From: Burkholderiales bacterium
GTDB taxonomy: Bacteria > Pseudomonadota > Gammaproteobacteria > Burkholderiales > SG8-41
NCBI GenBank assembly: GCA_022841375.1
Contig: JALHRQ010000004.1
Coordinates: 1 to 64,000 of the forward strand
Reading direction: 5' to 3'
Length of the DNA stretch: 64,000 bases
Of this stretch, positions 1 through 64,000 are shown piece after piece (position 1 is the first letter of the stretch; every line of letters begins with the position of its first letter). A program made the translations under genes and the position numbers. A model generated the notes under the pieces. The model made no database searches and was not told where the DNA came from. It was given only the letters and a program-made list of their open reading frames with translations.

Positions 1-8155: not shown

Positions 8156-9514
8156 ATGGCGCGGAAGAAAAAACCGGTCGAGCCAAAACTCATCAAGACC
8201 GCCAGCATCAACCCGAAGAAGGGCGTGTCATCGGCACCCGACGTGCTGTTTGATCCGGCCGATCCGGGACATCGCTGGGAGCGTCCGCTGCAGGCGCCGG
8301 GCCGCATGCAGGTCGACTTCGAAGAGCGCGTCAATTTCCAGCGCCTGCATGAATACCGTCTTGCACGCACGCGCAATGCGCTGAAAAAATCCAAGCTCGG
8401 CGCGCTGCTGGTGTTCGACCAGATCAACATGCGTTACATCTCGAGCACGGTGATCGGCGAATGGGCGCGCGACAAACTGACGCGCTGGTGTCTGCTGACC
8501 GGCAATGGTGAGCCCTGGGTGTGGGACTTCGGTTCCGCGGTGCGCCACCACAAGCTGTATGCGCCGTGGCTGCCGAAGAACCACAACATTCCGGGGCTGG
8601 CCGGACTGCGCGGCGCGGTATCGCCGAAAGTCGGTCTGTTCGAGGCTGCAGCGAAAGAGATTTACGACATCCTCAAGCAAGAGGGTGTTGCCGACATGCC
8701 GATCGGCATTGACGTGGTCGAACCGCCGTTCCTGTTTGCACTGCAGAAGCTGGGTCTGAAGGTGATGGACGGCCAGCAGGTGATGCTCGATGCGCGCGAG
8801 ATCAAGAGTTACGACGAAATCACGTTGCTCAATACCGCGGCGGCGATGGGCGATGGCGTATATCAGGACATTTTTGAAGCGCTGAAACCGGGTATTCGTG
8901 AAAACGAAGTCGTCGCCATGGCGGCCAAACGTTTTTACGAAATGGGTTCGGATTGCGTTGAAGCCGTCAATGCGATTGCCGGCGAACGTTGCAGTCCGCA
9001 TCCGCACAACTTCACCGACCGGCTGATCCGTCCCGGCGACCAGGCGTACTTTGACCTGATCCATTCCTATATGGGTTACAAGACCTGTTACTACCGCACC
9101 TTCACCGTGGGCAGCGCCACACCGGCACAGCACGACGCGTACAAGCGGGCGCGGCGCTGGATGGATGATGCGATCGGCATGCTGAAGCCGGGTGTCTCGA
9201 CCGATACGGTCGCGCGCGCGTTCCCGAAATGCACCGAAATCGGTTTCGAAACCGAGATGGCAGCCTTCGGTCTGAACTTCTGCCACGGTCTGGGCCTCGG
9301 CCTGCACGAGCGGCCGCTGATTTCGCGGCTGAATTCGTTCAAGGATCCGTATGAACTGAAAGCCGGCATGGTGTTTGCGGTGGAGACTTTCTGTCCAGCC
9401 AAGGACGGCGTGTCGGCGGCGCGTATCGAGGAGGAAGTGGTGCTGACGCCTGACGGCGCGAAAGTCATCACGCTGTTCCCGGCGCAGGAATTGCCGATCG
9501 CTAATAAATACTAG
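8156..9514 (+). CDS. M24-fold (pita-bread) hydrolase/lyase homologue with an altered metal site
   Basis: 452 residues, start ATG at 8156 with GGAG eight bases upstream. It has two-domain creatinase/prolidase architecture, with the catalytic pita-bread domain from about residue 200. Of the five usual metal ligands, D300, H377 ('NFCHGLGLGLHE'), E410 ('FAVETF') and E425 are kept. The second Asp, eleven residues after the first, is Cys311 ('GYKTCYYRTF'). Length and layout recall the M24-fold DMSP lyase DddP as much as aminopeptidases, but DddP keeps its Asp ligands. Creatinase, a metal-free member acting on C-N bonds, shows that the fold can work without metals. Substrate unknown; the setting argues for a catabolic enzyme rather than a peptidase. 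Confidence 0.7.
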   Translation: MARKKKPVEPKLIKTASINPKKGVSSAPDVLFDPADPGHRWERPLQAPGRMQVDFEERVNFQRLHEYRLARTRNALKKSKLGALLVFDQINMRYISSTVIGEWARDKLTRWCLLTGNGEPWVWDFGSAVRHHKLYAPWLPKNHNIPGLAGLRGAVSPKVGLFEAAAKEIYDILKQEGVADMPIGIDVVEPPFLFALQKLGLKVMDGQQVMLDAREIKSYDEITLLNTAAAMGDGVYQDIFEALKPGIRENEVVAMAAKRFYEMGSDCVEAVNAIAGERCSPHPHNFTDRLIRPGDQAYFDLIHSYMGYKTCYYRTFTVGSATPAQHDAYKRARRWMDDAIGMLKPGVSTDTVARAFPKCTEIGFETEMAAFGLNFCHGLGLGLHERPLISRLNSFKDPYELKAGMVFAVETFCPAKDGVSAARIEEEVVLTPDGAKVITLFPAQELPIANKY

Positions 9515-9586
9515 TCAGGCGTAAGGGGGGAGGAGTAAGGACTAGCGCTTGCGCCCCCTCCAAAGACCGCACACCTGACGCCTGAC
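9514..9586. repeat. Intergenic inverted repeat between M24 and E1alpha genes
   Basis: GTCAGGCGT at 9514-9522 is mirrored exactly by ACGCCTGAC at 9578-9586. Inside lie a G-rich run (GGGGGGAGG) and its partner CCCCCTCC, so most of the 90-bp gap can fold into one long hairpin. There is no T-run, so it is probably not a simple terminator. It may weaken or stabilise the downstream dehydrogenase message. Confidence 0.55.
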
Positions 9587-9605
9587 ACCTAACCCGAAAG
9601 CAAAT

Positions 9606-10631
9606 ATGGCTACATCCACCAAACGACCAAAACCCGACGATCCTCAAGACGATATCGGTCGCGACATCCGGCTCGAGCTGTTCCGCATGCAGCTCGAACT
9701 GCGGCTGTGCGAAAAACGCGCCTTCGACCTGTTCCTGCAGAACCTGATCAAGGGCACCAGCCATCTGTCGCTGGGGCAGGAAGCGATTGCCGCCGCCTTT
9801 GGCGTGGCGATGCGTCCCGACGACTACACGTTCTGCACCTACCGCGGCCATGCTCATACGCTGGCGCGCGGGGCGTCGATGAGCGGCGTGCTGGGTGAAC
9901 TGATGGGCCGAGAATGCGGCCTGCTCGGCGGCAAGGGTGGCTCGATGCATCTGACGGATGTGTCCAAGGGCGCGATGGGTTCGTACGCGATCATCGGCGC
10001 GCATTTGCCGGTGGCGGCGGGTGCGGCATGGAGCGCGCAGTACCGCGGCACCGAACAGGTGGCCGTGTGTTTCTTCGGTGACGGCACGACCAACATCGGT
10101 GCCTTCCATGAAGCGCTCAATTTCGCAGTGATCTGGAAGCTGCCGGTGATTTTTGTCTGCGAAAACAATCTCTACATGGAATACACGCCGATCCATACCG
10201 TGACCGCGGTGGAGCATCCGGCGGCGGATCGTGCGTCGGCCTACGGCCTGGAAAAGATTGTTGTCGACGGCAACGATGCCGATGCGGTCTATCGCACGGC
10301 GACCAAATACATCGACCGCGCACGCAAGGGCGGCGGTCCGGCGCTGATCGAATGCATGACCTACCGCCATTCCGGTCACTCGCGTGCCGATCCCGGGAAA
10401 TACCGCCCGGAAGGTGAATTGGAAAAATGGCTCGAGCGCGACCCGATCAAGATTTACCGTGAACGCCTGCTGGGCCTCGGCATTGTCGACGCCACGCTGA
10501 AAGACATTGAGGACGACGTGATGCAGCAAGTCAATGAAGCAACCGAAATCGCCAAGGCTTCGGCACCGCCATCGCTGGATGGCATCTATCAGCATGTCTG
10601 GGCCGATGGAGGTGCATCATGGCGGAACTGA
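9606..10631 (+). CDS. 2-oxoacid dehydrogenase E1 component, alpha subunit (AcoA/PdhA-type)
   Basis: 341 residues. This is the thiamine-diphosphate-binding alpha subunit of a heterotetrameric E1 that decarboxylates a 2-oxoacid (pyruvate, acetoin or branched-chain type). The TPP/Mg motif 'GDGTTNIGAFHEALNFA' lies at about 158-174, with 'CENN' following, and 'YRGHAHTLARG' and 'GGKGGSMHLTD' are the standard active-site loops. It overlaps the beta subunit by 13 bp, so the two are translationally coupled. The small size fits the acetoin-dehydrogenase-like branch, but sequence alone does not fix the substrate. Confidence 0.88.
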   Translation: MATSTKRPKPDDPQDDIGRDIRLELFRMQLELRLCEKRAFDLFLQNLIKGTSHLSLGQEAIAAAFGVAMRPDDYTFCTYRGHAHTLARGASMSGVLGELMGRECGLLGGKGGSMHLTDVSKGAMGSYAIIGAHLPVAAGAAWSAQYRGTEQVAVCFFGDGTTNIGAFHEALNFAVIWKLPVIFVCENNLYMEYTPIHTVTAVEHPAADRASAYGLEKIVVDGNDADAVYRTATKYIDRARKGGGPALIECMTYRHSGHSRADPGKYRPEGELEKWLERDPIKIYRERLLGLGIVDATLKDIEDDVMQQVNEATEIAKASAPPSLDGIYQHVWADGGASWRN

Positions 10632-11596
10632 CCTACCGCGACGCGGTGGCTGCAGGCATCGCGCAGGAAATGGCGCGCGATGAGCGCGTGGTGTTCCTCG
10701 GTGAGGACATTGCAGCCGCCGGTGGCGTGTTCAAGGCCACCGTTGGTCTGCTCGACAAGTTCGGCCCCAAGCGCGTGCGTGATACGCCGATTTCAGAGCA
10801 GGCAATTCTCGGCGCAGCGATGGGTGCGGCAATGACCGGTCTGCGGCCGATTGCCGAAATCATGTTTTCCGACTTCCTCGCAGTGTGCTGGGATATTGTC
10901 GCCAACGAGATCGCCAAGTCACGCTACATGACCAACGGTCAGGTGCAGGTGCCGCTGGTGATCCGTACCGCCAACGGCGCGGGCTCGCGTTTCGGCGCGC
11001 AGCACTCACAGTCGGTGGAAAACTGGGCAATGATGATTCCGGGCATCAAGGTCGTTGCGCCGGCGTTTCCCGCCGACGTCAAAGGTCTGATCGCTGCCGC
11101 GGTGCGCGATGATGATCCGGTGCTCGTGTTTGAGCAGAAGTCGCTGTATCCGATGAAGGGCGAAGTGCCCGACGGCGAATATGTTGATGAGCTCGGCAAG
11201 GCGCGAGTATTGCGCCGGGGCAAGGACTGCACCATCGTCGCGCTCGCCTTGATGGTGCACCGCGCACTGGCCGCTGCAGAAATCCTCGAAAAAGAACACG
11301 GCATTTCGTGCACGGTGGTGGACGTGCGTTCGCTGGTGCCGCTGGATATGACCACCATCCTCGCCGAAGTCGCACTGACCGGACGTCTGGTCACAGTCGA
11401 AGAAAACCCGCGGCTGTGCGGCTGGGGCGCTGAAATTGCCTCGATCATTGCCGACGAATGCTTCTGGGAACTCGACGGGCCGATTATCCGTATCACCACG
11501 CCGCATATCCCGCTGCCTTCGGCCGACCAGCTGGAAGACAACACCATCCCGTCGGTGGAGCGCATCGTGCGCGAAATTGTGGAAAAGATTGATTAA
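10619..11596 (+). CDS. 2-oxoacid dehydrogenase E1 component, beta subunit
   Basis: 325 residues, partner of the preceding alpha subunit. It shows the transketolase-like pyrimidine domain ('VVFLGEDIAAAGGVFKAT') and the C-terminal transketolase domain ('CTVVDVRSLVPLDMTTI', 'VTVEENPRLCGWGAEIAS'). 'TANGAGSRFGAQHSQ' is the usual phosphorylation-loop region with the active-site His. The start ATG lies inside the end of the alpha gene, with a GGAGGTG ribosome site. A palindromic repeat separates it from E2. Confidence 0.9.
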   Translation: MAELTYRDAVAAGIAQEMARDERVVFLGEDIAAAGGVFKATVGLLDKFGPKRVRDTPISEQAILGAAMGAAMTGLRPIAEIMFSDFLAVCWDIVANEIAKSRYMTNGQVQVPLVIRTANGAGSRFGAQHSQSVENWAMMIPGIKVVAPAFPADVKGLIAAAVRDDDPVLVFEQKSLYPMKGEVPDGEYVDELGKARVLRRGKDCTIVALALMVHRALAAAEILEKEHGISCTVVDVRSLVPLDMTTILAEVALTGRLVTVEENPRLCGWGAEIASIIADECFWELDGPIIRITTPHIPLPSADQLEDNTIPSVERIVREIVEKID

Positions 11597-11606
11597 GGTC
11601 AAAGGC

Positions 11607-11700
11607 TTAGCCACAGAGGGCACAGAGAACTGCAAAAACCTCGCAAAACAGCATTTCAGGTTTGGTTTTTCTCTGTGCGCTCTGTGACCTCTGTGGCTAA
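11607..11700. repeat. Palindromic dispersed repeat (CACAGAG type), copy 1
   Basis: TTAGCCACAGAGG (11607-11619) pairs exactly with CCTCTGTGGCTAA (11688-11700); inner CACAGAGA/TCTCTGTG arms extend the hairpin. The same family recurs at 12983-13099, after the E2 gene. It has no coding content. It falls inside an otherwise tight operon, between E1beta and E2, and looks like a mobile MITE/REP-type repeat. Confidence 0.8.
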
Positions 11701-11728
11701 AAAGGTTTTAAGGTTTTAGGGACAAAAG

Positions 11729-12967
11729 ATGAACATCATCATGCCGCAACTCGGTGAGACCGTCACCGAAGGCGTTGTAACCAAGTGGTACAAAAAAGTC
11801 GGCGATGCGATCAAGGCCGACGAGACGCTGTTCGACGTGGAGACCGACAAGGTCAGCACCGAGATTCCGTCGCCGGTGGCCGGCATTGTTGCTGAGATCG
11901 TGGTGGGCGAAGGCGTCACTGCCAAGGTCGGCGCGACGCTGGCGGTCATCCGCGAAAGCGGTGAGGGGAAACCGGCCGCCAATCCTGCGGCGGTCAGTGC
12001 CGCACCGCTAGCGGCTTCTGTTGCAGCGCCAGTGGTTTCCAATGCGCCTTCGGGTCGGCCCCGTGTTAATGCCGCTGACCGGCTGTCCCCAGTGGTGCGT
12101 CGGCTGGTTGCCGAGCACAGCCTGAATCCATCGGACATCACCGGCACCGGCCGCGATGGCCGCATCACTCGTGAAGACGTCAAGGACTACATCGCGAGTC
12201 GCGGTTCCCGTCCGGCAACATCGCCTGCAGTTTCGGCCCCGGCACCGGTCCAGCCTGGCCAGACGATAGCGTTCAACGGCATCCGCAAACGCGTCGCCGA
12301 AAACACCGCGAAATCCTGGCAGACCGCGCCGCATGTGTTGCAAGTGGCCGAAGCCGATTTCCTGCGTGTCGATCAGGCGCGCAAGCGCCATGGCGCCGCG
12401 TGGAAGGCGCGCGAAGGCTTTTCGCTGACTTATCTGCCGTTCATTGTGCGTGCGGTGTCAATCGCGCTGGGCAAGTTTCCCAAGCTCAATGCCAGCCTGC
12501 AGGGTGATGGTCTGGTGCTGCATCGCCGGATCAATATCGGCATTGCAGTAGACCTGAACTTTGACGGCTTGGTGGTGCCGGTGCTGAAGGATGTGCCGGC
12601 CAAATCGCTGCCACAGATCGCGCGAGAAATCAACGATCTGGCGCAACGCGCGCGCGCCGGCAAGCTGCGTCCGGATGAAATGACCGAAGGTACTTACACC
12701 ATTACCAACAACGGCGCGTTCGGCACGGTGATTACCGCGCCGATCATCAACCAGCCGCAGGTGGCGATCCTGTCAGCCGACGGTATCCGCAAGAAGCCGG
12801 TAGTGATCGAGAGCGACGGCGGTGATTCGATCGCGATCCGTCCGGTTGGCGTGCTGGCACAGAGTTTTGATCATCGCGCAGTGGATGGTTCCTATTCGGC
12901 GGCCTTCCTCGCGGAAGTGCGGAATGCCATCGAAACCCGCAACTGGGATCAGGCGATGGAAGCCTGA
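11729..12967 (+). CDS. 2-oxoacid dehydrogenase E2 component (dihydrolipoamide acyltransferase)
   Basis: 412 residues. One N-terminal lipoyl domain carries 'DVETDKVSTEIPSP', with K41 as the lipoylated lysine. An Ala/Pro linker follows, then a peripheral-subunit-binding domain at about 113-150 ('SPVVRRLVAEHSLNPSDITG') and the C-terminal catalytic domain ending with the acyltransferase motif 'SFDHRAVDG'. It accepts the acyl group from E1 and passes it to CoA. No dihydrolipoamide dehydrogenase (E3) is encoded nearby, so it must borrow the cell's shared E3. An AGGGA ribosome site precedes the ATG. CACAGAG-type repeats lie on both sides of the gene. Confidence 0.92.
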   Translation: MNIIMPQLGETVTEGVVTKWYKKVGDAIKADETLFDVETDKVSTEIPSPVAGIVAEIVVGEGVTAKVGATLAVIRESGEGKPAANPAAVSAAPLAASVAAPVVSNAPSGRPRVNAADRLSPVVRRLVAEHSLNPSDITGTGRDGRITREDVKDYIASRGSRPATSPAVSAPAPVQPGQTIAFNGIRKRVAENTAKSWQTAPHVLQVAEADFLRVDQARKRHGAAWKAREGFSLTYLPFIVRAVSIALGKFPKLNASLQGDGLVLHRRINIGIAVDLNFDGLVVPVLKDVPAKSLPQIAREINDLAQRARAGKLRPDEMTEGTYTITNNGAFGTVITAPIINQPQVAILSADGIRKKPVVIESDGGDSIAIRPVGVLAQSFDHRAVDGSYSAAFLAEVRNAIETRNWDQAMEA

Positions 12968-12982
12968 AAACAAAAAACCTTG

Positions 12983-13099
12983 AGCCACAGAGGTCACAGA
13001 GAGCACAGAGAAAAACAAGGGTAGTTAGTGCAGCAACTTTTACTTTTCAGCGATGGCGGTTTTCGGGGTTCCTCTGAGAACTCTGTGACCTCTGTGGCT
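12983..13099. repeat. Palindromic dispersed repeat (CACAGAG type), copy 2
   Basis: AGCCACAGAGGTCACAGAG (12983-13001) is matched without error by its reverse complement at 13081-13099, a 19-bp stem around an 80-bp centre. The centre differs from that of copy 1, while the arms are near-identical. The repeat separates E2 from the oxidoreductase gene. It probably has the same origin as the copy at 11607-11700. Confidence 0.8.
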
Positions 13100-13125
13100 A
13101 ATGATTTGATCTTTAAGGAATCCAA

Positions 13126-14049
13126 ATGGCAAACATGAAACAACACAAACTGGGCTGGATCGGCATCGGCCGCATGGGTTACGCAATGGCGGAGCGTCTG
13201 GCGAAAGCCGGTTGCGACATCACCGTATGGAATCGCACCAAATCCAAGGCGGAGCCGCTGGCCAAGTCTGGAGCCAAAGTCGCCGACAACCTGGCTGATC
13301 TCGCCGGCTGCGACATTGTGTTCACGATGGTGTCCACCGGCAAGGACGTCAAGGAAGTGCTGTTCGGACCAAACGGCGTGATGTCCAAGGGTGGAAAGCC
13401 GAAGATCATCGTCGACAGCACGTCGATTTCGCTCGAGGAATCCGCCGAAATCCGCGCCAAGCTGGGTGAGAAGGGCATCAAGATGCTGGCCTCGCCGGTG
13501 TCCGGCAACGCCAAGGTCATCAAGGCCGGCAAGCTGACGGTGGTGGCTTCGGGCCCGCAGGATGCCTTTGATGCGGTAAGCCCGTATCTGGAGGCCATCG
13601 GCCGCGGCGTGTCTTATGTCGGTGAAGGCGAACTGTCGCGTATCGCCAAGATCTGCCACAACGTGATGCTCGGCGTGGTGATCCAGAACCTGTGCGAAAT
13701 CACCGTGCTTGCCGAAAAGGCCGGCATGCAGCGCCACGCTTTCCTCGACTTCCTCAACAAGAGCGTGATGGGCTCGATGTTCACCGCCTACAAGACCCCG
13801 GCGCTGTCCAACCTCGATTTCCATGTCACTTTCACGCCGGAACTGCTGCGCAAGGACATCGATCTGGGTCTTGCTGCCGGCCGGAATTACGGCGTGCCGA
13901 TGCCGACCACCAGCGTCACGCGCGATCTGGTGCAAACCCTGATCGGTAACGGCTATGATCAGGACTTTTCGCAGTTGCTGTTGCTGCAGGCCAAGGCTTC
14001 CGGCGTCGAACTCAAGTCCGAGAATGTGGATATCGGCGACGGGCTCTGA
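13126..14049 (+). CDS. NAD(P)-dependent beta-hydroxyacid dehydrogenase (3-hydroxyisobutyrate dehydrogenase family)
   Basis: 307 residues. The Rossmann signature 'GIGRMGYAMAERLAKAG' is followed by the substrate loop 'SPVSGNAKVIKAGKLTVVAS' and the catalytic-lysine helix 'SRIAKICHNVMLG'. Members oxidise 3-hydroxyisobutyrate or reduce tartronate semialdehyde and related beta-hydroxy acids; which one applies here is not decidable from sequence. An AAGGA ribosome site precedes the ATG. The Bug gene starts 29 bp after its stop, so the two are probably co-transcribed. It fits a pathway in which a hydroxyacid is oxidised before or after the 2-oxoacid dehydrogenase step. Confidence 0.88.
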   Translation: MANMKQHKLGWIGIGRMGYAMAERLAKAGCDITVWNRTKSKAEPLAKSGAKVADNLADLAGCDIVFTMVSTGKDVKEVLFGPNGVMSKGGKPKIIVDSTSISLEESAEIRAKLGEKGIKMLASPVSGNAKVIKAGKLTVVASGPQDAFDAVSPYLEAIGRGVSYVGEGELSRIAKICHNVMLGVVIQNLCEITVLAEKAGMQRHAFLDFLNKSVMGSMFTAYKTPALSNLDFHVTFTPELLRKDIDLGLAAGRNYGVPMPTTSVTRDLVQTLIGNGYDQDFSQLLLLQAKASGVELKSENVDIGDGL

Positions 14050-14078
14050 TCGTTGATTGAACCAGGAAGAGGGAAAAC

Positions 14079-15041
14079 ATGAAAAAAATTGCAAAACTGA
14101 TGCTGGTGGCGCTGGCGTTCTCCGGCGCTTCGGCTGTTGCCGCGGATTACCCGACAAAGCCGGTGCGTTTCATCGTCGCCTTCCCGCCGGGCAGTGCAAC
14201 CGACATCGTGGGTCGCCTCTACACGCAGAAGTGGACCGAGATGTGGGGGCAGCAGGTGATTGCCGACAACCGGCCCGGTGCCGGTGGTTCGATCGCCGGC
14301 GCGATCGCGGCGAAAGCCACGCCCGACGGCTACACGCTGCTGATGCATTCTTCCGGGCACACGGTCAATCCGTCGTTGTATGCCAAGCTGCCGTTTGACA
14401 CGCTGAAAGACTATGTCGATATCGGTCCGCTCGCGCAGCAGCCCAATGTCATGGTGACCCATCCGAGCACCTCGTACAACATGGTACAGGATGTGCTGAA
14501 GACGGCAATGGCGAAACCTGGTTCGTTGAATTTTGCTTCCGCCGGCGTCGGCAGCGGCACGCATCTCAATCTCGAGAAGCTGAAGCTGATGGCCAAGATC
14601 AACATGAATCATGTGCCGTACAAGGGTTCCGCCGAGGCGCTTGCCGATATTCTCGGCAACCGCGTTGATTTTTATTTCGCGCCGGTATCGACCACGCTGG
14701 CACATCTGCAGGCGGGCAGGGTACGCGGCATCGCGGTGAGTACAATCAAGCGCAGCAGCATTCTGCCGAACGTGCCGACGATTGCGGAATCTGGCGTGCC
14801 CGGCTTCGATTTCTCATTGTGGTTCGGCATCTGGGCGCCCACCGGCGTGCCGCAGCCGATCATCAACAAGATTTCGCAATCGATCAAGGTTGCGGGTAAC
14901 GACGCCGCAGTCAAATCCAGGCTGGCAGCGCTGGGCAATGAGCCGATGGAAATGGATCCCGCGAATTTCGCCAAGTTCGTGCGCAGCGAAATCGAGGTTG
15001 GCGCGAAGGTGCTGCAGGCGGCGGGTATCAAGCCGCAGTAA
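14079..15041 (+). CDS. Bug/TctC periplasmic solute receptor (2)
   Basis: 320 residues. A signal peptide ends near 'SAVAA'. The signatures 'YPTKPVRFIVAFPPGSATD', 'IADNRPGAGGSIAGA' and 'ATPDGYTLLMH' are intact. An 'AGGAAGAGGG' ribosome site lies just upstream. It is the last gene of the island and is followed by a strong intrinsic terminator, so the unit appears to run from about 6.1 to 15.1 kb. With receptor 1, this gives two receptors in a single transcription unit, perhaps for two related substrates. Confidence 0.9.
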   Translation: MKKIAKLMLVALAFSGASAVAADYPTKPVRFIVAFPPGSATDIVGRLYTQKWTEMWGQQVIADNRPGAGGSIAGAIAAKATPDGYTLLMHSSGHTVNPSLYAKLPFDTLKDYVDIGPLAQQPNVMVTHPSTSYNMVQDVLKTAMAKPGSLNFASAGVGSGTHLNLEKLKLMAKINMNHVPYKGSAEALADILGNRVDFYFAPVSTTLAHLQAGRVRGIAVSTIKRSSILPNVPTIAESGVPGFDFSLWFGIWAPTGVPQPIINKISQSIKVAGNDAAVKSRLAALGNEPMEMDPANFAKFVRSEIEVGAKVLQAAGIKPQ

Positions 15042-15061
15042 AGTCATTACAGGTAGAACCA

Positions 15062-15090
15062 GGCGGCGCATTTTTGCGCCGCCTTTTTTT
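15062..15090 (+). terminator. Intrinsic terminator after the dehydrogenase island
   Basis: An eight-pair GC stem GGCGGCGC/GCGCCGCC with an ATTTTT-containing loop is followed directly by seven T residues. This is a textbook Rho-independent terminator 20 bp after the Bug stop codon. Confidence 0.92.
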
Positions 15091-15128
15091 CAGCTGTCGA
15101 CGCTAATCAATCATCCCGGGAGTTTTCC

Positions 15129-16346
15129 TTGAGCAATACCGCAAGCAGCAACCCATTGAATCTCGAGCCTCGTCTGCAGTCGATCATGCAGCAGCAATAC
15201 CCGCGTTTTTCCGATACCGAATATGCGCGACGTCATGCGGCGCTGGCGGCAGCGATGGGGAAACACGGTTGCGACCACCTGCTGGTGGTGACCGACCACC
15301 GCGCCGGTAATGCCGTGCAGTGGGCCACCGGCTGGCCGGGCACGGTGGAGGCCTATGCAGTATTCAAACCCGGCGAACGCATGGTCATGCACATGGAATG
15401 GTTCAACCATTTTCCGCTGGGCCGCAAGATCGCCCGCGACGTCGATGTGCGCTGGGGCCAGCATCAGGGCATCGCGCTGACCATTGCCGAACTCAAGCGG
15501 CGCGGTGCGAAACGCGTCGGCCTGATCGGTCCGCTGGTGGTGTCCAAGTTCCGCCAGCTGGAGGCGGCTTTTGAGATGGTGTTGCTGGACGGTGACTACA
15601 CCCAGCTGCGCATGCGCAAGTCGGCAGAGGAAATCGACTGGCTGCGTATCGGCGCAGCGCTGTCCGATGCCGGCCTGCGTGCGCTGGTGGCGGGAACGCG
15701 TGTAGGGATGGATGAGCGCGAGCTCGGCGCGCTGGTGGAGAGCGCCTACGTCAAACTCGGCGGCACGACGATGATTCATTACATCGGCGTGACGTCAATG
15801 GCGCAGCCGCATATTTACGTGCCGCCGCAGCATCCGTCGCCGCGCAAGGTGCAGGCGGGCGATGTCATTTTCTGCGAGCTTTCCGCATTCTGGTGGGACT
15901 ATCCCGGGCAGATCCTGCGCACATTCACCGTGGATGCCGATCCGACGCCGCGTTATGCGGATTTACACGCAACCGCCGAGGCCACCTTCGATGCGGTAAC
16001 CAAGGTGCTGCGCCACGGCGCAACGATGCAGGAGATTATCGACGCCACCGGACTGATCGAGCAGAAGGGTTACACGGTCTGCGATGATCTGGTGCATGGA
16101 TTCGGCGGCGGTTATTTCCAGCCCATCATCGGCACTAAAAGCCGCATGGCCGGACGCGCATTGCCGCAGATGACACTCGAGGAAAACATGACCGTGGTGG
16201 TGCAGCCCAACCCGGTAACCATGGAAGCCGATGAATCAAAACGCGCCGGTGTGCAGGTCGGCGAGATGATGCGCATCACCCGCGACGGTTGCGAGCCGCT
16301 GCATCATGCGCCGCGCGGGTTGTTCCGGGCGGGCCAAATTATTTAA
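15129..16346 (+). CDS. M24-fold protein, creatinase/prolidase-like, metal ligands mostly lost
   Basis: 405 residues, start TTG at 15129 with a GGGAG ribosome site. The N-terminal creatinase-like domain (to about 165) and the C-terminal pita-bread domain are both complete. The metal-ligand positions read E250 (for Asp), Q261 (for Asp), H323 (kept, 'DDLVHGFGGGY'), Q359 (for Glu) and G378 or E379 (for Glu). A dinuclear metallopeptidase centre therefore cannot form in the usual way. Metal-free creatinase is a precedent for catalysis by this fold without metals. It stands between the island's terminator and the IorA/B promoter and may be monocistronic. Function unknown. Confidence 0.65.
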   Translation: MSNTASSNPLNLEPRLQSIMQQQYPRFSDTEYARRHAALAAAMGKHGCDHLLVVTDHRAGNAVQWATGWPGTVEAYAVFKPGERMVMHMEWFNHFPLGRKIARDVDVRWGQHQGIALTIAELKRRGAKRVGLIGPLVVSKFRQLEAAFEMVLLDGDYTQLRMRKSAEEIDWLRIGAALSDAGLRALVAGTRVGMDERELGALVESAYVKLGGTTMIHYIGVTSMAQPHIYVPPQHPSPRKVQAGDVIFCELSAFWWDYPGQILRTFTVDADPTPRYADLHATAEATFDAVTKVLRHGATMQEIIDATGLIEQKGYTVCDDLVHGFGGGYFQPIIGTKSRMAGRALPQMTLEENMTVVVQPNPVTMEADESKRAGVQVGEMMRITRDGCEPLHHAPRGLFRAGQII

Positions 16347-16393
16347 CAATAAAAACAATGGCTTGCAGTCTACTTTAAGGTGCGGCCCCAACG

Positions 16394-16422
16394 CTGTCAG
16401 GCTGCGGGGTTTGGACTAGAAT
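16394..16422 (+). promoter_or_regulatory. Candidate sigma-70 promoter for the iorAB-like genes
   Basis: CTGTCA (16394-16399), a 17-bp spacer and TAGAAT (16417-16422) lie about 70 bp before the 2Fe-2S subunit. Matches to consensus are 4/6 and 5/6. A good ribosome site, GGGAGGAG, follows just before the ATG. Confidence 0.5.
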
Positions 16423-16492
16423 CGTTGCAGTCGCAGCGCGGCGCCAGACCGCGCGCAACGAGGGCGCAACGCCAATCTCAAGGGAGGAGTTC

Positions 16493-16960
16493 ATGAGCAA
16501 CGTTACGGTAACGCTGACTATCAATGGGCAGCGCCAGACGATCACCGCCGCGCCGGATACCCCGTTACTGTGGGTGCTGCGCGAGCAATTGAAACTGACG
16601 GGCACCAAGTTTGGCTGCGGCGTCGGTCAGTGCGGAGCCTGCACAGTGCACCTGAACGGCGAACCAACGCAATCCTGTCTGCATGCCATCAAGGATGTAG
16701 ACGGCAAGCAGGTGACGACGATCGAAGGGCTGTCGCCGGACGGCAACCATCCGCTGCAGAAAGCCTGGCGAGCGGAGCAGGTGCCGCAGTGCGGTTACTG
16801 CCAGTCCGGACAGATCATGCGCGCCGCCGGTCTGCTCAAGCAGAATTCAAGGCCATCCCGCGAGGACATCGTTGAATACATGAGCCCCAATATCTGCCGT
16901 TGCGGCACGTATGTGCGTATTGCACGCGCGATTGAACGCGCCGCCAAAGGGGAGGTGTGA
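16493..16960 (+). CDS. Molybdenum hydroxylase 2Fe-2S subunit (isoquinoline 1-oxidoreductase alpha type)
   Basis: 155 residues, carrying two [2Fe-2S] clusters. The plant-type N-terminal cluster uses C42, C47, C50 and C62 ('CGVGQCGAC'). The C-terminal helical cluster uses C100, C103, C135 and C137 ('CGYCQSGQ', 'CRCG'). It passes electrons from the molybdopterin subunit encoded next, whose ATG follows its stop by one base. It has the family's usual length and no signal peptide; such subunits are co-exported with the Tat-bearing partner. Confidence 0.9.
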
Positions 16961-16961
16961 G

Positions 16962-19196
16962 ATGGCTGTCAAACGTACTGTGATCAGCAATCCTTCGCGC
17001 CGCCGCTTCATGACCGGCGCCGCCGGACTGACTTTCGGTGTGGCCGTGGCGACACCGTCGCTGCAAAACCTCGCCATCGGTGCTGCGGAAGCGGCGACCG
17101 GAAGCGCCAAAATCAACAATTGGGTGACGGTGTTTACCGACGGCACTGTGGTCATCATGTCGCCGGCGGCGGAGATGGGCCAGGGCTCGCTGACCTCGCT
17201 GCCGCTGATTGTCGCTGAGGAAATGGATGCCGACTGGGCCAGGGTGCGCATTGTCGCGCCACCGCCGAATAACCAGATCTATGGCAATCCGGCTTTCCGT
17301 TATCTGCAGTACACCGCGGGCAGTGCGACGGTCACCGGCTATTTCACCAACCTGCGCCAGTTCGGCGCCCAGGTGCGCTACGTGCTGCTCGACAACGCGG
17401 CGCAGCGCTGGGGCGTGCCCTTGAGCGAAGTCGTCAGCGGGCCGGGGTATGCCGAGCATCCCGGATCAGGGCGGCGCCTGTCCTATGGCGAGATCGCGGC
17501 TTTTGCCAAAGTGCCGGCGCAGGCGCCGGAAGTGCAGCTTGATCCGCTGGGCAAGGCGCAGTTCCGGCTGATCGGCAAGGATGTCGCGCGGATTGATGTC
17601 GCCAGCAAGGTCAACGGATCGGCGCAATACAGCATCGACGTGCAGGTTCCGGGCATGGTCTATGGCGCGATCCTGCGTGAACCGGTTGATCGCGCAGAGC
17701 CGGTGCAGATCGATGATCGTGATGCGCGTGCCGTTGCGGGCGTATTGCAGATCGTGCCGTTGAAATACGGCGTTGGCGTGATTGCCGAAACGCCGTGGGC
17801 TGCGTTCAAAGCCAAGCAGGCCTTGAAAGTCACATGGTCGAAGGAGGCGCGCGGCTGGAAACATTCCAGCAAAGGTGGGTTTGAAGCATTTGCGCGCATC
17901 GCCCGCGATGAAAGCCGCAAAGGCGTCGCGTGGGAAACTGTCGGACAGGCGGTTGCAGAGCTGGGCAAGGCGCAGACCGTCATCGAAGGCGAATATCGCG
18001 CTGACTATGCCTATCACGCGCAGATGGAGCCGCTGAACTCGGTCGCATCCGTGAGCAAGGACGGTTGCGAGATCTGGTGTGGTACGCAAAGCCAGACTAT
18101 TGCTGTTGACGCGGTGGCGGCTGCATTGGGCATTCCCGCGGATAAGATCAAGTTCAACGGCATGCTGCTCGGTGGCGGATTCGGCCGGCGCGGCAACCGT
18201 GACCTGGAGTTCATGGTTGATTCGGCGCTGCTGTCCAAAGCGACCGGCAAACCGGTCAAGGTGCTGTGGACGCGCGAAGACGACGTCAAAAACGGCCGCT
18301 TTCGTCCGCAATACGTGAACCGCATTCGCGCGGCGCTCGACGGCAATGGCAAGATCGTGGCGTGGCACCATCGCGTGGTCAGTGATGAAGCGCTGGCGTA
18401 CATGGATCCGGTGCGCTTCAAGGCTTCGCAGGGCCGTGACAATATCGCGATGCGCGGCACCGAGCTGCCGACTTACGACATTCCGCACCGCCTGGCCGAA
18501 GGGTTGCAGCAACCCACCGGCATCCGCACCGCGCCGTTGCGCGCCATCGGCGTTGGCCAGAACAGTTTTGCCAACGAGGTGTTCATCGACGAAGTCGCGA
18601 CCAAGGCGGGTGTTGATCCGGTCCAGTTCCGCATCCGCCAGCTGGCAGGGACGCCATTGGCGCAGCGCGGTCGCCGGGTGATTGAGGAAGTCGCGCGGAT
18701 GGCCGACTGGGGGCGCAATCGCCCGGGACGCGGCCTTGGCGTGGCCTATCTCGATTACAGCGGCACGCAGCTCGCCGGCATTGCCGAGGTGTCATTGAAC
18801 AAGGATGGCCGCATTCGTGTGCATGATTTCTGGTGCGTGATCGATGCCGGTGTTGCCATTCAGCCGGACAACATCATCGCGCAGACTGAAAGCTCAATTG
18901 TCTACGGCATCGGGCTGGCGCTGACCGAGCACATCGATGTCTCCGGTGGCCTGGTGCAGCAGTCGAATTTTTTCGACTACCATGTGCCGCGGATGCGCGA
19001 TATTCCGAACATCCACATCAAGCTGGTGCAGTCGCCCAACCATCCGACCGGCGCCGGCCAGATGGCGACACCGCTGGTTCCGTCGGCGATCGCCAATGCC
19101 TTTCACCAGCTGACAGGAGTGCGGCTGAGGCAGCAGCCGCTGTTACCGGGCCGCGTGCAGCAGGCGATGAGCGAAGCGGGTGTGCGTCTCGCTTGA
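16962..19196 (+). CDS. Molybdopterin-binding hydroxylase subunit (isoquinoline 1-oxidoreductase beta type), Tat-exported
   Basis: 744 residues. The ATG at 16962 has GGGGAGGTG upstream; an upstream ATG in the same frame lies inside the previous gene. The N-terminus carries a twin-arginine signal ('SRRRFMTGAAGLTFG'), so the complex probably works in the periplasm. The aldehyde-oxidase/xanthine-dehydrogenase fold is clear, for example 'LGGGFGRRGNRD' and 'GIRTAPLRAIGVGQNSFANE'. The active-site motif near the C-terminus, normally G-x-G-E, reads 'GAGQMATP', with Gln700 in place of the base-forming Glu. Substrate unknown. No cytochrome subunit follows; a strong terminator closes the unit. Confidence 0.85.
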   Translation: MAVKRTVISNPSRRRFMTGAAGLTFGVAVATPSLQNLAIGAAEAATGSAKINNWVTVFTDGTVVIMSPAAEMGQGSLTSLPLIVAEEMDADWARVRIVAPPPNNQIYGNPAFRYLQYTAGSATVTGYFTNLRQFGAQVRYVLLDNAAQRWGVPLSEVVSGPGYAEHPGSGRRLSYGEIAAFAKVPAQAPEVQLDPLGKAQFRLIGKDVARIDVASKVNGSAQYSIDVQVPGMVYGAILREPVDRAEPVQIDDRDARAVAGVLQIVPLKYGVGVIAETPWAAFKAKQALKVTWSKEARGWKHSSKGGFEAFARIARDESRKGVAWETVGQAVAELGKAQTVIEGEYRADYAYHAQMEPLNSVASVSKDGCEIWCGTQSQTIAVDAVAAALGIPADKIKFNGMLLGGGFGRRGNRDLEFMVDSALLSKATGKPVKVLWTREDDVKNGRFRPQYVNRIRAALDGNGKIVAWHHRVVSDEALAYMDPVRFKASQGRDNIAMRGTELPTYDIPHRLAEGLQQPTGIRTAPLRAIGVGQNSFANEVFIDEVATKAGVDPVQFRIRQLAGTPLAQRGRRVIEEVARMADWGRNRPGRGLGVAYLDYSGTQLAGIAEVSLNKDGRIRVHDFWCVIDAGVAIQPDNIIAQTESSIVYGIGLALTEHIDVSGGLVQQSNFFDYHVPRMRDIPNIHIKLVQSPNHPTGAGQMATPLVPSAIANAFHQLTGVRLRQQPLLPGRVQQAMSEAGVRLA

Positions 19197-19207
19197 GCCG
19201 GTTGCTG

Positions 19208-19247
19208 CCAATAAAAAACGGGGCCAGCAGGCCCCGTTTTTTATTGG
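19208..19247 (+). terminator. Strong intrinsic terminator after the iorAB-like genes
   Basis: An 18-bp perfect stem (19208-19225 with 19230-19247) has an AGCA tetraloop, a GGGGCC/GGCCCC core and flanking A/T runs. The stem would work in both directions, but only the plus-strand genes end here. Confidence 0.93.
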
Positions 19248-19329
19248 CAGTCCAAACTGATGCGGATGCGCAAGATAGCAGCGGCCGCAGACAGACGCAA
19301 TGCGTGGTTGCCGGGAGTACAATCAGCGC

Positions 19330-20367
19330 ATGGCAAAACAGCGAATGCACGCAGCGGCGACCCGGCTCCCACGATGTGATGTCGCGCTGCTGGTTGACGC
19401 CGAGGCGGGGCAACGACGCGCCCATGGCCTTTTCGTGCCCGATCGCAGCAGCGTCGAGGCCTATCTGCTCGCCGAGTTGCGCAGTCAGGGACTGCAGGTC
19501 ACGGCGCTTCCGTTTGTCGCCGCTGTTGACGACACCATTGCCGAACTGCGCGCGCTCAAACCGCGGCTGGTGTTCAACCTGACCGAATGTGTCGACGGCG
19601 ACCGCAGCCAGGATGCGGCGATTGCCGGACTGCTCGATCTGCTGAAGATCCCCTACACCGGTTCCGGTCCCGGTGGATTGCGTCTGGCGCGCGACAAGGC
19701 ACTGTCCAAACACATTGCCGCAGACCTCGGCGTCGCCGTGCCGCGTTATTTCGTGATTCCGGCCAAAGGCCCGATCCGCAATCCGCGGGTGCCGTATCCG
19801 CTGATCGTCAAACCGCAGTTCGGCGACGGTTCGGACGAGGTGCGCGTCAATTCGCTGGTGAAGAATGAACGCGAACTGGTGCAGCGCGTGCGCGTGCTGC
19901 GGCGGCGTATCGATGCGCCGCTGATCTGCGAGGAATTCATCGAGGGGCGCGATCTCTATGTCGCGCTGCTCGGCAACAAGCCCGAGGTGATGCCGGCGGT
20001 GGAACTGGTGATCGGCCGTCGCGGTCCTGGTGCGCCGACGTTCGCTTCATTCAAACTGAAAAACGACGGCGCTTATCGCAGCCGCTGGCGCATCCGCTGG
20101 CGCGTGGCGAAGCTGTCGGGCAATTTGCGGCGTGATGTCGAAACTGCGAGCCGCGCGATTTTTCATGCACTGGAGCAGCGTGATTACGGACGTATCGATT
20201 ACCGGCTGACGCCGGACGGACGGCTGGTGTTCATCGAAGCCAATGCCAACCCGGATCTGCATCCGCATGCGATGGGCAACAACCAGTGTTTTGCCGGTGT
20301 GGCGTGGGGCGATGCGCTGCGCCGTATTGTCGATGAGGCGCTCAGTCGGGCGCGCTCAAAAAAATAG
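19330..20367 (+). CDS. D-Ala-D-Ala-ligase-like ATP-grasp protein
   Basis: 345 residues, soluble. The ATP-grasp fold is visible from 'YPLIVKPQFGDGSDEV' (nucleotide lysine), 'LICEEFIEGRDLYVALLG' and the metal-binding end 'VFIEANANPDLHPH'. The N-terminal lobe has 'VFNLTECVDGDRSQDAAIAG' and 'IPYTGSGPGGLRLARDKALSK', as in Ddl-type ligases. It is not a standard Ddl, because the flanking genes are not cell-wall genes and the loops differ. The peptide or amino-acid substrate is unknown. I chose the ATG at 19330, with GGGAG upstream, over one at 19300 with no ribosome site. Convergent with the acetyltransferase at 20384. Confidence 0.8.
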   Translation: MAKQRMHAAATRLPRCDVALLVDAEAGQRRAHGLFVPDRSSVEAYLLAELRSQGLQVTALPFVAAVDDTIAELRALKPRLVFNLTECVDGDRSQDAAIAGLLDLLKIPYTGSGPGGLRLARDKALSKHIAADLGVAVPRYFVIPAKGPIRNPRVPYPLIVKPQFGDGSDEVRVNSLVKNERELVQRVRVLRRRIDAPLICEEFIEGRDLYVALLGNKPEVMPAVELVIGRRGPGAPTFASFKLKNDGAYRSRWRIRWRVAKLSGNLRRDVETASRAIFHALEQRDYGRIDYRLTPDGRLVFIEANANPDLHPHAMGNNQCFAGVAWGDALRRIVDEALSRARSKK

Positions 20368-20383
20368 TAATAAAAACAAATAG

Positions 20384-21115
20384 TTAATATTTTTCCGGCG
20401 AGCGCAGCAGTGGCGCCGTCAGCGCCGACAGGCTGACGTGTTGGCGACCCCCAGCATCGAAATTTTCCGGCGCCAGCCATTGTTCCTGCGCGGCGCAGAT
20501 TGCCGGCCATTCGCGGTCGGTGATCGAAAACCAGGCGGTGTCACGGTTGCGGCCCTTGTAGACAATCGCCTGCTGAAACAGGCCCTCGTACGAAAACCCC
20601 AGGCGCTGCGCGGCCGCGCGTGACGGCGCATTGAGCGAGTCGCACTTCCATTCATAACGCCGGTAACCGAGTACGAACGCGTTTTTCATCATCAGGTGCA
20701 TGGCTTCGGTGGCGGCGCGGGTCTGTTGCAGCAGCGGCGAAAAATTGAGGTGGCCGACTTCGATCACGCCGTTGGGCGGATCAATGCGCATGTAGGCGGC
20801 GACGCCGGCAGCCTTGCCGGTGGTGCTGTCAACGATGGCATGAAACAGCGGATCGGCGCCGAGGCAGGATGCCGCGATCCATTGTCGGTAGGACTGCAGA
20901 CTGTCGAAGGGGCCGGCGTATAAATAGGTAAATGCCCGACCGCTGGGATCGAGCCTGTTCGCGGTGTGGAGGTCTGCCGCATGGCGGGTGATGTCCAGCG
21001 GCGCGACGCGGCAATATTGTCCGGCTAGTGACTGACGCGGCGGTCGCGGCGGCGGCGTCCAATCCGGCAGCGGAAAACCGACCGGCTGGCCGAGCGGATT
21101 GAAATGCTGCGTCAC
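20384..21115 (-). CDS. GNAT-family N-acetyltransferase (RimJ/RimL-like)
   Basis: 243 residues if translation starts at the GTG at 21115, which overlaps the TGA of the upstream LeuD-like gene in a GTGA coupling. The protein then begins MTQHFNPLGQPVGFPLPDW, the usual start of this group. Later motifs ('GVIEVGHLNFSPLLQQTRAATEAM', 'YRRYEWKCDSLNAPSRAAAQRLGF') are typical of GNAT enzymes that acetylate small molecules or protein N-termini. Its coupling to an isomerase subunit looks accidental in function. It converges on the ATP-grasp gene. Confidence 0.82.
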   Translation of the reverse strand: MTQHFNPLGQPVGFPLPDWTPPPRPPRQSLAGQYCRVAPLDITRHAADLHTANRLDPSGRAFTYLYAGPFDSLQSYRQWIAASCLGADPLFHAIVDSTTGKAAGVAAYMRIDPPNGVIEVGHLNFSPLLQQTRAATEAMHLMMKNAFVLGYRRYEWKCDSLNAPSRAAAQRLGFSYEGLFQQAIVYKGRNRDTAWFSITDREWPAICAAQEQWLAPENFDAGGRQHVSLSALTAPLLRSPEKY

Positions 21116-21642
21116 GATCCGGCAGCGCGTTTGGCCTGCCACTGCTGCAGCCAGCCCGCATTGCCGCCGAGTTCGACGATTTCCATCAGTGTATCGGGAA
21201 TCGGCGGGTATTCACGGCGGATGTCGCGCGTGTGGTTGATGAAAAAGCCGTCACGGAAATTGACTTCCAGTTCATCCCCGGTCTCGCACATTTCGGTGGC
21301 ATTGACGCAGTCGGTCATCACCCGCACGCCGCAGCCGATCGCGGCGCGATAGGCGAGAAAGGGCATCGATTCGCAGAGCAGACCAAGGCCAAGCGCCTGC
21401 ATGGCGATATAACCGTTCATTTTCGGACCCATGCCGAAGTTCTTGCCGGTGACGATGATGTCGCCGGGCTGGCAGCGGGTATGAAAGCCGGGATCGGTTT
21501 CCTCGAACAGATGCGGAATGATGTCCTTCGGATCGAAGTGCCGTCCGGTGATCACCCAGTTCGGTACCACGCCGCCGGCGTGCCACACGTCATGGCCCAG
21601 CTTGTAGCAGCGGCCTTTCAATACCCATTGGAATTCGTTCAT
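21112..21642 (-). CDS. Aconitase-superfamily small subunit (LeuD-like)
   Basis: 176 residues, the swivel domain of a two-subunit hydro-lyase of the isopropylmalate isomerase/homoaconitase/dimethylmaleate hydratase type. 'ITGRHFDPKDIIPHLFEE' and 'GDIIVTGKNFGMG' match the substrate-binding loop region. Its partner large subunits are the two genes at 22056 and 23388 on the same strand. A GIY-YIG cassette (21671-22036) sits between the small and large subunits. Authentic leucine-pathway context (leuA, leuB) is absent, so a catabolic hydratase is as likely as LeuD. Confidence 0.82.
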   Translation of the reverse strand: MNEFQWVLKGRCYKLGHDVWHAGGVVPNWVITGRHFDPKDIIPHLFEETDPGFHTRCQPGDIIVTGKNFGMGPKMNGYIAMQALGLGLLCESMPFLAYRAAIGCGVRVMTDCVNATEMCETGDELEVNFRDGFFINHTRDIRREYPPIPDTLMEIVELGGNAGWLQQWQAKRAAGS

Positions 21643-21670
21643 GATTTTCTTATGCGCTCAGTTTTTAGAT

Positions 21671-22036
21671 CGTCATTCCGGCGCAAGCCGGAATCCAGGG
21701 AAATCCCGCAAGACTGATCAAATCAGATTCTTGTATAGGTCGATCCATTGCGGATTTTCCTTTTCGATCAGTTCCAGCTTCCACTTTCTTTTCCATGTCT
21801 TTATGGCTTTTTCGCGAGTTATGGCTGACGCCATCGTTTCATGCATCTCAAACCAGACCAGGGTATGTACGCCATAACGCTGGGTAAACCCTTTGACGAC
21901 ATCATTTTTGTGTTCCCAGATGCGTTTGACAATGTCTGAAGTTACACCCGTGTATAAAGTGCCGTTTCGTTTGCTTGCCAGTATGTATACACAAGGTTGC
22001 TTCACGGTCTGGATTCCGGCTTTCGCCGGAATGACG
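21671..22036. mobile_element. GIY-YIG cassette bounded by 28-bp inverted repeats
   Basis: The left arm (21671-21698) and right arm (22009-22036) are reverse complements with one mismatch in 28 bases. Each arm is itself a hairpin, with core ATTCCGGC / GCCGGAAT around a four-base loop. Between them is a single small nuclease gene with 19 and 3 bp of spare sequence. The unit interrupts the LeuD-like/LeuC-like gene pair. The same ATTCCGG/CCGGAAT core recurs as a lone hairpin at 46197-46226. The layout suggests a minimal mobile element or a repeat-associated nuclease gene; movement is inferred. Confidence 0.65.
21718..22005 (-). CDS. Small GIY-YIG nuclease-domain protein
   Basis: 95 residues, a stand-alone GIY-YIG domain of the URI/YhbQ-like type. 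Catalytic landmarks are Y7 ('VYIL'), Y18 ('LYTG'), R28, H32 and E65 in 'ITREKAIKTWKRKWK', all present, so it should be active. The start is GTG at 22005, only three bases inside the right inverted repeat, so the repeat arm (GGAAT) probably supplies the ribosome site. Codon use looks more AT-rich than that of its neighbours. Members are common near palindromic repeats in proteobacteria, but their role is not settled. Confidence 0.88.
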   Translation of the reverse strand: MKQPCVYILASKRNGTLYTGVTSDIVKRIWEHKNDVVKGFTQRYGVHTLVWFEMHETMASAITREKAIKTWKRKWKLELIEKENPQWIDLYKNLI

Positions 22037-22055
22037 TTGGTTTATAGGCGCCTGC

Positions 22056-23321
22056 TCACAGTTTTCTTGCATCGGTGATTTTTCCGGCGACGGCGGATGC
22101 GGCAACGGTTGCGGGACTGCCGAGATAGAGTCTGGCGTCGCGCGCACCGAAACGCCCGGCGTTGTTGTTGGTGGCCGTCGACAGCGAGACTTCGCCCGAA
22201 TGCACCGGACCGATCACGGCGTCGTTGCAAGGGCCGCAGCCCGGCGGCAGCATCACCGCACCGGCATCGATGAACACGCCGAGCAGACCTTCGCTGGCCA
22301 GACGGCGGTTGGTGGCTTCGGAGCCCGGGGCGACGAACAGCCGGACATTCGGCGCCAATCGCCGGCCCTTGAGAATGGAAGCTGCCGTTACCAGGTCTTC
22401 CCACATGCCGGAGCCGCAGGAGCCGATGAAGGCGTGATCGATGACGGTGCCTTCAACTACAGAAACATCAACCGCATTTTCAACACTGCCTGGCAGCGAC
22501 ACCTGCGGTTCAAGTTTGGCGATGTTGAGCGTGAGATCGGCGTCGTAACGCGCATCGGCATCGGAATACACCGGTGTGAACGGCCGTTGTCCGCGCGCCT
22601 TTGCATGATCGAGAATCGCTTGTGACGGCGGCACGAATACGCCGTAGGCGCGGATTTCGGTTGGCGTGGAGCACAAGGCGGCGCGCGAGGCGAGATCGAA
22701 CTGGTCGAGGTCGCCGGCGTATTCGAGCACGCGGTAATCGAGATCAGCGGAAAGCGCACCCTGTTTGAGCAGGGCGGCGAAATGGAAGCCGACATCGCGC
22801 GCATGCACACCGGGCTGCAATTGACCCTTGAGGGTCAGGCGCACTGTTTTCGGCACCATTACCCAGTTGGTGCCGGTGGCGAGCACGCGGGAAATTTCAG
22901 AGCCCATGCGGAAACCGAAGGCGCCGATGGCGCCGGCGTTGGTGGCATGGCGGTCGTTGTCGAAATAGAACATGCCGGGCAGCAGCAGGCCCATCTCCAT
23001 CGGGAAGATATGGCCGTGGCCGCCGCGGCCGACATCGAAAAAATTCTTCACGCCCCATTGCGCCGCCGCCTTGCGGTTGAAGGCGCCGCGTTCGGCGGCG
23101 CGCGCGCTGCCGTAAATCACGTCATGGTCGGTGACCATCATCACCTTGTCCGGCGTTGCCAGCCGGGTGATGCCCAGTGCATCGAGTTCACGCTTGGCGC
23201 CCATCACCACGCCATCGTGGATCATGATGAAGTCGGGGTCGGGGGATACCACATCCCCCGGCTTGATGTTGCTGCGTCCGCTTTTTGCAGCCAGCACTTT
23301 TTCAACTGCGGTCATGCCCAT
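22056..23321 (-). CDS. Aconitase-superfamily large subunit (LeuC-like), copy 1
   Basis: 421 residues, the iron-sulfur subunit of a two-part hydro-lyase. The three cluster cysteines are in 'FIGSCGSGMWEDL' and 'PPGCGPC'. 'MMVTDHDVIYGSARAAERG' and 'RGGHGHIFPMEMGLLLPG' are the substrate-side loops. It is shorter than typical LeuC (about 465) and close to the homoaconitase/dimethylmaleate-hydratase branch. The gene lies between a paralogue (upstream) and the inserted GIY-YIG cassette (downstream). The start ATG lacks a clear ribosome site. Confidence 0.83.
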   Translation of the reverse strand: MGMTAVEKVLAAKSGRSNIKPGDVVSPDPDFIMIHDGVVMGAKRELDALGITRLATPDKVMMVTDHDVIYGSARAAERGAFNRKAAAQWGVKNFFDVGRGGHGHIFPMEMGLLLPGMFYFDNDRHATNAGAIGAFGFRMGSEISRVLATGTNWVMVPKTVRLTLKGQLQPGVHARDVGFHFAALLKQGALSADLDYRVLEYAGDLDQFDLASRAALCSTPTEIRAYGVFVPPSQAILDHAKARGQRPFTPVYSDADARYDADLTLNIAKLEPQVSLPGSVENAVDVSVVEGTVIDHAFIGSCGSGMWEDLVTAASILKGRRLAPNVRLFVAPGSEATNRRLASEGLLGVFIDAGAVMLPPGCGPCNDAVIGPVHSGEVSLSTATNNNAGRFGARDARLYLGSPATVAASAVAGKITDARKL

Positions 23322-23387
23322 TCAGTTAACCATTTGCAAAAAGTGTAGAGCGTAATTTCGTGGAGTGTCATGGTCAATCATCGACGG

Positions 23388-24659
23388 TCACAGGAATTCC
23401 CGGGGGTCGGTGATGCTTCCGGTGACCGCGGATGCCGCGACGGTGGCCGGGCTGCCGAGGTAGAGCTGTGCGTCTTTGGCACCAAAACGGCCGGCACCAT
23501 TGGCAACTGCTGTGGAGATTGAAACTTCTCCCGAATCAATCAGTCCGGTGCGACCGCTGGCGCAGGGGCCGCAACCGGCCGGAATCACCATCGCACCGGC
23601 ATCATGGAAAATATCGAGCAGGCCTTCGCGGGTCATGCGCCGCGTGGAATCTTCTGTTCCCGGCACCACGATCATGCGCACGCCCGGTGCAAGCTTGCGG
23701 CCCTTGAGAATGGATGCGGCGATTTCGAGGTCTTCATACATGCCGGAAGCACAGGAGCCGATGTAAGTGTGGCTCACCGGCGTGCCGGCGACGCTGGCAA
23801 GGTCGGCGGCCTTGTGCGGGCCGCCGGGCAACGCGACCTGGGGCGGCAGGGCGCTGACGTCGAGTTCAACCTTCGCATCGTAGTGTGCGTCGGCATCGGC
23901 ATAGACCGGCGTGAAGGGTCGTTGCGCACGTTCTTTGGCGTAGGCCAGTATCGCTTCCGACGGAGGAAAAAAAACACCGATGGCGCGCATCTCGGTCGGC
24001 GTGCTGCACAGGGACATACGTGCGGCGAGGCTGAACTGGTCAAGGTCACCGGCAAATTCCAGTACCCGGTAATCGATGTCGACACCGAATGCGCCGTCTT
24101 CGCCCAACTGTTTACCGATGATAAACCCCAGATCGCGCGCAAACACGCCGGGCTGCAGTTTGCCCTTGATGGTCAGCTGGACCGACTTCGGTACCAGCGT
24201 CCAGTTGGTGCCGGTGGCAAGAACGCGGTTGATTTCAGTGCCCATGCGGATCGCCAGTGCGCCGATGCCGCCGGCATTGGTGCAGTGACGGTCATTGTCA
24301 AAATACAATGTGCCGGGCAGCACCCAGCCGCGTTCGGTCGGGAAGATGTGGCCGTGGCCGCCACGCCCGGCATCAAAAAAGTTTTTGACGCCCCAGGCTT
24401 GAGCGGCCTTGCGATTGAAGGCGCCGCGGGCCGCTGCACGGTCGTTGACATACACCACGTCATGGTCGGTGACCATCAGCACGCGTTCGGGATCAAACAG
24501 CCGGGTGATGCCCAAGGCGTCGAGTTCTTCCTTGGCGCCGCGTACCACGCCGTCATGGATCATCACAAAATCAGGCTGCGGGTAAACGATGTCGCCGGCC
24601 TTGACGGTAGCTCGTCCGCTGGTGCGGGCCAGTATTTTCTCTGCGGCGGTCATGCCCAT
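23388..24659 (-). CDS. Aconitase-superfamily large subunit (LeuC-like), copy 2
   Basis: 423 residues starting 'MGMTAAEKILARTSGR', which aligns end to end with the neighbouring paralogue's 'MGMTAVEKVLAAKSGR'; that is why I prefer 24659 to the ATG at 24680. The cluster cysteines are kept in 'YIGSCASGMYEDL' and 'AGCGPC'. Two large subunits and one small subunit lie on the same strand, so either both share the small subunit or one has another partner. The gap to the next copy is 66 bp. It diverges from the Bug gene at 24782 over 122 bp. Role: probably hydration or isomerisation of a substituted malate/maleate. Confidence 0.83.
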   Translation of the reverse strand: MGMTAAEKILARTSGRATVKAGDIVYPQPDFVMIHDGVVRGAKEELDALGITRLFDPERVLMVTDHDVVYVNDRAAARGAFNRKAAQAWGVKNFFDAGRGGHGHIFPTERGWVLPGTLYFDNDRHCTNAGGIGALAIRMGTEINRVLATGTNWTLVPKSVQLTIKGKLQPGVFARDLGFIIGKQLGEDGAFGVDIDYRVLEFAGDLDQFSLAARMSLCSTPTEMRAIGVFFPPSEAILAYAKERAQRPFTPVYADADAHYDAKVELDVSALPPQVALPGGPHKAADLASVAGTPVSHTYIGSCASGMYEDLEIAASILKGRKLAPGVRMIVVPGTEDSTRRMTREGLLDIFHDAGAMVIPAGCGPCASGRTGLIDSGEVSISTAVANGAGRFGAKDAQLYLGSPATVAASAVTGSITDPREFL

Positions 24660-24781
24660 CGTGGAATTCCGTTTGTGCAAGTCAGGGTGTAGCCGCGATA
24701 CGCAGCCGGCGAAGAGTATAACGTGACGTTTCCCGCAAACGGCGTGCTATATTTTGTCGACACTTCAGCGAAGGAGTTCAC

Positions 24782-25768
24782 ATGACGCAAGTCCGGTATG
24801 CGGCAATATTTGTTCTGGCAGTTTTCGCGGGCGCCGTTGCCGAGGCGGAGGCGCAATGGAAACCGGACAAGCCGATCGAGATTGTTGCACCGTCCGGTCC
24901 CGGTGGCACCACCGATCGCACCGCACGTGTGGTCGCGAAAATCCTGATCCAGCACAAACTGGTCGACGTGCCGGTCAACGTGGTCAACAAACCCGGCGGC
25001 AGCGGTACCATCGGGCTTAATTACCTGAACCAGCATCCGGGCGACGGCCATTACATGATCGTGGCCACCACCGGCTCGATCAGCAACCACATCCTCGGCC
25101 TGATCCCGTACAACCACACTGCGTTTACGCCGCTGTCGATGCTGTTCGAGGAATACCTCGGCGTCAACGTGCGCAGCGAGTCGCCGATCAAGACCGGCAG
25201 GGATCTGGTGGAAATGCTCAAAAAGAATCCGGAGTCCGCCAGTTTCGGCATTTCCACCAGCCTCGGCGGCGCCAACCACACCACGCTGATCACCTGTCTG
25301 CGTGCCGGGGGGGTCGACATCAGGAAGCTGAAGGCCGCGGTGTTTCCCGGCGGTTCTGCCACCACCACCGCCGTGCTCGGCGGTCACGTCGATGTTGTCA
25401 ACACGGGTTTGGGCAATATGGTCGCGCATCTGCGCACCGGCAAGCTGCGTACGCTGGCGATTTCCTCGCCGAAACGGATGTGGGGTGACTTTGCGTCGAT
25501 ACCGACCTGGCGCGAGCAGGGCGTGCCTGCGGACTCTTCAAGCTGGCGCGGGCTGATGGGGCCCCGGGGCATGACGTCGCAGCAGATCGCCTATTGGGAC
25601 AAGGTGATGGCGGCGATGGCTGCGACCGACGACTGGAAAAAAGAGTTGGAGGAAAACTTCTGGGTCAACGGCTATGTCAACGCCCAGGCGGCCAAAAAAC
25701 GCCTCGATGAGGAATACATCGAGTATCAGACGGTGCTGACCGAAGTGGGGCTGGCCAAGGCCAAATAA
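24782..25768 (+). CDS. Bug/TctC periplasmic solute receptor (3), divergent branch
   Basis: 328 residues. A signal peptide ends near 'AVAEAEA|QW'. It keeps 'PDKPIEIVAPSGPGGTTDR' and 'VNVVNKPGGSGTIG' but differs from the other receptors in the DGY loop ('PGDGHYMIVATTGS'), so it belongs to a separate sub-branch. GAAGGAG lies five bases before the ATG, and TATATT at 24748 is a possible -10. It diverges from the LeuC-like pair; a shared control region and a substituted dicarboxylate ligand are plausible. Confidence 0.88.
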   Translation: MTQVRYAAIFVLAVFAGAVAEAEAQWKPDKPIEIVAPSGPGGTTDRTARVVAKILIQHKLVDVPVNVVNKPGGSGTIGLNYLNQHPGDGHYMIVATTGSISNHILGLIPYNHTAFTPLSMLFEEYLGVNVRSESPIKTGRDLVEMLKKNPESASFGISTSLGGANHTTLITCLRAGGVDIRKLKAAVFPGGSATTTAVLGGHVDVVNTGLGNMVAHLRTGKLRTLAISSPKRMWGDFASIPTWREQGVPADSSSWRGLMGPRGMTSQQIAYWDKVMAAMAATDDWKKELEENFWVNGYVNAQAAKKRLDEEYIEYQTVLTEVGLAKAK

Positions 25769-25821
25769 ATCACGCGGGCTGGGTGATGGACAGAGGCAGG
25801 GTGCCGGCGCACACTGTTTCG

Positions 25822-26373
25822 ATGACCGCTTTCGCAGTGAACATCCGGATTTTTCGCGGCGCCGCTTTCGGGCTGGCACTCGCTGCGAGTGTGCCGGCTG
25901 CAGCCGAGGATGCGCCGCTGCGATTCGAACATCTGGTGCGCAGTCCGATGGTGCACTGTGCCTTTTACCGCGATTACGACATCGATCCGCAAACCGGAAA
26001 CCGGCTTCTGGTCGAGGGCCGCTCCAATTCATTGACCCATTACCAGCGCCAACGCGGCGAGAGCGTGCGTTCGATTGATACCCGGCGTGCCGGCGCTGTC
26101 GATGTGCAGGTGGTGCAGGGGCGTTACCTGCATTACATCGAGCGCACCGCCGGCATGTATATCGTGACCACGGTATATGCCTGCCTGGAGCGCGATGCGC
26201 AGAGCGACCTCTGCATCAACTATGGCGCGGTCAATGCCCGGCATTTTGATTCACGCGTGCTGCGTGAACCGGACCGGGTGTATGAAGAACTGCAGGGGCT
26301 GGCCGAACCCGGTTTCTGCGACCACAGCTTTATTCATTTGCATGAAGCGACGAACGCGCCCCAGCGCCGCTGA
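25822..26373 (+). CDS. Secreted protein of unknown function
   Basis: 183 residues from the ATG at 25822, which gives a clean signal peptide ('IRIFRGAAFGLALAASVPAAAE'). A GTG-ATG pair at 25783 would add 13 residues in front. Four cysteines in the mature part ('VHCAFY', 'VYACLE', 'DLCINY', 'GFCDH') could form two disulfides. I recognise no family. It follows the Bug gene by about 50 bp and converges on the cysteine desulfurase. Confidence 0.6.
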   Translation: MTAFAVNIRIFRGAAFGLALAASVPAAAEDAPLRFEHLVRSPMVHCAFYRDYDIDPQTGNRLLVEGRSNSLTHYQRQRGESVRSIDTRRAGAVDVQVVQGRYLHYIERTAGMYIVTTVYACLERDAQSDLCINYGAVNARHFDSRVLREPDRVYEELQGLAEPGFCDHSFIHLHEATNAPQRR

Positions 26374-26390
26374 CCCGGCTTTTATTTAAC

Positions 26391-27545
26391 TTACGCCGCC
26401 TGCAGACGCCCGGCCCGGCAATCTTCTATTTTTTTACGCAGGTAATCCGCAGCCCAGTCTATTTCCTCGACGGTGTTGAAGCGGCCGACGGTGATGCGGA
26501 TCGAGTTGCCGGCGATGCCGTCGTCCGAGCCCAGTGCCTGCAATACGTGCGACACGCCGCCGGTGGAGCAGGCCGAAGTCGAAGATACCGCAATGTCGCT
26601 CAGTGTGGTGACCAGGGAATCGCAGTTGGGAATATCGAGGCTGATGTTGAGGTTGTTGGCGATACGCTGTTCCAGGTCGCCGTTGAGCATCACGCCCGGC
26701 AGATCCTTGAGGCGATTCCAGAAACGGTCGCGCAGCATGCGCAGTTGCGGCACTTCGGTGGCCATCAGTTCTCCGGCGATGCGCAGCGCCGTGCCCATGC
26801 CGACGATCTGGTGCGTTGCCAGCGTGCCCGAGCGCAGGCCGCGTTCATGACCGCCGCCGTGCATCTGGCATTCGATGCGCACCTGCGGCGCGCGGCGCAC
26901 GTACAGGGCGCCGATGCCTTTGGGGCCGTAGGTCTTGTGCGCGGTCAGCGACATGAGGTCCACCGGCAGCCTGGCGAGATCAATGGCGACCTTGCCGGTA
27001 GCCTGCGCGGCATCGACATGGAACAGCACGCCGCGTTCGCGGCAGATCGCACCGATCGCAGCGATGTCCTGAATGACGCCGATTTCATTGTTGACCAGCA
27101 TCACCGAGGCGAGCACGGTGTCCGGCCGCAGTGCAGCACGGAACGATTCGAGATCGAGCAGGCCGTTTTTCTGCGGCGCGAGACAGGTCACGCTGAAACC
27201 CTGCTTTTCCAGCCATTTCATGGTGTCGAGCACGGCCTTGTGCTCGGTCTGCACGGTGACCAGGTGTTTGCCGCGCGCCTGCGCCGCCATCGCCGCACCC
27301 TTGATCGCCAGGTTGTTCGATTCAGTGGCGCCGGAAGTCCAGGCGATGTCGCGCGCTTCGGCGCCGACCAGTCGCGCCACGTCGGCGCGGGCGGCTTCAA
27401 CGGCGCGGCTTGCCGCATGCCCGAAAGCGTGGGTGCTGCTCGCCGGGTTGCCGAACTGCTCGCGCAGCCAGGGCAGCATGGCGTCGACGACCGCGGGGTC
27501 AAGCGGGGTGGTCGCGGAGTTGTCGAGATAGATCGGGGTCTGCAT
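26391..27545 (-). CDS. Cysteine desulfurase, IscS/NifS-type
   Basis: 384 residues. This PLP enzyme takes sulfur from cysteine for Fe-S clusters or thio-modified molecules. The PLP lysine is K204 in '[10 protein letters not shown]', the substrate-side signature is '[12 protein letters not shown]' at the N-terminus, and the persulfide-forming Cys326 sits in the long mobile loop '[10 protein letters not shown]', which marks group I (IscS/NifS) enzymes. It is not followed by iscU/A or hscAB, so it is not the standard isc operon. It starts 8 bp after the stop of a small acidic protein gene, and the two are probably coupled. Confidence 0.9.
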
Positions 27546-27553
27546 GTTGGGCC

Positions 27554-27802
27554 TCAGTGTTTCTGGGTCAGCGCGGTGATGACGCGCTGGCGTTTTTCTT
27601 CGACTTCCTTGGCGAAGCCGGGGTGGCGCTGCTCGACAAAACCGGTGGCCATGCCCAGCTTCAGCAAGGCGACGGCAAATACCGCCGACAGGTCGTCGAG
27701 ATCGGGGCTGACTTTCGCCAGTTGCATGGCCTCGATGGTCTCGTCATACAGTTGCTGCATTGCGTCGTGCAGCTCGCCTTCGAACAGTGTCGGTTTGCTC
27801 AT
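27554..27802 (-). CDS. Small protein of unknown function upstream of the desulfurase
   Basis: 82 residues, acidic and helical ('[20 protein letters not shown]', '[13 protein letters not shown]'), with no cysteine, signal peptide or membrane segment. It lies 8 bp upstream of the IscS-type gene. A partner or regulator of the desulfurase is a reasonable guess from position only. No family recognised. Confidence 0.6.
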
Positions 27803-27881
27803 TGCCTTGCCATGATTATCTCTGCTGTTAACAGGGTCAATTTTAACGCGAATTCCCCGCGTTGCAGATTACAATTTCCCT

Positions 27882-28853
27882 GTGAATACTCTTACTCGCA
27901 TCGGCGTTGCCCTGTGCTGGATGGGCGTTGCTGCCGTCGCTGCAGCCCAGAGTTATCCGAATCGCACCGTACGTATCGTGGTGCCGATTGCAGCGGGAGG
28001 CTCCACCGATGTATTTGCGCGCACGCTGGCCGCTCATTTTTTCGAGATCTGGGGGCAGGGGGTGATCGTCGACAACCGTCCCGGGGCCGGTGGCATGATC
28101 GGCTCCGAACTGGTCGCAAAAGCGCCGCCCGACGGCTACAACCTGCTGATGGCCTACACCTCGCATGTCACCAACCCGTCGCTGTGGGCCCGCCTGCCTT
28201 ACGACACACTGCGCGATTTCGCCCCGGTCACCATGGTGGCGCAGGTGCCCAGCGTGCTGATCGTGCATCCGTCGCTGCCGGTGAAATCGGTGGGGGAACT
28301 GATCACCTTTGCCAAACGCCGTCCTCACGAACTGGATTACGGCAGTTCCGGTGTCGGCACCGCCTCACATCTGGCTGCCGTACTGTTTGCACAGCGCGCG
28401 GGGTTGTTCATGACCCACGTGCCATACAAGGGCGGTGTTCCCGCGATGTATGAATTGCTCGGTGGACAGATTTCAGTGATGTTCGGCGGTCTGTCCACGG
28501 CTTTTGCCAACATCCGAAACGGTCGTACGCGGGCGCTGGCGGTTTCCAGCTCGCGACGCGCGACCGTGCTGCCGGAGGTGCCGACGATGGCCGAAGCGGC
28601 ATTGCCCGGTTACGAGGCGATCGGATGGTTCGCACTGTTTGCGCCGGCGCAGACTCCGGGCTCGGTGATCCACAAGATCAATGCCGAGACCGTGGCGATG
28701 TTCACACAGCGCGAAATCCGCGAGCGTTTCCTGGCGCAGGGCGCGGATTTTTCCACATCAACGCCGTCCGAGCTTGATGACCGCGTGCGCAAGGAAATCG
28801 CTCAATGGCGCGGGGTAATCCGTGCGGCCGACATCAAGCCGATGAAGAACTGA
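27882..28853 (+). CDS. Bug/TctC periplasmic solute receptor (4)
   Basis: 323 residues, GTG start at 27882. A signal peptide ends near 'AAVAAAQ'. The signatures 'YPNRTVRIVVPIAAGGSTD', 'VIVDNRPGAGGMIGSE' and 'APPDGYNLLMA' are intact. The amidohydrolase gene begins 80 bp downstream, so receptor and enzyme may form a unit. The ligand is unknown. Confidence 0.88.
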   Translation: MNTLTRIGVALCWMGVAAVAAAQSYPNRTVRIVVPIAAGGSTDVFARTLAAHFFEIWGQGVIVDNRPGAGGMIGSELVAKAPPDGYNLLMAYTSHVTNPSLWARLPYDTLRDFAPVTMVAQVPSVLIVHPSLPVKSVGELITFAKRRPHELDYGSSGVGTASHLAAVLFAQRAGLFMTHVPYKGGVPAMYELLGGQISVMFGGLSTAFANIRNGRTRALAVSSSRRATVLPEVPTMAEAALPGYEAIGWFALFAPAQTPGSVIHKINAETVAMFTQREIRERFLAQGADFSTSTPSELDDRVRKEIAQWRGVIRAADIKPMKN

Positions 28854-28933
28854 AGCGGTCCCGCACGCGTGCTAGCATCTTCGTCCAGGATTGCAGTCAA
28901 ACAGGGTCGCCCACGGCCCGCAGGGAGGGGATC

Positions 28934-30373
28934 ATGGATGAGCTGAAAATCGGCCGCCGCAACTGGCTCAAGACGGCGACGGCGCTGGCGGCAACGGGCT
29001 TCGTTTCGGGAATGGGCTGCGCACAGACGGGCGGCGGCAGCGGCACTGCCGGTGGTTTGCCCGGTCGCGGCGAATATCTGATCCGCGGCGCCACGGTCCT
29101 GAGCATGGACGCCAAGGTCGGTGATTTTGTCCGTGGCGACGTGCATGTGCGCAACGGCGCCATTGTCGCGGTGGCGCAGGACATTGCCGCACCCGGAGCA
29201 ACCGTGATCGATGCCGCGGGCATGATCTGCATGCCGGGTTTTGTCGACACGCACTGGCATTTGTGGACCAGTGTGCTGCGTCCGGTGATCCGTATTGATG
29301 ATCCCAAACGCGGTTACCAGCCGGTGACCAACCGGCTCGGCCAGTTTTATACGCCTGAGGACAGTTACCGCAGCGTCAGGCTTGGCCTGGCTGAGGGCCT
29401 GAGCGCCGGCGCGACCACGGTGCACAACTGGGCGCACAACATCCGTTCGCCGGCGCACGCCGACGCCGAACTGCGCGCGATGCGCGACGTCGGGCTGCGC
29501 GGCCGTCTCGCCTACGGAACGCCGATGGGTTATCCCGATGACCAGGCCATGGATCTGGAAGGGCTGGCGAAAATCAAGCGCGAATGGATGCCCAACGACG
29601 GCATGCTCTCGCTGGGCATTTCATCGCGCAACGTCGGCGACACCACAAATCCGCTGCGCGGCAACATCTCTGTGGATACGGCGCGCAAGGACTGGGGCGG
29701 TGCGCGTGCGCTGGGCTTGCCCATCACCATGCATACCTCGGGGCCGAGCCCGATCACGCTGCTGGAGTCGACCGGCCTGCTCGGGCCGGACCTGCAACTG
29801 GTGCATCCGCTGCTGACCACGGCAGCGGAACGCCAGATGCTCAGCAAACACGGCGTCAGTTACAGCACGTCGCCGACCGGTGAATCGCGGCGCGCGGCCA
29901 GTGCCGGCGTCATTCAACTGGCGGAACTGCTGCAGGGCGGCGTCAAGGTCAGCATTTCGATCGACCATACCGGCAGTTATGCCTGCGACTATTTTCAGTG
30001 CATGCGCATCCTTTACGCGCTGCATCTGCATCGCATCGGACCGAAGGTGCCGCTCACCACGAAACGGCTGGTGCAACTGGCCACGCTCGACGGCGCAGTC
30101 GACCTCGGCATCGCCGACCGCACCGGTTCGCTGACGCCGGGCAAACGCGCGGACATCATCCTGGTGCGCACCGGCGACATCAACATGTCGCCGATCAGCG
30201 ATCCCTACGAAGCGCTGGTGACGTTCGCGCAGCCGCGCAATGTCGATACGGTGATGGTGGACGGCCGCGTGCTGCGGCGCGCAGGGCAGTTCACCGCGCT
30301 GGACCACACGCAAGTGCTGCGTGAAGCTGCGGATTCCGCAGCGGGATTGCGCACCCGGGCCGGCTGGACCTGA
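28934..30373 (+). CDS. Exported amidohydrolase (TrzA/AtzA-like metal-dependent hydrolase)
   Basis: 479 residues from the ATG at 28934, which has GGGAGGGG upstream. The N-terminus has a twin-arginine-like signal ('IGRRNWLKTATALAATGFVS') followed by 'GMGCAQ', which could serve as a lipobox; either way it acts outside the cytosol. The metal site of the amidohydrolase barrel is visible as 'VDTHWHLW' (HxH), later His in 'ITMHTSGP', and Asp in 'ISIDHTG'. The composite beta-domain flanks the barrel ('GKRADIILVRTGDINMSP'). It hydrolyses a C-N or related bond in an unknown small molecule. Export is unusual for this family and fits the receptor gene just upstream. Confidence 0.82.
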   Translation: MDELKIGRRNWLKTATALAATGFVSGMGCAQTGGGSGTAGGLPGRGEYLIRGATVLSMDAKVGDFVRGDVHVRNGAIVAVAQDIAAPGATVIDAAGMICMPGFVDTHWHLWTSVLRPVIRIDDPKRGYQPVTNRLGQFYTPEDSYRSVRLGLAEGLSAGATTVHNWAHNIRSPAHADAELRAMRDVGLRGRLAYGTPMGYPDDQAMDLEGLAKIKREWMPNDGMLSLGISSRNVGDTTNPLRGNISVDTARKDWGGARALGLPITMHTSGPSPITLLESTGLLGPDLQLVHPLLTTAAERQMLSKHGVSYSTSPTGESRRAASAGVIQLAELLQGGVKVSISIDHTGSYACDYFQCMRILYALHLHRIGPKVPLTTKRLVQLATLDGAVDLGIADRTGSLTPGKRADIILVRTGDINMSPISDPYEALVTFAQPRNVDTVMVDGRVLRRAGQFTALDHTQVLREAADSAAGLRTRAGWT

Positions 30374-30420
30374 CGAGGCCCTGAAAAAAGCCGGCCTCGT
30401 GCCAGCTGCTTACGCCGGGT

Positions 30421-30804
30421 TCAGCGCCGGTTGACGGCGTATTTGCCCGGACCGATCAGCGCCACGACCACTGCGGTGAGCAGGAAAAAACCCTGCAGTT
30501 CGAGTTCCCAGCCGCCGCTTTTGCCGATGTTGAACAGTTGTGCACTGTGGGCAAGGGCGATGGCCACCACCATGTTGAATGCGATGATCAGGCCGCCGGC
30601 GCGCGCATAAAACCCTGCGATCACCAGCAGCGGGGCAATGACTTCGCCGACGAACACGCCGTAGGCGAAAAACGCGGGCAGGCCATGGCTGGTGACCATG
30701 CCTTCGATGCCGGACACGCCGTAACGCAGCTTGGCGATGCCGTGCAGCAGCATCAGGATGCCCAGCGTGAGACGCAGTACCAGTTTGCCGATGTCGTCGT
30801 ACAT
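30421..30804 (-). CDS. DoxX-family membrane protein
   Basis: 127 residues with four hydrophobic segments. The DoxX signature near the start is 'LVLRLTLGILMLLHGIAKL', followed by 'GVFVGEVIAPLLVIAGFYAR'. DoxX/DoxD-like proteins are small quinone-linked or redox-associated membrane proteins of varied role. GGAGG precedes the ATG. It is the last gene of a minus-strand run with the PH-domain protein 27 bp upstream. Confidence 0.85.
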   Translation of the reverse strand: MYDDIGKLVLRLTLGILMLLHGIAKLRYGVSGIEGMVTSHGLPAFFAYGVFVGEVIAPLLVIAGFYARAGGLIIAFNMVVAIALAHSAQLFNIGKSGGWELELQGFFLLTAVVVALIGPGKYAVNRR

Positions 30805-30831
30805 GTCGAAACCTCCGGAAAGTGGGGCCGC

Positions 30832-31227
30832 TCAGGCGACCGGGTTGCTGACGCTTTCAATGGCGCGTTTGACTGCCATCGGATCCTTGACGGCGCGCAG
30901 CACCACATCGCTGATACCGCGGCCGCTGATATGGATGTTGCCGTAGCCGAATATACGGCCGAGGATACCCTGGTCAATCTCGACGGTTTCGATCGAGGCC
31001 AGTTTCATTTCTTCGGATTTGCGGCTGATGATGCCGGTCTTGCAGATCACGCGCTTGTTGGTGACGCCGAGTTCGGTGTAACGCACCCGCAGGTATTCAT
31101 AAATCGCCAGCGGAAGAGTGATGACGAGGAGCAGCCACAGCACCATCGGGATGCGAACGACCCAGTGCTGTTCGAACAGGCCGGCTATTTCTTCGCCTGC
31201 GGAAAGGGATTCGTCGATGTAGGCCAT
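30832..31227 (-). CDS. Membrane protein with bacterial PH (YdbS-like) domain
   Basis: 131 residues from the ATG at 31227; an open frame extends upstream but would add a poorly structured tail. A two-strand hydrophobic hairpin ('IPMVLWLLLVITLPLAIYEY') is followed by a bPH2 domain ('YTELGVTNKRVICKTGIISRKSEEMKLASIETVEIDQG'). Such proteins sit in the inner membrane with the PH domain in the cytosol. Function unknown. Confidence 0.78.
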   Translation of the reverse strand: MAYIDESLSAGEEIAGLFEQHWVVRIPMVLWLLLVITLPLAIYEYLRVRYTELGVTNKRVICKTGIISRKSEEMKLASIETVEIDQGILGRIFGYGNIHISGRGISDVVLRAVKDPMAVKRAIESVSNPVA

Positions 31228-31273
31228 GGGGGTCAGGAAGCGGCGCGGGATGGATTCCGCGCCGCAGCCTTTA

Positions 31274-31729
31274 TCAGTGATCCCAGCCGGTGGTCTTCGC
31301 GCCTTCGGTGGCGAGCAGTACATAAGCCATTATGCAGGGTTCCTTGCCGCGATTTTCCCAGTTATGCATGGTCTGGCGTTGAATGATCACGGTGCCCGGG
31401 GTCAGGTGCACTTCTTCGCCGCCATCCAGCTGCATCCACAGTTCGCCGGCCAGGCAGATCGCGTAGTCGACGGAATCGGTCACGTGCCAGCGTTTGGCCA
31501 CGCCCGGATCGTACTTGGCCAGGCGGAATACCGAGCCGCCGGCAAGACTGGTGCCCAGTTCCCAGGTGTTCGGATCTTCTTCGGTCATCTCGGCGGGCAG
31601 CTTCTTGGTGGCCCACATCGGAATGTTGCCGAAGCCCGGACGCAACGGGATCGGCTCAATGACGCTGTCCGATTTCACGTAAGCCTTGCCTTCTTTGTTG
31701 GTGCCGGTGACGACTCTGCGGAATTTCAT
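31274..31729 (-). CDS. Cupin-domain protein
   Basis: 151 residues. A single cupin barrel carries 'KRWHVTDSVDYAICLAGELWM' (motif 1, His and Asp) and 'IQRQTMHNWENRG' (motif 2 His), so a metal may be bound. Such proteins bind or transform small acids. It is separated from the Bug gene upstream by a hairpin terminator, so it is probably transcribed separately, though it lies in the same minus-strand run. A GGAG ribosome site is present. Confidence 0.8.
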   Translation of the reverse strand: MKFRRVVTGTNKEGKAYVKSDSVIEPIPLRPGFGNIPMWATKKLPAEMTEEDPNTWELGTSLAGGSVFRLAKYDPGVAKRWHVTDSVDYAICLAGELWMQLDGGEEVHLTPGTVIIQRQTMHNWENRGKEPCIMAYVLLATEGAKTTGWDH

Positions 31730-31762
31730 GATTGCTGCGTTCTCCAGTGTGATGCCGGTTGA

Positions 31763-31794
31763 AAAAACGCCGGCGCCACTGCGGCGCCGGTTTT
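31763..31794 (-). terminator. Intrinsic terminator downstream of Bug receptor 5
   Basis: CCGGCGCC (31770-31777) pairs with GGCGCCGG (31783-31790) across a five-base loop. Read on the minus strand, the stem is followed by CGTTTTTT. It ends the minus-strand unit of the receptor genes about 80 bp after the last stop. Confidence 0.8.
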
Positions 31795-31870
31795 ACATAA
31801 GCTTTTGTTTTTAAACGGTTTTCAGGTTATCGCCTGACGTCAGCGAAATCCCTGATGCCGTTACGCCACA

Positions 31871-32848
31871 TCAGCTCGAGACCTTGATATTAGCCGCCTT
31901 GACCACTTTCTTCCATTTCTCGACGTCGCGGGCGATGGCATTGAGAAACTGTTCCGGCGGTCCGCCGGCCGGTTCGACGCCGTCGGCAGCGAGGCGTTTT
32001 TTCATCTCTTCGGTCTGCAACGCTTTGGCGACTTCCTGATTCCACTGCGAGATGATCGGCTTCGGCAATCCTTTCGGGCCCCACAGTCCATACCACAGCG
32101 CGGCTTCATAGTCTTTGACGATTTCGCCGATGGCCGGCGTATCCGGCAGCGCGGGTGAGCGTTTGGCGGTGGTCACGCCGATGCCGCGCAGCTTGCCGGC
32201 CTTGACCTGCGGAATCGTCGCCGGCATGGCGCCAAAGATCAGTTGCACCTGGCCGCCGAGCAGATCGGCGATCGCGGGTCCTGTGCCCTTGTAGGGGATG
32301 TGCGTCATCTTGGTCGACGTCAGCAGGTTGAACAGTTCGGTGGCGAGATGGGTGATGCCGCCGGTGCCCGTGGAGGCGTAGTTCAGTTTGCTCGGGTTGG
32401 CCTTGGCGTGGGCGATCAATTCCTGCACCGATTTAACCGGTACTGAAGGATGCATCGACAGCACGAAGCCGGTGTCGCCGATCATCACGATGGCCTGAAT
32501 GTCTTTCACAGGATCGTAAGGCAGGGGGTAAAGCGCTGCATTGGTGCCGTAGCTGCCGGAGACCATGATTACCGTGTAGCCGTCCGGAGCTGCGCGCACC
32601 GCCATCTCGGCGCCGATGGTGCCGCCGCCACCGGCGCGGTTGTCGACGATCACCTGTTGGCCGAATGCTGTGGTGACATTCGCGGCGATCAGTCGGGCGG
32701 TGATGTCGGTGCCGCCACCCGGCGCAAATGGCACCAGCATGCGCACTGGCCGGTTGGGATATTTGTCGGCCTGCGCCGCAGCGTTGACGGGTATTGCGCA
32801 GACTGCGGCGAGTGCCAGCGCAGCGGGCAGTTTTTTAATGATGTTCAT
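31871..32848 (-). CDS. Bug/TctC periplasmic solute receptor (5)
   Basis: 325 residues. A signal peptide ends near 'NAAAQ'. The signatures 'YPNRPVRMLVPFAPGGGTD', 'IVDNRAGGGGTIGAE' and 'AAPDGYTVIMV' are intact. It lies 30 bp after the next receptor gene on the same strand, so it is almost surely co-transcribed, and it is followed by a terminator. Two receptors in tandem suggest a duplication that has diverged in ligand. Confidence 0.9.
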   Translation of the reverse strand: MNIIKKLPAALALAAVCAIPVNAAAQADKYPNRPVRMLVPFAPGGGTDITARLIAANVTTAFGQQVIVDNRAGGGGTIGAEMAVRAAPDGYTVIMVSGSYGTNAALYPLPYDPVKDIQAIVMIGDTGFVLSMHPSVPVKSVQELIAHAKANPSKLNYASTGTGGITHLATELFNLLTSTKMTHIPYKGTGPAIADLLGGQVQLIFGAMPATIPQVKAGKLRGIGVTTAKRSPALPDTPAIGEIVKDYEAALWYGLWGPKGLPKPIISQWNQEVAKALQTEEMKKRLAADGVEPAGGPPEQFLNAIARDVEKWKKVVKAANIKVSS

Positions 32849-32878
32849 GTTTCCCCCACCGGTTGTAATACAAAACCC

Positions 32879-33850
32879 TCAATCCGCCTTGATGCCTGCT
32901 TCACGGATGACCTTGGCCCACTTGGTCATTTCCGACTGCAGGTACTTGTTCGATTCTTCAACGCTGCCGCCGATCAGATCGACACCCGCACCGGCGAAAC
33001 GTTTGATGGTTTCAGTGTCGCGCATAGCGGTGTTGATGTCAGCATTGATCTTGTTCAATGTGAAGCGCGGCGTTTTGCTGGTGGCGAACACGCCGTACCA
33101 GACGTCAAAGGCATAACCCGGCAGGCCGTTTTCGGCGACCGTCGGCAGATCCGGTGCGGCCGGGCTGCGTTTTGCGCCGGTGACGGCCAATGCCCGTACT
33201 TTGCCGCTTTTTGCATGCGGCAGGATCGTGCTGATTCCGGCAATGGCCATCTGCACTTCGCCGGTGAGCAGCGCGGTGGTGCCGGGACCGGTGCCTTTGT
33301 ATGGCACATGCACCATATCGACGCCCGCGGTGACGCGGAACAGTTCAGAACCCAGATGCGAAGCGCCGCTGACGCCGCCGGACGCAAAACGCAACTGGCC
33401 GGGTCTGGATTTCGCCAGATTGACCAGTTCAGCCACCGATTTAGCCGCTACCGACGGATGCAAGGCCAGCACAAAAGGCTGGGTGCCGACGATGGTGACC
33501 GCGATGATGTCGCGCTTCACGTCAAAGGGCAGGTTTTTATACAGGGCCGGTGCGTAGGAAATGCCCACGCTTTGCAGCAGCAGCGTGTAGCCGTCGGGGA
33601 CTGCTTTCGCGGTGATGTCGGTGGCAATCACGCCGCCGCCGCCCGGACGGTTATCAACAATGAGCTGCTGACCCCAGACCTCGGTCATTTTTTGCGCCAG
33701 CAGCCGCGCAATGATGTCGGTGCCGCCCCCCGCGGCGGATGCCGCCAGCAGGCGCACCGGACGTTCGGGGAAGGTGGCCGCGGTTGAGACCGTGCTGGCG
33801 CAGGCGATGCCGGCGGCAACGGCGCAGCGGATGATCATTTTATGTTTCAT
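32879..33850 (-). CDS. Bug/TctC periplasmic solute receptor (6)
   Basis: 323 residues. A signal peptide ends near 'TVSTAATF'. The signatures 'FPERPVRLLAASAAGGGTD', 'LIVDNRPGGGGVIATD' and 'AVPDGYTLLLQ' are intact. A strong AGGAGGAG ribosome site precedes the ATG. It starts 33 bp after the ketopantoate-reductase-like gene, which places it in an operon with the enzymes encoded to its right (PrpD-like and reductase). Confidence 0.9.
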   Translation of the reverse strand: MKHKMIIRCAVAAGIACASTVSTAATFPERPVRLLAASAAGGGTDIIARLLAQKMTEVWGQQLIVDNRPGGGGVIATDITAKAVPDGYTLLLQSVGISYAPALYKNLPFDVKRDIIAVTIVGTQPFVLALHPSVAAKSVAELVNLAKSRPGQLRFASGGVSGASHLGSELFRVTAGVDMVHVPYKGTGPGTTALLTGEVQMAIAGISTILPHAKSGKVRALAVTGAKRSPAAPDLPTVAENGLPGYAFDVWYGVFATSKTPRFTLNKINADINTAMRDTETIKRFAGAGVDLIGGSVEESNKYLQSEMTKWAKVIREAGIKAD

Positions 33851-33883
33851 TTATTAACTCCTCCTGACCGGCATTATGGCGCG

Positions 33884-34918
33884 TCAGGCGCCGCCGCCAA
33901 CCCTGGCCTGCAGCAGCGCGTAGTTCGCGGCGTCCATTTTGATCTCGCCCCGGTTGATGCGGCGGTCGATTTCAGTGACGGCATCGTTGGCGGGTGTTGC
34001 GATGCCGAGTTCCCGGCCTCTGGTGGAGACGAGACCGCTGATATACGCGATTTCGCTGGCACGTCCCTTCAGATGGTCGTGAATCGGCGCGGTGCGGCCG
34101 CCGCCGACATGGGACAGCAGTGTTTTCATCGTGGTGATCAGGTTCTCGTCGCTGGAGCCGGCGAATTCATCGGCGCGAAGTCCGAAAATCGGCTCCATGC
34201 GGTAACCCAGTGCCTTGCCGACAGTCATTGATTCGCGGCCGAGTTTGACCGAGATGTCGAACATGCCGGGCAGTGCTGCCGCTTCGAAATTACGCAGGCC
34301 CAGCAGGCTGAATGGCCCCATGGTCATGGTGTTGGCGATCAGCTTGGTCCACTTCGCACCGTAAATATTGTTGGTGACATCGCAGCGGCCGACCTTGCCG
34401 AGGATGGCGCAGATGTCCTTGACCCGCGGCGTAAGCCGGCCGTCGAGTTCGCCGACGCCGAACCATGAGCCCTTGCGCGTGGTGTTGCGCTGGATCGTGC
34501 CCTGGGTGAACAATTCCGCCTGCAATTCCACGACACAGCCGATAACACGCTCGCGGCCGATGATGGAGGCGATCGCATCATCGTTCATGCCGTTCTGCGC
34601 ACCGACAATGACGCCGTCGGATTTCAGGTACGGTTTGATGAATTCTGCCATCCAGCGGGTGTCGTTGGATTTACACGCCAGGAATACGACGTCGAATTCG
34701 AGGTTGGCCGAAGACATGTTGCACAGGTTCAGCGCATTGACCGGCACCTGAAAATGCGAATCCTTGAACTGGATCTGCAGTCCGTTGTTTTTCATGGCGC
34801 GCACATGCGATGGCCACTGGTCGATCAGCGTGACGTCAAGGCCGGCATGCGTCAGGTCCGCTCCGATGCTGCTGCCAATGGCGCCGCTGCCAAGAATTGC
34901 GATTTTTTTGGTTTTCAT
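33884..34918 (-). CDS. 2-dehydropantoate 2-reductase family oxidoreductase (PanE/ApbA-like)
   Basis: 344 residues. The N-terminal Rossmann signature is 'ILGSGAIGSSIGADL', and the catalytic-lysine helix is 'GAKWTKLIANTM'. It is longer than housekeeping PanE (about 300). It lies with an MmgE/PrpD gene and two receptors rather than with pan genes, so it more likely reduces another 2-oxoacid or oxidises a 2-hydroxyacid. A dispersed repeat lies upstream (34976-35033). No ribosome site is obvious. Confidence 0.83.
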   Translation of the reverse strand: MKTKKIAILGSGAIGSSIGADLTHAGLDVTLIDQWPSHVRAMKNNGLQIQFKDSHFQVPVNALNLCNMSSANLEFDVVFLACKSNDTRWMAEFIKPYLKSDGVIVGAQNGMNDDAIASIIGRERVIGCVVELQAELFTQGTIQRNTTRKGSWFGVGELDGRLTPRVKDICAILGKVGRCDVTNNIYGAKWTKLIANTMTMGPFSLLGLRNFEAAALPGMFDISVKLGRESMTVGKALGYRMEPIFGLRADEFAGSSDENLITTMKTLLSHVGGGRTAPIHDHLKGRASEIAYISGLVSTRGRELGIATPANDAVTEIDRRINRGEIKMDAANYALLQARVGGGA

Positions 34919-34975
34919 GGGTATGAGCCGAGTTACTGGTATCTGCTTGTGTTCGTGCGGCCACGCAAATTTTTC

Positions 34976-35033
34976 CCGTTCGCCCTGAGCCTGTCGAAGG
35001 GTGAACGGGCTTCGACGAGCTCAGCCCGAACGG
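34976..35033. repeat. Dispersed palindromic intergenic repeat, copy 2
   Basis: Bases 34976-35001 are the exact reverse complement of 3250-3275 (26 of 26). The second arm, around 'GCTCAGCCCGAACGG' (35019-35033), mirrors the first with one mismatch and a one-base gap. It occupies the gap between the reductase and PrpD-like genes. Confidence 0.75.
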
Positions 35034-35061
35034 TGGTGGTGGAGAGTGACGTCGTGCTGAA

Positions 35062-36444
35062 TCATTCCCTGCGTTGTGCCGCCAGCGCCAGCAGCTCGCG
35101 CACCGAATGGTTTTCGATGTCCAGCGCGACTTTGGCGATGGCATCCACCGGCAGTTGCGGATTGATGCCGCGGAATTTTTCAGTGACGCCCCGGGCATCG
35201 ACCGGATTGTCGATCGATCCGGTCGGATTGAGGATGTCCTGGCGTACCCACTGGCCGTCTTTTTCCGCAGCCACCCAGCCGGCAAAGTGTTTGGGATACA
35301 GCGCATCGAGTTTGGGGTCGTGTTCGCAGTCGAGTTGTGCGGCGAGTTTGATCAGCGCAGGGTCACCCATCCGCGCTTCGGTGAACTGCGGCGGCAGCAC
35401 CTTGCCGTCGACCAGCGCCGCGGCAATCACGTAACGCAGGCTCATCTGCGCGTTGAGTGCGCTGCCCGGCGCATACACAAAGCCGCACTGCACATCGACC
35501 ACGTTGGACAGGCCGACCTTGACCTTGCGGTTGAGATCCCACGGTGCACCGATCTTGTTGCGCACGGCAAGAGCCGCATCAATATAGGCATGTGTACTGC
35601 CGCAGCAGGAGTAGGGCTTGATGGAGTTGGTTTCGGTATGCCAGACGCGCCCCAGATCGCGGGTCAACAGCGTGGCGTCGGAATCGTCGGAATGCGCTTT
35701 CAGCACGCCGCCATCACCGTATTCGTATATTTGCGTTGGCCCGGTGAAACCCAGCGCAGCAAGTTCCGCGGCGAGCACGCCGGAATGCGCAGCTTTGCCG
35801 GCATGCAGCCGTTTGCTCATCGTGCCGTCGGCGTTGAAAGCCCAGGTGCCGGCCCCCTGCGTGCCGGCGAGGCCCAGCGCCCAGGTGGTCTGTTCCGGAT
35901 TGAGTTTTAACAACGAGGCGCAGGCTGCGGCTGCGGCGAACGGGCCGTAGATACCGGTGATGTGCCAGCCGCGCAACCGGGTTGCCGACGGATTGGAGGC
36001 GAGGCTGGAACGGATCATCGTTTCGTAACCGGCGGCGATGGCCGTGACCAGTGCTTTGCCGTCGGCATTGAGTTTTTCGGCCATCGCGATGGCCGCGGGT
36101 ATGGCGACTGCGCCGGCGTGCAGTTTGGCGTTGTGATAATCGTCGAGTTCAAAAGCATGTGCGGCGACACCGTTGACCAGCGCCGCATCGGCAACGCGCA
36201 GCGACGGGGATTTTTCACCCCACACCGTGGCTTCGCCTTTGCCCCCGCCCCCGGTGCGCGCCCACTTGAGCATCATGTCGGCCCACGGCGTGCACCAGCC
36301 GTAGACACCGCAGCCCAGCGTATCGAGAATCGCAATGCGCACGACTTCGCGGGTGCGTGGCGGAATGTCTTCGTATTTAAGGCTGCTGATCCAGGCCGCG
36401 AGTTCACGGGTCGGGGCGCCGACGGCGCGACGGTCGTTGTTCAT
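35062..36444 (-). CDS. MmgE/PrpD-family protein (copy 1)
   Basis: 460 residues, soluble. The family includes 2-methylcitrate dehydratase and cis-aconitate decarboxylase. 'VNGVAAHAFELDDYHN' and 'HAGKAAHSGVLAAELAALGFTGP' are its hallmark segments. It has a strong AGGAGG ribosome site. It is the first gene of the minus-strand unit with the reductase and two Bug receptors, and it diverges from the TcuA-like flavoprotein. Dehydration or decarboxylation of a tricarboxylate is a fair inference. Confidence 0.86.
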   Translation of the reverse strand: MNNDRRAVGAPTRELAAWISSLKYEDIPPRTREVVRIAILDTLGCGVYGWCTPWADMMLKWARTGGGGKGEATVWGEKSPSLRVADAALVNGVAAHAFELDDYHNAKLHAGAVAIPAAIAMAEKLNADGKALVTAIAAGYETMIRSSLASNPSATRLRGWHITGIYGPFAAAAACASLLKLNPEQTTWALGLAGTQGAGTWAFNADGTMSKRLHAGKAAHSGVLAAELAALGFTGPTQIYEYGDGGVLKAHSDDSDATLLTRDLGRVWHTETNSIKPYSCCGSTHAYIDAALAVRNKIGAPWDLNRKVKVGLSNVVDVQCGFVYAPGSALNAQMSLRYVIAAALVDGKVLPPQFTEARMGDPALIKLAAQLDCEHDPKLDALYPKHFAGWVAAEKDGQWVRQDILNPTGSIDNPVDARGVTEKFRGINPQLPVDAIAKVALDIENHSVRELLALAAQRRE

Positions 36445-36550
36445 GGCGGGTTCCTCCTTTGTTGAAACCAGTTTACCCCACCACGACGTTTTGCAAATAC
36501 TCGCCTTTAAATGAAGTCCATATAATGTTCAAAAACCCCTGTTCGCTTCC

Positions 36551-36580
36551 TTGACACATTTTTACGGGCCGTCGCATACT
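36551..36580 (+). promoter_or_regulatory. Candidate sigma-70 promoter for the TcuA-like gene
   Basis: A perfect TTGACA (36551-36556), an 18-bp spacer and CATACT (36575-36580, 4/6) lie about 90 bp before the ATG. A perfect TATAAT also occurs at 36521-36526 but lacks a usable -35 at the right distance. Confidence 0.6.
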
Positions 36581-36672
36581 TCATTCACAGGTGAATTCCG
36601 CAGCTTAGGTAACGCATTCACGAGGTTTTTCCGGTCCGGTTTACCCCTTAGATGTAATCAGGAGTCCATAAA

Positions 36673-38295
36673 ATGGAATATGATGTAATTGTTGTTGGTG
36701 GCGGCAATGCCGCTTGTGCTGCGGCCGTTTCGGCGCGCGAAAACGGCGCCAAAAAAGTTTTACTGCTGGAAAAAGCGCCCAAAGGGCAGCGCGGCGGCAA
36801 CACTCACTTCAGCGGGGCTATATTCCGCTTTGTATTCAACCACCCCGACGAAATTGATCGTTTCGTGCCGGATGTTGAAGAGGAATATCCGGGTTTCCAT
36901 TCCGGCGTGCCGACTTACCCGCATGAGGCATTCACTGATGACCTGATGCGCGTCACCGACGGCAAATCCGATCCCGAACTGTCGAAGCTGCTGATCGATG
37001 AATCGTACGACACCACCTGCTGGATGCAGGATGTCGGCAAACACCACTTCGAACTGGCCAAGTCGGTGATGGGTATCCGGGTCGGCGACAAGATCAAATG
37101 GCCGAAAGGTGCGATCGTGCGCACTGTGCACGAGGGCGTCGGCCTGTCACAGCAGTGGTTCAAGACCTGCGAAGACATGGGCGTCGAGATTCGCTATGAA
37201 GCCCACGTGCTCGATCTGGCGATGGACGGGCAGGGGGCGGTGCGCGGCATCCAGGTGCGCGGCCACAAGGGACTGGAAACGATCAAGGCGCGCGCGGTGA
37301 TTCTCGCCAGCGGCGGTTTCGAAACCAACCCGGCGTGGCGCACGCATTTTCTCGGCCAGGAATGGGGCCACGCCAAAGTGCGCGGCTCGAACTTCAACTA
37401 CGGCGACGGCCTGCGCATGGCGATCGACGCCGGCGCGATGCCCTGGGGCCACTGGGGCGGCTGCCATGCCACACCCATCGTCGCCAGTGCACCCGACTAC
37501 GGCCGCAAGGACCTCACCGACAAGACCAACCGCCTGTCTTATCCGTATGGCGTGATGATCAACGTCGAAGGCAAACGCTGGATTGATGAAGGCGTTGATT
37601 TCCAGGCCTTCACTTATGCCAAATACGGCGGCTTGATCCTCAAGCAGCCGAAGAGCCTGGTCTATCAGATCTTTGATGCCAAATCGATGCATCTCCTCGA
37701 GCCGCGTTACTCCACCAGCGAGCCGTTCAAATCCGACACGTTGGAAGGTCTGGTCAAGCAGCTCAACGTCAACCACGCCGAAGCGATGAAATCGCTGAAG
37801 GCCTACAACGACGCCTGCGGTCGCGGCGGTCCGTTCAATGCCGCGGTGCTTGACGGCCTGCACACCGAAGGCATCGACCCGCCGAAAACCAACTGGGCGC
37901 AGAAACTCGACACCCCGCCTTATGTATCTTGGCCGGTGACCAGCGGCATTACCTTCACCTTCGGCGGGCTGAAAATCGACAAACACGCGCGGGTCATTTC
38001 AACCGGCTGGAAACCCATCCCCGGTCTCTACACCTGCGGCGAAATGGTCGGCGGCCTGTTCCATTACAACTACCCGCTGGGCACCGGGCTGATGTCGGGG
38101 GCCGTGTTCGGCCGCATCGCCGGTCGTGAGGCGGCGAAGGAAGCGTTGGGCGGCAAGGGCCAAGGAAAATCAGCGGCTAAAGGCGCGGTGAAAAAAGCGG
38201 TGCAGAAAAAGACTGCGGCTAAAAAAGTTGTAGCGAAAAAAGCACCGGCGAAAAAAACAGCCAAGCCGGTGAAGAAGGCGGTCAAGAAGAAGTAA
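36673..38295 (+). CDS. FAD-dependent tricarballylate dehydrogenase-like flavoprotein with Lys/Ala-rich tail
   Basis: 540 residues. Residues 1-490 form a fumarate-reductase/TcuA-type flavoprotein: the FAD fold 'VIVVGGGNAACAAAVSARE', 'EKAPKGQRGGNTHFSG', and the C-terminal FAD end 'LYTCGEMVGGLFHYNYPLGTGLMSG'. TcuA oxidises tricarballylate to cis-aconitate, and the divergent PrpD and Bug genes fit tricarboxylate use. The last 46 residues are unlike the family: 19 are Lys and nearly all the rest Ala, Val, Thr or Pro ('KKTAAKKVVAKKAPAKKTAK'), like a histone-H1/AlgP tail. GGAG precedes the ATG, and a strong terminator follows 20 bp after the stop. Confidence 0.85.
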   Translation: MEYDVIVVGGGNAACAAAVSARENGAKKVLLLEKAPKGQRGGNTHFSGAIFRFVFNHPDEIDRFVPDVEEEYPGFHSGVPTYPHEAFTDDLMRVTDGKSDPELSKLLIDESYDTTCWMQDVGKHHFELAKSVMGIRVGDKIKWPKGAIVRTVHEGVGLSQQWFKTCEDMGVEIRYEAHVLDLAMDGQGAVRGIQVRGHKGLETIKARAVILASGGFETNPAWRTHFLGQEWGHAKVRGSNFNYGDGLRMAIDAGAMPWGHWGGCHATPIVASAPDYGRKDLTDKTNRLSYPYGVMINVEGKRWIDEGVDFQAFTYAKYGGLILKQPKSLVYQIFDAKSMHLLEPRYSTSEPFKSDTLEGLVKQLNVNHAEAMKSLKAYNDACGRGGPFNAAVLDGLHTEGIDPPKTNWAQKLDTPPYVSWPVTSGITFTFGGLKIDKHARVISTGWKPIPGLYTCGEMVGGLFHYNYPLGTGLMSGAVFGRIAGREAAKEALGGKGQGKSAAKGAVKKAVQKKTAAKKVVAKKAPAKKTAKPVKKAVKKK

Positions 38296-38315
38296 CCGTT
38301 TTCAATGCAATAAAC

Positions 38316-38353
38316 TCAAACAAAAGCCGGGCAATTTCCCGGCTTTTGTTTGA
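38316..38353 (+). terminator. Strong intrinsic terminator after the TcuA-like gene
   Basis: A 16-bp perfect stem (38316-38331 with 38338-38353) has a GCCGGG/CCCGGC core, a six-base loop and a T-rich descending arm (CTTTTGTTTG). Confidence 0.9.
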
Positions 38354-38402
38354 AGCAAAGGAATGGTTTTTGTGAATAACCGGATTTGCTACATTGGTGG
38401 CT

Positions 38403-39311
38403 ATGACTTCGAGTGGCCCCATGGTTGAACAGAATCGCATCCGCAAGTTGGTATATATATCCGGCGCTGTCGCCGGATTCCTGATCGCTACCGCGTGGGT
38501 GCTCTACGCGGTGTTTACCTCCACCGGTTCCACCGCGCCTCTCGGCCTGCTCCTGATCCCGTTCTACGGCGCCCTTGCGGCCCTCGGGGGTTATGCCGTG
38601 GTGTTCGTGGTTTACACCTTGGCTGACGTTCTCGCCGGGCGCCTGCCGTTGCGAAGCGTTCCCGGGTTTTGGGCAACTGCCCTGGTTGTCGTTACTTTGC
38701 TGTTCGGTGTTGCGGTGCTGCTGTATCGAGACGCAATGACGGTGGCATCGGATCCGCAGTCATCCCCGGATGAATTGATGGCGGTCAGCCAGCGCTGGTT
38801 GCCGTTATGGCGCGTTGATGTGTTTATCGCGCTGGCAAAGAACCCGGCGACGCCGGGCGTGTTGCTGGCGGCGATGGCGGAGCAGAAGGAAAGTCATGCG
38901 CTGGTATCGCTGGTCGGCGCCAATCCCGGAACGCCGGTGGTGACACTGGAAAAAATTGCCGCCGGTTCGCGCAGCTATGATCGGGTTGCCGGCGTTGCCG
39001 AAAATCCGCAGATCACACCGGCGATTGCGGAACGCCTGGCGAATGTTGCGCAGAAAGATTTTCGCGATGATCTGGAATACCGGCTGTACCAGACCTTCGT
39101 GCTGGCAGCACTGGCGCGCAATCCAGCGACGCCGCAGCCCGTTTTCGACCGGCTGGCGGCACGGGAAAAACCCGAATATTTCCTCGCGGTGGCGATCATT
39201 TACGCCGACCGTGCAAGCTGCACGCAGATTGCACGTGCGGGTGAAACCGGTGGCGAGAATGAGGTGGTGCGTGCGACTGCACAATCGCAGATGAAGAGAC
39301 GGGGCTGCTGA
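38403..39311 (+). CDS. Membrane-anchored protein with LRV-like helical repeats
   Basis: 302 residues. Three hydrophobic segments come first ('LVYISGAVAGFLIATAWVLY', 'FYGALAALGGYAVVFVVYTL', 'FWATALVVVTLLFGVAVLLY'). A soluble region then holds four repeats of the type 'ALAKNPATPGVLLAAMA', 'VGANPGTPVVTLEKIA', 'VAENPQITPAIAERLAN' and 'LARNPATPQPVFDRLA'. The N-P-A-T-P spacing is that of leucine-rich-repeat variants (LRV), a right-handed helical solenoid usually involved in protein contacts. No cysteine cluster of the classical LRV protein is present. The start could also be GTG at 38394 or ATG at 38421. Role unknown. Confidence 0.6.
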   Translation: MTSSGPMVEQNRIRKLVYISGAVAGFLIATAWVLYAVFTSTGSTAPLGLLLIPFYGALAALGGYAVVFVVYTLADVLAGRLPLRSVPGFWATALVVVTLLFGVAVLLYRDAMTVASDPQSSPDELMAVSQRWLPLWRVDVFIALAKNPATPGVLLAAMAEQKESHALVSLVGANPGTPVVTLEKIAAGSRSYDRVAGVAENPQITPAIAERLANVAQKDFRDDLEYRLYQTFVLAALARNPATPQPVFDRLAAREKPEYFLAVAIIYADRASCTQIARAGETGGENEVVRATAQSQMKRRGC

Positions 39312-39382
39312 CAAGGCAGGGCTGTCGGGAGTTTATGAGGCAAGGTGCGTCCTGTACCTTCCTGCGCTTAACCGGTGGTTAT

Positions 39383-39396
39383 GTACGATTTCGTAC
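39383..39396. promoter_or_regulatory. Palindromic operator-like site GTACGA-TT-TCGTAC
   Basis: A perfect six-base inverted repeat with a two-base centre lies about 140 bp before the small ORF and Crp-type regulator. A second palindrome, AATAAGCTTATT, lies at 39494-39505 just before the ribosome site. The first is typical of a dimeric regulator target in size and symmetry and may be bound by the adjacent Crp-type protein. The binding partner is inferred. Confidence 0.5.
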
Positions 39397-39524
39397 GGAG
39401 CATTCATTCCCTGCGGCATAAGGTAGGCGAAGTAACTGCAGCATGCGCGTGATCTGCCCTTATAACCGGGGCCGTGCAGCAAGCTGTTGCCTGAATAAGC
39501 TTATTTCCAGCAAGGACCCTTGAT

Positions 39525-39737
39525 ATGAAAAAACCATCCGAGTCCCCGGGCGTTCCCGACGGTCGCAAAGGTAATGCGCCGGGACCGTTCGTTGAGCAAG
39601 ACACTGGTACCGCTGATGACAGCGGGACGCCAAACCGGCAGGACGTACTGCAGGAGACGCCTCGGGGCGATGTGCCCGCTCAGTCCGAGCGCCCCGCGGA
39701 ACGCGGCAACCAATTACGTCGCCGCCGGCCGGGCTGA
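39525..39737 (+). CDS. Small hydrophilic protein preceding the Crp-type regulator
   Basis: 70 residues, rich in Pro, Gly, Arg and Asp ('DGRKGNAPGPFVEQDTGTAD'), probably disordered, with no hydrophobic segment. AAGGA lies eight bases before the ATG, and the TGA overlaps the next ATG by one base (TGATG), so it looks translated and coupled to the regulator. No family recognised. It could be a leader-type peptide needed for coupled translation of the regulator. Confidence 0.5.
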   Translation: MKKPSESPGVPDGRKGNAPGPFVEQDTGTADDSGTPNRQDVLQETPRGDVPAQSERPAERGNQLRRRRPG

Positions 39738-40480
39738 TGAATTCCGTAAATGGGGTTGTTTCTGTCTCGCCGCCATCCCCGCGGCAAAACCAGATTCTTG
39801 CTGCGTTGCCGCCGGCGGAATATGCGCGGCTGTTGCCTTATCTGGAACTAGCGAAGCTGAAACTCGGTTTGGTGCTTTATGAAACCGGCGAGGAGATGAC
39901 GCATGCCTATTTCCCGATCTCCGGCATTATTTCGCTGCTGTATGTCATGGATAGCGGCGAATCGGCGGAGATTGCGATCACCGGCAATGAAGGTATGGTC
40001 GGGGTTTCGCTGTTCATGGGCGGTGAAAGCACCACCAGTCGTGCCGTATCACAGAATCAGGGCGTCAGTTACCGGCTGGATGCCGATATATTGCGTCGCG
40101 AATTTGCACGGGGCGGGCCGCTGCAGTTCCTCGCGCTGCGATACACGCTGGCGCTGATGACGCAGATGACCCAGACCGCTGCGTGCAACCGGCACCATAC
40201 GCTGGACCAGCAACTGTGCCGCTGGGTGTTGTTGAGCCTGGATTGCCTCACTGGATCGAAACTGGCGATGACCAAGCAGCTGATTGCCAACATGCTCGGC
40301 GTCAGCCCGGAGTGCGTGGTCGAGGCACTGGACAAGTTGCAGAGCGATGGTCTGTTGCATCACAGAAACGGTGTCATTACGGTCACCGACCGGCCCGCCA
40401 TGGAACGTCGCGTCTGCGAGTGTTATAGGGTGGTGAAAAACGAATTCAGCAGGCTGCTGCCCTACAAACTGGCGGCCTGA
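39737..40480 (+). CDS. Crp/Fnr-family transcriptional regulator
   Basis: 247 residues. The N-terminal cyclic-nucleotide-binding-like barrel has 'GIISLLYVMDSGESAEIAI' and 'GNEGMVGVSLFMGGESTTSRAV'. The C-terminal winged helix contains 'MTKQLIANMLGVSPECVVEALDKLQSDGLL'. The barrel lacks the full set of cAMP-contact residues and there is no Cys cluster, so the signal is not cAMP-like with certainty and not oxygen via Fe-S. It is coupled to the small ORF upstream. The neighbouring YihY, secreted and ClsC-like genes suggest control of envelope stress functions; this is inference from position. Confidence 0.83.
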   Translation: MNSVNGVVSVSPPSPRQNQILAALPPAEYARLLPYLELAKLKLGLVLYETGEEMTHAYFPISGIISLLYVMDSGESAEIAITGNEGMVGVSLFMGGESTTSRAVSQNQGVSYRLDADILRREFARGGPLQFLALRYTLALMTQMTQTAACNRHHTLDQQLCRWVLLSLDCLTGSKLAMTKQLIANMLGVSPECVVEALDKLQSDGLLHHRNGVITVTDRPAMERRVCECYRVVKNEFSRLLPYKLAA

Positions 40481-40510
40481 GCCGCGGCAGTTTTGATCTC
40501 ACGGGGCGGA

Positions 40511-41485
40511 TCAGGCTGCTTTCGCGGATTTTTTTACCGTTTTAGTCCGCAGGGCTATCGGCGGCTTGTCTGGATGGTCTGTGCCGAAACGTTCATATTC
40601 CGCGATCACCTGCGCGCCGAGCAGCAGCAGTGTGGCTGCGATCTCTAGGCTGAGAAGCACGATGATGGCCGTGGTCAGCGAGCCGTAGACCACGTTCACC
40701 TGTGAGAATGTGGCCAGATACCACGCCAGACCCTGGCGGATGATTTCCCATAACAAACCCGCTGTGGCGCCGCCGATCAGGGCGTGGCTCGGCCTGATTT
40801 CGACGACCGGCATGAAATAATAGATTGCGGAAATGATCAGAATTTCGCCGGTCAGGGCGGCGAAGTAGAGCGCGAAGTGCGATACGCCGCTGAGCGACCA
40901 CGAATACCCCAAAATGTAGAGTTGTTCTTCCCCGATCGCAATCATTTGCGCAAGAAACAGCGTGCCGACGAACAACCCGATGGCGATAAACGCGATGTAG
41001 ACAAAGGGCAGCAGTGCCGACACCAGCAGGTGCCGCGGGCGCGTCGCCACGCGATGCAGAAAAATCACTGAGATCGCGTTCTCCAGTACCTTGAAGGCGA
41101 GTGAGCTGAAGAAAACCATGCTCACCAGCAGCAGCCAGCCCAGCACCTCGCGTTGTTCCATGAACGCCGCAAGCTCGTTCATCAGCGCACGGCCTTGCCC
41201 CGGCACCATGTGCTCCAGCGCGCGGCGCAGCGTCGTCAGCAGTTCGCCCTGGTCGATGAACTGTGACAGCACGATCACCATCAGGATCATTAGCGGCACG
41301 ATGGACAACAGGGTGTAATAGGCCACTGCGCCAGCCAGCAGCAAGCCCTGGTTGGCGCGAAATGCCCTGATCACCTGGAGCGTGAATGCTCCGGGATGCT
41401 TGAGTATCCGGGCAGTTTGTGGGCTGATCAGGGGCAAAGTGGGTCGCGGGCAGGAAAGTGGCGAGTGGTCTGTCCTCTGCTGCAC
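40511..41485 (-). CDS. YihY/virulence factor BrkB family inner-membrane protein
   Basis: 324 residues with six predicted membrane segments. The hallmark 'AGAVAYYTLLSIVPLMILMV' and the later 'ATAGLLWEIIRQGLAWYLATF' and 'VVYGSLTTAIIVLLSLEIAA' match the UPF0761/YihY family. Once described as RNase BN by error, these are membrane proteins of unsettled function. It is the last of three minus-strand genes with the secreted protein and the phospholipase-D-like gene. The C-terminus is a short basic tail. Confidence 0.87.
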   Translation of the reverse strand: MQQRTDHSPLSCPRPTLPLISPQTARILKHPGAFTLQVIRAFRANQGLLLAGAVAYYTLLSIVPLMILMVIVLSQFIDQGELLTTLRRALEHMVPGQGRALMNELAAFMEQREVLGWLLLVSMVFFSSLAFKVLENAISVIFLHRVATRPRHLLVSALLPFVYIAFIAIGLFVGTLFLAQMIAIGEEQLYILGYSWSLSGVSHFALYFAALTGEILIISAIYYFMPVVEIRPSHALIGGATAGLLWEIIRQGLAWYLATFSQVNVVYGSLTTAIIVLLSLEIAATLLLLGAQVIAEYERFGTDHPDKPPIALRTKTVKKSAKAA

Positions 41486-41511
41486 GGGATTGTGGCGGAG
41501 GCTGCGATCAA

Positions 41512-42465
41512 TCAGCCCGTGCGTCTCGCGGGGAGTGTCGCCTGCTGCCGGCGGTATTCCCGGCGTTTCATCTCGAGGTAGGCGCTGCGTTCGATTTCAT
41601 GCAACTGGCGCGGATAAAGCTCGGTGGCCGTAAACCAGTCGTGGAGGCGCTTTTCTAATTGCGCAGGAAGCGGCTGGGACAGGGCGCCGAGGAAGGCTTC
41701 GATGGCGAGGTAATAACGCATCGTGTTGCGTTCCACTGCGCCGCGCATGCCGCCGATGTGACGAGGCTGACCGTCGGCCTGGATGCCGGATTGGGTGAAT
41801 CCCACCCGATCACGCCCGGCGGTGCCGAGATAGGCCTGCATTGCCAGTTGCCCCAGAAGTCCGTAGGCATAAGCATAGGAGAGGTGAATGAAAGTCTGTC
41901 CGTTATCCAGCGGTACGGCTTCGAATGCCAGGCGGTAATTACTGGTGCCTAGTGGCCCTGCGTCAGCGTTCAACAGGACCTGCAAGTAGTCTGCCGTTTT
42001 CGCGCCGACACGATAGACCATGTCCATCCGGTAGGTGTCATCCAGAGCCTGGTCGCGTTTCTCCCCGACGTTGACGTTGAGAATGCTTCCCGCGCCGGTG
42101 GTCAAGGCACGGCAATACTTGGTATTGAGATGCAAAATCAGGATGTCGCACCAGCGTGCGGGATTGTTCAAATGGGCGGACACCGTGACAAACGGGTGAT
42201 CAATCAGGGCATAAATGCTGCCCCTCACGCTGCCCGCCGCTTCGCTGGAATCCAGTGCCAGCGGACGTTGAAATGCGTTGTTGGTGAGTCGGTCCTGCAG
42301 GGCGCCGTGCCGTGCACGCAGTGCGGCGCTGGATGTGGATGGGGTGGTTTCGGCGGCGTTGACTGCACCAATGCCGGTTCCGGTGCACAGCATGAAGAGG
42401 GCAAATATACATGGCGTCGCGCCCGTCCAGATGGCTGCAGCCCGTCGAAGGAGTGGGCTTGTCAT
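41512..42465 (-). CDS. Secreted protein of unknown function linked to the ClsC-like gene
   Basis: 317 residues from the ATG at 42465, with AGGAA eight bases upstream; an ATG at 42546 lies inside the preceding gene. The signal peptide is 'IFALFMLCTGTGIGAVNAAE'. The mature protein has no motif I recognise. It contains 'YRMDMVYRVGAKTADYLQVLL' and 'HLSYAYAYGLLGQLAMQAYL', consistent with a lipid-binding or START-like fold, but that is a guess. It starts 12 bp after the ClsC-like stop, so the two act from one message. Confidence 0.65.
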   Translation of the reverse strand: MTSPLLRRAAAIWTGATPCIFALFMLCTGTGIGAVNAAETTPSTSSAALRARHGALQDRLTNNAFQRPLALDSSEAAGSVRGSIYALIDHPFVTVSAHLNNPARWCDILILHLNTKYCRALTTGAGSILNVNVGEKRDQALDDTYRMDMVYRVGAKTADYLQVLLNADAGPLGTSNYRLAFEAVPLDNGQTFIHLSYAYAYGLLGQLAMQAYLGTAGRDRVGFTQSGIQADGQPRHIGGMRGAVERNTMRYYLAIEAFLGALSQPLPAQLEKRLHDWFTATELYPRQLHEIERSAYLEMKRREYRRQQATLPARRTG

Positions 42466-42476
42466 GAAGCGTATTC

Positions 42477-43892
42477 CTAGAGCCAGTATTTCCAGATGCC
42501 GGCCGCTGTTTCTTTCATGCGGTCGCTCAGCGAACGTTGCTGCCACTGTTCGGGGGTGATGATGTGGGAGGCGGCACGGTCCTTTTCGAACATGGCACGC
42601 ATTTGCGTGCCAAAGGCCTGTCCGAGGATGACTGCATTGACCTCATCATTATGCAGAAAGCTGCGCCAGTCGAGATTGGTCGAACCTACGGTGGACCATA
42701 CGCCGTCGATCAGCGCCGTCTTGGAGTGCAGCAGTGCATCGCGGCGCTCGTGGATCTTGACGCCTGCATCCAGAAGTTCGGTGTAGTGGGCGCGTCCGGC
42801 GTGGAATACCAGCCAGGAGTCGGTGTGGCCCGGTACGATGATCTGCACATCGACGCCGCGTTTCACGGCATCCTTGAGCGCTGTGAGCAGTTGCGGATCG
42901 GGCACGAAGTAGGCATTGGTCAGGAACACGCTGGTTTCGGCGTTGTTGATGGCAGAAATCAGCGTGGCATAGATCAGGCTGAACGGTTCATCCGGCGAAC
43001 TGCCGATGGCGCGTACCACCTCGGTGCCTTTGCCGGCGTGCTGCGGAAAGTGATTGGCGGGCGCAAGCGCTTCACCCTTCTGTTTTTCCCAGGTTGCGAG
43101 AAACATTTTTTGGAATTCACTAACCACGGGGCCTGTGACCTGCAGGTGGGTGTCGCGCCATGGCTGGATGCCGGTTGTGCCGGGGCGTTGTCTGGATCGT
43201 GTGCTGAACGATCCGCCGGAATACACGCTGCTGATATTGATGCCGCCCAGAAATGCAGTGCCGCCGTCAACGATCAGCAGTTTGCGGTGGTCGCGCTGGT
43301 TGACTTCCCAGCCCTTTTTCGCGGTCAGCGGGTTGACGGGATTGAATTCCAGCAGTTTGATGCCGTTGTCGCTGAGGCGTTTGAAAAATGTGGATGGCAC
43401 TTGAAAGGTACCCACGCTGTCGTAAATCAGGCTCACCGCCACGCCCTGAGCCTGTTTTTCGATCAGTGCATCCGCGAATCGGTTGCCGACTTCATCATCC
43501 TCGATGATGTAGGTTTCCATGTTGATGTGATCCCGGGCGTTGCGGATTGCTGCAAACATGCTCTGGTATGTGGCGGGGCCGTCCTGCAGCAGAACCACGG
43601 TATTGCCGGTCATCAACGGGCTGCCGACAATGCTTTCTTCGAGTGCCAAATGGCGCTCGAAGATGTTGGTTTCCTGGCTGCGGCTTTTCAGCCGGTCAAT
43701 GACGGCTTTGCTTTGTTGCGGTGTCAGGATGCCGTGTGCACCCGCCATCTGTGCGGACCGGGCGGGGCTTGGTGCCATGTCGGGCACGATGGTCGGCAGC
43801 GAGGTGCACCCGACCGCGGTTGCAATCAGCCCTATCGCCAGATGCGCAACGATCCTGAATCGACCGGATAACTGCTTCCGCCTGTTTGGCAC
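42477..43892 (-). CDS. Phospholipase D-family lipoprotein, cardiolipin synthase C-like
   Basis: 471 residues. A signal peptide with lipobox 'AVGCTSL' predicts a lipid anchor. Two HKD motifs are complete: 'HRKLLIVDGGTAFLGG' and 'HSKTALIDGVWSTVGS'. Together they form one active site for phosphatidyl transfer. The pattern of two HKD domains with 'METYIIEDDEVGNRFADAL' matches the ClsC-type enzymes that join phosphatidylethanolamine and phosphatidylglycerol. ClsC itself is usually paired with a small protein YmdB; here the partner is the secreted protein downstream. Confidence 0.83.
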   Translation of the reverse strand: MPNRRKQLSGRFRIVAHLAIGLIATAVGCTSLPTIVPDMAPSPARSAQMAGAHGILTPQQSKAVIDRLKSRSQETNIFERHLALEESIVGSPLMTGNTVVLLQDGPATYQSMFAAIRNARDHINMETYIIEDDEVGNRFADALIEKQAQGVAVSLIYDSVGTFQVPSTFFKRLSDNGIKLLEFNPVNPLTAKKGWEVNQRDHRKLLIVDGGTAFLGGINISSVYSGGSFSTRSRQRPGTTGIQPWRDTHLQVTGPVVSEFQKMFLATWEKQKGEALAPANHFPQHAGKGTEVVRAIGSSPDEPFSLIYATLISAINNAETSVFLTNAYFVPDPQLLTALKDAVKRGVDVQIIVPGHTDSWLVFHAGRAHYTELLDAGVKIHERRDALLHSKTALIDGVWSTVGSTNLDWRSFLHNDEVNAVILGQAFGTQMRAMFEKDRAASHIITPEQWQQRSLSDRMKETAAGIWKYWL

Positions 43893-44020
43893 CGCAACCG
43901 CCTCGTTTAACGCCGGGAATGGCTCAACCTAACTATGGGCGTTATGGCCGGAACGTTGCGTGCGGTGGCTAACTTACAGGTGCGTCAGAGCGGTGGAGTT
44001 CCTTTGCGCAGTTCCTTCGG

Positions 44021-44935
44021 TTAACGCTTTTTGCCTGCATTTTCCCTTTTGTGCATTTTCTCGACCGTTTCTTCCTCGATCTTGTAGTAATCCTCCAGGC
44101 CGATCAGGTCCTCGATTTGCTTGCGCGCGGTGACGTAATCCTTGTTTTTGATGCCGGTGTAGTCGCCGGTTTTGCGCAACTCCAACAGCGCCTTGCGCAT
44201 GAAGTGGAACTGCACGCCGACCGAGAGAATGGCATCGATGCTGCCGGCGTAGCCCATGTCCTCAAGCTGCCTGAATGAATACAACGGCCGGCCGTCGCGG
44301 TTGCCGCGGCTTTGCACATAGACCATCGGCAGCTTGCATTCCTTCGGTGCCCGTTTGGTTTCTTCGGGGCTGCGCGGGAAGATCAGACCCATGTCGGCGC
44401 CCTGATCGCGTGACATCAGCATGCGCTTGACGGCTTCCTTGTAGCCCTGTTCGCGGCAGGCGTCGGAGCGGGCGATGATGACAAAATCCTTGTCGGTTTT
44501 GTCGCGCTGCTCGCAGGCCATGCGGATCTTGTCGCGGAATTCGTCGAACGGAATGTTGTGCGCGACATAGGTGTGGTAGTGGGCGCGCTTGGGAAAAAGC
44601 TGGTCTTCGATATGCACGCCGGCGATGCCGGCGCGTATGCATTCGCGGACGGTGCGCATGGTATGCAGCGGTTCGCCCCAGCCGGCGCCGGCGTCCATCA
44701 CCACCGGAATGTTCACGGCGTTGGCGATGTTGCTGCCGACTGTCAGTTGTTCATTCATCGATAGCAGCGGTTCGCTGATCGTGGTGCTGCCGCCGGTAAC
44801 AAAACCGCCGTTGTAGACAGTTTTGAAGCCGATGCTTTCGGCGAGGCGTGCAGTCAACGGGTCGTGTACTGCGGGCAGTTCAAGGAATTCGCGGGCTTTG
44901 ACGAGGGCGCGGAGCCGGGTGGTGGCGCGTTGCAT
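44021..44935 (-). CDS. PEP mutase/isocitrate lyase-superfamily protein lacking the catalytic Cys
   Basis: 304 residues from the ATG at 44935, with AAGGA upstream; an upstream in-frame ATG lacks support. The TIM-barrel signatures 'VVMDAGAGWGEP' (metal Asp) and 'GVHIEDQLFPKR' are present. In lyases of this family the latter is followed by Cys-Gly-His; here it reads 'KRAHYH', with Ala118 in place of the catalytic Cys. A simple methylisocitrate/dimethylmalate lyase is therefore unlikely; a decarboxylase or hydrolase branch fits better. It has a Lys-rich C-terminus. It stands alone, 406 bp from the CbbQ-like gene. Confidence 0.8.
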   Translation of the reverse strand: MQRATTRLRALVKAREFLELPAVHDPLTARLAESIGFKTVYNGGFVTGGSTTISEPLLSMNEQLTVGSNIANAVNIPVVMDAGAGWGEPLHTMRTVRECIRAGIAGVHIEDQLFPKRAHYHTYVAHNIPFDEFRDKIRMACEQRDKTDKDFVIIARSDACREQGYKEAVKRMLMSRDQGADMGLIFPRSPEETKRAPKECKLPMVYVQSRGNRDGRPLYSFRQLEDMGYAGSIDAILSVGVQFHFMRKALLELRKTGDYTGIKNKDYVTARKQIEDLIGLEDYYKIEEETVEKMHKRENAGKKR

Positions 44936-45341
44936 GAATATCCTTTCGGAGGAAGTGGCAATCAGCGATGACTCACGCATCATAGCCAGCCCGCAAGCGC
45001 GCGCGGCATCGCGGTCCGCATGTTGCGTGTCACGGCTCACGATGCGTGCGTCACGCCGGGCGTTATCGATAACTTATTGTTTTTATTGATTTATTTTTTC
45101 AGCTGCGGCGAGAGCCTGTGGCGCGTGTGCGTCAGCAGGCAAACCGCGCAATACAGTAGCGCCATACCGCGTACCGCGGGTGCGGTGCCTGCCATTGCAT
45201 GGCGGCAAATCGCGAGGCCTGTCTTTGGCGCCGCCGCAACTGTATTAATATCGGGTGAGGGCGCGTGGTTTGCCATAAACGCAACCGGCGGCATCGTCAG
45301 CCGCCCCGCGCTGAACTCTTGAATCTGACTCTGGAGCGTTG
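44936..45341. other. 406-bp divergent intergenic region
   Basis: The gap lies between the lyase-like gene (minus) and the CbbQ-like gene (plus). It contains the 12-bp palindrome GTTATCGATAAC (45062-45073) followed by an AT-rich, T-rich stretch to about 45095. It must hold both promoters. No coding signal with a ribosome site was found, and no sure -35/-10 pair. Confidence 0.4.
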
Positions 45342-46187
45342 ATGAAGACAGCAACAAACCGTGTGCGCGGTGTTGAACACGACATCGTGCAGACCCCGCA
45401 GGTTGGCGACGTGTCGCCTTATTACGAGCCGCAGGGTAATGAAGTGGCGATTTTCGAGGCTGCGTACAAACGCCGGCTGCCGATCATGCTCAAGGGGCCG
45501 ACCGGCTGCGGCAAGACGCGATTCCTGGAATACATGGCTTATCAGTTGAAGCGCGCGCTGGTGACGGTGTCCTGCCACGAAGATCTGACCAGTTCCGATC
45601 TGGTCGGCCGTTTCCTGCTCGAGGGCTCCGACACCGTGTGGCATGACGGCCCGCTGACGCGCGCGGTGAAAGCCGGCGCGATCTGCTACCTCGACGAGAT
45701 CGTCGAGGCGCGCACCGACTCCACCGTGGTGATCCATTCGCTGACCGATCACCGGCGCAAGCTGACCATCGAGAAAAAGGGGCAGGAAATCGACGCGCAT
45801 GAGGATTTCATGCTGGTCATTTCCTACAACCCGGGTTACCAGACCGTGCTGAAGGATTTGAAGCCTTCGACCAAGCAGCGTTTTATCGCGATCAATTTCG
45901 ATTTTCCGTCAGAGGAAGTCGAGCGCAAGATCCTGGTCAAGGAAGTGCCGGGCACCAAGCCGGAAATGGCGCAGCAACTGGTGGCGATCGGACGCAAGTC
46001 GCGGCTGCTGAAGGATCACGGTCTTGAGGAATCAACGTCGACCCGCGCGCTGGTTTACGCAGCGAACATGATCGGCGCCGGTCTCGATCCGGTGGTGGCC
46101 TGTCAGGTGGCGATGGTCAATCCGATCACCGACGACGTCGAGTTGTCGGATGCGCTGATGGAAATCGTCAACGCGCATTTCGCGTGA
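45342..46187 (+). CDS. MoxR-type AAA+ ATPase, CbbQ/NorQ-like
   Basis: 281 residues. Walker A is 'GPTGCGKT' at 52-59 and Walker B '[11 protein letters not shown]' near 114-124. '[16 protein letters not shown]' and the sensor region '[22 protein letters not shown]' are typical of the CbbQ/NorQ group. These hexameric ATPases remodel a metal enzyme together with a von Willebrand-domain partner, here encoded 100 bp downstream. No RuBisCO, NO reductase or other usual target is in the window. The first in-frame codon is a TTG; I took the ATG immediately after. Confidence 0.88.
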
Positions 46188-46196
46188 CATCCCGAT

Positions 46197-46226
46197 CCTT
46201 CATTCCGGTGAAAACCGGAATGAAGG
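46197..46226. repeat. Perfect hairpin between the AAA and VWA genes
   Basis: A 13-bp perfect stem with a GAAA loop has core CATTCCGG/CCGGAATG. This is the same core as the arms of the GIY-YIG cassette at 21671-22036, so it is probably a solo copy of that repeat. It starts 10 bp after the ATPase stop and may uncouple or tune the two genes. It is not followed by a clean T-run. Confidence 0.75.
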
Positions 46227-46287
46227 GTTTGAAGTTTTACCCGCCACCCGCCACGCTTCTAAGCCACGAATCATCAGCCACCGCTTC

Positions 46288-48795
46288 ATGAAATACACCC
46301 CCACCGTCGAGCAAACCTTTGCCGGGTTCAAGGAACTCAGCATTGCTGCATACAAGGAAGTCGAGGCCGTGCTGCCGTTCATCGCGCCGCATGGCGAGGC
46401 GGACACGCTTTATTGGCTGGAAGCCTGCAAGGCGCTCTACAGCTTCGAGCGCGACGCGGGGCGGGCGTTCATCCGCGGCAGCCTGGAAGCAGAGCAGGTG
46501 TCGGAGGAAGTGCGGCAGTGGACCGGCCAGGCACTGGCGTTCATGCAGTGGCGGGCGTCGTGGCGCGCGCTGGAAGGTTTCATGGCCAACGTTGCCCGCG
46601 CCTATGGCTCGCTGGGCCACGCTGGCGAAAAACGCTGGGCTGAAATCGGCTTTTCCTGGTGCGCGCGGCAGATCGAAAGCGGTGCCGCATATTTTTCGAT
46701 GCCGGTGCTGGAACTTTCGGGCCGCCTCGGCGGCATCACTGCGATCGAACAGATCGCCGGCCCGGCCGATGAGCTGTATGAATCGCGCAAGCTGATGCTC
46801 GGGACCTATCTGACCGGCGCGGTGCGGGTGCGCAACCTGCTCGGTGCACAGGCGATCCTGCCGTGGGCGTCGCGAGGCGCCGACATCCTGCAGACCGGGC
46901 GTGCCCGCGGTGAAGCTTATTTCCGGCTGGAATCGGAGGAAAGCCTGGCGATGCTGTTGGAGCATCTGCCTGGCTACCGGCTCACTGACCGCAACCGGCT
47001 GCTCGCGATGCTGCTCGATGTCTGGTTCGGCGGCGAGTTCGAACTGAAGGAAAGCACCTGGTCGCCGGAAAAAGGGCGACCGTTCATCGAGACCGACGGC
47101 AAGAGTATTTATTTCCCCGCGGTGATGGCTGATCGTGAGGAGGCAATACTCGCGCTGCTGCATACCGCGGGGCACATGCGCTACCGCACCTTCGAGCGCA
47201 AGGCCTTGGAGCAGATGTTCGCCGAAGCCAATCTCGAGTTCCCGAAAGCCGGCGCAGTGTCGTGGGCGCCGTTGTTCATCAAATACGGTGATGACGCGCT
47301 GCGTTTTCAGTTGCTGTTTGATATCTGCGAAGATCTGCGCATCGATGCCGGCGTGCAGCGCAATGTCCCCAACTACCTGAAGCGCATGCGCAATGCGGCT
47401 CGTACCCTGAACACACGCCATAGCGGATCGGCGGCCTATTACGATCTCGCGCTGGAGAGTATCGAGGCGGCGCTGGTGCAGCTTGCCGGCGGTGCGGCCG
47501 ATGAGCGTTTTGCGGAATTGCTGGTTCCCGGTGCAACAGTGGCCGATGCCTATCGTGCGGCGGCAAAACTCTACAACGGGACGACGCTGCCGCCGGTCAC
47601 CGATCTGGAAGCCTTCCAGGCGGCGTATCTGCCGGGCCGCAGTCCGAATGCGACGCGCCTTGCGCATCCGCAGGAAAGCGATGAGCAGTCAGACCAGCAG
47701 CAGGCCGGCGCCGAGCAGCAGAGCGAGGAGCAGGAAGAAGGCGGCGAGGAAACCGAAGCTTCAAAGAATGCCGAGTCCGGTGAGCAGCAGGAAGACGGCG
47801 AGAAACAGGAAGTGCCGAGCTACGGCGATTCGTCAGGCCAGTCGGCGCGGGCTTCGGGGCAGAGCGACAAGGAAGGGCCCAACACCGGCAGCAGCGACAA
47901 GGGCATTCCGTATCCCGAGTGGGATTACCGCGAATCGCGCTACAAACGAAACTGGAGCTGGGTGCAGGAAAAACGCCTCGCCGAGTCGAACATGGGCGAG
48001 ACCAACCGCTTGATGAAGCAGTACGAAATGGCGCTGAAGCGGCTCAAAAAAGCCATCCAGTCGCAGAAGCCGACGCGCAGTGCGCCGTTGACGCAGCAGC
48101 TCGACGGTGATGACATGGATCTCAATGCGGTGGTGTCCTACGTTGCCGAAAAACGCGCGGGACAATCACCGCGGCCGGCGATCTATAAGCGGCGCGAAAT
48201 CCGCCAGCGCGAAGTGGCGGTGACGCTGCTCGCCGACATGTCGACCTCGATCATGCAGCATCTGCCGGAGGGCGGCGGGCGGCTGGTGGATCGCATCCGT
48301 GCCGGCGTGCTGCTGTTTGCCGAGAGCATGGAGGAGGTCGGTGATGCCTATTCGATCGCAGGTTTCTGTTCGAAATACCGCGACAACGTCAGTTATTACA
48401 CGCTGAAGGGGTTCAACGAAAAAATGTCCGATGAAATCCGCGCGCAGATCGGCGGCATGTCGGGGCGTCTCGCGACGCGCATGGGTGCGGCGATCCGTCA
48501 CGCCACGGCATCCTTCGAAGGCGTCGAAAGCCGGCGGCGCCTTCTATTACTACTGTCGGATGGCAGACCCGAAGATTACGACGACGGAGGCGATCGGCGT
48601 TATCTGCACGAAGACACGCGCATGGCGGTGAAGGAGGCGGTGGCCAAGGGCGTGCATCCCTTCTGTGTGACGGTGGATACCATGGCCAACCAGTACCTGC
48701 CGCAGATCTTCGGGCCAGGACACTATCTCGTGCTCGACCATATCAACAGCCTGCCCAACAAGCTGCCGGAGATCTATCTGCGGTTGCGGCGCTGA
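46288..48795 (+). CDS. Von Willebrand A-domain protein, CbbO/NorD-like
   Basis: 835 residues. Residues 1-440 are helical and resemble the CbbO/NorD N-terminal region. At 460-520 lies an extreme Gln/Glu-rich, probably disordered linker ('SEEQEEGGEETEASKNAESG'). Residues from about 625 form a VWA domain with MIDAS 'LADMSTSI' and later 'LLLLLSDGRPEDYDDGG'. CbbO/NorD proteins bind the target enzyme through the metal site while the AAA partner supplies force. Without a known client in the window, this is an orphan activase-type pair. The ribosome site is weak. Confidence 0.85.
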   Translation: MKYTPTVEQTFAGFKELSIAAYKEVEAVLPFIAPHGEADTLYWLEACKALYSFERDAGRAFIRGSLEAEQVSEEVRQWTGQALAFMQWRASWRALEGFMANVARAYGSLGHAGEKRWAEIGFSWCARQIESGAAYFSMPVLELSGRLGGITAIEQIAGPADELYESRKLMLGTYLTGAVRVRNLLGAQAILPWASRGADILQTGRARGEAYFRLESEESLAMLLEHLPGYRLTDRNRLLAMLLDVWFGGEFELKESTWSPEKGRPFIETDGKSIYFPAVMADREEAILALLHTAGHMRYRTFERKALEQMFAEANLEFPKAGAVSWAPLFIKYGDDALRFQLLFDICEDLRIDAGVQRNVPNYLKRMRNAARTLNTRHSGSAAYYDLALESIEAALVQLAGGAADERFAELLVPGATVADAYRAAAKLYNGTTLPPVTDLEAFQAAYLPGRSPNATRLAHPQESDEQSDQQQAGAEQQSEEQEEGGEETEASKNAESGEQQEDGEKQEVPSYGDSSGQSARASGQSDKEGPNTGSSDKGIPYPEWDYRESRYKRNWSWVQEKRLAESNMGETNRLMKQYEMALKRLKKAIQSQKPTRSAPLTQQLDGDDMDLNAVVSYVAEKRAGQSPRPAIYKRREIRQREVAVTLLADMSTSIMQHLPEGGGRLVDRIRAGVLLFAESMEEVGDAYSIAGFCSKYRDNVSYYTLKGFNEKMSDEIRAQIGGMSGRLATRMGAAIRHATASFEGVESRRRLLLLLSDGRPEDYDDGGDRRYLHEDTRMAVKEAVAKGVHPFCVTVDTMANQYLPQIFGPGHYLVLDHINSLPNKLPEIYLRLRR

Positions 48796-48822
48796 TGCGT
48801 TGAGGCGCAGAATGGCCGTAAC

Positions 48823-49518
48823 ATGCTGAACAGCGACCTCGTTGATATCCTGATCCGTCTCGGTGCGGCGCTCGCCGCCGGCGGTCTGATCGGCCTTGAA
48901 CGCAGCTACCACGGCCGGCCCGCGGGTTTCCGCACCCATACGCTGGTGTGTCTGGCTTCGGCGCTGTTGATGCTGGTAACGGTTTATGAAAGCCAGTGGT
49001 TCCTGCCGCAGGGCAACTCACGGGTGGTGATTGATCCCACTCGCATGGCGCAAGGCATCATGACCGGTATTGGTTTTCTGGGCGCAGGTGTGATCATGAA
49101 GGAAGGCCTTGCGGTGCGGGGCCTGACCACCGCAGCGTCGATCTGGGTGACTTCGGCGATCGGTATCCTGTTCGGCATCGGTTTCTGGATACCGGCGATG
49201 CTCGCGGTGGCAGCGACGCTGGGCACGCTGTCTTCGTTCCGCTGGATCGAGAGCCGGATGCCGACCGAGTTCTACGCGCAGTTTCGGGTGCAGTTCCGCC
49301 GTGCGGATGCGATGCCGGAGGACATCCTGCGTGAACTGATCCGGCAATACGGCTTCACGGTGGCGAATCTGAATTACGTGCTGACGAAGGATGGGGAGCG
49401 CTTTGAATACCGCATGGTCTTGCGCACGCTGGACCCAACCAACACGCCAAAGCTGGCCGATCATCTTGGAAAAGAACCATCGGTCGTCGAGTTCCGCATT
49501 GCGCCCATCGGCGCCTGA
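48823..49518 (+). CDS. MgtC/SapB-family membrane protein
   Basis: 231 residues. Four or five hydrophobic segments cover residues 1-140, with the family motif 'GGLIGLERSYHGRPAGFRTHTLV' and 'GIMTGIGFLGAGVIMKEGLAVRGLTTAASIWV'. A cytosolic ACT-like C-terminal domain follows ('AQFRVQFRRADAMPEDILRELI'). MgtC proteins help survival in low magnesium and can modulate the ATP synthase; the role here is inferred. It lies 27 bp after the VWA gene. Confidence 0.88.
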   Translation: MLNSDLVDILIRLGAALAAGGLIGLERSYHGRPAGFRTHTLVCLASALLMLVTVYESQWFLPQGNSRVVIDPTRMAQGIMTGIGFLGAGVIMKEGLAVRGLTTAASIWVTSAIGILFGIGFWIPAMLAVAATLGTLSSFRWIESRMPTEFYAQFRVQFRRADAMPEDILRELIRQYGFTVANLNYVLTKDGERFEYRMVLRTLDPTNTPKLADHLGKEPSVVEFRIAPIGA

Positions 49519-49647
49519 GGGCAGGTCCGCATCGCATCATTTTATTGCCGCGAATTTGATGCGGGGAATTAACGACCCTTTCCATGTCCGACCCGATTGC
49601 GGCACAATGATATGTGCAGTTCGCCATAAATGAGAGGAGATTTGCAG

Positions 49648-50148
49648 ATGGGGCACACACTGGAACAGTTCGCATCGCAATGCCATGACTACATCAAGTC
49701 CGAGCCGGGGCCGGCCGGGCGCAACAAAGTCGCTGCGCTGCTGCAGGAAGTGTTGAAAGACAAGGCTTTTGTCGATAAACACATCGACGCCAGTACCGGG
49801 GAACGCAAGATCCTTTACGAAGACCCCGAGTTCGGCTTCTGCATCCTTGCACACGATTACACCGGGCCGAAGACCAGCGCGCCGCACGATCACGCGCATT
49901 CCTGGGCGATTTACGGTCAGGCTCGCGGTGAGACCCACATGCGCGACTATCAACTGCTCGAAGCCGCCAGTGCCGACAAGCCGGGCAAGGTCAAGGAAAC
50001 GCGTGCCTACAAGCTGACCCCCGGCATTGCCCATGTTTATAACGAAGGCGACCTGCATTCGCCGAAGCGTGAAGGGGCGACCAGTCTGATCCGCATCGAA
50101 GGCACCAATATGGAAAAGGTCAAACGGTTCAAGTACGAACCGGTGTGA
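49648..50148 (+). CDS. Cysteine-dioxygenase-like cupin protein
   Basis: 166 residues from the ATG at 49648, with GAGGAG upstream; a further ATG at 49630 would add six residues. 'SAPHDHAHSWAIYG' (H80, H82, H84) and H97 look like the iron-binding cluster of small non-heme cupin dioxygenases. 'GIAHVYNEGDLHSPKREG' supplies the late His residues. The substrate could be a thiol or another small acid and is not determined. A terminator follows. Confidence 0.72.
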   Translation: MGHTLEQFASQCHDYIKSEPGPAGRNKVAALLQEVLKDKAFVDKHIDASTGERKILYEDPEFGFCILAHDYTGPKTSAPHDHAHSWAIYGQARGETHMRDYQLLEAASADKPGKVKETRAYKLTPGIAHVYNEGDLHSPKREGATSLIRIEGTNMEKVKRFKYEPV

Positions 50149-50165
50149 TCCGGTTTATCGTGAAT

Positions 50166-50196
50166 AAAAAAAGGCTGCCTGCGGGCAGCCTTTTTT
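50166..50196 (+). terminator. Intrinsic terminator, bidirectional
   Basis: GGCTGCC (50173-50179) pairs with GGCAGCC (50184-50190), with A-run and T-run flanks (AAAAAA / TTTTTT). It lies between two convergent genes and can end both the cupin (plus) and LplT (minus) messages. Confidence 0.92.
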
Positions 50197-50214
50197 GGGC
50201 GATGACGCCGTTGC

Positions 50215-51510
50215 TCAGTGCTTGGCGCCCGCCGGTATCACCGGCAACGGGCCGGTCGCCAGATTGTGCAGGTGGCGTTTGCGCACCAGCATCATCGACA
50301 GCGACACGAACAGGCCGAACATGGTGATGACCCAGTAGATCGACAGGTCGATTTTGATCAGCAGCGCATAAAGTCCGAGCATGGCCAGAATCGACAGGTT
50401 CTCGTTGAAGTTCTGCACTGCGATGGAGTGGCCTGCCCCCATCAGAATATGGCCGCGGTGCTGCAGCAATGCATTCATCGGTACCACGAAGAATCCGGCG
50501 AGGCCGCCGATGAGGATCAGCAAGGGAATCGCGACGGCAATCGAACTGACAAAGTTCATCGCGATGACAATCAGGCCCATGGCGATGCCAACAGGCACGA
50601 CATTGACGGCGCGGTTCAGCGGCACCATTTTGGCCGCAATTACCGATCCTGCGGCGATGCCGACGGCGCAGATGCCCTGCAACATGGTGGCCTTCGACAG
50701 CGAGTAGCCCAGTGCGACCTCGGCCCATTTGAGTACGATGAATTGCAATGTTGCGCCGGCACCCCAGAACAGCGTGGTAGTGGCCAGCGAGATCTGGCCC
50801 AGCTTGTCCGTCCACAGCAATTTCACGCAGTGCGAGAATTCGCGGATCAGGTAAATCGGATTCTTGTTCGGCGCCCGGTGATCGACGCCGGTGTTCGGAA
50901 TGTAGAGATTGAAAATCGCTGCCACACCGTAAAACAACATGATGATGGCGATGGCAGCTTCGGCCGGGGTGTCGACCCCGGTATTGATGTTGGGCAGATC
51001 GATCGCCAGCAGTTTGGCCGAAACGGCTGCGCTGATCAGCACGCCGCCCAGCAGTGTGCCGAGGATGATCGAACTGACGGTGAGGCCCTCGATCCAGCCG
51101 TTGGCCACCACCAATTTGTGGTGGGGCAGATATTCAGTGAGGATGCCGTATTTAGCCGGTGAATATGCCGCGGCGCCAACGCCGACAACGGTATAGGCCA
51201 GCAGGATGGGCAGGTAGTCAGGCGCGCCGGGGATTTCCCAGAGTTCGTGGAAGAACATCAACAGGCAACCTAAGACCTTGATGGTATTGGTGATGAACAT
51301 CACCCGGCCTTTGGGCATCGAATCTGCGAAGGCGCCGACAAAAGCGGCGAACGCGACGTACGACACCGTGAAAAAGAATTTCAGCAGCGGCGTCATCCAC
51401 GCCGGCGATTCCATCTGCATCAGCAGCGCAATGGCGGCTACCAGCAGGGCGTTGTCGGCCAGCGACGAAAAGAACTGCGCCGCCATGATGATGTAGAAGC
51501 CTAAGGGCAT
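50215..51510 (-). CDS. lplT: Lysophospholipid transporter LplT (MFS)
   Basis: 431 residues with twelve membrane segments. The N-terminus 'FYIIMAAQFFSSLADNALLV' and 'VMFITNTIKVLGCLLMFF' match LplT, which flips lysophospholipid inward for re-acylation. In enterobacteria it is paired with aas; here no acyltransferase is adjacent. Neighbourhood with alr and radA is a recurrent betaproteobacterial arrangement. It diverges from the LysR gene. Confidence 0.9.
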   Translation of the reverse strand: MPLGFYIIMAAQFFSSLADNALLVAAIALLMQMESPAWMTPLLKFFFTVSYVAFAAFVGAFADSMPKGRVMFITNTIKVLGCLLMFFHELWEIPGAPDYLPILLAYTVVGVGAAAYSPAKYGILTEYLPHHKLVVANGWIEGLTVSSIILGTLLGGVLISAAVSAKLLAIDLPNINTGVDTPAEAAIAIIMLFYGVAAIFNLYIPNTGVDHRAPNKNPIYLIREFSHCVKLLWTDKLGQISLATTTLFWGAGATLQFIVLKWAEVALGYSLSKATMLQGICAVGIAAGSVIAAKMVPLNRAVNVVPVGIAMGLIVIAMNFVSSIAVAIPLLILIGGLAGFFVVPMNALLQHRGHILMGAGHSIAVQNFNENLSILAMLGLYALLIKIDLSIYWVITMFGLFVSLSMMLVRKRHLHNLATGPLPVIPAGAKH

Positions 51511-51871
51511 GAATCCGGGGAGCGTAATTCCGCTGAGGTCAGGTCGAGGGCTTGCGCTGAGTGCAGCATTAGGATGGTCTTGAGAGATGCCCGGGTCGCT
51601 GAGTCAGGCCGGTCAATTATGAGCGGCTCAGAATACAGAGACCGCGGCTTTATACCATAGTTCTGCTGCGGCTATTATGCCCGCTACCGGTGTGCTGCAA
51701 CGCAGCGTGAGCTTGATCGTGGAAACATCAAGGGGTGCGATCAGGGCGATGTCCGGTTCGTGGTGACGCGCCCGGGGCGAACGCAGTGTGACGCGGCTTT
51801 TTCGGTCATGCCCTATCGGGGTAGTATCGACCTTTCAACCTTTTTCGCACTGCAACTGCGCAACCCCGCTC
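51511..51871. other. 361-bp divergent intergenic region (lplT / lysR)
   Basis: No gene with a ribosome site was found. The gap carries the promoters of lplT (minus) and the LysR-type gene (plus). On the lplT strand, TATAAA (complement of 51648-51653) is a possible -10. An open frame runs upstream from the LysR start but has no start with a ribosome site. Confidence 0.35.
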
Positions 51872-52780
51872 ATGGCCGATCGTCGCCTGCAGGTTTTTCA
51901 TGCCGTTGCCCGGCAATTATCATTTACCAAGGCTGCCGAACAGTTGTTCATGACTCAGCCTGCGGTCACCTTCCAGATCAAGCAACTGGAAGAACATCTC
52001 AATGCGCGCCTGTTTGAGCGCAATCACGGTCGTATTGCGTTGACCCCGGCGGGCGAACTGGTCTTTGGTTACGCCGAAAAGATCCTGACGCTGTCGGAGG
52101 AGCTCGAAACCCGGGTGGGCGAATTGACCGGCGCCATCAGCGGGCCATTGTTGCTGGGAGCGAGCACCACGGTGGCCGAGTTCTATCTGCCGCAGATTCT
52201 CGGCGAGTTCAAAGCGTTGTACCCTCATGTGCAGGCGCATATGACGGTCGCCAATTCGGAAATCATCGCCAATCGTGTGGCCGAACATGCACTGGACCTG
52301 GGATTGATCGAATCGCCCGCGCAACTGCACGGCGTCCATACCGAAGTGATCTGCGAGGATGTGCTGGTGCTGATCTGCAGTCCGAAGCACAAGCTGGCGA
52401 AGGCGCGCAGCGTCTCTGCGGCGGAGGTGGCGGCCGAGCCTTTTGTCAATCGCGAGTCGGGTTCCGGCACACGCGAATTCGCCGACCAGTATTTCCGCCA
52501 GAACAAAATCGCTCCCGAGGCGATCAATATGGTAATGGAACTCGGCAGTCCGGAGTCGATCAAGGGGGTGGTTGAAACCGGGCTCGGCGTTTCGATTCTG
52601 TCACGCGCCACGGTGTCCAAGGAATTGAAACTGGGCGTGCTGGTGGCGGTGCCGCTGGAGCCGCCGCTGATCCGCGGCCTGTCGGTGGTGACGCCCAACG
52701 GCAAATTCAAGTCGCGCCTGCTGACGACGTTTGTTGAATTCGCAATGGTGCGTATGAAAGAAATGGCAGCTGCGCGATGA
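51872..52780 (+). CDS. LysR-family transcriptional regulator
   Basis: 302 residues from the ATG at 51872, the family's usual length and start ('MADRRLQVFHAVARQLSFT'). The helix-turn-helix is 'FTKAAEQLFMTQPAVTFQIKQLEEHL'. The C-terminal periplasmic-binding-like domain senses a small ligand ('LLLGASTTVAEFYLPQILGEF'). It resembles the CysL/CbbR-like branch with 'MTQPAVTFQIKQLE'. It lies 30 bp before a small unknown gene and could control lplT, the divergent gene; inferred. Confidence 0.87.
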   Translation: MADRRLQVFHAVARQLSFTKAAEQLFMTQPAVTFQIKQLEEHLNARLFERNHGRIALTPAGELVFGYAEKILTLSEELETRVGELTGAISGPLLLGASTTVAEFYLPQILGEFKALYPHVQAHMTVANSEIIANRVAEHALDLGLIESPAQLHGVHTEVICEDVLVLICSPKHKLAKARSVSAAEVAAEPFVNRESGSGTREFADQYFRQNKIAPEAINMVMELGSPESIKGVVETGLGVSILSRATVSKELKLGVLVAVPLEPPLIRGLSVVTPNGKFKSRLLTTFVEFAMVRMKEMAAAR

Positions 52781-52810
52781 AGCGGCTTGCTGCAACTTGT
52801 TGGTTTTTCC

Positions 52811-53167
52811 ATGGCTGACGAGACTGAAACACGCCTGCTGGCTATTTTCCGCGCACTGTCCGGAGCCGACCGCCATGCACTGCAGGCCTACGCCGAGTTT
52901 CTCGCGGTTCGCGGCGAGACCGGGGCAGGGTATGCGGGGACCCGAGAATTGCAGCCCGAGCCGCGTCCGGACGGTGAGTCGGTGGTGATGGCGATCAAAC
53001 GGCTGACGCGCAGTTATCCGATGCTCGACCGGCGCAAGCTGATGGGGCACACCTCGCAGTTGATGGCTGAACATGCCTTGCAGGGACGTGCCGCCGGCGA
53101 AGTCATTGATGCGCTGGAGGTGGTGTTTGAGCGTCATTACCGCGAAACTGTGCAACGTGAAACCTGA
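52811..53167 (+). CDS. Conserved small protein of unknown function
   Basis: 118 residues from the ATG at 52811 ('MADETETRLLAIFRALSGAD'), helical and acidic, with no signal peptide. 'SVVMAIKRLTRSYPMLDRRKLMGHTSQLMAEHALQG' looks like the conserved core. It sits between the LysR gene and alr, with 30 and 19 bp gaps. No family name can be given. Confidence 0.6.
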   Translation: MADETETRLLAIFRALSGADRHALQAYAEFLAVRGETGAGYAGTRELQPEPRPDGESVVMAIKRLTRSYPMLDRRKLMGHTSQLMAEHALQGRAAGEVIDALEVVFERHYRETVQRET

Positions 53168-53186
53168 GCGCGGATAAACCGCAGGC

Positions 53187-54257
53187 ATGCCAAGACCCAT
53201 AACCGCAACCATCAACCTTGCAGCGCTGACACATAACCTCGGCGTCGCGCGTGCGCATGCGCCGCACGCCAAGGTGTTTGCGGTGATCAAGGCCAATGCT
53301 TATGGCCATGGTTTGCTGCGCGCGGCGGGGGCGTTGCGCGCGGCGGACGGGTTTGCCGTGCTGGAATTTGACGCGGCGCTGCAGTTGCGCTCCGCAGGTT
53401 ACGCGCAACGTATTGTTTTATTGGAAGGTTTTTTTGACCGTCGCGAGGCGGTCGAAGGCGCGGCACGACGTCTGGCCACAGTCGTGCACAGCGAAGAGCA
53501 GCTGCGCCTGCTCGATGGTCTGGCGGCTGGCGCACGGCTCGACGTGCTGCTTAAAATCAACAGCGGCATGAACCGGCTGGGTTTTGCGCCCGATGCGGTC
53601 GGCGCGGCTTATAGCCGCCTGCAGGAGCATCCGGGGGTCGGCAAGGTCACGCTGATGAGCCATTTTGCCGATGCCGACGGTGCGCGCGGCGTCGACTGGC
53701 AACTGACGGCCTTTGAGCGTGCCGCCACGGGCATTGCGGCGCCGCGCACGCTGGCGAATTCGGCGGCGACATTGCGTTATCCGGCGACGCACTTCGACTG
53801 GATCCGCCCGGGCATCATGCTCTACGGTTCTTCACCCTTCGCCGGGCAAAGCGCTGCGGCGCTGGGTTTGCAGCCTGCGATGACACTGGCCTCGGAAATC
53901 ATCAGCGTGTGTACGCTGAAGCCCGGCGACACCGTGGGATATGGCGGGCTGTTCCGCGCTGAAAAACCGACGCGCGTCGGTATTGTCGCCTGTGGTTATG
54001 CCGACGGCTATCCGCGTCATGCGCCCAACGCTACTCCGGTCAGGGTGGGTGATAGACTCACCGGCACTGTGGGCCGGGTGTCGATGGACATGTTGTGCGT
54101 TGATATCACCGATATGCCGGAGGCGGGGGTGGGCACGCGTGCCGTGCTGTGGGGGGAAGGCAACCCGATTGATGATGTGGCGCAGGCTGCAGGCACGGTC
54201 AGCTATGAGCTGATGTGCGCGCTGACGGCGCGGGTGCCGGTCATCGAACAGGATTAA
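53187..54257 (+). CDS. alr: Alanine racemase
   Basis: 356 residues. PLP lysine K35 is in 'AVIKANAYGHG'. The catalytic tyrosine motif of the C-terminal domain is in 'VGYGGLFRAEKPTRVGIVACGYADGYPRH'. 'VSMDMLCVDITDMP' is the usual late motif. It makes D-alanine for peptidoglycan. It is slightly shorter than typical Alr but complete. It is followed 41 bp later by the esterase gene. Confidence 0.95.
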   Translation: MPRPITATINLAALTHNLGVARAHAPHAKVFAVIKANAYGHGLLRAAGALRAADGFAVLEFDAALQLRSAGYAQRIVLLEGFFDRREAVEGAARRLATVVHSEEQLRLLDGLAAGARLDVLLKINSGMNRLGFAPDAVGAAYSRLQEHPGVGKVTLMSHFADADGARGVDWQLTAFERAATGIAAPRTLANSAATLRYPATHFDWIRPGIMLYGSSPFAGQSAAALGLQPAMTLASEIISVCTLKPGDTVGYGGLFRAEKPTRVGIVACGYADGYPRHAPNATPVRVGDRLTGTVGRVSMDMLCVDITDMPEAGVGTRAVLWGEGNPIDDVAQAAGTVSYELMCALTARVPVIEQD

Positions 54258-54298
54258 AAAGTTGAAACAACCATTGATGCAACAGCGGGAGGAATAAC

Positions 54299-55153
54299 AT
54301 GCCATGGCGTGACTGGCAGGACGATATCGAACGGCAGTTCAATCCGCGGGCGTGGGCGACCGACGTCGAGGCCCAGCATGCCCTGCGCGGCAAACTGTCT
54401 GCCGAAGCGCGGCAGCGCCTGAAGGGCGAATTCAATATCCCGTACGGCGACACGCCGCGGCAAGCGCTGGACATTTACCACGCTGGCAAGGGTAATGCGC
54501 CCATCGTGGTGTATCTGCATGGCGGCTACTGGCGCGTCGGTGAAAAGGAAAAGCAGGCCATCCTCGCCGAGCCGCTGGTGCAGTCCGGTTTTCCGGTGGT
54601 GATGCTCGGCACCGACCTCTGCCCCGCGGTTTCGCTCGACACCATTGTCGAGCAGGTGATCCGCGGTATCGTCTGGACCGCAAAAAACGCGAAACGCATC
54701 GGCGGCGACGGGCAGCGCATTTATCTGTACGGCCATTCCGCCGGCGCGCATCTCGCGGCCATGGCGCTGGCCGAAGACTGGACGCGTCATGGATTGCCTG
54801 CCGACCTGATTCGCGGCGCAACGATGGTGTCCGGCATTTACGACGTCGAGCCGGTGCTGCACATCAGCGTCAACGACCTGATCAAGCTGACTGCGGATCG
54901 CGTCAACGCGCTGAGCCCGCAATTCCATCCGCCGCGTATGCCGGTGCCGCTGGTGCTCGCGGCCGGCGGCGAAGAAGCGCCCGGCTGGATCGCACAGACC
55001 GAGGAATACGCGGAGGTGTGCAAGCTCGCGGGCTGCACGGTGGAGTTCATCGTCGTGCCGCACGAAGGCCACTTCAGCACGATCCCGATGCAGGCCGATC
55101 CGGCGCACCCGATCAATCAGGCGATGCTGCTGCAATTGCACGCGCTGGGTTAG
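54299..55153 (+). CDS. Alpha/beta-hydrolase, kynurenine-formamidase-like esterase
   Basis: 284 residues, no signal peptide. The oxyanion motif 'VVYLHGGYWRVGEKE' and nucleophile elbow 'YGHSAGAHLAAM' (Ser nucleophile) are complete. 'VPHEGHFSTI' supplies the catalytic His. The HGGYW type is shared with bacterial arylformamidase/kynurenine formamidase and carboxylesterases. No other tryptophan-degradation gene is nearby, so the substrate stays open. Its place between alr and radA looks like an insertion into an otherwise common gene pair. GGGAGGA precedes the ATG. Confidence 0.83.
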   Translation: MPWRDWQDDIERQFNPRAWATDVEAQHALRGKLSAEARQRLKGEFNIPYGDTPRQALDIYHAGKGNAPIVVYLHGGYWRVGEKEKQAILAEPLVQSGFPVVMLGTDLCPAVSLDTIVEQVIRGIVWTAKNAKRIGGDGQRIYLYGHSAGAHLAAMALAEDWTRHGLPADLIRGATMVSGIYDVEPVLHISVNDLIKLTADRVNALSPQFHPPRMPVPLVLAAGGEEAPGWIAQTEEYAEVCKLAGCTVEFIVVPHEGHFSTIPMQADPAHPINQAMLLQLHALG

Positions 55154-55171
55154 AAGGCAGGACAAAAAACG

Positions 55172-56539
55172 ATGGCGAAAGCGCGGACCGTTTATTCCTG
55201 CACCGAATGCGGCGGTCAGTCGGTGAAATGGCAGGGCCAGTGTCCGCATTGTCAGGGCTGGAACACGCTTGTTGAATCCGTTGCGGAAACCGCGCCGCAG
55301 TCGGCGAACCGGTTTTCACTGATCGCCGAAACCGGCAAGCTGCAGCGCCTGTCCGAAGTCGAGGCGCGCGAAGAGGCACGCATACCCAGCGGCATTGATG
55401 AATTCGACCGCGTGCTCGGCGGTGGACTGGTGCGCGGCGCGGTGGTGCTGATCGGCGGCGATCCCGGCATCGGCAAATCGACATTGCTGCTGCAGTCGCT
55501 GGCCACCATCGGCGCGACGCGCAAAGTGGTTTATGTCAGCGGCGAGGAATCACCGCAGCAGATTGCGCTACGCGCGAAGCGGCTCAATGTTGATGGGCAA
55601 AATGTGCAAGTGTTGCCCGAGACCAGCCTCGGCAAAATCCAGGCGGTAATCCAGGACGAAAAACCGGAAATCGCGGTTATTGATTCGATCCAGACTTTGT
55701 ATTCCGATGCGCTGACCTCGGCACCAGGTTCGGTGGCGCAGGTGCGCGAATGCGCGGCGCAGCTGACTCGGCTGGCCAAGGCCGGCGGCACCACCATCAT
55801 TTTTGTCGGCCACGTCACCAAAGAGGGCACGCTGGCTGGTCCGCGCGTGCTCGAACACATGGTCGACACCGTGCTGTATTTCGAGGGCGACACGCATTCG
55901 AGTTTCCGGCTGATCCGCGCGTTCAAGAACCGTTATGGCGCCGTCAACGAACTAGGCGTGTTTGCAATGACCGACAAAGGGCTGAAGGGTGTGGCCAATC
56001 CGTCAGCATTGTTCCTGTCCCAGCACGATACCGAGGTCGCCGGTTCCTGTGTGCTGGTGACGCAGGAGGGCACGCGACCGCTGCTGGTCGAAGTGCAGGC
56101 ACTGGTCGATGAAGCGCATGCGCCGAATCCGCGGCGATTGAGTGTGGGCCTCGAGCAGAATCGGCTCGCACTGTTGCTGGCGGTATTGCACCGGCATTCC
56201 GGCATCGCCTGTTTTGATCAGGATGTATTCGTCAACGCCGTCGGTGGCGTGCGCATCACCGAACCGGCGGCTGATCTTGCAGTGCTGATGGCGGTGGTGA
56301 GTTCGCTGAAAAACAAACCGTTGCCGAAAAAGCTGGTGGTGTTCGGCGAAGTCGGGCTGGCCGGCGAAGTGCGCCCGGTGCAGCGGGGTCAGGAGCGTTT
56401 GAAGGAAGCGGCCAAACTCGGCTTCACCCATGCGCTGATTCCGCACGCCAACCAGCCGCGCCAGCCGGTCTCAGGTATCAAGGTCATCGCGGTGCGGCGG
56501 ATTGAGGATGCTGTCGTGCGGTTCCGCGACGGTTTCTGA
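55172..56539 (+). CDS. radA: DNA repair protein RadA
   Basis: 455 residues. The N-terminal zinc finger uses C10, C13, C24 and C27 ('CTECGGQSVKWQGQCPHC'). Walker A is 'GGDPGIGKST' at 95-104, with the RadA-specific 'KNRYG' later ('RAFKNRYGAVNELGVF'). A Lon-protease-like C-terminal domain follows ('LPKKLVVFGEVGLAGEVRPV'). It is a helicase-like motor that extends recombination intermediates. 18 bp after the esterase; last gene of its unit. Confidence 0.97.
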   Translation: MAKARTVYSCTECGGQSVKWQGQCPHCQGWNTLVESVAETAPQSANRFSLIAETGKLQRLSEVEAREEARIPSGIDEFDRVLGGGLVRGAVVLIGGDPGIGKSTLLLQSLATIGATRKVVYVSGEESPQQIALRAKRLNVDGQNVQVLPETSLGKIQAVIQDEKPEIAVIDSIQTLYSDALTSAPGSVAQVRECAAQLTRLAKAGGTTIIFVGHVTKEGTLAGPRVLEHMVDTVLYFEGDTHSSFRLIRAFKNRYGAVNELGVFAMTDKGLKGVANPSALFLSQHDTEVAGSCVLVTQEGTRPLLVEVQALVDEAHAPNPRRLSVGLEQNRLALLLAVLHRHSGIACFDQDVFVNAVGGVRITEPAADLAVLMAVVSSLKNKPLPKKLVVFGEVGLAGEVRPVQRGQERLKEAAKLGFTHALIPHANQPRQPVSGIKVIAVRRIEDAVVRFRDGF

Positions 56540-56567
56540 ATCCGCTCTCAAGTCTTCAGATCATGGA

Positions 56568-56603
56568 CCCTTTGTTGACACTGCAAAGGGGTTAACCTAA
56601 CTT
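56568..56603 (+). promoter_or_regulatory. Candidate promoter with overlapping inverted repeat before the acyl-CoA dehydrogenase
   Basis: TTGACA (56575-56580), a 17-bp spacer and TAACTT (56598-56603, only 3/6) form a plausible promoter. The -35 lies in the loop of an inverted repeat CCCTTTG (56568-56574) / CAAAGGG (56584-56590), a natural operator layout. The palindrome GGTTAACC follows at 56590-56597. Confidence 0.45.
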
Positions 56604-56766
56604 CGACCGTGCGACCCCTTGAGTATCCGGCTGATTCATTCCCGGCCGCCATCACTCGATTGCATCCGGTCACGACGGCATTCCCGACAAACCAGTAACA
56701 GGAATTGCATTCATTGCCGTATACGGGTGGACCGGGGTTGGCCGTTTCACTAATTCGGAGGTCTGA

Positions 56767-57939
56767 ATGGATTTCAACTGGACGGAACAGCAGACGCTGT
56801 TTCGCGATGCCGTGGCTGCGTTTGCGCGCCGCGAGCTGACTGACGGTGCGCTGGAGCGTGCGCACTCGGCGCAGTTTCCCCACGATGTTGCCAAAAAAAT
56901 GGCCGATGCCGGTCTGCTCGGCATCACCATCCCGGAAGCCGACGGTGGCGGTGGTGGCACGTTGATGGATGCGGTGATCGCGATTGAAACCATTGCCACC
57001 GTGTGTCCACGCAGCGCCGATGTGATTCAGGAGGGCAATTTCGGTGCCATTCGCGTGCTCGCGCATTTTGCCAGCGCCGATCAGAAAAAGCGTTACCTGA
57101 CGCCGCTGCTGAAGGGTGAGGAAATCATCGCTGTGGCGATGACCGAGCCGGAAGCGGGGTCGGCGACCACGGATCTGGTGACCACGGCCACGCCGGACGG
57201 TGACGGTTATCGCATCAACGGCCGCAAGGTGTTCCCCAATCCGCATGCCGATCAGTACCTGGTTTATGTGCGTTACGGTCCCGGCGTCGGCGGCATCGGT
57301 TCGGTGATGCTGCGCCGGACCGCCGAGGGGTTCAGCACCGGCAAGCCGTCAAAGTTCATGTCCGGCAATGACTGGGCGACGCTGTATTTCGATAATGTCT
57401 ATGTGCCGCCCGAAGACGTGCTGCTCGGCCCTGGCGGATTCAAGAAGCAGATTGCGGGATTCAATGCCGAGCGCATCGGCAATGCCGCGCGTTCGCTGGC
57501 CTACGGCCGGTACTGTTATTCGGTGGCGCGCGAATACGCGATGAACCGCCGCCAGTTCGGCCGGCCGCTGTGCGAATTCCAGGGGCTGCAGTGGAAATTC
57601 GCCGATATGAAAATCAAGCTCGATGCGGCGCAACTGCTGCTCTATCGCGCGGCGGTGAACGCCGACCGGGGATTTCCGGCGCCCGACGAAACCACGGTGG
57701 CGAAACTGATGTGCAACCAGACCGGTTTTGATGTGGCCAATGAAGCGATGCAGGTGATGGGCGGACTCGGTTATACGCAGGAGACGCTGGTCGAATACTG
57801 CCTGCGCCGTTCCCGCGGCTGGATGTTGGCTGGCGGATCCATCGAGATGATGAAAAACCGGCTGGCTGAAATCATTTTTGAGCGCCGCTTCTCGCAGCGC
57901 CCGCCGCGAACAACAGATTCGGCCAAGGGCGTCGCTTGA
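56767..57939 (+). CDS. Acyl-CoA dehydrogenase-family flavoprotein
   Basis: 390 residues. The N-terminal helical, middle beta ('MTEPEAGSATTDLVTTATPDG', FAD/substrate loop) and C-terminal helical domains are all present. In many members the catalytic base is the Glu of a 'YEGT' motif; here the aligned stretch is 'MLAGGSIEMM', with Gly in its place, so the base must lie elsewhere, as in isovaleryl-CoA-type enzymes, or the reaction differs. 'YCLRRSRGWMLAGG' marks the position. GGAGG lies just upstream. A CoA-ester pathway is implied by the ligase and etfB that follow. Confidence 0.85.
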   Translation: MDFNWTEQQTLFRDAVAAFARRELTDGALERAHSAQFPHDVAKKMADAGLLGITIPEADGGGGGTLMDAVIAIETIATVCPRSADVIQEGNFGAIRVLAHFASADQKKRYLTPLLKGEEIIAVAMTEPEAGSATTDLVTTATPDGDGYRINGRKVFPNPHADQYLVYVRYGPGVGGIGSVMLRRTAEGFSTGKPSKFMSGNDWATLYFDNVYVPPEDVLLGPGGFKKQIAGFNAERIGNAARSLAYGRYCYSVAREYAMNRRQFGRPLCEFQGLQWKFADMKIKLDAAQLLLYRAAVNADRGFPAPDETTVAKLMCNQTGFDVANEAMQVMGGLGYTQETLVEYCLRRSRGWMLAGGSIEMMKNRLAEIIFERRFSQRPPRTTDSAKGVA

Positions 57940-58009
57940 TCCGGACTTCCGGTTGCGCGTGTCGGGCCTGACGATGCATGAATCATGAATTGCAGGAGGA
58001 GAACATAAA

Positions 58010-58996
58010 ATGAAGCGTGTGATTCGAAGCGTTTATCTGATGTGCGGAGCAATGCTGGGTGGTGTGCTGGTGCTACCGGTGCAGGCGCAAACCGCAAACT
58101 ATCCGACCCGTGCGCTGCGCATGGTGATGCCCTTCCCGCCAGGCGGCCCGACCGACATTCTCGGTCGCCTGCTCGCGCAACGCCTGACCGAGTCGCTTGG
58201 GCAGAACGTGCTGGTCGATAACCGGCCGGGCGGGGGAGGCGCCATTGGTGGCAGCGTGGCCGCCAAATCACCGCCCGACGGCTATACCCTGTTTCTCGGC
58301 GGCATCACCACGCTGGCCACCGGGCCTTTCATCCACAAAAACCTGCCGTTTGATCCGCTCAAGGATTTTCAGACGGTGACCCAGGCGACCCTGCAGCCGC
58401 TGCTGCTGATGGTTCATCCGTCGCTGCCGGTGAAGTCCGTCAAGGAATACATCGCCCTGGCCAAAAAGAACAAAGGGCAAATCAATTACGCGACTTCCGG
58501 TCCTGCCGGGTCCGGTCACCTCGGTGGTGAACTGTTCAACTACATCACCCAGGCCGGTGTCGTGCATATCCCTTATAAAGGCGCGCCGCCGGCTTTACAG
58601 GATCTGGTGGCGGGGCAGGTGCAGTCGATGTTCGGCACCATGCTCGCCGCGGTTCCGGTGGTGCGCAACGGCAAGATTCGCGCGGTGGCCATCACCGGAC
58701 CCAAACGCTCGATTGCATTACCTGAGGTGATGACCTTCGCGGAGGGCGGGTTGCCGCAATATGACGCCAGTTCCTGGAACGGCATCCTGGTGCCGGCGGG
58801 CACGCCGCGGCCCATTGTCGACAAGCTGAACGTTGAGCTGGTGAAAATATTAAAAGATCCGAAAATTCTCGAACGCCTGGTCAATGACGGACCGATCGCG
58901 ATCGGCGGCACGCCGGAGGAATTCACCGCGTTCATCAAAAGCGAGCAGGCCAAGTGGAGCAAGGTCATCAAGGCCGCCGATATCCGTATTGAATGA
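58010..58996 (+). CDS. Bug/TctC periplasmic solute receptor (7)
   Basis: 328 residues. A signal peptide ends near 'PVQAQT'. The signatures 'YPTRALRMVMPFPPGGPTD', 'VLVDNRPGGGGAIGGS' and 'SPPDGYTLFLG' are intact. A GGAGGAG ribosome site precedes the ATG. It stands between the acyl-CoA dehydrogenase and the acyl-CoA synthetase, so its ligand is probably the free acid that they process. Confidence 0.9.
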   Translation: MKRVIRSVYLMCGAMLGGVLVLPVQAQTANYPTRALRMVMPFPPGGPTDILGRLLAQRLTESLGQNVLVDNRPGGGGAIGGSVAAKSPPDGYTLFLGGITTLATGPFIHKNLPFDPLKDFQTVTQATLQPLLLMVHPSLPVKSVKEYIALAKKNKGQINYATSGPAGSGHLGGELFNYITQAGVVHIPYKGAPPALQDLVAGQVQSMFGTMLAAVPVVRNGKIRAVAITGPKRSIALPEVMTFAEGGLPQYDASSWNGILVPAGTPRPIVDKLNVELVKILKDPKILERLVNDGPIAIGGTPEEFTAFIKSEQAKWSKVIKAADIRIE

Positions 58997-59037
58997 GCAC
59001 GCATTGAATGGACAATCTGTCAGGGAATGACTGAAAC

Positions 59038-61125
59038 ATGAGCAATGAGCAAGACCGTCTGGAACTGGGCAGGGCGCTGTTTTCGCCACGCACCGTGGCA
59101 CTGGTGGGCGCCTCTGCTGATGCAGCCAAGCTGGCGTCGCGGCCGCAGCGCGTGTTGCGCAAGCATGGTTTTACCGGGACCATCGTGCCGATCAATCCGG
59201 GGCGCAGCGAAATCAACGGCGACCGCGCCTATCCCGACATCAAATCGGTTCCGGGCAAAATTGATCACGCATTCATCATGGTGCCTGCGAAGGCGGTGCC
59301 GGGCGTAATTGCCGATTGCGCGGCGGCTGGCGTCAAGGCGGCGACGATTTTTTCCGCGGGGTTTGCTGAAACCGGCGAAGAGGGGTTGTTGATCCAGCAG
59401 CGCATGGTTGAAACCGCGCGTGCCGGCGGTGTGCGGTTGATCGGCCCCAACTGTCTCGGCATTGCCAATGTCACCGGACACACGGTGCTCTCGGCCAATG
59501 CGGTGCTGGAAAGTCAGGCCCTGGTCGCGGGTTCGCTGAGCCTGGTGTCGCAAAGCGGCTCGATGCTCGGCGGCATCGTGTCGCGCGCGCAGGAGCGTGG
59601 CCTCGGTTTTTCGAAAATGGTCTCGGTCGGCAATGAATGTGATGTCGGCGTCGGCGAGATCGTCGACTGCATGGTCGATGATCCGGATACGAAATGCATC
59701 CTGCTGTTTCTTGAAGCGTTCCGCGATGCACCGCGCCTCGGCGCCGCAGCGCGCCGGGCCTATGAACTGGGCAAGCCGGTGATCGCATTCAAGCTCGGCC
59801 GTTCCGCGGTCGGCCGCGAAATCGCCACCACGCATACCGGCGCGATTGCCGGTGCCGATGATGTGGCGGCGGCATTTTTCCGCGACCACGGCATTTTGCG
59901 CGTTGAAACCTTTGAAGCGCTGTTCGAGGCGCCGCAGATGATCATGGGTTTTCGTCCGCCCAAGGGCAAACGCGTGGCGGTGTTTACCGGAACCGGCGGT
60001 GCTGCCGCGATGGTTATTGACCGTCTGGGACTTGCCGGCATCGACGTGGTGCCGCCCCCTCAAAAAATCATCGAGCAAATGGCGGCCAAGGGCATTCACA
60101 TTACCGATGCCCCGCTTACTGATTTGCCGATGGGGCGCGGAGACGGTCCGGTGTATCCGACTCTGATCAAGGCTTTTTACGAATCCGATCATTGCGATGT
60201 CGTGGTGGCGGTGCAGGGGTCAACAGCGTCGCAGCGGCCGGATTCGGTGCGTGAGCGTGTACTCGATGCGGGGCGCGGCCCCAAGCCACTGGCGAGTTTT
60301 CTCGGGCCGGCGGCCGGCGAAGCATTGTTGATTATGCAGCGTGGCGGGGTCGCGGGCTTTCGCACGCCGGAAGCCTGCGCCGACGCGGTGCGCGCCTATT
60401 GCGAATGGCGGGCGCCGGTGGTCCACCCTGCAGTTGACCCGACGGTGGCGTCTAAACTGCAGGTGGCCTTGAACAAGGCGACCGCACCGGTGCTCAACGA
60501 ACGCGCTTCTGCCGGGGTGCTGGGTGCGCTGGGGATTCCGTTTCCGGCATCGCAGGTGGTGCAGGACGGCAACGAGGCAGTGGCGACCGGATTCCCTGCA
60601 GTCGTGAAGATTCTGTCTGCGGATATTCCGCACAAGACCGAGGTCGGCGGCGTGGTGCTGGGCGTTGCGGACGCGTCGGCGTTGAAGACCGCAGTGGACG
60701 GCATGCTGACGCGCATGCGCAGGGCAATGCCACAGGCGAAACTCGACGGCGTGCTGGTACAGCGAATGGAACAGGGCGTTGCCGAGGTCATCGTCGGCTT
60801 CCGTCGCGATCGTGATGCAGGGCCGCTGGTGATGGTGGGCGTCGGCGGCATTCTGGCCGAACTCGGTGGCGGTCATGCCGTGCGTCTGGCGCCGGTCAGC
60901 CTGGATACTGCACGTGAAATGATTGATGAAGTCGCGGCGTTTGCGGTGTTGCGCGGGTATCGCAATAAACCACGCGGCGATCTGGATGCGCTGGCCCGCA
61001 CGGTGCAGGCGATGTCAATGCTGGCTTTTGCGGAGGCCGTAGAGGAGGCGGAGATCAATCCCCTGTTGGTCAAGACCGACGGCGTGGTTGCAGTGGATGC
61101 GTTGGTATCATTGAAAAAACAATAG
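59038..61125 (+). CDS. NDP-forming acyl-CoA synthetase (acetate-CoA ligase family), fused alpha-beta
   Basis: 695 residues. The order is a CoA-binding Rossmann domain ('VALVGASADAAKLASRPQRVL'), succinyl-CoA-ligase-like domains containing 'EIATTHTGAIAGADDVAAAF' with the His region that becomes phosphorylated in the family, and a C-terminal ATP-grasp domain ('FPAVVKILSADIPHKTEVGGVVLG', 'EINPLLVKTDGVVAVDALV'). It converts an organic acid, CoA and ATP to acyl-CoA. With the dehydrogenase and etfB it outlines activation followed by oxidation. The substrate is unknown. Confidence 0.88.
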   Translation: MSNEQDRLELGRALFSPRTVALVGASADAAKLASRPQRVLRKHGFTGTIVPINPGRSEINGDRAYPDIKSVPGKIDHAFIMVPAKAVPGVIADCAAAGVKAATIFSAGFAETGEEGLLIQQRMVETARAGGVRLIGPNCLGIANVTGHTVLSANAVLESQALVAGSLSLVSQSGSMLGGIVSRAQERGLGFSKMVSVGNECDVGVGEIVDCMVDDPDTKCILLFLEAFRDAPRLGAAARRAYELGKPVIAFKLGRSAVGREIATTHTGAIAGADDVAAAFFRDHGILRVETFEALFEAPQMIMGFRPPKGKRVAVFTGTGGAAAMVIDRLGLAGIDVVPPPQKIIEQMAAKGIHITDAPLTDLPMGRGDGPVYPTLIKAFYESDHCDVVVAVQGSTASQRPDSVRERVLDAGRGPKPLASFLGPAAGEALLIMQRGGVAGFRTPEACADAVRAYCEWRAPVVHPAVDPTVASKLQVALNKATAPVLNERASAGVLGALGIPFPASQVVQDGNEAVATGFPAVVKILSADIPHKTEVGGVVLGVADASALKTAVDGMLTRMRRAMPQAKLDGVLVQRMEQGVAEVIVGFRRDRDAGPLVMVGVGGILAELGGGHAVRLAPVSLDTAREMIDEVAAFAVLRGYRNKPRGDLDALARTVQAMSMLAFAEAVEEAEINPLLVKTDGVVAVDALVSLKKQ

Positions 61126-61151
61126 CCGCGGATCATCTGCGGCGAGGAGAA

Positions 61152-62108
61152 ATGATGCGCGGTATTCGTTATCTTGCAGCGGCCCTGCTGGTTTGTTGCC
61201 CGGGGCTTGTCAGCGCCGCATCGAATAATTATCCGAGCAAGCCGGTGCGCTTCATCTCGCCGTTTTCACCGGGCGGAGGAACCGACACTGTTGCCCGCGC
61301 GCTGGCGCTACGGCTGGGCGATGCCTTGGGCAAGACCTTCATTGTCGACAACCGTGCAGGCGCAGAAGGCATCATCGGCACCGAACTTGGCGCCAAATCA
61401 CCACCCGATGGTTACACGCTGCTGGTGGGGAATCTGGGCACGCTGGCCATCAATCCCAATCTGCGCAAGGTGCCTTACGATCCGTTGCGCGATTTTGCGC
61501 CGGTGGTGCAGACGACCGCGTCTTCAACGGTTCTGGTCGTGCATCCATCGGTGCCGGCAAAGACCGTGCGCGATCTGGTCGCGCTGGCGAAAACCCGGCC
61601 GCTGAATTACGGCGCGAGTTCCTCGGGTACTTTTCTGCCGATGGAATTGTTCAAGCAGATGGCGAAAATCGACATGACCCACATCCCGTACAAGGGCACC
61701 GGCCCGACGCTGGCGGGAATTCTCAGCGGAGAAGTGCAGGTGATGTTCGGCGGCGCGATCAACACCACGCCGCTGGTCAAAAGCGGCAAGCTGAGGGCTT
61801 TGGCGGTGGCCGGTGATCGTCGCGCCAAGGCCTTGCCCGATGTACCGACGGTGGCAGAGTCCGGTTTTCCCGGTTATGAAGCGAATACCTGGAATGGCAT
61901 GCTTGCACCCGCGGGCACGCCGCGCGCGATCGTGCTGCGTCTGAATCAGGAAATGCTCAAAATTCTCGGCACCAGGGAAGTGATTGATTACATGACCGCC
62001 GATGGCGCCGAACCTGCGGGAAATACTCCGGAACATTTTGCTGCGTATATCCGCAGCGAACATGCCAAATGGGCGCAGGTCATTCGTGACGCCAAAATCA
62101 GCCATTAA
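61152..62108 (+). CDS. Bug/TctC periplasmic solute receptor (8)
   Basis: 318 residues. ATG-ATG start with GAGGAG upstream. A signal peptide ends near 'GLVSAAS'. The signatures 'YPSKPVRFISPFSPGGGTD', 'FIVDNRAGAEGIIGTE' and 'SPPDGYTLLVG' are intact. It starts 26 bp after the synthetase. With receptor 7 it brackets that gene, again two receptors per unit. Confidence 0.9.
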   Translation: MMRGIRYLAAALLVCCPGLVSAASNNYPSKPVRFISPFSPGGGTDTVARALALRLGDALGKTFIVDNRAGAEGIIGTELGAKSPPDGYTLLVGNLGTLAINPNLRKVPYDPLRDFAPVVQTTASSTVLVVHPSVPAKTVRDLVALAKTRPLNYGASSSGTFLPMELFKQMAKIDMTHIPYKGTGPTLAGILSGEVQVMFGGAINTTPLVKSGKLRALAVAGDRRAKALPDVPTVAESGFPGYEANTWNGMLAPAGTPRAIVLRLNQEMLKILGTREVIDYMTADGAEPAGNTPEHFAAYIRSEHAKWAQVIRDAKISH

Positions 62109-62132
62109 ATTATTTAATTAAATCAAATACTT

Positions 62133-63527
62133 ATGAATTCACCCGCGATTGTCCCTGCTATTCCCGAAATCGCCCATGACGCCAGCCGCAAGCTGGCGTG
62201 TTATGTGGCTGAGCTCGAAACCCGCAAATTGCCGGAGGCTGCGGTACATGCGTTCCGTCGTGCGCTGCTCGACTACCTGACCTGTGCAGTGGCTGGGTCG
62301 GGGACCGATGCCGCGCGCATGGTTCTCGATTATCTGCAGTCATGGGATCAGTCAGCGCAGGCTTGTGTGATCGGAACGCCGCACCGCCTTGCCGCGCAGA
62401 ATGCGGCCTTCGTCAACGGCGCGGCAACACACGGTCTGGATTTTGACGACGGCATGACCCGCGGTTCGGTACATCCCGGCGGTTCGGTGTTTCCAGCACT
62501 GCTGGCAATGGCGGAAAAACTCGGTTCATCGGCAGAGGATCTGATTGCGGCCGGCGTGGCGGCGTACGATGTCACGCTGCGCATTGCTTCCGCTGTTCAT
62601 CCACATACTTCTCGTCGCGGCTTTCACAACACGCCGACAGCGGGCGTGTTCGGCGCGACCGCGGCGGCGGCACGGCTGATGCGGCTGGATGCGCAAACCA
62701 CGCTGCATGCGCTGGGACTGGCGGGGAGTTTTTCCGGCGGCCTGCGTGCCTATCTGCAGGACGGCGCCGAAGTCAAACGTATCCATCCGGGCAAGGCGGC
62801 ACGCGACGGCATTGTTTGTGCGGAATTAGCTAAACGCGGCCTGACCGGCCCGGGCGCGGTCATCGAAGGGCCTTACGGGTTCATCCAGGCCATGGCCGGC
62901 GGCAACGCGGAATGGGAGCGGCTGACCGGCGCGCTGGGCGAGCGTTTCGAAATCAGCAACGCCTATTTCAAACCCTATCCGGCGTGCCGCCATTTTCATG
63001 CTTCGCTCGACGCGGTGCGCACCATCGGCCGTCGTACGCCGTTCAACATCGATGAGGTGACCCGTGTGCGCATCGGCATGTATGAGGCCGGCGCTGCAGG
63101 ACATGACCAGAAAACCGCGGAGAATCTGCTGGATGCGCAGATGAGCGCGCCGGTGACAACGGCGCTGGCGATGGCCTTCGGCAATGTCACGGTGCCGAGT
63201 TTTGATCGCGCGAATCTGGATCGTCCCGAAATCCGCCGGCTGATTGATATCACCGACGTGTATGTCGATGAAGAATGCGAGCGCATCTATCCGGGCCGCC
63301 GTTCCGGCGTGGCGCGTATTGAACTGCGCGACGGTCGCGTACTCGAGGAGCGGGTCCTTGATCCCAAGGGTGAGGGTGAAAATCCGATGACTGACGATGA
63401 TCTTGCCACCAAGTTTTCGTCCAACTGCGCGCCACTCATCGGTGATGCGCGCAGCCGCAAGCTGCTGGATCTGGTGATGCGTCTCAAACCCGGCAGCGCG
63501 CTGGACGAACTGTATCGCTGGTCCTGA
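62133..63527 (+). CDS. MmgE/PrpD-family protein (copy 2)
   Basis: 464 residues. The family hallmarks 'VNGAATHGLDFDDGMTRG' and 'RIHPGKAARDGIVCAELAKRGLTGP' are present. It is a paralogue of the protein at 35062-36444 but clearly diverged. The short gap before it (62109-62132) is nearly all A and T, with palindrome ATTTAATTAAAT, and has no ribosome site, so translation may depend on the AT-rich leader. Role: dehydratase or decarboxylase of a substituted citrate-like acid, by family. Confidence 0.86.
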   Translation: MNSPAIVPAIPEIAHDASRKLACYVAELETRKLPEAAVHAFRRALLDYLTCAVAGSGTDAARMVLDYLQSWDQSAQACVIGTPHRLAAQNAAFVNGAATHGLDFDDGMTRGSVHPGGSVFPALLAMAEKLGSSAEDLIAAGVAAYDVTLRIASAVHPHTSRRGFHNTPTAGVFGATAAAARLMRLDAQTTLHALGLAGSFSGGLRAYLQDGAEVKRIHPGKAARDGIVCAELAKRGLTGPGAVIEGPYGFIQAMAGGNAEWERLTGALGERFEISNAYFKPYPACRHFHASLDAVRTIGRRTPFNIDEVTRVRIGMYEAGAAGHDQKTAENLLDAQMSAPVTTALAMAFGNVTVPSFDRANLDRPEIRRLIDITDVYVDEECERIYPGRRSGVARIELRDGRVLEERVLDPKGEGENPMTDDDLATKFSSNCAPLIGDARSRKLLDLVMRLKPGSALDELYRWS

Positions 63528-63724
63528 TCCGCATCAGTTCATGATCTGGGCGCTTGGGCGGTGCTGCAGACCGGCTATTGCGTCCATCACAGGGGATCAG
63601 ATGTCACGTCCAGACCATTATGTGGCCGTCTGCGGTTTCGCCGGTTAGCCCGATGCGTTAAAATCCCTGTTGTGCACAGGCGTATTGCCGTGCCGAAATC
63701 CCTGAATTCCTTTCCGGAGCATTC

Positions 63725-64000
63725 ATGAAGGTTCTAGTGACAGTCAAACGAGTCATCGACCCGTACGTGAAAGTGCGCGTCAAGTCGGATGGCACCGGCG
63801 TGGAGACCGCCAACGTCAAGATGGCGATGAATCCGTTCTGCGAAATTGCCGTCGAACAGGCGGTGCGCATGAAAGAAGCCGGCATCGTGTCCGAGATCGT
63901 CGCGGTGTCGATCGGCACGCTGCAGTCGCAGGAGACGCTGCGCACCGCAATGGCGATGGGCGCCGACCGCGGCATTCTCGTTGAAGTTGCCGGTGAAGTG
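63725..64000 (+). CDS. etfB: Electron transfer flavoprotein beta subunit (cut by window edge)
   Basis: The first 92 residues are visible. The start '[19 protein letters not shown]' and '[19 protein letters not shown]' are EtfB hallmarks, the latter binding AMP and the partner. GGAG lies before the ATG. It accepts electrons from acyl-CoA dehydrogenases such as the one at 56767 and passes them to the quinone pool via ETF dehydrogenase. etfA is expected just outside the window. Confidence 0.93.

Follow-up and report, generated by a model that had tools for sequence, protein, structure and literature searches.

A known system close to the locus analysed here is the REPtron, in which a small nuclease gene (RAYT, encoding TnpA_REP) is flanked by cognate REPs. 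These genes form diverged paralogues in which enzyme and REP type are paired, and the genome also holds gene-less REPs and REP doublets. The unit described below has the same organization, but its enzyme is a GIY-YIG protein (PF01541) whereas that of the REPtrons is of the HuH/Y1 kind, and the REP head in its family is CGTC (or TGTC, CCTC) rather than GTAG. TnpA_REP, according to the excerpted text of the source, binds the folded single-stranded REP and cuts next to it (PMC8266576).

The repeats of the unit belong with the CGTC-tagged REPs surveyed in 2013 (Di Nocera 2013). In the excerpted text of that survey (PMC3733652), this superfamily is known from five phyla and is said to "apparently lack a dedicated transposase"; its CGTC-1 class, which includes the dRS3 repeats of Neisseria, is defined by a CGTC head, an 8-bp stem starting with A-T pairs, a 4-nt loop and a CCA tail. 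The survey left the origin of these REPs open because no enzyme was found beside them. The dRS3 repeats and the RPE-4 and RPE-6 repeats of Rickettsia share with the repeats of our unit the head, the 8-bp stem, the loop, the tail and the occurrence as dimers; the survey reported no dedicated enzyme, whereas here a GIY-YIG clade is paired with these REPs.

On the protein side, UPF0213 and other small single-domain GIY-YIG proteins (1zg2, 1ywl) are like the 95-aa protein of the unit in fold and size but only weakly similar in sequence (E 0.0025 and 0.036 for UPF0213 PDB chains). Nucleases of the Slx1 and I-TevI types have the same catalytic fold, whereas the 95-aa protein is the nuclease domain alone, with no fused DNA-binding tail. 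Among the papers matched in an open-access literature search, none links UPF0213 or the small GIY-YIG proteins to REPs, and among the matches listed, as judged from titles, abstract starts and term counts, none links GIY-YIG nucleases to REPs, REPINs, dRS3 or CGTC repeats; subscription papers and preprints fall mostly outside the scope of this search, and priority is unproved. The words 'nuclease', 'RAYT' and 'transposase' are absent from the main text of the 2025 RepRanger paper, and PMC10928387 has three term matches, all unrelated.

In the 64-kb stretch of Burkholderiales bacterium DNA analysed here (the window), a 366-bp unit at 21671-22036 consists of an arm, a GIY-YIG gene and an inverted arm. 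As originally predicted, it lies inside the gap between a leuC-like and a leuD-like gene:

21112-21642, minus strand: leuD-like small subunit, downstream neighbour, a host gene outside the unit; no Pfam match
21671-21698, plus strand: downstream arm, a CGTC-tagged REP; head CGTC, stem ATTCCGGC, loop GCAA, tail CCAG; head outward
21718-22005, minus strand: GIY-YIG nuclease gene, 95 aa, GTG start; PF01541, E 6e-17
22009-22036, minus strand: upstream arm, a CGTC-tagged REP; head CGTC, stem ATTCCGGC, loop GAAA, tail CCAG; head outward
22056-23321, minus strand: aconitase/leuC-like large subunit, upstream neighbour, a host gene outside the unit; PF00330

The downstream neighbour, for lack of a Pfam match, is presumed to be leuD-like from its place and a motif. 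The upstream neighbour is one of two aconitase/leuC-like large-subunit genes in tandem (22056-23321 and 23388-24680). A TctC-type receptor gene lies close by (24782-25768).

The arms, 28 nt each and 310 nt apart, are inverted and complementary at 27/28 positions (96%), the single mismatch having been seen in the original prediction. From the head they read CGTC-ATTCCGGC-GNAA-GCCGGAAT-CCAG, and both heads point outward; 3 bases separate the GTG start of the nuclease gene from the inner end of one arm, also as first described. As DNA, each arm forms a hairpin of 8-bp stem and 4-nt loop, at -9.0 kcal/mol (z -3.1) for the first and -9.5 kcal/mol (z -4.4) for the second, whose fold has 3 extra pairs beyond this stem; 0/200 shuffles were as stable. 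The arms are canonical CGTC-tagged REPs, with a CGTC head, an 8-bp stem whose first pairs are A-T, a 4-nt loop and a CCA tail, and they share with the superfamily the occurrence in many copies and as dimers. The window's genome contains 21 exact copies of CGTCATTCCN10GGAATCC, both unit arms counted, and five stretches of it that were examined contain 7 head-outward REP doublets of 76-115 bp. Within the window, the palindrome core has 4 matches with up to 3 mismatches against a shuffle mean of 0.57 (n=100; none reached 4). The location of the unit and of two doublet sites was checked to be intergenic. Scans of the window for Rfam families and tRNAs returned none.

The window also contains a hairpin at 46197-46226 that had been described as a solo arm with the same core. 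The hairpin is real, with a 13-bp stem, and shares the ATTCCGG core, but it is no canonical solo arm: the CGTC head and the CCA tail are absent, the ends are symmetric (CCTTCA...TGAAGG), and it begins about 10 bp past the stop of an open reading frame. It may be a terminator-like hairpin or a decayed double-headed palindrome.

The 95-aa protein belongs to the GIY-YIG superfamily by its PF01541 domain, its sole Pfam match, its catalytic residues and its fold; it has no family in NCBIfam, PHROGs or PADLOC. Residues Y7, Y18, G20, R28, H32, E65, K69, R73 and N84 are each conserved in at least 99% of the sequences of 140 relatives, and we take the conserved Tyr, Tyr, Arg, Glu and Asn to be those of the GIY-YIG active site. 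The confident AlphaFold2 model (pLDDT 95.8) has as its nearest structures in Foldseek the nuclease domains of UPF0213, Slx1 and UvrC, with modest scores, the top match, to UPF0213, at E 0.0018 and none at or below 0.001; ranks 1-15 are GIY-YIG proteins, and the lower ranks are unrelated and weak. WD-40 designer proteins among the PDB sequence matches were discounted as artefacts. The nuclease is under purifying selection, and its active site is conserved: dN/dS is 0.04-0.10 in 8/10 pairs of the five genus orthologues, the other 2 pairs being saturated at dS. The protein is little more than a nuclease domain, and its specificity must therefore come from that domain or from DNA shape. Phage matches are confined to 10 records, all from Rhizobium phages, with 39-40% identity over less than 80% of the protein.

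The pairing of the gene with CGTC REPs extends across its family. The 80 nearest relatives (the best 80 of 133; 57-85% identical) were found in genome contigs by protein sequence alone, and the record titles of their genomes, which can be wrong for metagenome bins, name Pseudomonadota groups, Nitrospinota, Chloroflexi, Cyanobacteria, Aminicenantes, Nitrospirota and others. A strict REP finder (perfect stem of at least 6, GTCA head, TCCA tail), whose counts are low because imperfect arms are missed when a perfect stem is required, places a REP within 200 bp of the gene in 64/80 relatives and on both sides in 44/80. The density of REPs is about 31 times higher within 200 bp of the gene (138 in 31,681 bp) than beyond 1 kb (68 in 484,576 bp). 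The head of the nearest REP points outward in 41/53 cases upstream (41 vs 12) and 39/55 downstream (39 vs 16), and inward at about a quarter of the loci; where head-outward REPs are found on both sides (33 loci), the median gene-arm gaps are 21 and 21 nt. With three loci dropped (L034, L035 and L036, which match the genus members G015, G004 and G006 in place, length and identity), 41 of the 77 remaining nuclease genes have REPs on both sides, compared with 1/270 other ORFs of at least 100 aa in the same loci, and 61/77 compared with 33/270 have one on any side. A further set of 36 loci was taken from genomes related to that of the window and includes more distant genes; here the strict finder detects a REP upstream in 12, downstream in 19 and on both sides in 10.

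A motif-free test, in which the left flank is compared with the reverse complement of the right flank (score of at least 15), finds inverted-repeat flanks in 100/149 closer relatives, 1/32 distant GIY-YIG genes and 10/1168 random positions. The 149 comprise 75 + 36 + 32 + 6 loci, 2 of the 77 having flanks that were too short, and include one gene (L142) that falls outside the clade on the tree; L206 was dropped from this test. CGTC REPs occur near 0/33 distant GIY-YIG genes, L206, which has no match, being represented by the midpoint of its stretch; with a wider downstream window, 5/32 distant genes reach the score against 7/1142 random positions. A fresh set of viral contigs yields matched flanks for 28/35 genes at 45% identity or above, one of them a duplicate and one further locus at a contig edge omitted, compared with 0/7 genes below this level and 0/20 random positions. 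On a protein tree of 172 rows, made by a quick method from few columns, matched flanks of any stem are present on 111 rows, of which 106 belong to one 140-row group (SH-aLRT 98); the rest of this group consists of 33 rows without matched flanks and a single distant row on a long branch.

The 5 flanked rows outside this group are distant genes with another palindrome, CCGTTCGCCCTGAGCCTGTCGAAGGGCG, which brackets 5/32 distant GIY-YIG genes in inverted orientation (L205, L183, L190, L195 and L203). One of these, L205 (G000:C14:59627-60857), is a second-subfamily copy in the window's own genome. All five belong to one 8-row group of the tree, in which the other three rows lack a matched pair. These flanks weaken the distant genes as a clean palindrome control, even with CGTC REPs still lacking there, and suggest that partnership with REPs may be common in small GIY-YIG nucleases.

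Paralogues within a genome tend to go with arms of their own type. For 59 gene copies fetched from 20 genomes with two or more copies each, similarity between the two arms of a copy exceeds their similarity to any arm of the other copies fetched from that genome in 47/59 cases, falls below it in 10 and equals it in 2 (Wilcoxon p 2e-8, 59 copies). A single genome can carry several copies, such as the 7 of Sphingobium xenophagum, and identity between copies of one genome is 44-86% over 59 pairs. The closest of these pairs, at 86% (a Nitrospinota genome), 83% (Tistlia) and 77% (a Nitrospinae genome), are among those with a common arm type, a pattern that joint divergence of arm and protein would produce. 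The three REP types that were counted across genomes, gene-flanking arms included, are confined to genomes with the matching gene, save for one near-match in a Nitrobacter genome: one type occurs 18 and 37 times in two Sphingobium genomes and is absent from 4 others, a second type has 24, 8 and 1 copies in three genomes and 0 in 5, and a Tistlia type has 4 copies in Tistlia and 0 in 7 others. The type of the tail (CC or CT) along the protein tree was set aside as a further indicator, its signal being weak (8 and 11 of 500 shuffles as low) in 86 parsed arms of which several are misparsed (the tail 'GAC' is a doublet read).

The REP load of a genome correlates with the presence of the gene. Among 120 relative genomes, with a close gene defined by at least 78 bits (a cut set where scores drop from 78 to 48 bits), at least 5 ATTCC-type REPs are present in 24/29 genomes with a close gene compared with 18/91 without (p 1.4e-9). 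Permutation within genera, of which five are informative, never reaches the observed difference in REP load (0/20,000). The 5/29 close-gene genomes that are poor in ATTCC-type REPs include one with a single copy and four with none; the genes in three of these four have other matched flanks (L136, L138, L139), and the fourth has none (L131). As with REPs in RAYT systems, most arms in each genome lie away from any GIY-YIG gene.

In the genus, 21 genomes were searched and 18 homologous leuC-leuD gaps were recovered. The unit is present in 5, and it is missing from 13/18, contrary to retention at this locus in all relatives: 10 are short gaps without the unit, 2 contain an unrelated palindromic repeat, and 1 (G014, L155) contains a double-headed palindrome CGTC...GACG that resembles the outer halves of both arms joined. 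Placed on a tree built from the flanking genes, the distribution of the unit takes 5 changes (4 forced); in this tree G014 is the sister of the unit-bearing G001. The simplest account is an old insertion in the genus that was repeatedly lost, with G014 retaining a scar; some re-insertion of the unit may also have occurred. The comparison of loci that the original prediction called for produced gaps without the unit but no visible target-site duplication, either at the leuC-leuD gap or at the two doublet sites, the flanks having diverged at all of these. The unit is fixed at one site in the genus and the copies within a genome are 44-86% identical; therefore, no recent transposition of the gene-bearing unit is seen.

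Gene-less doublets are present at some homologous sites and absent from others, and the arms bound these doublets as they bound the gene-bearing unit. At the first doublet site, the window's genome (G000) has the doublet, and the 18 relatives show a doublet in 2 (G015, G006), a short gap in 5, something else in 9 and no anchor in 2. All three genomes with the doublet at this site carry the unit; the unit-bearing G004 and G001 have a different sequence there. At the second site, among 6 relatives, G015 has the doublet, G005 has none, G003 retains a short remnant, and 3 lack the anchor. Among Rhizobium plasmids, a doublet present in two and absent from one was rejected as a clean insertion polymorphism, the junction being unclean. 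Neighbouring gene-less REPs are arranged head-outward in 66 pairs, head-inward in 32 and in the same direction in 19. Double-headed palindromes GTCA...TGAC were found in 8 cases besides L155 (L049, L058, L065, L088, L101, L104, L126, L219) and double-tailed ones in 0; the double-headed forms may have been left by deletions between head-outward arms, and the one at L065 may be due to chance.

Other palindromic repeats occupy the same intergenic sites. The leuC-leuD gaps of G003 and G011 (L149, L154) and the doublet site (L284, L289, L293, L295, L298, L290) hold repeats that are CACAGAGGACACAGAG-like, CCCTCACCCCAACCCTCTCCC-like or TTCGACAGGCTCAGGGCGAAC; therefore, some gaps gather unrelated repeats.

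The association with REPs, the cognate specificity, the REP load, the insertion polymorphism and the selection on the protein all support the two-part parallel to REP/RAYT systems that was proposed at the outset. We consider it probable that the unit is a REPtron built on a GIY-YIG nuclease in place of the HuH transposase, an enzyme that would cut and spread REPs. The autonomous form would be the nuclease gene with a copy of its cognate CGTC-tagged REP at each end, and the gene-less REPs and head-outward doublets elsewhere in the genome would be its non-autonomous followers. The GIY-YIG protein would recognise the REP hairpin in single-stranded or extruded DNA by its head, its stem and its stable GNNA/GNAB loop, and its single Tyr/Arg/Glu/metal active site would make a hydrolytic cut at or near the head. 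The cut would free or open a REP-bounded segment, which host replication and repair could copy or re-insert between genes. We infer by analogy that the protein binds and cuts the REP and that cutting drives its spread. GIY-YIG enzymes are hydrolytic and we know of no strand-transfer chemistry among them, which counts against such a mechanism of spread.

These observations suggest that a class of repeated DNA widespread among bacteria has its missing partner in this GIY-YIG family, and a dedicated nuclease clade with paralogue-specific arms brings to the origin of CGTC REPs a protein, a substrate and simple tests. If the proposed reading is true, the arrangement of REP plus nuclease arose with two unrelated enzyme folds, and many genes annotated merely as 'GIY-YIG nuclease family protein' would gain a role. 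The widest version, which we hold tentatively and as possible rather than probable, is that a large GIY-YIG clade of small proteins, present in several phyla by record titles, mobilises CGTC REPs, dRS3-like ones included, each paralogue moving its own type by hydrolytic cutting of hairpins, and that a second clade does likewise for TTCGACAGGCTCAGG-type palindromes, so that spread of REPs by nucleases unrelated to transposases would be general.

The main rival, unlikely in our estimate, is that a host-domesticated, structure-specific nuclease clears or resolves REP hairpins or cruciforms and so limits their harm without spreading them. Purifying selection on the nuclease and the fixed site of the unit in the genus would fit such a role, as would the likeness in structure, with modest scores, to Slx1, a nuclease of branched DNA; the scar in G014 and the excess of double-headed over double-tailed palindromes (8 vs 0) suggest deletions between arms. 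This role leaves unexplained why head-outward REPs bracket the nuclease gene, and REPs are more rather than fewer where the gene is present, a correlation that a guard retained for many REPs would likewise produce.

Less likely again is a selfish gene of the homing type, whose enzyme would cut REP-bearing or empty intergenic sites so that repair of the double-strand break copies the unit in, the REPs serving only as landing sites. GIY-YIG nucleases are classic homing enzymes, and along the host gene tree leuC-leuD gaps with the unit alternate with empty ones. Homing sits poorly with the tendency of paralogues in one genome toward different REPs and with the same head-outward geometry in gene-less pairs, and the deletion-like scar in the leuC-leuD gap of G014 points to loss.

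We consider it improbable that a RAYT or another transposase moves the CGTC REPs, with the GIY-YIG gene a passenger between two of them. In the excerpted text of PMC8266576, IS200/IS605-type enzymes act on GTAG-type REPs, and Y1_Tnp matches are present in 10/21 genus genomes. Yet none of the 29 Y1_Tnp loci of the genus (2.1-3.3 kb each) contains a CGTC REP, G015 and G006 have the unit and REP doublets without a Y1_Tnp match, and recurrence across several phyla, by genome titles, with paralogue-specific arms would be unexpected of a passenger. The excerpted text of the 2013 survey likewise reports no CGTC-flanked tyrosine transposase gene in CGTC-positive species (PMC3733652).

The loops of the REPs give a hint, no stronger because the copies are related by descent, that the hairpin acts as DNA: of the 250 4-nt loops in 323 REPs with stems of at least 8, 244 fit GNNA or GNAB, the tetraloops described as stable in DNA in the excerpted text of PMC8373063, and 107 fit the RNA rule GNRA. 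This preference, the head and tail motifs beyond the stem, the many arm copies without a gene and the presence of an arm before the start of the gene in addition to the one after its end make it the least probable of the readings that the arms, close to the gene and stably folded as they are, serve the nuclease gene as transcription terminators or as hairpins that stabilise its mRNA, and that ordinary gene transfer spread them.

Three further observations concern individual loci. In Neisseria gonorrhoeae, a gene 60% identical to that of the unit sits between CGTC REP doublets (L253). A member of the clade on a plasmid of Planktothrix agardhii lies between an MmeI-type restriction gene and the DISARM gene drmA (L256). 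Some REP loops contain a nested insert with GAAGGAAGT / ACTTCCTTC sequence (L251, and also L047, L263 and L283).
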